From NCBI GenBank assembly GCA_020061995.1, contig JAGUXE010000222.1, forward strand, positions 1-26,586: 26,586 nucleotides of DNA, written 5' to 3'. A model generated the notes under the pieces. The model made no database searches, was not told the origin of the DNA, and saw only the letters and a program-made list of their open reading frames with translations. The first letter of the stretch is position 1. Every line of letters begins with the position of its first letter. The translations under genes and the position numbers were made by a program. Positions 1 through 26,586 of this stretch are shown here, piece by piece. The stretch is from Ignavibacteriales bacterium (GTDB lineage: Bacteria > Bacteroidota > Ignavibacteria > Ignavibacteriales > Ignavibacteriaceae).

Positions 1-752
1 GTTTCAGCCATTAAATCTGCATAACATAAATCAAATATTTTTTTATTGATAGGATTTCCATCTCCATGCGTTACTCTTCTTAGATCAAATTCAGGAAAGA
101 GAGAAATATCTGCATATGCTTCATTCCCTTTTAGCGGAATGAAAATTTCATCCATAAGAATAATTGACGAGGCATTTAAAGTCAGCTTTAAATCTTCAAT
201 TCCATTATCTGAAGTCTTGAAGTAAGGGTGCCAACCAGACCAAAATGGTATTGGAAAATCACTCAGATTTTTTCCTTTCACTTCAATTAACAGCTGATCA
301 GATGTTAAAGTGAAATAAATAAAAACATCTACATCAAAAGGATAACCATCAAACTCTGCTTTACGAATTGAGGAATTTTTAAGCTGAATTCTGATCGAGT
401 CATTAGAGTTAAAAATGTTTTCAACTTCAAACAATTTCATTGATGTGAAACCATGTATAACTCTTGTTTTTGGGGCAATCGGTTTTAAACTATGTTGATT
501 TCCTAAAAACGAATAACAATCATTCTCTATACGATTTGCAAAAGGTGTCATTATCCAATTGCGTGATCCATTCCCGGTATCAAACTCTTCAGGAGAAGAA
601 TAGCCATCGAGCACAGAAACAAATTCCCCATTTTTGTTAAATGATAACGAGAGGGGAGTTGCTCCTGTAAGACAAAATTCAAATTTAACAGATTCACTAA
701 AAACTGATATTTTTTTGTGTGCTCCAAAAATAGTTTCCTTAACTTCGTACAT
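1..752 (-). CDS. Aldose 1-epimerase-like protein, 3' end beyond window
   Basis: The open frame starts with ATG at 752 and runs off the left edge, so about 250 N-terminal residues are visible and the C-terminus is missing. It looks like the galactose mutarotase-like fold: an F-A-N-R-I motif near residue 71, a V-I-H-G-F motif with His100, and S-G-W-H-P-Y-F with His175, matching the substrate-binding Arg and the two catalytic His of GalM-type aldose 1-epimerases. The family interconverts alpha and beta anomers of free sugars, or sometimes of sugar phosphates; the catalytic Glu near the C-terminus cannot be checked here. An AAGGAA ribosome site lies 5 bases before the ATG, inside the end of the preceding gene, and the two frames overlap by 14 bases. 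No signal peptide is seen, so it should act in the cytoplasm. The exact sugar is unknown. Confidence 0.8.
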   Translation of the reverse strand, partial: MYEVKETIFGAHKKISVFSESVKFEFCLTGATPLSLSFNKNGEFVSVLDGYSSPEEFDTGNGSRNWIMTPFANRIENDCYSFLGNQHSLKPIAPKTRVIHGFTSMKLFEVENIFNSNDSIRIQLKNSSIRKAEFDGYPFDVDVFIYFTLTSDQLLIEVKGKNLSDFPIPFWSGWHPYFKTSDNGIEDLKLTLNASSIILMDEIFIPLKGNEAYADISLFPEFDLRRVTHGDGNPINKKIFDLCYADLMAE

Positions 753-1545
753 TGGAATTCCTTTGTTTAATTAGAGTTCGTCTAAAATTACAGCAACTGC
801 ATTCAGCAGAATCGCATAATAATTTTGAAAAATCCTTTATGAAAAATTCTTTTGTTATATCTTTAAATTTATGACATTCACTGAAAAAATATGTTAATTT
901 GTTAAATCCGGTAAATGGTGCTAAATGATTACATACTATGTGGTTATGAAGATTAGTAAACCCTCGGCTACAGCCTGGTACTTGTGTAAGATTAAGCACT
1001 TTTCCACTCGAAACCGAAATGGGGAGCACGTCCTTTTCTTTCCAACAAAATGAATTAAGCCATGGTAAGTTATGAATAACTTCAAGATAATGAATATAGC
1101 TCATTGAAGTAAAATCTGTTCCTAGGAGGAGTATGCTCCCATTATTTTGATCAAGCCATTCGAGAGGACTCCCTAATCCGAGTGGACTTGCTGGATTATT
1201 ATACGCTCCAATTTCTGCGCATGCTCCCCATAAAGCAAATGAATGAGTTGCCGAGGATGTTCTGATTACTCCATCCATTTTTCTAAAGGTTTCAGATATT
1301 GCCCCTACTAATGATTCTGAATCAGTTTTTGTGAACAAAGTTTCTTCATTATCAGTTTTTTTAAAATTGTACGTGAATGTTGGAATCATTAAAGATCCAT
1401 CTTCACCGATGTAATTCATTAACTTTTCCAAAAATTGATTCGGTGATTCAACATTCAGACATTCACGAATTTTTTTAAATGATGAATGCAAAATTAGATT
1501 TGAACCCTTTTTCAGTCCGATATGTTTGAAGAACTCGACTAACAT
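739..1545 (-). CDS. AAC(3)-family N-acetyltransferase
   Basis: A 268-residue protein of the antibiotic (aminoglycoside 3-) N-acetyltransferase family, which moves an acetyl group from acetyl-CoA to an amine on an amino-sugar or aminocyclitol. Family signs are the N-terminal L-I-L-H-S-S-F strand (17-23), G-S-L-M-I-P-T-F-T-Y (50-59), R-T-S-S-A-T-H-S-F-A with the likely catalytic His101, S-P-L-G-L-G-S-P, and the G-S-I-L-L-L-G-T-D-F stretch. The length is normal for the family. The last 30 residues carry four Cys within 10 positions, which I do not recall as typical. It sits inside a sugar-catabolism operon and overlaps the next gene by 14 bases, so a metabolic role such as N-acetylating an amino sugar fits better than drug resistance. 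The substrate is not predictable from sequence. Confidence 0.85.
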   Translation of the reverse strand: MLVEFFKHIGLKKGSNLILHSSFKKIRECLNVESPNQFLEKLMNYIGEDGSLMIPTFTYNFKKTDNEETLFTKTDSESLVGAISETFRKMDGVIRTSSATHSFALWGACAEIGAYNNPASPLGLGSPLEWLDQNNGSILLLGTDFTSMSYIHYLEVIHNLPWLNSFCWKEKDVLPISVSSGKVLNLTQVPGCSRGFTNLHNHIVCNHLAPFTGFNKLTYFFSECHKFKDITKEFFIKDFSKLLCDSAECSCCNFRRTLIKQRNSNVRS

Positions 1546-1581
1546 TTGATTCTATCAATATTAAAGTTGTTAAGAAACTGT

Positions 1582-3984
1582 CTACAAAATGATTTCGATG
1601 TTTATTACAGTATCTTTATACTCTTCAACTTTTATTAGATTGTCTTCTACAGATTCACCATTAATCTTTATTGAAGTAAATCCGGTGTTTTTGCCATAGG
1701 GATTTTTCACTGATAAATTAATTGTTTTTCCTCTGAATTTTCTAGTAGCCGAATATTCCTTCCACTTTGAAGGAATGTTCGGATTTATCATAAGACCCTT
1801 GATTGATGTTCTGAAACCTAGAATATAATCGATTCCGTTTCTTAGCATCCAAACCGCTGTTCCTGTAAGCCAACTATGACTAGCTTGTCCCTCAGTCGGG
1901 TGATCTGGACTAGTAACATATTCTGCATATACATAAGGTTCAACTTCATACTTATCAATTCTTGCGGAAGAATTCGGTGGCATCATTCGAGAATAAATAT
2001 CATACGCACCTTCAACATCACCATTTATTATTGAGGCTAGAACAAACCACGAGGATGCATGATTGAAAATAGCACCATTCTCCTTTTTTCCGGGAACACA
2101 TCTGCTTATCAAACCTACATTCTCTTCTACTTTTGTATAGGATGGCCAACAGATTTGAATTCCATTGGGACGAGCTAATAATTTTTTTACTGAGTTCAAT
2201 GCTTTGTCACCACGATCTTTAGGTGCCAAACCTGATATTACAGACCAAGTCTGTGAATTTATAAATATTTTTCCTTGTCTTGCTTTTTTAGTGCCAAGTG
2301 GTGAACCATCATCTTTAAATGCTCTAATATACCAATCTCCATCCCATGCGACTTCATTTACTATTTTGCCAATTTTCTCGTACTCTTTTTTCCAACGATT
2401 TTGTGTTTTCGTATCTTTTTTCAATTTCAATAATTCAAAAGTCTTCTTAATTACATAACCAAGGAAAAATGCTCCCCAGATGGTTTCTCCTTTCCCTTTC
2501 GGACCAACTTTATCAAGTGTGTCATTCCAATCTCCATTCATAATTTTTGGGATTCCACGCTCCGAGGTTGCAGAGAGTGCAAAGTCGATTGCTTTCTTCA
2601 TATGTTCATATACTGAACCTTCGCCACCATCATAGTAAGGAACCTTTTCATCAAGGATTGAAAGATCAGCAGTTTCATTTAAATACTCAATTATCCCGAA
2701 AGGAACCCAAAGTGGTGTATCGGAGTGATTAGTTTTTTCACCCCACTCTGTAATCTTAAAGAAATTATGAAGGGTTGATCCATTCTTAAATTGAAATCTA
2801 AGGGCATTTAATAATCGTTTTTTTACTCGATCGGGTTCAACCATAACAACACCAAGAATATCCTGAAATTGGTCACGCATTCCGGTTCCGAATAATAAAC
2901 CGCCATGATAGTAGCCGGAATTTCGTGCCATATCAAAAGTTACAGCTGCCTGATATTGATTCCACACATTCAACATAGTATTAAATTTTTCATCCGGTGT
3001 ACATACTTGAACATGCGATAAGTAATTCATCCATTTAAGTTTTAAATTTTCAAATTTATTATTGATTGTTTTTAAATTGACAAGGTTTTTCCAATCTAGA
3101 GATTTATATGGATTTTTATCTTCTTTATTTGAAACAGCAAAAACAAATGCTGCTTCTTTAGATTTACCAGATTGAAGTTTAATTTTTGATTGAAGAGCTG
3201 CTACCGGTTCACCCGCAGTGATTTCAGTATTAAACATCTTTCCATTCTCAATTGCTATTGGATTGGCTTCAGATCGCCATTTACCAATGAATTTATCCAG
3301 ACTTCCATCAAAACCTGAAATCGGTAAAGTAGAGGAAAAATATATATTATATTTCCAATCAAGATTTGGTTGTTCAACACTGACTTTGCGATTTAAAACC
3401 CAATAACGACGTGTTGCAACAAGGGTTTTATTCGGTTTATCAAAATAAATTTCTGTAAAATGTTTATCATTAGGTTGATTGATTATATCGTTAAGAGCAT
3501 TTCCCATCATCAATTCTGTAAATGCATAAATTTCGAGTTTTCGATTTTTTCCACTGAGATCGGTTAATTTGAATTTCCAAATTTCTGCATTAACATCGGT
3601 TGGAACGAAGTAAGTTAACTCACCTCGAATTCCGCTTATTTCTGTTATGATAGTCGTGTAGCCTTGTCCATGATGACATTCGTAAAGATCATATTTTTTG
3701 TCGATTGTAGGTGCCCAACTCAAAGACCAATATTCACCCGTTTCAGAATCCTTCACAATTACATAACGTCCCGGACGATCCCAAGGAAGTGAATTGTAAC
3801 GCATTCTTGTAAGTCGGTTATCGCGAGGTGTTTCAAGAAAACTAAAACCACCACCGGTATGTGAAATAAGTCCGCCATAATTTTCATTCCACATATAATT
3901 GAACCATGGGCGGGGAGTACGTGGATTGGTTATGATAAATTCTCTGCCATCATCAGAATAGTGACCAAATTTATTTTTTAACAT
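1582..3984 (-). CDS. GH94 glycoside phosphorylase (cellobiose/chitobiose phosphorylase-like)
   Basis: An 800-residue GH94 enzyme. These enzymes cleave beta-linked disaccharides with inorganic phosphate, inverting the anomer to give an alpha-sugar 1-phosphate plus a free sugar. The N-terminal beta-sandwich has the hallmark F-I-I-T-N-P-R-T-P-R-P-W (about 16-27) and G-G-G-F-S-F. The catalytic (alpha/alpha)6 barrel has G-M-R-D-Q-F-Q-D-I-L-G around Arg370, the acid Asp488 in G-D-W-N-D, and K-E-N-G-A-I-F-N-H with phosphate-binding His642, so the active site looks intact. Several segments, such as Y-D-G-G-E-G-S-V-Y-E-H-M-K and E-A-N-P-I-A-I-E, recall N,N'-diacetylchitobiose phosphorylase more than cellobiose phosphorylase, by my memory of those sequences. 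No signal peptide. It lies 10 bases downstream of the GH38 gene. Products would feed the mutase encoded upstream in the same operon. Substrate uncertain. Confidence 0.92.
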   Translation of the reverse strand: MLKNKFGHYSDDGREFIITNPRTPRPWFNYMWNENYGGLISHTGGGFSFLETPRDNRLTRMRYNSLPWDRPGRYVIVKDSETGEYWSLSWAPTIDKKYDLYECHHGQGYTTIITEISGIRGELTYFVPTDVNAEIWKFKLTDLSGKNRKLEIYAFTELMMGNALNDIINQPNDKHFTEIYFDKPNKTLVATRRYWVLNRKVSVEQPNLDWKYNIYFSSTLPISGFDGSLDKFIGKWRSEANPIAIENGKMFNTEITAGEPVAALQSKIKLQSGKSKEAAFVFAVSNKEDKNPYKSLDWKNLVNLKTINNKFENLKLKWMNYLSHVQVCTPDEKFNTMLNVWNQYQAAVTFDMARNSGYYHGGLLFGTGMRDQFQDILGVVMVEPDRVKKRLLNALRFQFKNGSTLHNFFKITEWGEKTNHSDTPLWVPFGIIEYLNETADLSILDEKVPYYDGGEGSVYEHMKKAIDFALSATSERGIPKIMNGDWNDTLDKVGPKGKGETIWGAFFLGYVIKKTFELLKLKKDTKTQNRWKKEYEKIGKIVNEVAWDGDWYIRAFKDDGSPLGTKKARQGKIFINSQTWSVISGLAPKDRGDKALNSVKKLLARPNGIQICWPSYTKVEENVGLISRCVPGKKENGAIFNHASSWFVLASIINGDVEGAYDIYSRMMPPNSSARIDKYEVEPYVYAEYVTSPDHPTEGQASHSWLTGTAVWMLRNGIDYILGFRTSIKGLMINPNIPSKWKEYSATRKFRGKTINLSVKNPYGKNTGFTSIKINGESVEDNLIKVEEYKDTVINIEIIL

Positions 3985-3994
3985 TTGAATAATC

Positions 3995-6778
3995 CTATAT
4001 AATTTTTATAAACTTAATAATGTAAGTAACTATTTTTTTTGGTTTGATTGAAATACTAAAACCATTTTCAATTATAGTTGCATTTTCTAAAGGGATTTCT
4101 ACAAGGGTTGCCGATTGGACAGATTCAATTTTATTGAAAAATGAAACCTTCCCCGATAATTCGATACTTGTTGGGTTATGAAGTCGCAGAATATATGAAT
4201 CCTCAATATTATCAGCTTTTTTGAATGCATCAAAAACGATTTCTTTCGGTTCAATATTTATATATGAGATTGATTTAGGAAGCTTACCTTTACTATCGCC
4301 GCATTGGACGAGGCTTAACGGAGTATTAAATTTATATGCTTCCTCGTAAACATTTCCTTTTTCCCAATTTCCGGTATGTGGATAAAAAGCCATTTTGCAA
4401 TTGAACTTACCAAGACATTGCGAACCCTTCTGGTGGGAGTAGTCTTCCAGTGAACTTGGTTGAATTATATATTTAAATGATCGAAGAAGAGTAAATGCAA
4501 CGGTTCTCTTTTTATCATTTATCATTTCATATTCTTTTAAACCGTTAGCAAAAAATGCAACGCCATGTTTTTTATCTGAGATATCGACGAAGTGGTGGAA
4601 CGGAAAATCGTACATCGGCTGCTCAATCCAATTTTTGGTATTCGGTCTTTCGGTTGATCTTTCAACTACGTCAAATTGCCCTTCCACAAAATGTCGATTC
4701 GTTTTTATTTTTGTCGGGAACATGATTCTTAGACGATGATTTTCAGATTGATTATCGACTTCAACAATAAACTCAACTTTGTTACTATCATGCCTCAATG
4801 TAGCGAATAAATTGATTTCAATTCTTTGTTTTTTCTTTTTCGCTTCTTTTCCATTAATATAAAGCGGGCGCTTAATTGTATGGTGAATTGATACAGTTGC
4901 GCTAAGTGAATTATTCTCAACGAGTTGAATTTTCGGTTTTGAATCAAGTGTTGTAAATACAGGTGTAATAGGTTTATGTACCCAAGCATGGCCTTCTTCT
5001 CCTTCATCATAAAAGTAGGCGAGAGAGTCATATATTTTCTCATTTATCTTATCAACAATTTTAAGAGTACCGTTTTTGTTAACCTTTACTTTAATGAAAT
5101 TGTTCTCTAGAATAACATGATCTTTTTTGATGTAACCCGTAAATGTTGATTTAAAACTAGTTGTCTCAACAGGCAGAATTCTGAATGATGAATAACCCAG
5201 AGGTGCAATATCTTTAAGCTGAATATGAGTTCTATATCGCTTCATCTTGAAGTACATAGGTCGATCAATTAATTGTTCGAATACCGGTTCGATATCAGTT
5301 GTTTCTGCAATAGATTTGCAAAGGACATTTCCATTGTCAGAAATTACTTTAAAATCACCTTTATCGTATTCAACCGGAATATCGATAAATGCTTCTACTG
5401 TTTCACTTCTTAAATAGGGGAGTGGATTGAAAACAACAAGGTTAATACCGGGTTTATCATTCTCTTTTGTTTCAGATGAAAAATCAATCATTTTGACAAT
5501 ATGTTTGGTTGCTTGTTCAAAAACACCCTGTGATATTTCAATTACTTGTTTATAACGAGACATCATATCGTCATGAATATCATCAAGACTACATCCGCCA
5601 ATCGAATCATGAGCTGAATTTTGAATCAGATAATTCCATGCTATGTCAATGTATTTGGAATCATTATCCAATCCATTTATGCCTGCCAAATTATAGAAAG
5701 GTTCAGCGTAATATTGGAGCCATTTTTCAGCTTCAAAATTCTTAATTTTTAAATACATTCTTGCTGAAGTAACATAACCATAAAGGTTACCGCTTCTTAA
5801 ATCGAATTGAGCAGATCTCCTTTCACCTCTTACTAAAGCAAGTTTACTCTCATCAACAGAAGATAAAAGAGCATTTGCATAGTCTTCAAGAGTTGAATGA
5901 ATTAAATTAATTTCCGGAAAAACTTCTTTAATATCTTTTAATATTTGGACAGTTTTAATATTTGGACCGCTTGAATCATGTCCTTCCATCCAGATTACAT
6001 TCGGGGTGGTGAAATCATCAGCTTGCTTTTCGATAATAGCATTTACTGCCGATTCAATATTTTCTTTATAATAATTGTCAGCCGGATCTACATTAAAATA
6101 GTCTTCCTTATGCAAAGATTGATCTGCGAAATGGAATGGAACTCCGCCGGTTGACCATTTGTATTCAACATCAGCAAATCCTTCATTATGAACTACAGGT
6201 CTATAAATATAAAAATAAAAATTGTATCTCGGCATTGTCGAAAACCGAGATGATATTTTCCTTATGCCGTCTGCACCTTCCCAAACAAATTCAGCATGAT
6301 GTGAATCAAGTGAATTTACACCTCTGTAAAACATTAACAAATTTATTCCAAACTGATCATAAATTTGTGGTAACTGCGAAATCTGCCCCCATGAAAAAGG
6401 GGAGTAACCGATTTTCGAAACACCACCGAACTGTGAACAGATTTGATGTCCAAGCAATAAATTTCGGACTAAGTTTTCACCTCCAACAAGAAATTCATCG
6501 GGAAGAATAAACCAGGGACCGATAAACAATCTTTTATCTTCAACTATTTTTTTAATTATTTCTTTATTCTGAGGTTTAACTTCCAGATAGTCAGTAAGTA
6601 CAATTGATTGACTATCAAGATGAAATGCTTTGTATTCAGGTTCCTTGATTAATATATCAATAACGTTATCAATCATTTCTACAAGCATTTGTCGGTTACG
6701 TTGGAAAGGAAATCTCCACTCTCTATCCCAGTGGGTATTTGAAATTACGTGAAACACTTTATCATTTCTCATCTTCAT
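3995..6778 (-). CDS. GH38 alpha-mannosidase-like protein, nucleophile Asp replaced
   Basis: A 927-residue cytoplasmic protein of glycoside hydrolase family 38, similar throughout to E. coli MngB as I remember it. The first zinc ligands are present in T-H-W-D-R-E-W (His16, Asp18), the last in S-A-H-D-S-I-G-G (His390), and the proposed acid/base region in E-G-H-D (Asp268). The segment that in MngB reads Y-L-P-D-S-F-G is here Y-S-P-F-S-W-G, so the Asp that is both nucleophile and fourth zinc ligand is Phe128. The rest of the protein, including the beta-sandwich C-terminal half with L-A-Y-F-Y-D-E-G-E-E-G, is full length and uninterrupted. It may be an altered or non-hydrolytic member. Met3 is an alternative start; neither Met has a strong ribosome site. 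It is co-transcribed with the GH94 gene. Confidence 0.9.
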   Translation of the reverse strand: MKMRNDKVFHVISNTHWDREWRFPFQRNRQMLVEMIDNVIDILIKEPEYKAFHLDSQSIVLTDYLEVKPQNKEIIKKIVEDKRLFIGPWFILPDEFLVGGENLVRNLLLGHQICSQFGGVSKIGYSPFSWGQISQLPQIYDQFGINLLMFYRGVNSLDSHHAEFVWEGADGIRKISSRFSTMPRYNFYFYIYRPVVHNEGFADVEYKWSTGGVPFHFADQSLHKEDYFNVDPADNYYKENIESAVNAIIEKQADDFTTPNVIWMEGHDSSGPNIKTVQILKDIKEVFPEINLIHSTLEDYANALLSSVDESKLALVRGERRSAQFDLRSGNLYGYVTSARMYLKIKNFEAEKWLQYYAEPFYNLAGINGLDNDSKYIDIAWNYLIQNSAHDSIGGCSLDDIHDDMMSRYKQVIEISQGVFEQATKHIVKMIDFSSETKENDKPGINLVVFNPLPYLRSETVEAFIDIPVEYDKGDFKVISDNGNVLCKSIAETTDIEPVFEQLIDRPMYFKMKRYRTHIQLKDIAPLGYSSFRILPVETTSFKSTFTGYIKKDHVILENNFIKVKVNKNGTLKIVDKINEKIYDSLAYFYDEGEEGHAWVHKPITPVFTTLDSKPKIQLVENNSLSATVSIHHTIKRPLYINGKEAKKKKQRIEINLFATLRHDSNKVEFIVEVDNQSENHRLRIMFPTKIKTNRHFVEGQFDVVERSTERPNTKNWIEQPMYDFPFHHFVDISDKKHGVAFFANGLKEYEMINDKKRTVAFTLLRSFKYIIQPSSLEDYSHQKGSQCLGKFNCKMAFYPHTGNWEKGNVYEEAYKFNTPLSLVQCGDSKGKLPKSISYINIEPKEIVFDAFKKADNIEDSYILRLHNPTSIELSGKVSFFNKIESVQSATLVEIPLENATIIENGFSISIKPKKIVTYIIKFIKII

Positions 6779-6825
6779 TCATTCAATAATTAATTTAATT
6801 GTCATTTATCTTTAATAGAATCAAA

Positions 6826-8172
6826 TTAGAATTTAACCAAAATATCTGCTACACCATTATTAGCTATAAGTGATGCCGCTTTAAAATTATGTCCGCTTGT
6901 TTGAGCAAAGGGGACGGCAACACAATTTCCAATACCTGCAGCACGCATAGCAATTAATCCGCTTTCACTATCCTCAAAACCGATTACTTTATTAAAATCT
7001 TTTTTGTCGATTGAAAGTTTGTATAAAGCCATACTGTAAAGATCACGATGTGGTTTTAAGCGAATTTCACTTGAATCATTTGCTGTTATGACTGAGTCAT
7101 AAAAACTTTTATAATCTGAAAAAACTTTAATGAGCTTTCTTTTTCTTTGTGAAGGGAGTTGCCATGTTTTAATTTCATCTTGAATAGCTTTAAATACTTC
7201 ACGAAGAACAATATCAGCTTCATACAATATCGATGAAGTGACTACAGCTATCTTTAAGGGATTTTTTAGAAAATGGATTCCGAGCATTTTAAGGTGCTCA
7301 GATAGCTTTTCAGCATCAAGTTTCATTTTTGAATTATTCTTTGTAATAATTCGAACTAGATAATCACTAAAAATGGCTGCATCTTCACCTAACAAACCTT
7401 TTACTATCGCTAAATAGATACCGACTGCAGGCATAGGTTCGATAAGGTGTTTTCCTTTTTCAAGATGTAATTCAGAAATAATTTTTTGGGATTCACCCAT
7501 TAATAATCTTTGAAGTAATTCATGGTAGTGTTTGTAGTATATGTCAATTCCTACTCTAACAAAATCATCAGGTCGATTCAACGCAACAATGGCGGCGTAT
7601 TTCTTAATCGCATATTTAACCAAATCGTTAAAAGTATTTTTTGTGATTTTAATTGACTGAAATTTAATGAGGGACTTGTCGGATAATAATTCGCTTACCC
7701 CAAGAGAAACTAAATTATTTGTTACCTCACTTTTTCTTCCTTGATCTTTGCCATAAATCAATGTCCAAATTGCTGCTTCAATAAAAGCTTTTTGTGCCTC
7801 GAATTTTACAATCTTGTTTTGATAAGTGCTTATAAGATACTCTACATGTTTTGTGGTACTGTTACCAATTATGTTTGGATAGTCTTTAACATTATCCAAC
7901 CCTGACCAATTGGTTGTGCTCATTCTGCCTGAGATACATCTTACCATATATTCGAGTGAATGTATACAAAGAACTTCCGTGGTTGTTGTTGTCCCGTCCA
8001 TATCCATAACTGTAGCAACCACTTTATTGAGTGGAGTTTTATTCTTTCCGGCAAGTGGAAAAATTTCGAACTTTGGATGAATGTATGAAGGGTTATCAAC
8101 AATAACAAACTCAGAGCTAAGTTTTGATAATTCTTTTATTGCCTCATTTCGAGTTACTATTCTTTTACTCAT
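6826..8172 (-). CDS. HAD-superfamily hydrolase with large insert
   Basis: A 448-residue haloacid-dehalogenase-superfamily protein. Motif I is V-M-D-M-D-G-T with nucleophile Asp57 and Asp59. Motif II is V-V-T-S-S, motif III is the Lys in L-K-P-H-R-D, and motif IV is G-F-E-D-S-E-S-G at 398-405. The G-F-E-D-S motif and the K-P-x-P-like motif III resemble beta-phosphoglucomutase and related sugar-phosphate phosphatases. The protein is about twice the usual 220 residues: a mostly helical region of roughly 250 residues sits between motifs I and II, and about 50 residues precede motif I. It starts 4 bases after the mutase stop and shares its operon, so a sugar phosphate is the likely substrate, either as phosphatase or phosphomutase. 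Which one is not decidable here. Confidence 0.82.
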   Translation of the reverse strand: MSKRIVTRNEAIKELSKLSSEFVIVDNPSYIHPKFEIFPLAGKNKTPLNKVVATVMDMDGTTTTTEVLCIHSLEYMVRCISGRMSTTNWSGLDNVKDYPNIIGNSTTKHVEYLISTYQNKIVKFEAQKAFIEAAIWTLIYGKDQGRKSEVTNNLVSLGVSELLSDKSLIKFQSIKITKNTFNDLVKYAIKKYAAIVALNRPDDFVRVGIDIYYKHYHELLQRLLMGESQKIISELHLEKGKHLIEPMPAVGIYLAIVKGLLGEDAAIFSDYLVRIITKNNSKMKLDAEKLSEHLKMLGIHFLKNPLKIAVVTSSILYEADIVLREVFKAIQDEIKTWQLPSQRKRKLIKVFSDYKSFYDSVITANDSSEIRLKPHRDLYSMALYKLSIDKKDFNKVIGFEDSESGLIAMRAAGIGNCVAVPFAQTSGHNFKAASLIANNGVADILVKF

Positions 8173-8176
8173 ATAA

Positions 8177-9607
8177 TTACAAATCTTTTCCCAATAATTT
8201 TTTCCCTAATGCCAAGAATGTTTCCACTTCAGCATCCGATTCTCCTTCTGCGTAAATACGGAATAGAGGTTCGGTTTCAGAACATCTGAGAAGCAGCCAT
8301 TTTGTATTCCCTTCGAAACGGAATTTTAAACCGTTAATAACACCACGGCTGCTGTAATACTCCTGCTTTTCTGTTACTTTTAAATTTTCTAAATCGGTTA
8401 TTTCTTTTGATGCGAGAGTAGGAAGTATCAATAATCTATCATCACTCAGATATTCAAAATCAATACGTGAATAATGAATATTACCGAATTCAATTCGTTT
8501 AGATTTTACGTAATCACTTAATTTTGTATAGCCTGAACGAGCAAGCATTTCAACAAATAATAATCCGGAAAGAATTCCATCTCTTTCAGGCATGTGCCCT
8601 TTATAACCATAACCGCCGCTTTCCTCACACCCGAAAGCAATATCTTCTTGAATCATTTTTTCACAAATGTATTTGAATCCAACCTGAACATCAAAAACTT
8701 TTCGTTCTTCATTCTCAAAGAAGAATTTTAATTTATCGGTAACAGAAGAAGTTTTAACCAAATTTCCTTTTATTTTTTTCTTGTTTAGTAAGAAGTCAGT
8801 TAGTAATAAAATCGTTTCTTGTGCACTAAGCCATTCACCGTTTTCCATCATAATTCCGATTCTATCAGCATCACCGTCGGTAGCAATTCCAATTGAATAT
8901 GAATTCTTTTGAAGTTCTTCTTTCAAAGGTTGAAGATTTTTTTCTATTGGTTCTGCGATACGTCCTGAGAAATCGTGTTCTGCAATTTTGTAAATTGTTT
9001 TTGCCTGAATTTCATATTTACGTAAAATTGTTTCAATAACCTGTTGACCTGCACCTCCCATAGAGTCAATTAAAACGCTTAATCCTGCCTCTTTAATTAA
9101 TTGAAAATTAACTAACCGTTCTAATTGAAGATAGTAACTGCTTCTTATATCAACTTGATAAACTTTCTCATCGTCGGCTTGAACTAATTCTTTCCCAATC
9201 AATTTTTCAATTTCCAGAGTTTCTTCGGTGAAAAATGGTCCGCCGTATGATGCTTTAAATTTTATTCCGTTATATTCAGACGGGTTGTGGCTTGCAGTTA
9301 TAACAACTCCTGCGTCAAGTTTATTTTCTTTAACATAAAAAGAAAGAGCAGGAGTAGTACTTATCTTGTCAGTTAAGAATGTAGTTATAGAATTACCGGA
9401 TAAAATTCTTGCAAATAATATTGCGAATTGTTTGGAGTATTGTCTTCCATCATAGCCAACAGCTACTTTCAATTCATTTGAACCACCGGGTTTTGTTTTC
9501 AGATAAATCGCAAATGCCTGGGCAACTTTCCCCACAGTTCCTTTATTAATCTCTTTATCAATCAACCCTCTCCAGCCATCGGTACCAAATATAATCTCAT
9601 TAGCCAT
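8177..9607 (-). CDS. Phosphohexomutase (phosphoglucomutase/phosphomannomutase family)
   Basis: A 476-residue alpha-D-phosphohexomutase that moves phosphate between C1 and C6 of a hexose via a phosphoserine. The four domains are all visible: F-G-T-D-G-W-R-G at the N-terminus, the catalytic T-A-S-H-N-P with Ser106, the Mg-binding T-D-G-D-A-D-R (Asp244, Asp246, Asp248), the sugar-recognition E-E-S-G-G-Y-G around residue 325, and the phosphate-binding R-C-S-E-T-E-P near the C-terminus. It belongs to the broad PGM/PMM group and could act on glucose, mannose or N-acetylglucosamine phosphates. A good ribosome site (GAGAAGGA) lies 7 bases before the ATG. Its position between NanE and the HAD/GH94 genes suggests it turns the GH94 product, a sugar 1-phosphate, into the 6-phosphate. 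Confidence 0.93.
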   Translation of the reverse strand: MANEIIFGTDGWRGLIDKEINKGTVGKVAQAFAIYLKTKPGGSNELKVAVGYDGRQYSKQFAILFARILSGNSITTFLTDKISTTPALSFYVKENKLDAGVVITASHNPSEYNGIKFKASYGGPFFTEETLEIEKLIGKELVQADDEKVYQVDIRSSYYLQLERLVNFQLIKEAGLSVLIDSMGGAGQQVIETILRKYEIQAKTIYKIAEHDFSGRIAEPIEKNLQPLKEELQKNSYSIGIATDGDADRIGIMMENGEWLSAQETILLLTDFLLNKKKIKGNLVKTSSVTDKLKFFFENEERKVFDVQVGFKYICEKMIQEDIAFGCEESGGYGYKGHMPERDGILSGLLFVEMLARSGYTKLSDYVKSKRIEFGNIHYSRIDFEYLSDDRLLILPTLASKEITDLENLKVTEKQEYYSSRGVINGLKFRFEGNTKWLLLRCSETEPLFRIYAEGESDAEVETFLALGKKLLGKDL

Positions 9608-9625
9608 AGTAAATCCTTCTCACAG

Positions 9626-10315
9626 TTACTTAATTGTTTTTTTTATCGAATCTACGAACCACTCAGTAATTACTCTAGGACGTGTTATTGCCGTTCCAAC
9701 AACAACAGCCCATGCCCCATATTGAATCATTTTACCTGCAAATTCAGGAGAATTAATTTTCCCTTCTGCGATAACCGGTACAGCCAACGAGTTAGCAAGT
9801 TTTTCAACTAATAAATAATCCGGTTCAATCTTCCTGAGATTTATTGTGTTAGGAGTATATCCGCTCAAAGTTGAAGAAACACAATCTGCTCCATTATCAG
9901 CAGAAGCAATGCCTTCGTTGAATTCGGCTATATCAGCCATAACCAAACAGTTGAATCGTTTTTTTATTTCTTTAATAAACAAAGGTCCGGTTAATCCTTC
10001 TCTCTCTCGGAAAGTTCCATCAACTGCGATCATATGGCAGCCTGACTGAAGAATATTTTCAACTTCGTCGAAAGAACCGGTAATTCTTACAAATCCATCA
10101 GGAAAATTTGATTTTGTTAATCCTATTACCGGAACATCAACCGAAGAGACGATGCTTTTAGTTTTTTCCAGTTCACGTGAGCGAATACCAACTGCACCTC
10201 CCATCACTGCTGCTTTAGCAAATAGAGTAATTCCTTCAACTGAATTGAAAGGATCTTCTCCTTCTGATTGGCAGGAGACGATTAAACCGTTTTTTAATTT
10301 GTCAAAAATATTCAT
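9626..10315 (-). CDS. nanE: N-acetylmannosamine-6-phosphate 2-epimerase
   Basis: A 229-residue TIM-barrel protein of the NanE family, normal in length. NanE interconverts ManNAc-6-P and GlcNAc-6-P in sialic acid and ManNAc catabolism. Signatures are G-L-I-V-S-C-Q at the N-terminus with S-E-G-E-D-P-F, G-A-V-G-I-R-S, a catalytic Lys68 in G-L-T-K, M-A-D-I-A-E, Glu184 in V-I-A-E-G-K and the phosphate-binding V-V-V-G-T-A-I-T-R-P. It starts only 2 bases after the HyuA-like gene stop, so translation is probably coupled. No nanA lyase, nanK kinase or NAG6P deacetylase is visible in the window, so if it works on ManNAc-6-P the phosphorylated sugar must come from another route. Confidence 0.9.
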   Translation of the reverse strand: MNIFDKLKNGLIVSCQSEGEDPFNSVEGITLFAKAAVMGGAVGIRSRELEKTKSIVSSVDVPVIGLTKSNFPDGFVRITGSFDEVENILQSGCHMIAVDGTFREREGLTGPLFIKEIKKRFNCLVMADIAEFNEGIASADNGADCVSSTLSGYTPNTINLRKIEPDYLLVEKLANSLAVPVIAEGKINSPEFAGKMIQYGAWAVVVGTAITRPRVITEWFVDSIKKTIK

Positions 10316-10317
10316 AT

Positions 10318-12474
10318 CTATTTTTTACTCGATGCAATAACAACAACGGATTCATCACCAGCTACATTTTTAAGTTCTATTTCGATTAGTGATAATATTT
10401 GTGATTCAAAAATTAAGCCTGTCATATCCAGAATTCTTCTTCCGGTTAATAAAAATATATCAGGAACAAGTGCCCCCGCATCACCAAATGTAGTCATCTT
10501 TGTTATCATGTCAGAAATAATACTTTTTATATCTTTTGCCAAAGTCTCTTTTACTTCACAATTATTTAGCTGTAGTTTAATCGTCCCTTCGATGTCAATC
10601 ACCCTAAGTTTGAGATTATTTTCCTTTATTAATCCGAACAGGTGAGTTTTGGTTTCAGTAAGAGTAAATGCATAGAGAAAATCAGTTTTACCTGAAATCG
10701 TAATTTTTTCATTCTCAGTTCGGAAAGATTTGGAAGCGATTTCGAGGAGAGATTTTTCATTAAGAATTGCAATGCCCAATTCTTTTGTTCTCATCTCACT
10801 TGAACCTGTAGCGGTAGCAATTACTTTTTTATTTTGATTATCAATTTCGATTGAGACTTCAACAGACTCCGGAGAAGCCCCCATATTCAAAACTGAATTC
10901 ATAGCTTCCTGACGAATTGATAAAATATCACTTTCTGTAGGACTGATAATATTTCGTTCAACGCTATCGCGAATAATTCCGAGTGCTGCACCAATTGCCG
11001 AAATTACTTCACTATTTTCAGCGATTCGATGAGGAAGATTCATGTAATCTGCAGTGAAGGGAACAATAGCTGATGCGCCTCCACCGCCTCCAATAAATTG
11101 AATTAACTCTTCATCAAGTTTATATTCTCTGGCTAATTGCTTTATAACCGGCTTAATTTTTTCTGCTGAAAGAGTTAATATTTTGTCAGCAATTTCTTTA
11201 GGACTTTTATTCAACTTTTCTGCGAGAGCATTGAAGATTTTATTCACATTTACAATATTTGCAGAACCATGTCCGGTTTCCTTCACCAGATTTAAGAAAT
11301 ATGATGATTCTGTTGGAGTCACAGTAAACTTTTCTATTTTATTATCATCAAGTTTTATTGCAAGATAATCGCCAGGATCACCTTTAAGCGGTTGAATCTT
11401 TTCAACTTCAATATTATTAAAATCACTACCAGTTGAAAAAGCAGCATAGTGTAAATTTGCAATATGTGCTGATCTTGGTCCAACATCAATTATGTTATCA
11501 CCATTTATTCTTGGAATTGAACCACCTGCTATACCGAGTGTTCGTACATCCAAAGTTCTTAAGAATAATCTGTTCTTTCCAATTTGTGCACTCTTGACTT
11601 GAGGTTTTCCATTTTTGATAACTGATATATCTGTAGATGTTCCTCCGACTTCAAGAAAAATTCCGTCCGATATTTTTATATACATTAAAGCTGCGGCTAC
11701 TCCTGCTGCAGGTCCTGAGAGCATTGTAAGAATCGGACGTTTTCTCATTTCATTGATGTCCATGATGCCACCATCAGACCGCATAACCATTAGAGGAGCT
11801 TTAATACCGGACTCACGAACCGCTTCCTCAGTCATATTAGCAGTTTCAAGCATTTTAGGCATCATACTAGCGTTGATTACTGCAGTTCGAGTTCTTACTC
11901 TTAATCCGTACAATTTAGAAATTTTACTTGCAGAAGTTGCCAACAAACCCATCTCTAAAGCACATTTTTCCACTGACTCTTCATTCTCCGGATGATCAAC
12001 ACCAAAAGCTTCAGATGCTACAATAACTTCCGCTCCTTGTTCAAGCAACTTTTTTATTGTGGGCTTAATTTCATTTTGCCATCCATTTATAGAAACATCA
12101 AAATAGTGAAAACGGGTTTGCAGAAACTTTCCGGGGGAAAGCTCGATGTTATTAGGATTACTCTCTTTTCTTGCGATTTTTCCTTCAAAACCTTTTCCCA
12201 TACCGATAACGCCAACAGTTGCAACATCACCTTCAAGAAGCGCATTTGTTGCTTGAGTTGTTGAATGGGCAATCAAAACGATTTCATCAGGATTGATATT
12301 TGCAGATTGAATCAAATTTAACATTGAATCAACAACTCCTTGTGCAACACCTCGTACTGCTTTGTGGGTTGTTGGTACACACGATTTGCCGATAATACTA
12401 TAATCGGAAATATCCATGCCAACTGCATGTGTAAAGGTTCCGCCGACATCAATTCCGATTTTAATTTTTCGCAT
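10318..12474 (-). CDS. HyuA-like hydantoinase/oxoprolinase-family ATPase
   Basis: A 718-residue member of the hydantoinase A/oxoprolinase family, an ASKHA-fold (actin/Hsp70/sugar kinase) ATPase. The phosphate-1 loop is D-V-G-G-T-F-T (9-15), followed by [11 protein letters not shown] (70-80), phosphate-2 G-G-T-S-T-D-I-S (277-284) and a glycine-rich G-G-G-G-G-A-S-A adenosine loop around 470. Known relatives use ATP to activate an amide or lactam for hydrolysis, usually together with a HyuB subunit or as a fused 5-oxoprolinase. No HyuB-like gene is present here, and the neighbours are sugar enzymes. The gene lies between the transporter and nanE. It may therefore be an activating ATPase or kinase for the transported compound; this role is an inference from context. 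Confidence 0.85.
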
Positions 12475-12509
12475 TATAAATTTTCATTTAACTGTTTTTT
12501 GAGTCTCCA

Positions 12510-13979
12510 TCACATGAAAAGGAGAGCACTTGCAATTAAACCAAGCAAAGCCCAAGCCCATGTGTGAGGTATTGTATTCCATAATATTTTTTGAACATCA
12601 ACTCTCATCTCATTAGCGAGCCAAACATTTTGAGTGTTAGTTGGATCGCTTATACCTTGAATTTGTCCCACTGAAATCAATAAGCCCATTATAGCACCGG
12701 GGTTCATCCCGCTCGCTAAAAATATAGCAGCTATTCCGTAACCCATTCCCCAAACATTTAATGGACCACGATACAAAGCAAGGGGTGCAAAAATCGTAAA
12801 TAGAATTACATAGATAAAACCATTTGTGGGAACAATTGTTGACATCACAGGTTTTAAAAGAGTTAACACTGGCCAGCCGTCTATAAACTTTGCATTATAT
12901 GGTGCTGAAGGTCCCATTACCGCATTTAAGAGCATTCCAATACCGAGCATTAATGCAACCGCAGGCATTACAACAGAACCACCTTCGAGAATCGATCTCA
13001 CAAATAGGTTCAAACTGTTTTTTTGATATGTAGAAATAAAACCAAAAACCAATCCAACTATAAATGCAGCTATAAAATTTATATTAAACAAAAGTATTAA
13101 GAATAGCGGAACAACGGGGATGAAGTAAGCTCCCCAAAAAATTTCATTACTTTTTCTTTTTCTAAAAAGTCGTAAAAAAGAAAGTATAAAGAGGAGTACA
13201 ATTCCGCTCCCTATTAAATATTTTAGAATTATGCCAATCGCCGAAAGCACATTAATGATATTCGTTTGAAGGTTTACGTCTAAGCTGAAATAAATAAAAA
13301 GTAGAAGACCAATAATAAGGATTGCCAAAAAGCTTCTTAAGGTTATCTTTTTGAAATCAATATCGTGACCATCTCTGTAGAGTTGGATTGTTATATAAAA
13401 AAGGGCACCCGTAAATGAGATTCCAAACATTACCAACGCAAATGATCTAACTTCATCAACAGAAAGCAACAATACATTTGTATAAACTGCCCAGTTCCCA
13501 ACGTTTAATATTCCGCCTAAACTTAAACCGATTAGAAAAATTCCAACAGTAGTAATTGGCCCAACCCCTACTGAAGCAAGAATCGGCAACACTACAGTAG
13601 ATACCATAATTATTGCGCCAAGTCCACCTAACGTAGTAAAAAGAAGAATAATTAGAATTAACATTATAAAAGCAATCGTCCAGGGTTTATCACCCGAAAG
13701 TTCGGCACCGGCTTTAATGAAGCTTTCAGCAACACCTGTTTTTTGAAGTAGAATACTAAGCATACTTCCGAAAATTGCTATAGTATAAGCTTCTGATAAA
13801 CGAGTGGCTCCTAATCCAAGAACAAGTTCAACGGTATCTGTTATGCTAACACCTGAAATAACAGGAATAAAAAAAGCCATAAGCGGAAGTGCCAATAATG
13901 CCGGTATCTTTCTGAAGAACATCAGAACTGCGGATGTTAAAAAGACTATGAGTAATAGAATGAGTTGTATAATTTCCAT
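12510..13979 (-). CDS. Polytopic membrane transporter, ion-transporter superfamily type
   Basis: A 489-residue, very hydrophobic protein with roughly 12 or more membrane segments and no signal peptide apart from the first helix. The repeated architecture, a G-G-L-G-A-I-I-M-V-S-T segment in the first half and a D-P-T-N-T-Q-N-V-W motif near the C-terminus resemble secondary carriers of the ion-transporter (IT) superfamily, such as CitM-, GntP- and Dcu-type permeases. The substrate cannot be told. It is the first gene of the minus-strand operon, so it probably imports the compound the operon degrades. I choose the ATG at 13979; a TTG 6 bases upstream (13985) is in frame but has no ribosome site. 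Confidence 0.75.
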   Translation of the reverse strand: MEIIQLILLLIVFLTSAVLMFFRKIPALLALPLMAFFIPVISGVSITDTVELVLGLGATRLSEAYTIAIFGSMLSILLQKTGVAESFIKAGAELSGDKPWTIAFIMLILIILLFTTLGGLGAIIMVSTVVLPILASVGVGPITTVGIFLIGLSLGGILNVGNWAVYTNVLLLSVDEVRSFALVMFGISFTGALFYITIQLYRDGHDIDFKKITLRSFLAILIIGLLLFIYFSLDVNLQTNIINVLSAIGIILKYLIGSGIVLLFILSFLRLFRKRKSNEIFWGAYFIPVVPLFLILLFNINFIAAFIVGLVFGFISTYQKNSLNLFVRSILEGGSVVMPAVALMLGIGMLLNAVMGPSAPYNAKFIDGWPVLTLLKPVMSTIVPTNGFIYVILFTIFAPLALYRGPLNVWGMGYGIAAIFLASGMNPGAIMGLLISVGQIQGISDPTNTQNVWLANEMRVDVQKILWNTIPHTWAWALLGLIASALLFM

Positions 13980-13982
13980 TCC

Positions 13983-14014
13983 CAAAGATAGAGGAATTTG
14001 AAAAAATAGTGAAA
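13983..14014 (-). promoter_or_regulatory. Candidate promoter of the glycan operon
   Basis: On the minus strand TATCTTTG (13983-13990) matches the Bacteroidota -7 element TAnnTTTG exactly. TTTC (14011-14014) lies 20 bases upstream where TTTG is expected. The -7 element ends only 3 bases before the transporter ATG, so transcription from it would be nearly leaderless. Short consensus elements arise by chance in AT-rich DNA. Confidence 0.3.
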
Positions 14015-14088
14015 TTATTCTTATACTACTTTTTGATTAAATATTTTTACTTTTTTGCCTAAGTTGAAGCAAACGATTTTAGGAATTT

Positions 14089-15105
14089 ATGGAACTGATT
14101 GAAAACTACTCACTAAAAAATCTTACCACATTTCGGGTTGATTGTAAAGCCGAATATTTCTGCGAGTTGAGTGATGTTGATGAACTATCAGAAGTTCTTC
14201 AGTTAAGTAAGTCTCTCAAGAGGCCAATCCTTTTTTTAGGTGGCGGAAGCAATATTCTATTTATAAAAGATGTTGAACTGATTGTCGTTAAAGTTAATAA
14301 TCGAGGGATTGAAATTCTTCATGAAGATGAAGACTCTGTCGAGATTGAAGTAGCATCAGGTGAGGATTGGGATAAACTTGTTGAATATACTGTTTCGAAA
14401 GGATGGGGAGGTATTGAAAATCTTTCTTTAATTCCCGGGACCGTCGGTGCTGCACCAATTCAGAATATCGGGGCGTATGGTGTTGAATTGAAAGATGTGA
14501 TTGTTTCTGTGAATGCTATAATTCTCGATTCTATGGTCAATAAAGTATTTGAAATTGATGAATGTAATTTTGGTTATCGTGACAGTATATTCAAAAATGA
14601 ACTGAAGAATAAATTTTTTATTCATTCAGTAAATCTAAAACTTTCAAAGAATCCAAATCTAAAGACAGAATACGGCAGTATAAAAGAGGAGCTGATTCGA
14701 CAAGACATTAAATATCCAAATTTAGTTGATATTAGAAAAGTTATCTGTGATATTAGAAAAAGTAAACTACCTGATCCGAAGGAAATAGGGAATGCAGGTA
14801 GCTTTTTTAAGAATCCGGTAGTCGAAAAATCAACTTCCGAAAAAATTCTTCTAGAGTATCCCGAAGTTCCAACCTATAGAATAAGTGACAACGAAGTTAA
14901 AATTCCTGCCGGCTGGTTGATAGAAAAGTCCGGATTAAAAGGAAAACGATCCGGTGAGACGGGAATTCACAAAGACCAAGCTCTTGTAATCGTAAATTAT
15001 GGCAACGCTACCGGAGAAGAAATTGTAAAGTTTAAAGAATTTGTCAAACAAACAGTCTACGAGAAATTTAATATTTTACTTCAAGAAGAGGTTAATATCT
15101 TATAA
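14089..15105 (+). CDS. murB: UDP-N-acetylenolpyruvoylglucosamine reductase
   Basis: A 338-residue MurB, the flavoenzyme that reduces UDP-GlcNAc-enolpyruvate to UDP-MurNAc with NADPH in cytoplasmic peptidoglycan synthesis. The FAD domain has N-L-T-T-F-R-V (11-17), G-G-G-S-N-I-L and the S-L-I-P-G-T-V-G-A-A-P-I-Q-N-I-G-A-Y-G segment. The substrate domain has Y-R-D-S-I-F-K, the catalytic Ser238 in G-N-A-G-S-F-F-K-N-P, and the final Glu loop G-L-K-G-K-R-S-G. The presence of the Y-R-D-S loop indicates type I (E. coli-like) MurB. The ATG has an AGGA ribosome site 5 bases upstream. It is divergent from the glycan operon and stands apart from other mur genes, convergent with the next gene. Confidence 0.96.
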   Translation: MELIENYSLKNLTTFRVDCKAEYFCELSDVDELSEVLQLSKSLKRPILFLGGGSNILFIKDVELIVVKVNNRGIEILHEDEDSVEIEVASGEDWDKLVEYTVSKGWGGIENLSLIPGTVGAAPIQNIGAYGVELKDVIVSVNAIILDSMVNKVFEIDECNFGYRDSIFKNELKNKFFIHSVNLKLSKNPNLKTEYGSIKEELIRQDIKYPNLVDIRKVICDIRKSKLPDPKEIGNAGSFFKNPVVEKSTSEKILLEYPEVPTYRISDNEVKIPAGWLIEKSGLKGKRSGETGIHKDQALVIVNYGNATGEEIVKFKEFVKQTVYEKFNILLQEEVNIL

Positions 15106-15151
15106 AATAGATTTTGAATAATAATTTATCTTATATTAAAAATTTCTTCTC

Positions 15152-15670
15152 TCACTTCCTCGAACCATGCACAAATCCTCTATAAGGTAGTGATGATTGA
15201 ACTGTAATAAATGCTGTATTATCAAGTTCTTCAACCATTTTTATAACTTTTTTTTGAATTTTTCTGGAGACAATGCAGACTATAATTGCAACTCCGCCTG
15301 CCCCTCCTTCACCTGGTAAAATAGTTACACCATATTTTGATCTTCTAAGGGCATTTGCAATAACATCCGTTTGAAATTTTGATATTATATTTAATTGAAC
15401 GTAACCCAAACCGATTTTTTGTTCAAAAGTAATTCCTAAAAGATTACCAATACCAAACCCCAATGCATAACCAAACAGATTAGCCGTATTATCAAGATGT
15501 TGAAAAATGAATCTGATGGCGAAAACCCAAATCAATACTTCAACAAATCCGGTTAAACCTGCCAAATATTTTCTTCCTTGAACAACCAATATTGTCCTGA
15601 ATGTACCTATACTTACATCACAGATACGCATTAACATTATTAATACCGCACCCAAATAACCTTCGAACAT
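15152..15670 (-). CDS. UPF0316 / DUF2179 membrane protein
   Basis: A 172-residue protein of the UPF0316 family (DUF5698 membrane part plus DUF2179). The N-terminal 90 residues hold three predicted membrane segments with the family motif R-I-C-D-V-S-I-G-T-F-R and a G-N-L-L-G-I-T-F-E-Q-K-I-G stretch. The C-terminal part is a small soluble domain with G-V-T-I-L-P-G-E-G-G and V-C-I-V-S-R-K. The function of the family is unknown. I choose the ATG at 15670 because GGAG lies 6 bases upstream of it; an in-frame TTG at 15682 would place this site inside the gene. It is convergent with murB and divergent from pcm. Confidence 0.85.
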   Translation of the reverse strand: MFEGYLGAVLIMLMRICDVSIGTFRTILVVQGRKYLAGLTGFVEVLIWVFAIRFIFQHLDNTANLFGYALGFGIGNLLGITFEQKIGLGYVQLNIISKFQTDVIANALRRSKYGVTILPGEGGAGGVAIIVCIVSRKIQKKVIKMVEELDNTAFITVQSSLPYRGFVHGSRK

Positions 15671-15708
15671 AAGAGTCTCCAAATATCTTTATAAATTCCA
15701 GAGACTAA

Positions 15709-15741
15709 TTTACTCAATTAGTAAAATTCTTTTTATCTTTA
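15709..15741 (+). promoter_or_regulatory. Candidate promoter of pcm-miaA operon
   Basis: TTTA (15709-15712), 21 bases, then TATCTTTA (15734-15741) approximates the Bacteroidota consensus TTTG-N19-21-TAnnTTTG with one mismatch in each element. It would start transcription about 18 bases before the pcm ATG. A short inverted repeat, CTAATT/AATTAG (15705-15721), overlaps the upstream element and could be an operator or coincidence. Confidence 0.35.
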
Positions 15742-15763
15742 TTTTCAATTATTTAAAAAGAAT

Positions 15764-16402
15764 ATGAACGAATCAGAAAGATTAAGCTTAGTTGAAAAAC
15801 TGCATCAAAAGGGAATTACCGATAAAGCAGTACTACAAGCTCTAAACAATGTCGAAAGACATCTCTTTGTTCCAACGGCTATGCAACACCATGCTTATAG
15901 TGATGTCGCTTTACCGATTGGATATGGACAAACAATTTCTCAACCCTACACAGTTGCATTTATGACCCAATCTTTGGAGCTTGATGCCGGAGATAAAGTC
16001 CTTGAGATAGGAACCGGGAGCGGTTATCAAGCGGCAATACTTTATTCAATGGGAATGAAAGTCTACTCAATTGAACGCCAATTTGATATCTATTTACGGA
16101 CACAAAAGCTATTTGATAAAATGGAAATACGGGCAATAATTCGTTATGGGGATGGAACTATCGGTTGGGACGAATATTCTCCATTTAATGGAATTATTGT
16201 TACAGCCGGTTCACCTAAAATTCCGCCGTCTCTTAAAAAGCAATTAGCTATTGGTGGAAGATTAGTAATTCCGGTTGGAGATAGAAATTCACAGGCTTTA
16301 AAAATTATTAAAAAGATTGATGAAAATGAATTTGAAGAGACCGAAAATCCCAATTTTACTTTTGTTCCACTAATTGGACGTGAAGGTTGGAATCAAAAGT
16401 AG
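15764..16402 (+). CDS. pcm: Protein-L-isoaspartate O-methyltransferase
   Basis: A 212-residue protein-L-isoaspartate(D-aspartate) O-methyltransferase, which uses S-adenosylmethionine to methylate isoaspartyl residues in aged proteins and start their repair. The family motif G-Q-T-I-S-Q-P-Y-T-V-A-F-M-T at 55-68 and the SAM-binding V-L-E-I-G-T-G-S-G-Y-Q (79-89) are intact, as is the R-L-V-I-P-V-G-D-R motif near 175. Length is normal for bacterial Pcm. The stop codon lies inside the miaA frame (16-base overlap), so pcm and miaA are probably translationally coupled. Confidence 0.95.
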   Translation: MNESERLSLVEKLHQKGITDKAVLQALNNVERHLFVPTAMQHHAYSDVALPIGYGQTISQPYTVAFMTQSLELDAGDKVLEIGTGSGYQAAILYSMGMKVYSIERQFDIYLRTQKLFDKMEIRAIIRYGDGTIGWDEYSPFNGIIVTAGSPKIPPSLKKQLAIGGRLVIPVGDRNSQALKIIKKIDENEFEETENPNFTFVPLIGREGWNQK

Positions 16403-17322
16403 TCGTTATTGTTGGTCCTACTTGTTCAGGTAAAACTTTACTTGCATTAGAACTTGCAGAATTATTAAAGAGTGAAATTATTTCGGCTGACTCCAGACAA
16501 ATTTACAAATATCTAAATATCGGAACAGCAAAACCGGATGCTTCACAATTGAAAAGAGTTAACCATCATTTTATTGATATACTATCTCCTAATGAAAATT
16601 TTAATGCGAGTAGTTTCGAAGTTCAATCTGTAGAAATTATTAAAGGACTTCATAAACAGAATAAAATTCCTGTCGTTGCCGGAGGATCAGGTTTATACAT
16701 CAAAGCAATGATAGACGGAATTATTGACCTTGAAGTTGCAGACCCTTCAATTAAGGAGATACTAATGATGGAGCGTGAGGAATTCGGCAATGAATTTTTA
16801 TTTGACAAATTAAAAATAGTTGATCCTGAGAGTGCGTCAACAATGCTTCCTCAAAATTGGAAACGTGTCATTCGTGCACTTGAAGTTTTTGAACAAACAG
16901 GTAAAAAGATTTCGCAAATTCATTCTGAGCAGGAAAGAAATCTGAATATTAATTTTGTGCAATATGGATTAATGTGGGAAAGAAATTTACTCTATCATAA
17001 TATTGAAGAACGGGTAGAAAAAATGATTTCTGATGGATTAGTTGAAGAGACTCAAGAGATATTAAATAAAGGTTATAAGGCTGATTCGAATTCTCTAAAT
17101 ACAGTTGGTTATAAAGAAATCATTTCATATCTAAATGGTGAAATTGATTTAAATCGTGCAATCGAATTAATAAAACGGAACACACGCCGTTATGCAAAAC
17201 GACAAATGACCTGGTTTAGAAAAGATAAAAGAATAAAATGGCTGGACATAAATAGTGAAGATGATATTCATAAATCAGTTGAATTGATTTACAACGAGAT
17301 TAATCGGAAGGAAAGTATATGA
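16387..17322 (+). CDS. miaA: tRNA dimethylallyltransferase
   Basis: A 311-residue MiaA, which transfers dimethylallyl from DMAPP to N6 of A37 in tRNAs reading UNN codons. The P-loop G-P-T-C-S-G-K-T (10-17), the S-A-D-S-R-Q-I-Y motif (about 35-42), N-I-G-T-A-K-P, and G-G-S-G-L-Y-I-K-A are all present, and the C-terminal half has R-R-Y-A-K-R-Q-M-T-W-F-R. The start is a TTG at 16387, within pcm; no in-frame ATG exists before the P-loop, so TTG is well supported. The stop overlaps the next start (ATGA at 17319). Length is usual. Confidence 0.95.
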   Translation: MESKVVVIVGPTCSGKTLLALELAELLKSEIISADSRQIYKYLNIGTAKPDASQLKRVNHHFIDILSPNENFNASSFEVQSVEIIKGLHKQNKIPVVAGGSGLYIKAMIDGIIDLEVADPSIKEILMMEREEFGNEFLFDKLKIVDPESASTMLPQNWKRVIRALEVFEQTGKKISQIHSEQERNLNINFVQYGLMWERNLLYHNIEERVEKMISDGLVEETQEILNKGYKADSNSLNTVGYKEIISYLNGEIDLNRAIELIKRNTRRYAKRQMTWFRKDKRIKWLDINSEDDIHKSVELIYNEINRKESI

Positions 17323-18692
17323 AAAGTAAAATCAGAATTGCTTCGGGACAAGGTTTTTGGGGTGATCTTATAGATGCACCCTATTATCAAGTTACACATG
17401 GAGAGGTGGATTATCTGGTCATGGATTATCTTGCTGAAGTAACTATGTCAATTCTTCAGAAACAAAAAAATAAAAATCCCGACCTCGGTTATGCCCGCGA
17501 TATTCCCGAGTTAATGAAAAGAATTCTTCCGATTTGTAAAGAGAAGAATATAAAAGTTATAACTAACGGCGGTGGAGTAAATCCGGTTGCTTGTGCTAAA
17601 GCTATTATTGATGTTGCAAAATCGGTTGGTATTTCGGACATTAAAATTGGCGTTGTTCTCGGTGATGATATAAAAGAAAAAATAGATAGCATTATTGAAT
17701 CAGGTTGTGAACTAAATGATATGGAAACCGGTGAATCAATCATCAATGTAAAAGATAAGCTGCTGAGTGCAAATGTTTATTTCGGAGCCTTTCCGATTGT
17801 AGAAGCTTTACAAAAAGGGGCTGATATTGTTATTACCGGACGAACGACAGATACAGGTTTAACACTGGCTCCAATGATTTATGAATTTGGATGGGAGAAA
17901 GATAATTTCGATTTGATGGCTGCCGGAACTGTTGCCGGGCATATTCTTGAATGCGGTGCGCAAGCAACGGGCGGGAATTTCCTTGGTGATTGGGAATCGA
18001 TTGAAAATTTTGCTCAAATAGGTTTTCCTATTGCTGAAGCTTTTCCAAATGGTGATGTAATTATTACAAAACATGAATCACTCGGTGGCAAAGTTTCTAT
18101 TGATACAGTTTCAGAGCAATTACTTTACGAAATCGGTGATCCTAAAATGTACATTACACCTGACTGTATTGCTGATTTCACATCAATTAAATTGGAAGAG
18201 GTTGGAAAGGATAGAGTTAAAGTTTTTAACATTAAAGGAAAATCTGATACACCTTCTTATAAAGTTTCATGTTCATATTCCAGCGGATATTCATCCTCGT
18301 CAACATTAACTTATTCATGGCCTCAAGCATTAACTAAAGCTAAAGCTGTTGATAAAATTTTACGAAAACGATTTGAAATACTAAATTTACAATTTGATGA
18401 AATGAGGACTGAATTTATTGGTTATAATGCATGTCATGGTCCATTGGCGGTTGAATTGGATGAAGATTTAATCAATGAAATTGTTGTAAGGTTTTCTGTC
18501 CGTTCGCATGATTATAAATCGATAGAAAGATTTGGAAAAGAAATTGCTCCTTTGATATTAACCGGTCCCCCGAGTGTTACAGGCTTTGCCGGTGGCAGAC
18601 CAAAACCGAGTGAAGTTGTTGCATATTGGCCTGCACTCCTTCCAAAAGAATTAGTAACCCCATATGTAGAAATGATGGAGATGAAATCATGA
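17319..18692 (+). CDS. AtuA-like (DUF1446) acyclic terpene utilization family protein
   Basis: A 457-residue protein of the DUF1446/AtuA family, named after a gene needed for citronellol/geraniol catabolism in Pseudomonas; the biochemical role is not established. Recognisable stretches are R-I-A-S-G-Q-G-F-W-G-D near the N-terminus, N-G-G-G-V-N-P near 80, the D-I-V-I-T-G-R-T-T-D-T segment near 170, and the G-A-Q-A-T-G-G-N-F segment near 213. An AAGGA ribosome site precedes the ATG, which overlaps the miaA stop as ATGA. The usual C-terminal ferredoxin-like domain is absent here and is encoded by the next gene. Confidence 0.85.
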   Translation: MKSKIRIASGQGFWGDLIDAPYYQVTHGEVDYLVMDYLAEVTMSILQKQKNKNPDLGYARDIPELMKRILPICKEKNIKVITNGGGVNPVACAKAIIDVAKSVGISDIKIGVVLGDDIKEKIDSIIESGCELNDMETGESIINVKDKLLSANVYFGAFPIVEALQKGADIVITGRTTDTGLTLAPMIYEFGWEKDNFDLMAAGTVAGHILECGAQATGGNFLGDWESIENFAQIGFPIAEAFPNGDVIITKHESLGGKVSIDTVSEQLLYEIGDPKMYITPDCIADFTSIKLEEVGKDRVKVFNIKGKSDTPSYKVSCSYSSGYSSSSTLTYSWPQALTKAKAVDKILRKRFEILNLQFDEMRTEFIGYNACHGPLAVELDEDLINEIVVRFSVRSHDYKSIERFGKEIAPLILTGPPSVTGFAGGRPKPSEVVAYWPALLPKELVTPYVEMMEMKS

Positions 18693-19000
18693 AAATAAAA
18701 CTAAGAGAGATTGCACACGGAAGAAGTGGTGATAAGGGAGATGCAGCAAACATCGGTATCATAGCTTATGATGATAAAGGTTATGAAATTATCAGTAAAC
18801 ATCTCACCGTCGAGAAAGTTAAAAAGCATTTTGAGGGGATCTGTTTTGGTAAGGTTGAAAGATATGAACTCCCAAATCTCCGCGCACTAAATTTTCTTCT
18901 TCACAATACACTCGGCGGTGGTGGAACTGTTTCGTTGAAACTTGATGCGCAAGGTAAAACACTTGCTGCTGCATTGTTGAGAATGGAACTAGAGGTGTAG
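18689..19000 (+). CDS. Small AtuA C-terminal-domain protein
   Basis: A 103-residue protein matching the C-terminal region found fused in many AtuA proteins. Typical features are the N-terminal A-H-G-R-S-G-D-K-G-D-A-A-N-I-G-I segment (about 9-24), an N-L-R-A-L-N-F-L-L-H motif and the Gly-rich L-G-G-G-G-T-V-S-L loop. I start it at the ATG at 18689, which overlaps the upstream stop as ATGA; an earlier in-frame ATG at 18626 would extend it into the preceding gene without homology. The two genes probably make a two-subunit version of the usually single-chain protein. Nine bases after its stop the repeat array begins. Confidence 0.82.
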   Translation: MKIKLREIAHGRSGDKGDAANIGIIAYDDKGYEIISKHLTVEKVKKHFEGICFGKVERYELPNLRALNFLLHNTLGGGGTVSLKLDAQGKTLAAALLRMELEV

Positions 19001-19008
19001 ATATTTCT

Positions 19009-19148
19009 ACAAACCTCCGAGGTTCAGGTGTTGTTTTGCGTGTAAACCTCGGAGGTTTTTAAGAGCGCAGAATTATTGCAAACCTTGCTATTCCAAACTT
19101 CCGAGGTTCAGATGTTGGTTTACGTGCAATCCTCAGATGTTTATTTTC
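19009..19148 (+). repeat. REP-like 84-bp repeat array, left part (units 1-2)
   Basis: Unit 1 covers 19009-19092 and unit 2 starts exactly 84 bases later at 19093 and breaks down in its right arm by 19148. The unit plan is a left arm AAACCTCCGAGGTT, about 20 bases of loop, a right arm AACCTCGGAGGTTT (its exact reverse complement), then TTTAAGAGCGCA and a spacer. Unit 2 has a changed left arm (AAACTTCC) and a degenerate right arm. Folded as RNA, unit 1 has a 14-bp stem followed by T residues and may also end the atu transcript. Confidence 0.9.
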
Positions 19149-19173
19149 TAGTAATTAGATTATAGGAATATAA

Positions 19174-19728
19174 TTGAATAAAGACAGAAAGTTTTATAAA
19201 AATACTTACCATCACTTGTATAATAGAGGTGCAAATAAAGGGCTAATCTATTTTGATCACAAAAGTTATCTCCATTTTTTACGCAGATTAAAATTTTATA
19301 AAGATAAATATTGTATTGAAATATTATCTTATTGCTTGATGCCAAACCATTTTCATCTATTTCTTCAACAGAAAACAAATGAATTATCCATATCAGTTTT
19401 CATTTCCTCTTTGTTGAATTCTTATGTTAAATCAATTAATAAAAAATTTAGTAGAAGTGGTACTTTATTTGAATCGAAGACTAAAAGTAAAATAATTTTA
19501 GATCAAAACTATTTTATGTGGGTTATTAAATATATTCTTGAAAATCCGGTTAAAGCCAAATTAGTCAAAAATATTGAAGACTGGGAATTCTCGAATGCAA
19601 AAGATATTCTTGGGCTTAGGAATGGAAATTTGACAAATCTAAATGAAATAAAATCTTACTTTAATTCAGAACAACAAATGAGAGAATATTTAACTAATAT
19701 TAATATCAAAGTTGACTATGAATTCTAA
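19174..19728 (+). mobile_element. REP-associated tyrosine transposase (RAYT, Y1/HUH type)
   Basis: A 184-residue single-copy-type transposase of the TnpA_REP/RAYT group of IS200-like Y1 HUH nucleases, which nick and rejoin single-stranded DNA at REP hairpins. Seen directly: Y-H-H-L-Y-N-R-G near the N-terminus, the metal-binding HUH motif H-F-H at 59-61 within M-P-N-H-F-H, G-T-L-F-E at about 96-100, and the nucleophile candidate Tyr120 in V-I-K-Y-I-L-E-N-P-V. The start is TTG at 19174 with AGGAA 5-6 bases upstream. The frame is intact. It is embedded in an array of 84-bp inverted-arm repeats, the arrangement expected of a RAYT and its REPs. Domesticated RAYTs do not move themselves, unlike IS200 elements. 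Confidence 0.9.
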
Positions 19729-19743
19729 ATTGTCTTGAGGCAT

Positions 19744-20086
19744 AGAGGTTATTAAAACTTCAGAGTTATTCCAAATCCTGATATTCCAAACCTCCGAGGT
19801 TCAGGTGTCGGTTTGCGTGCAAACCTCGGAGGTTTTTAAGAGCGCACAACTATTACAAACCTCGATATACCAAACCTCCGAGGTTTAGGTGTTGGTTTGG
19901 GTGCAAACCTCGGAGGTTTTTAAGAGCGCAGAACTATTACAAACCTTGATATTCCAAACCTCCGAGGTTCAGATGTTAGTTTGCGTGCAAACCTCGGAGG
20001 TTTTTAAGAGCGCACAACTATTACAAACCTCGATATTCCAAACTTCCTAGGTTCAGATGTTAGTTTACGTGCAAACCTCGGAGGTT
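19744..20086 (+). repeat. REP-like 84-bp repeat array, right part (half unit plus units 3-6)
   Basis: A degenerate right half-unit (19744-19785) is followed by units starting at 19786, 19870, 19954 and 20038, each exactly 84 bases apart. Units 3, 4 and 5 are near identical with perfect 14-bp inverted arms; unit 6 has a changed left arm (AAACTTCCTAGGTT) and stops after its right arm at 20086. Spacers alternate between CACAAC...CTCG (units 3, 5) and CAGAAC...CTTG (unit 4, also unit 1), a higher-order two-unit pattern. Together with the remaining bases to 20157, this accounts for the gap between the transposase gene and prfB. Confidence 0.92.
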
Positions 20087-20098
20087 AGTGGAGATGAG

Positions 20099-20129
20099 TT
20101 TGGGGTTTGATTCTTAATCGTTATTTTTG
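20099..20129 (+). promoter_or_regulatory. prfB: Candidate prfB promoter, Bacteroidota type
   Basis: TTTG (20099-20102), 19 bases, then TATTTTTG (20122-20129) is a full match to the Bacteroidota primary-sigma consensus TTTG-N19-21-TAnnTTTG. Start of transcription would fall near 20133-20136, leaving a leader of about 22-25 bases before the prfB ATG. It lies just 12 bases beyond the last repeat arm. Confidence 0.5.
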
Positions 20130-20157
20130 CACTACAAATTATAGAAAGAATAAATAT

Positions 20158-21259
20158 ATGTATGCTGACGAAGCGAAAAAACTGAAATCACTTCAACAAA
20201 AAATGGAAACAATTCGAGGTTTACTTTGACTTAGATGTCAAAGAAGATAAAATCCTCCAACTTCAAAATAAAACTGAAACCCCCAAGTTTTGGGATGATC
20301 AAAAAGCCGCTCAAAAAGTCCTGCTTGAAATAAAAGGTTTACAAGAATGGGTTATACTCTGGAATAATGTAAATCAAAAAATCCAATCTTTATCTGAATT
20401 AATCGAACTCGCCGAAGCAGAAGAAGATCAATCTTTTACTTCCGATATAGAGAAAGAACTCTCAATTATTTCTGCAGATATTGAAAATATTGAATTCAAA
20501 AATATGCTTAGCGGCAAAGATGATAATAGAAATTGTATTTTGACAATTCACTCCGGAGCCGGTGGAACTGAAGCACAAGATTGGGCTGAAATGTTAATGA
20601 GAATGTATCTTCGCTACGGCGAACAAGCCGGATATAAAACAACCATTGTTGATATTCTTGATGGTGACGGCGCAGGTATTAAAAGTGTTACAATTGAGTA
20701 TGAAGGTGAATTTGCTTATGGTTACTTGCGTGCAGAAAATGGTGTCCATCGTCTTGTGAGAATTTCTCCTTTTGATGCTAACAAACGAAGACATACTTCC
20801 TTTGCTTCTGTATTTGTTATTCCTGAAATTGATGATACTATAGAGATTGAAATCAATCCGTCTGATTTACGAATAGATACTTATCGTTCAGGCGGAAAAG
20901 GGGGACAAAATGTTAACAAAGTTGAAACTGCAGTCCGTATAACTCACCTTCCGACCAATACTGTAGCTGCTTGTCAGAGTGAACGTTCACAGGGTAATAA
21001 TAAAGCTAATGCGATGAAACTTCTTAAATCTAAGCTATATCAACAGGAGCGTGAAAAGCAGATTGAACTACTCGATGAAGTTGAAAAAAGTAAAATGAGA
21101 ATTGAGTGGGGAAGTCAAATCCGCTCGTATGTTTTTCATCCATATAATCTTGTTAAGGATCATCGCACTGAAGAAGAGACTTCAGATACTCAGGGTGTAA
21201 TGGATGGAAGCATAGGCAGATTCATCAAAGCATATCTGATGAAATTCAGTCAACATTAA
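20158..21259 (+). CDS. prfB: Peptide chain release factor 2 with programmed +1 frameshift
   Basis: RF2 reads UGA and UAA stop codons on the ribosome and releases the finished peptide. The first frame starts at ATG 20158 and stops at TGA 20227-20229 after 23 codons; a +1 shift at CTT skips T20227 and continues from GAC at 20228, giving 366 residues, about the length of E. coli RF2 (365). The second frame is open throughout and its peptide before the next Met carries the conserved RF2 N-terminal region. The codon-recognition motif S-P-F is at 203-205, and the catalytic G-G-Q at 248-250 in G-K-G-G-Q-N-V-N-K. The next gene follows after 11 bases. Confidence 0.95.
20216..20230 (+). promoter_or_regulatory. 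prfB: RF2 programmed +1 frameshift site
   Basis: GAGGT (20216-20220), a Shine-Dalgarno-like element, is followed three bases later by CTT-TGA-C (20224-20230). This is the classic RF2 autoregulatory layout: slow UGA decoding when RF2 is scarce allows slippage on CUU into the +1 frame. Spacing between the element and CTT equals that in E. coli, with GAGGT in place of AGGGGG. Confidence 0.93.
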
Positions 21260-21270
21260 TTGAGGACAAA

Positions 21271-21684
21271 ATGAAATTTTATACCGAATATAAATGGTTC
21301 CATACTAAAAAGAGAAGAGAATATATTAACATCACTTCTGATGTTGAAGATGTTCTTGCTAAAAGTGGAATAAAAGAAGGAATGATTCTCGTTTCTGCAA
21401 TGCACATTACAGCCGGCGTTTATGTTAACGATGCGGAATCAGGATTAATTCAAGATATTGATGATTGGTTAGAACAACTTGCTCCTTTCAAATCTGATTA
21501 TCGTCATCATCGGACAGGGGAAGACAATGGTGACGCACATTTAAAGAGTTTATTAATTCATCACGAGGTTATTGTTCCTGTAACGAACGGGAAACTTGAT
21601 TTTGGACCATGGCAGCAGATATATTATGCCGAGTTTGACGGTATGAGAAGGAAGCGTCTAATCATCAAAGCGATGGGGGAATAA
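21271..21684 (+). CDS. YjbQ/UPF0047 family protein
   Basis: A 137-residue UPF0047 (YjbQ) protein, sometimes annotated as a secondary thiamine-phosphate synthase because E. coli YjbQ has weak activity; the real role is unsettled. Family motifs are intact: [10 protein letters not shown] (about 45-54), [16 protein letters not shown] in the middle, and [12 protein letters not shown] near the C-terminus. The His residues form a metal-like cluster in known structures. Length is normal. TGAGGA sits 5 bases before the ATG, and it is probably co-transcribed with prfB. Confidence 0.9.
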
Positions 21685-21685
21685 G

Positions 21686-21725
21686 TTTAAATTTTAGTTC
21701 TTTATGAATAAAAGAATTAATTTAA
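21686..21725 (+). terminator. Weak hairpin after the YjbQ gene
   Basis: TTTAAATT...AGTTCTTT and AAAGAATTAATTTAA form an AT-rich stem with a small bulge and a 7-base loop. It could attenuate or separate transcription before the trans-sulfuration gene, but lacks a GC-rich stem and clear T-run. Confidence 0.25.
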
Positions 21726-21755
21726 GCTATTGAAAAATTAAAAATTGGAACTATA

Positions 21756-22976
21756 ATGAATAATCATTCAGAAAATTTTGCAACAAAATGTGTTCATTCA
21801 GGTATGAGAGAAAATGAACATCATGCAGTAATACCCCCTATTTATCAAACATCTACCTTCTCATTTGAATCGGCAAAACATGGTGCCTCATTATTCGCCG
21901 GAGAAGAATCAGGCTATATCTATTCTCGAATGTCAAATCCAACAGTTGAGGCAATGGAAGAAGCAGTTGCTGCATTAGAAGGGGGTTATAAAGCTCTCGG
22001 ATGCGCTTCAGGAATGGCAGCTATTCATACTGTTTTTGCTTCACTTCTTAAAGCAGGTGATCATGTAATCTGTTCAACTGCGGTTTACGGACCAACAGTA
22101 ACACTCCTTCAAACAATAATGAAAAAATTTGACGTTGAGACATCCTTTATCGATACAACAGATGCACAACTTGTGCGGGAAGCATTCAAACCAAACACAA
22201 CATTAGTTTTTATCGAAACTCCGGGAAATCCGACTCTTGCAATATCCGACCTTCAAGAAATATCACAAATAGCACACGAAAAAGGAGCAATGGTTGTTGT
22301 TGATAATACATTTATGAGTCCGGCTTTACAAAAACCTTTCGAGTTTGGTGTTGATGTTGTTTTGCACAGTATGACAAAGTTTTTAAATGGACATTCTGAT
22401 GTTGTAGGTGGAATCGTTATTGCAAAAGATAAAGATACTTACACAAAGATGCGTAAAACCTTAAATCAAACCGGCGGCGTGATTGATCCTTTTAATTCTT
22501 TTTTAGTACATCGTGGAATTAAAACATTGCAAATCAGAATTGAACGTCATTGTACAAATGCTCAAACTGTAGCAGAATTTCTTGAAAATCATCCGGCAGT
22601 AAAATGGGTTCGTTTCCCCGGGTTAAAATCACATCCCCAATATGAAATTGGTTTAAAACAACATACGGGTGCGGGCGGTATGGTAACCTTTGAATTAAGA
22701 GGGGGATTTGAAGCCGGTGAAACATTTATTAACAATGTTAAACTTTGTAAACTTGCTGTTAGTCTTGGTGGAGTTGAATCACTCATACAGCATCCGGCGA
22801 GTATGACACATTTTACGATGGGGAAAGAAGCCAGAACTGCAGCAGGAATCGGTGAAGGTTTAATAAGATTATCAGTCGGAATAGAAGCGGTAGACGATAT
22901 AATAAATGATTTAAAACATGCTTTTGAAATGGTTCCTCATGTAGAAGAAAAAGAATTGACCTCTGCTGAGGTTTGA
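21756..22976 (+). CDS. PLP-dependent trans-sulfuration enzyme (methionine gamma-lyase-like)
   Basis: A 406-residue Cys/Met metabolism PLP enzyme. The Schiff-base Lys is K208 in H-S-M-T-K-F-L-N-G-H-S-D; Asp183 in V-V-D-N-T-F binds the pyridine nitrogen; Tyr56 and Arg58 (Y-S-R-M-S-N-P-T) bind phosphate of the partner subunit; Tyr111 stacks on the cofactor. The family includes cystathionine gamma-synthase, gamma-lyase, O-acetylhomoserine sulfhydrylase and methionine gamma-lyase, which sequence alone cannot separate. The position after Tyr111-Gly112 is Pro113, whereas methionine gamma-lyase of Pseudomonas has Cys there. No sulfur gene lies next to it. Ribosome site is weak (GGAAC). Confidence 0.88.
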   Translation: MNNHSENFATKCVHSGMRENEHHAVIPPIYQTSTFSFESAKHGASLFAGEESGYIYSRMSNPTVEAMEEAVAALEGGYKALGCASGMAAIHTVFASLLKAGDHVICSTAVYGPTVTLLQTIMKKFDVETSFIDTTDAQLVREAFKPNTTLVFIETPGNPTLAISDLQEISQIAHEKGAMVVVDNTFMSPALQKPFEFGVDVVLHSMTKFLNGHSDVVGGIVIAKDKDTYTKMRKTLNQTGGVIDPFNSFLVHRGIKTLQIRIERHCTNAQTVAEFLENHPAVKWVRFPGLKSHPQYEIGLKQHTGAGGMVTFELRGGFEAGETFINNVKLCKLAVSLGGVESLIQHPASMTHFTMGKEARTAAGIGEGLIRLSVGIEAVDDIINDLKHAFEMVPHVEEKELTSAEV

Positions 22977-23013
22977 TTTATGAGTTAGATGATTTATTTT
23001 TAACGCTTAAAAT

Positions 23014-23058
23014 TTAGTGATTACATTGACAAGTTCGTCTAATAGATTTTGGATGTCG
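23014..23058 (+). pseudogene. Decayed 5' fragment of a tRNA-Glu copy
   Basis: Bases 23014-23041 match 23125-23152, which span 14 bases upstream of the tRNA and its first 14 bases, at 25 of 28 positions (TTAGTGATTACATTG and GTTCGTCTA are identical). Similarity continues faintly to about 23058 (GGATGTCG against GGACGCCG). The acceptor and anticodon parts are not recoverable, so it is not a working tRNA. Confidence 0.6.
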
Positions 23059-23093
23059 TTATATGATTTACTCACTATTCAAAAGTGAGTGGA

Positions 23094-23108
23094 AAACCTC
23101 CGAGGTTT
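23094..23108. repeat. Orphan REP-like palindrome
   Basis: AAACCTCCGAGGTTT is identical over its core to the left arm of the 84-bp repeat units about 3 kb upstream. It is a 15-base palindrome around a central C. No second arm or spacer accompanies it. Confidence 0.7.
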
Positions 23109-23138
23109 AGTCATCTGCAAAACATTAGTGATTACATT

Positions 23139-23212
23139 GGCGCGTTCGTCTAGAGGCTTAGGACGCCGCCCTCTCAAGGCGGAGATCACGGGTTCGAATC
23201 CCGTACGCGCTA
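23139..23212 (+). tRNA. tRNA-Glu (anticodon CTC)
   Basis: A full cloverleaf is readable: acceptor GGCGCGT with ACGCGCT (first pair G-U), D-arm GTCT...GGAC, anticodon stem CCGCC/GGCGG with loop CTCTCAA giving anticodon CTC for GAG codons, variable loop AGATC, and T-arm ACGGG-TTCGAAT-CCCGT. The discriminator is A and CCA is not encoded. The TTCGTCTAGAGG start matches bacterial tRNA-Glu. Confidence 0.96.
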
Positions 23213-23213
23213 C

Positions 23214-23248
23214 AAAAAAAAGGGGAAGTTTAACTTCCCTTTTTTTTT
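23214..23248. terminator. Bidirectional intrinsic terminator
   Basis: An 8-base A-run, the stem GGGAAG/CTTCCC (extendable to GGGAAGTT/AACTTCCC) with a small loop at 23223-23239, and a 9-base T-run. It would end transcription from tRNA-Glu on the plus strand and from the lipoprotein cluster on the minus strand. Confidence 0.92.
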
Positions 23249-23270
23249 AGAGTATTTGTTAATCCAATTT

Positions 23271-24008
23271 TTATTGAGGTTCATAGCGGTACCTTACTGC
23301 TCTGCTTCCGACTACATAACCACTTCCGTATGTTCCAGAAAAATTAGGTTTGTCACCAGTTTGTAAAACTAGGTCTTTATAACTGGTAACAATTATGGTA
23401 GTTGGTTTTCCTGCCCCAAAACTTGTAGCACTAGCTTGATGTACAAATTGTGTATCGATACCCTGATAAACGGTAAAATCTACAAGCTTTACAGAATAAT
23501 ACTCAGCTACATTGTCCCACTTAATAGTGTAGTTTGAATCGGCAGAAGTTTCTATAGAGTAAAATAGAGAGTCATTTGCTAACTCCAAAATTGGTAAAAA
23601 CCTAAAACCGTTACAAGTTAAGTTCTTTACGTGCTCAGGCATCTTGTATAAACCTTTAGTAATTTTACCATTACCAAGGATCTGAAAATTAATATACTCG
23701 GCATCCGGAATGTAAGTTGCATAAGAATTGAGTTTTTTGTTGGTTGAATCTATACCAAATCCTTTCAGCGTATCATTGTTGACAATTACTGTCGGGACTT
23801 CAAGAGTGTTAATAGCTTCATAAATTACTCGAATATGATTTCCAACAATTTTATTTTGCAAATATTTTTCTTCAGCTTTGAACTCCAGATGAAATACTTG
23901 TTTATTCTCATCAGATACTGATACAATCTCATTCTTTTCACAACCGAAAAATATATTCATGGAGAAGAGGATGATCAAAGAACTGACATAAACATTTGAA
24001 GTTTTCAA
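23271..24008 (-). CDS. Predicted lipoprotein, subtype A (copy A1)
   Basis: A 245-residue predicted lipoprotein of unrecognised family. The signal peptide ends in F-F-G-C with lipidated Cys23, followed by E-K-N-E. The core motif M-P-E-H-V-K-N-L-T-C-N-G-F (about 123-135) and the C-terminal G-T-Y-G-S-G-Y-V-V-G-S-R motif are shared with its paralogues. A Y-T-I-K-W-D segment after the core suggests a beta-sandwich second half. The start is TTG at 24008: AAGGAG lies 6 bases upstream, and the closer ATG (24015) reads out of frame and stops after two codons. It lies 13 bases after copy B1 and is last in the cluster, ending near the bidirectional terminator. Confidence 0.8.
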   Translation of the reverse strand: MKTSNVYVSSLIILFSMNIFFGCEKNEIVSVSDENKQVFHLEFKAEEKYLQNKIVGNHIRVIYEAINTLEVPTVIVNNDTLKGFGIDSTNKKLNSYATYIPDAEYINFQILGNGKITKGLYKMPEHVKNLTCNGFRFLPILELANDSLFYSIETSADSNYTIKWDNVAEYYSVKLVDFTVYQGIDTQFVHQASATSFGAGKPTTIIVTSYKDLVLQTGDKPNFSGTYGSGYVVGSRAVRYRYEPQ

Positions 24009-24021
24009 GACATTCTCCTTC

Positions 24022-24729
24022 TTAATTCCTTATTAAAATTTGGTACTTGAATTGCCACGTACAGTAGAAATATCCTTTACCATATCTTCCGAGAAAGTAA
24101 TAGGACTTTTTATTATTATTCCCTTTTATTGAAGATATAGATATACTATAACTCCCTGGAGTAAGAGTTAAGTTCTCATACATTTTTTTAGTAGTATAGA
24201 AATCATACCAAATATTTCCTCTGATTGACACATAAAAAGAATCACTATCTTCACAATCCCATTCAAACTTTAGTATCAAAGATTTCTGAATTGTATCAGG
24301 CATTAAATAATTGTTAGAGATAATTTGAGTTCCATTACATCTAAGATTTTTAATTTTTGATGGGAGTGGAATGTTCCCCTCGGTAGATAAATTAGTCCTC
24401 TCCAATTTAAATGGGAGGTTCTTTTTATAAGGAATTTTAATTTCTTCTGAAGAAAGAGAAAAGATTTCAGAATTTGTGTAAGGGATTGCAACACCGGGAA
24501 ACCAGGATAAAACTTCTTTCTGGTCTATGCTTAATTTTGGTATCTCAATAAAGTCGGTAGTATAAGCTCGAATTTTTAAAATAGTATTTTCTGTTTCATC
24601 TGATCCAACTAACCACGAATTAAAGTAAAAAACAGTTTCATCAGCTTCTGAGTACTTTATTACATTTTCTTCTTCTTTGCAACCCGCAAGTAACAGAGTT
24701 AATACTAATATCACAACAACGTTTTTCAT
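24022..24729 (-). CDS. Predicted lipoprotein, subtype B (copy B1)
   Basis: A 235-residue predicted lipoprotein. The signal peptide has a canonical lipobox L-A-G-C (Cys17) followed by K-E-E-E, close to the lipoprotein export signal K-(D/E)2 described for surface lipoproteins of Bacteroidota. It is divergent from subtype A but shares L-P-S-K-I-K-N-L-R-C-N-G in the middle and G-R-Y-G-K-G-Y-F near the C-terminus. Its own marks are L-K-F-E-W-D-C-E-D-S-D-S-F and Y-E-N-L-T-L-T-P-G-S-Y, the latter like the end of a fibronectin-III-like repeat. GAGG precedes the ATG by 6 bases. Function unknown. Confidence 0.8.
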   Translation of the reverse strand: MKNVVVILVLTLLLAGCKEEENVIKYSEADETVFYFNSWLVGSDETENTILKIRAYTTDFIEIPKLSIDQKEVLSWFPGVAIPYTNSEIFSLSSEEIKIPYKKNLPFKLERTNLSTEGNIPLPSKIKNLRCNGTQIISNNYLMPDTIQKSLILKFEWDCEDSDSFYVSIRGNIWYDFYTTKKMYENLTLTPGSYSISISSIKGNNNKKSYYFLGRYGKGYFYCTWQFKYQILIRN

Positions 24730-24761
24730 ACAACCTCACACAAAATATTTTTTAATTTTTA

Positions 24762-25487
24762 TTAAGGTTCATAACGGTAGCTTAAACTTCGACTTCCAAC
24801 TACAAAACCACTTCCGTATGTTCCCACTACAGTAGGCGTACTTTCAGGTGTTAATTTATAACCCTTAAGACTGGTAGCGTAAATAAAGTGTGGTTTACCT
24901 GCAGGATATAGCTGTTTACTATGTGTTGCAAATTGAGTATCATTACCCGAATAATCATTCTCACCATCAGCAACCGAGGAATTTACTAAGATATGATATC
25001 CATCTGCATTCTGATCCCATTTAAATATGTACATCGAATCGCTAGATTCTGGAATTTGATAATTTATAGAAGGATCTTCTAACTCAAGCAGTGGTTTAAA
25101 AATAAAACCGTTACACGTCAAATTCTTAACAATTTCAGGCATTACAAAAATACCTTTAGTAACTTTTTCATTTTTTACGATTTGAAAACTAATAATTGTT
25201 GTGTCTTTAATTGTCCAGAAACATCGGACTGTTCTTCTTGTTGAATCAATAAATGTTGTTTTTACAGTATCGCTATTTAAGATAATAAGGGGTGCTTCCA
25301 TCGTATTGTCAGTATTAAATTCAACTCTTATGACCGTACCGACAATTTGACTGCCAGCATAGTTCTCTTCAGCTTTGAATGATAAGTAAAAGAAATGCGA
25401 ATTTTCATCCGACACCGAAACGATTTCATCCTTTTCACATCCCCAAAAAACGAGTATGGAAACAAAAATTAAAATCAACTTTCTCAT
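24762..25487 (-). CDS. Predicted lipoprotein, subtype A (copy A2)
   Basis: A 241-residue predicted lipoprotein, closest to copy A1. The signal peptide ends in F-W-G-C (Cys17), followed by E-K-D-E-I-V-S-V-S-D-E-N, almost the same as A1. It has M-P-E-I-V-K-N-L-T-C-N-G-F, then F-K-W-D-Q-N-A-D-G-Y-H-I-L-V, which looks like a fibronectin-III-like strand pair, and the G-T-Y-G-S-G-F-V-V-G-S-R C-terminus. The ribosome site GGGAGGA lies 7 bases before the ATG, the strongest in the cluster, after a 75-base gap from A3. Function unknown. Confidence 0.8.
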   Translation of the reverse strand: MRKLILIFVSILVFWGCEKDEIVSVSDENSHFFYLSFKAEENYAGSQIVGTVIRVEFNTDNTMEAPLIILNSDTVKTTFIDSTRRTVRCFWTIKDTTIISFQIVKNEKVTKGIFVMPEIVKNLTCNGFIFKPLLELEDPSINYQIPESSDSMYIFKWDQNADGYHILVNSSVADGENDYSGNDTQFATHSKQLYPAGKPHFIYATSLKGYKLTPESTPTVVGTYGSGFVVGSRSLSYRYEP

Positions 25488-25562
25488 ACTTAATCCTCCC
25501 TCAATTTGGTTTATGTTTATTTCAAATACAATGTTTCATAAAACAGATGATGAAAATTATTT

Positions 25563-26294
25563 TCATGGGAAATACTTGAAAGTAGAACGAATAGAACCGA
25601 AATCATATCCACTGCCGTACGTCCCTTTGCAATATGGTTCATTGCCACTACTAAGATTAATGCCTTTGAAACTAGTCAGAGTGATTGAATAAGGTTTGCC
25701 TGTTTCAAATATATTATTTGAGGCATTATAAGAGAAATACGGAACACTTAAAGTACATGGTATAAAATTATTATTAACTCTTGCCACGTATACATCAAAA
25801 TTTGCATCCCAATTCACTGTATAAACTGAGTCATCAGGAATTCTATTTATAACAGATTGATTATCGAAATATCTGATAGGTTTAAAGTTAAATCCATTAC
25901 ACTTCAAATTTGTAACTTCTTCAGGCATGATGAAACTACCTTTAGTACTTTTATTCCCTTTAATAACTTCAAAATCGATAATGTCCGTATATGGAACGCC
26001 GTAGTTTACACTTACGCTGTTTGTAGAACTCGAATAGACTATATGCGATAGTGTATCTTGATTAATAATTACAGTTGGAATTTCTTTTGTATCGATTGCT
26101 TTAAAACGAACCGCAGTATAGTATCCGATAACATGGAAATTAGAATCAGTCTTCTCACTAGTTTCGAACGAAAAATGAAATAGCTGTTTATTCTCATCCG
26201 AAGGCGTTACGATTTGCCCCTTCTCGCATCCGATGAAATTTACACAGAAAATAAGTACCAGCAGAGTTAAGTTGTATTTCTTGGTTGTTTTCAT
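25563..26294 (-). CDS. Predicted lipoprotein, subtype A (copy A3)
   Basis: A 243-residue predicted lipoprotein of the same family. The signal peptide ends in F-I-G-C, then E-K-G-Q-I-V-T-P-S-D-E-N. The core reads M-P-E-E-V-T-N-L-K-C-N-G-F, and the C-terminus G-T-Y-G-S-G-Y-D-F-G-S, diverging from A1 and A2 at its last residues. It starts 15 bases after the B2 stop, the same tight B-then-A spacing as B1-A1. A 17-base palindrome (ATGAAAAT, T, ATTTTCAT at 25550-25566) overlaps its stop codon. Function unknown. Confidence 0.8.
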   Translation of the reverse strand: MKTTKKYNLTLLVLIFCVNFIGCEKGQIVTPSDENKQLFHFSFETSEKTDSNFHVIGYYTAVRFKAIDTKEIPTVIINQDTLSHIVYSSSTNSVSVNYGVPYTDIIDFEVIKGNKSTKGSFIMPEEVTNLKCNGFNFKPIRYFDNQSVINRIPDDSVYTVNWDANFDVYVARVNNNFIPCTLSVPYFSYNASNNIFETGKPYSITLTSFKGINLSSGNEPYCKGTYGSGYDFGSIRSTFKYFP

Positions 26295-26309
26295 AACTCA
26301 ATATTATTC

Positions 26310-26586
26310 TTAATTAGTAACTAAAATTTCATATTGGAAAGTCCAGGTACCATAGAAATATCCTCTCCCATATCGTCCTTGAAAATAAGTGGAATTTTTA
26401 CTTTCACTTCCTTTAATTGATGATATCGATATTCTGTAACTCCCCGGCACAAGTGTTAAGTTTTCGTATATTTTTTGAGACGTATAAAAATAAATGTTAT
26501 TACGACCCATGATTGATACAAAAAACGAATCACTATCTTCACAATTCCATTCAAATTTAAGTATAAAAGATTTCTGAATCGTATCA
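26310..26586 (-). CDS. Predicted lipoprotein, subtype B (copy B2), 5' end beyond window
   Basis: The frame is open to the right edge, so only the last 92 residues are visible. They match the C-terminal part of B1 closely: T-I-Q-K-S-F-I-L-K-F-E-W-N-C-E-D-S-D-S-F, then Y-E-N-L-T-L-V-P-G-S-Y and G-R-Y-G-R-G-Y-F-Y-G-T-W. The signal peptide and core motif are outside the window. It is the first visible gene of the minus-strand lipoprotein cluster, directly upstream of A3. Confidence 0.8.
   Translation of the reverse strand, partial: DTIQKSFILKFEWNCEDSDSFFVSIMGRNNIYFYTSQKIYENLTLVPGSYRISISSIKGSESKNSTYFQGRYGRGYFYGTWTFQYEILVTN

Follow-up and report, generated by a model that had tools for sequence, protein, structure and literature searches.

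An intergenic segment of 1.1 kb in a 26,586-nucleotide stretch of DNA from an Ignavibacteriales bacterium (the window) is very probably a REPtron, in which a domesticated HUH-Y1 transposase of IS200/IS605-like kind (RAYT, or TnpAREP), present in low copy number, is flanked by clusters of its own substrate, a REPIN built of two inverted copies of AAACCT-NNN-AGGTTT. The whole segment, as delimited by BLAST comparison of loci, extends from an atuA-ferredoxin-like gene to prfB (19001-20157). Most knowledge of RAYT/REPIN systems comes from Proteobacteria, where a GTAG guide accompanies them. A REPtron that includes a tandem REPIN array is known in kind; the present locus is distinguished by having no visible GTAG guide and by a stem that has been kept over deep divergence.

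The RAYT gene (19174-19728, plus strand) was defined from its open reading frame, Pfam and alignment. It starts with TTG, most aligned relatives having ATG, and encodes 184 aa with NHFH at residues 58-61, Tyr120 and a YILENP motif. The original prediction of an intact HUH/Y1 transposase (H-F-H, Tyr120) of the RAYT type was borne out: N58-H59-F60-H61 and Y120 are invariant in an alignment of 30 sequences, the Pfam model Y1_Tnp matches at 4.9e-07, and the assignment to RAYT is supported by this fold and by the association with repeats described below. The score against the NCBIfam model REP_Tyr_transpos (NF047646) is 62 bits; as the curated cut-off of 80 belongs to an equivalog model, this was read as divergence within the RAYT family. 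The motif given for RAYTs after the tyrosine is NP(L/V)(R/K)xG (Nunvar, 2010; PMC2817692). The window protein has NPVKAKL, in which NP(V)(K) is present and the G is missing, and some relatives have NPVKAG. Sixty-two residues separate NHFH from Tyr, which fits the HuH-Tyr distance of 58-67 reported for most subclasses (Quentin, 2018; PMC6006769). Because the same text accepts subclasses without GT[AG]G, RAYT membership stands, and the predicted protein is an atypical member with HUH and one catalytic Tyr, whose repeats show no GT[AG]G head. Each of six related genomes (G001-G006) has a single match to the RAYT at or above 60% identity, and the multiple near-identical copies that move as a unit in IS200/IS605-type elements were not found in these six. 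Among the matches listed, G283 has two at 70-71% and G364 a second at 59%, and second matches at 54-70% occur in G283, G364 and G289.

Six inverted-repeat units surround the gene in the window, two before it and four after. A repeat search found the 84-bp spacing both 5' and 3' of the gene, and Tandem Repeats Finder reports an array at 19767-20086 with a period of 84, 3.8 copies and 91% matches. Upstream, where units were located by repeat search and folding, unit 1 (19011-19058) has intact arms (AAACCTCCGAGGTT / AAACCTCGGAGGTTT) around a long spacer, while unit 2 (19095-19142) is altered in both arms, lacks a stable hairpin and adjoins the leader that connects the array to the RAYT start (19139-19173, plus strand, from alignment to G001). 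Downstream, by Tandem Repeats Finder and folding, the arms are intact in units 3 (19788-19835), 4 (19872-19919, with a 15-bp stem) and 5 (19956-20003), and the left arm of unit 6 (20040-20086) is degenerate (AAACTTCCTAGGTT). From the start of unit 2 (about 19094) to that of unit 3 (about 19787) there are 693 bp, and the two sides are in different registers. In single-strand folding, the four units with good arms reach z scores of -5.7 to -6.7, with none of 200 shuffles equally good, and units 2 and 6 (z of -0.1 and -1.3) fold no better than shuffles. The perfect 14-bp inverted arms proposed originally are thus a property of four of the six units (14-15 bp) and not of units 2 and 6, and the degenerate half units proposed for both sides were recovered, with degenerate units at about 19094 and 20039 and a half unit 3' of the RAYT stop (about 19745-19786, by eye). 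The array ends approximately 70 bp 5' of the prfB start (about 20158). The gene was named by eye from its sequence and from CTTTGAC at 20224-20230, which corresponds to the well-known RF2 site for programmed +1 frameshifting.

Genome-wide counts of the repeat were made in G001, a metagenome-assembled genome (MAG) labeled 'Ignavibacteria bacterium' that has the orthologous locus (L001) with a 95% identical RAYT and served as a stand-in for the genome of the window. The REP emerges as a 15-nt sequence, AAACCT-NNN-AGGTTT, with a 6-bp stem and a 3-nt loop. A REPIN of about 31-51 nt consists of two such REPs in inverted orientation and folds into a single long hairpin, the stem of which measures 14-15 bp. 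The 18 REPIN pairs of G001 comprise 10 dispersed pairs of 31 nt, six at the RAYT locus of 46-47 nt and two inside genes of 49 nt. As pairs elsewhere are mostly 31 nt and the long-spacer array form (6 of 18 pairs) occurs only at the RAYT locus, the 84-bp unit is local. Therefore, 84 bp stands as the period of the array but not as the length of a dispersed repeat, and the notion of an 84-bp REP was given up; we propose instead that the array arose at the RAYT locus when a single long-spacer REPIN was multiplied in tandem. The repeats are nevertheless REP-like and linked to the transposase, as had been supposed, since inverted REPs flank the gene and recur in related genomes. There, near-identical REPINs are dispersed in unrelated flanks, dispersal being seen for the short-spacer form. 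G255 has 67 REPIN pairs, with AAACCTYCGAGGTTT-TCCT-AAACCTCGRAGGTTT as the common unit. In the window itself, comparison with G001 revealed a solitary REP outside the array, before a tRNA-Glu gene (23094-23108; AAACCTCCGAGGTTT), which was not found at the corresponding place in G001. Beyond it (23271-26294) lie four neighbouring minus-strand open reading frames of 235-245 aa that look like secreted paralogues, three of them with GCEK..SDEN near the start.

Several further observations concern the settings of these repeats. Long-spacer REPIN-like pairs lie in frame at positions 701-749 of both L258 and L267 (G001), inside two T9SS cargo-like open reading frames (Por_Secre_tail); they add a peptide, which in L267 reads NLRG..SNLGGF, and recall the palindromic elements of Rickettsia. 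At L155 (G255), similar coding sequence appears by eye to flank the pair. By eye, hairpins at L257, L262, L263, L265, L287 and L288 (G001) and L289 (G397) seem to lie shortly 3' of T9SS-tail-like genes and share similar upstream sequence. Among the G255 loci L143-L211, 19 of 36 REPIN contexts fall within a longer repeat (AAAAGGTTATTATTACATAATGAGA ... TTGCACTTCACTTCCTTTATATTTG), which is possibly a second mobile element, and two contexts (L193) have a reversed loop order. In G267 (L293-L297), REPs of alternating orientation are spaced by 83-84 bp, equal to the period of the window and differently built. For a dispersed REPIN at G001:C13, the flanking genes gave only short matches in 25 relatives and none across the site, so that no empty site with junctions was obtained there, and a search of viral contigs found no relative.

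The coordinated changes of the two arms indicate that the REPIN would be kept as one hairpin and not as two. In 43 distinct arm pairs (from 46 rows plus 14 from G283, 60 in total, with shared descent of the copies uncorrected), 47 stem bases depart from the consensus, of which 16 pair with the other arm, none pairs within its own arm and 31 do neither. Double changes are inter-arm in eight cases and intra-arm in none, next to 21 uncompensated single-change cells; random placement of the changes yields a mean of 0.32 inter-arm doubles and never reached eight in 20000 trials. To avoid a bias towards perfect arms, mismatches were allowed anywhere in the arm search, and G255 was left out as its listed copies (50 of 73) were all exact. 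GAGATT/AATCTC in G001 and GACGTT/AACGTC in G003 are examples of compensated arms. Compensatory changes across REPINs have been reported for Pseudomonas (Bertels and Rainey, 2011; PMC3116915), and the same rule would therefore apply here, in the arms. Template-switch repair, rather than selection, could also have produced the mirrored changes.

The presence of the repeats across genomes is associated with that of the transposase. In 391 genomes from the class of G001, sorted by hand and with RAYT status taken from the matches listed (that of G361 being partial), at least three copies of AACCTCSGAGGTT were present in 9 of the 10 genomes for which a RAYT match is listed at or above 60% identity versus 7 of the 381 others (Fisher, 2e-13). 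Counts reach 125 in G255, as against 0 or 1 for the reversed pattern. The original prediction had named repeats without the transposase as evidence against a link; a minority of genomes with no listed match at that level do have three or more copies: G137 has 19 copies, G142 and G303 six each, G214 five, and G206, G338 and G267 three each. The RAYT of G267 has 56% identity, and incomplete assemblies could account for some of these seven. With a wider pattern (AACCTYSRAGGTT), ten chosen genomes gave 106 copies in G267, 29 in G373, 17 in G007, 11 in G289, 5 in G273, 4 in G037, 2 in G401, 1 each in G017 and G123, and 0 in G397. G037 has no RAYT match at all, and G289, with a RAYT of 61%, has no exact CCG/CGG REP. 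In other Ignavibacteria, too, this palindrome adjoins the RAYT, at different loci: ACCTnnnAGG lies within 350 nt of the RAYT at 7 of 8 loci with at least 52% identity versus 4 of 72 more distant ones, and no flanking REP was seen at L008 (RAYT 56%). Around 5001-5498 of L012, from a Bacteroidetes MAG, a 39%-identical RAYT is flanked by four ACCT-nnn-AGG copies, their loops being TTA/CTA/TAG; these may belong to a deeper branch of the REP family.

The loops beside the genes differ between RAYT clades. In the RAYT tree, which was read without branch support values, all 13 loci in the clade of the window carry CCG and/or CGG loops next to the gene, with further loops in G255, G283, G002 and G006. 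Deeper RAYTs have TCA/TGA or TCG/CGA loops in 7 of 8 cases, and the three outgroups have none. The second RAYT of G006 (53%) is an exception to the clade pattern, its CCG/CGG loops being unlike those of its tree neighbours. Within genomes, 7 of 10 dispersed 31-nt pairs of G001 have TCG/CGA loops, whereas its RAYT flanks have CCG/CGG; in G267 the RAYT flanks have TCA/TGA and the dispersed copies, among the matches listed, mostly TCG/CGA; G003 and G006 have several loop types each. It is conceivable, though doubtful, that this Ignavibacteria clade reads the hairpin itself instead of a GTAG guide, with a near-constant AAACCT/AGGTTT stem, three loop bases that serve as a specificity code and change along with the protein, and the entire REPIN hairpin of 14-15 bp as substrate, copies even entering genes in frame (T9SS cargo-like). 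The loop code is the part weakened by the mixing of loop types within genomes.

That no GTAG guide is obvious, as first noted, agrees with the feet of the six window units, where no GT[AG]G head was found. In G255, GT[AG]G occurs within 7 nt of the foot in one of 36 contexts, and no conserved tetranucleotide was found outside the REPINs in the 17 contexts beyond the longer repeat. In these 17 (two of which, both from L193, share flanks with each other), T at +1 (17) and A at -1 (15) are nearly constant, and A at -5 (14) and +8 (12) stand out more weakly, in AT-rich surroundings.

RAYT genes with clustered or BIME-like repeats alongside have been described before (Nunvar, 2010; Bertels and Rainey, 2011; Quentin, 2018). 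The Proteobacterial systems, of Pseudomonas and others, share with the window HUH and one Tyr, inverted REPs flanking the gene, REP doublets that form a long hairpin with compensatory changes across it, ordered tandem REPIN clusters, BIMEs beside RAYT genes and REP-RAYT coevolution, as far as described in those texts (Nunvar, 2010; Bertels and Rainey, 2011). Unlike in these systems, the GT[AG]G head is unseen here and the REP is a 15-nt hairpin with a 3-nt loop. Moreover, REPs are called species-specific in the text of Quentin (2018), whereas the ACCT/AGG core is found here beside RAYTs down to about 44-50% identity to that of the window. Residues W94, Q95, E100, H101 and R104 of E. coli TnpAREP (PDB 4er8; Corneloup, 2021; PMC8266576), which are tied to GTAG recognition (Quentin, 2018), correspond in a weak alignment (E 0.1) to F99, E100, S105, K106 and L109. 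In the classification of Quentin (2018), the window protein shares features with two subclasses. TnpAY1 subclass 2.6 (RAYT group 5) is likewise linked to Bacteroidetes and has 'atypical secondary structures' without GT[AG]G beside the gene, with copies elsewhere in the genome. By its description, however, it is set apart by a 21-aa insertion between alphaC and beta4, of which there is no sign here, a median HuH-Y distance of 82 (62 here), YIH[QN]NP (YILENP here) and WQ (F99-E100 here). The NH[YF]H motif of subclass 2.1 (RAYT group 1) fits NHFH, but its median length is 238 aa as opposed to 184, and it is described as having no REP-like sequences found with it, which are clear here. TIRtrons also combine a RAYT-like gene with flanking inverted repeats without GTAG, some self-complementary and some families in dimers or clusters (Di Nocera, 2013; PMC3733652). 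The TIR sequences named in that text differ from ours (e.g., GGGGWSAS); most others stand in its figures, and some overlap with them is conceivable.

Comparison of loci bears on how the gene and the array came to lie together. L001 has the same neighbours, the atuA/atuA-ferredoxin-like gene pair on one side and prfB on the other, with seven neighbouring genes 84-89% identical at the DNA level. In G397, G037, G005, G074 and G210, the order atuA, ferredoxin-like gene, prfB is kept, with a short gap that has neither RAYT nor AACCTnnnAGGTT; flanking BLAST matches are about 99 bp apart in G397 and 73-78 bp apart in G005 and G037, and the RAYT of G005 sits elsewhere in the genome. The intergenic stretches of G303, G394 and G172 contained no AACCTnnnAGGTT either. 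G397 retains one decayed REPIN-like copy and no exact REP. As relatives lack both gene and array, both would have come in together, or arisen there, after the split from G397. In addition, G001 has four units upstream and two downstream, the reverse of the window, so the array itself changes. A gene that replaced, or was captured within, an existing array, as first suggested, is not supported by these data. Mismatches between the two RAYT genes form a mosaic, with 1 in 19139-19352, 31 in 19353-19566 and 1 in 19567-19735; the leader has none, and the middle is approximately 14% different, like the neighbouring genes. The overall dS of 0.27 (0.5-1.6 for neighbours), the dN/dS of 0.09 and the mosaic point to recent allele exchange and purifying selection, a chimeric MAG assembly being another possible cause of the mosaic. 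Non-coding constraint as the cause of the near-identical ends was not supported, because third-position identity to eight more distant RAYTs (0.32-0.56 at the ends, 0.38-0.57 in the middle) shows no consistent difference.

The near-identity of the RAYT ends, set against neighbours at 84-89%, would also be expected if the RAYT and its palindromes moved as one unit, with the palindromes as the ends of an IS200-like element that is autonomous, or of a 'TIRtron'. In the window, L001, L002, L004-L007, L117 and L118, the gene has palindromes close by on either side, the neighbouring sequence of the RAYT differs among several genomes, and relatives have an empty prfB locus. At L118 (G333; around 1501-2052), approximately 60 bp of the end of the upstream gene are directly repeated 3' of the RAYT and REPINs, resembling a target duplication by eye. 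However, there is one close copy per genome in G001-G006, REPINs far outnumber the genes in several genomes, and G004, G172 and G333 appear by eye to have common sequence upstream of the RAYT. At the window's site, where intergenic DNA has diverged so that exact junctions are undefinable, neither clean ends nor a target duplication can be drawn. We therefore regard such an element as unlikely.

It is still harder to see the palindromes as host elements, either bidirectional terminators or mRNA-stability hairpins, among which the RAYT lies by chance. Most examined copies are indeed intergenic (in G001, 10 of the 12 pairs that lie away from the RAYT locus; in G006, all seven fetched of 28; a tally without L269, where no pair lies within 30 nt), the hairpins are stable, and several seem by eye to follow T9SS-tail-like gene ends. 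Against this, the repeats associate with one RAYT clade, a near relative (G397) has a decayed copy only, and some copies lie in frame within coding sequence, which makes the idea very improbable as a full account; host and mobile functions are compatible, since a REPIN that moves can serve as a terminator as well. Hardly any credence is due to the view that the array is an ordinary minisatellite which grew by slippage and has no connection with the RAYT: the regular 84-bp period and the differing unit numbers of the window and G001 would fit, but slippage does not account for REPINs with these arms being dispersed in related genomes, or for their lying next to the RAYT where it occupies other loci.

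For the REPtron, we infer binding, cleavage, movement and target choice as follows. A single-stranded REPIN would fold, for example at replication forks, and the RAYT would bind the hairpin via stem and loop and not via a 5' GTAG tag. H59 and H61 would hold a metal ion and Tyr120 would attack the DNA; cleavage and strand transfer would then move REPINs in trans, mostly to intergenic sites, the RAYT gene itself seldom moving.

A mostly open-access literature search, covering this repeat, RAYTs, and Ignavibacteria with palindromic repeats and transposases, gave no title on the subject among those listed; 'atypical' Bacteroidetes REPs are noted by Quentin (2018), in a text that leaves their recognition unexplained. 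A near-constant stem with short loops that differ between RAYT clades would amount to a set of natural protein-DNA pairs, and such pairs may allow one to test how an HUH enzyme selects its hairpin when no guide is apparent.
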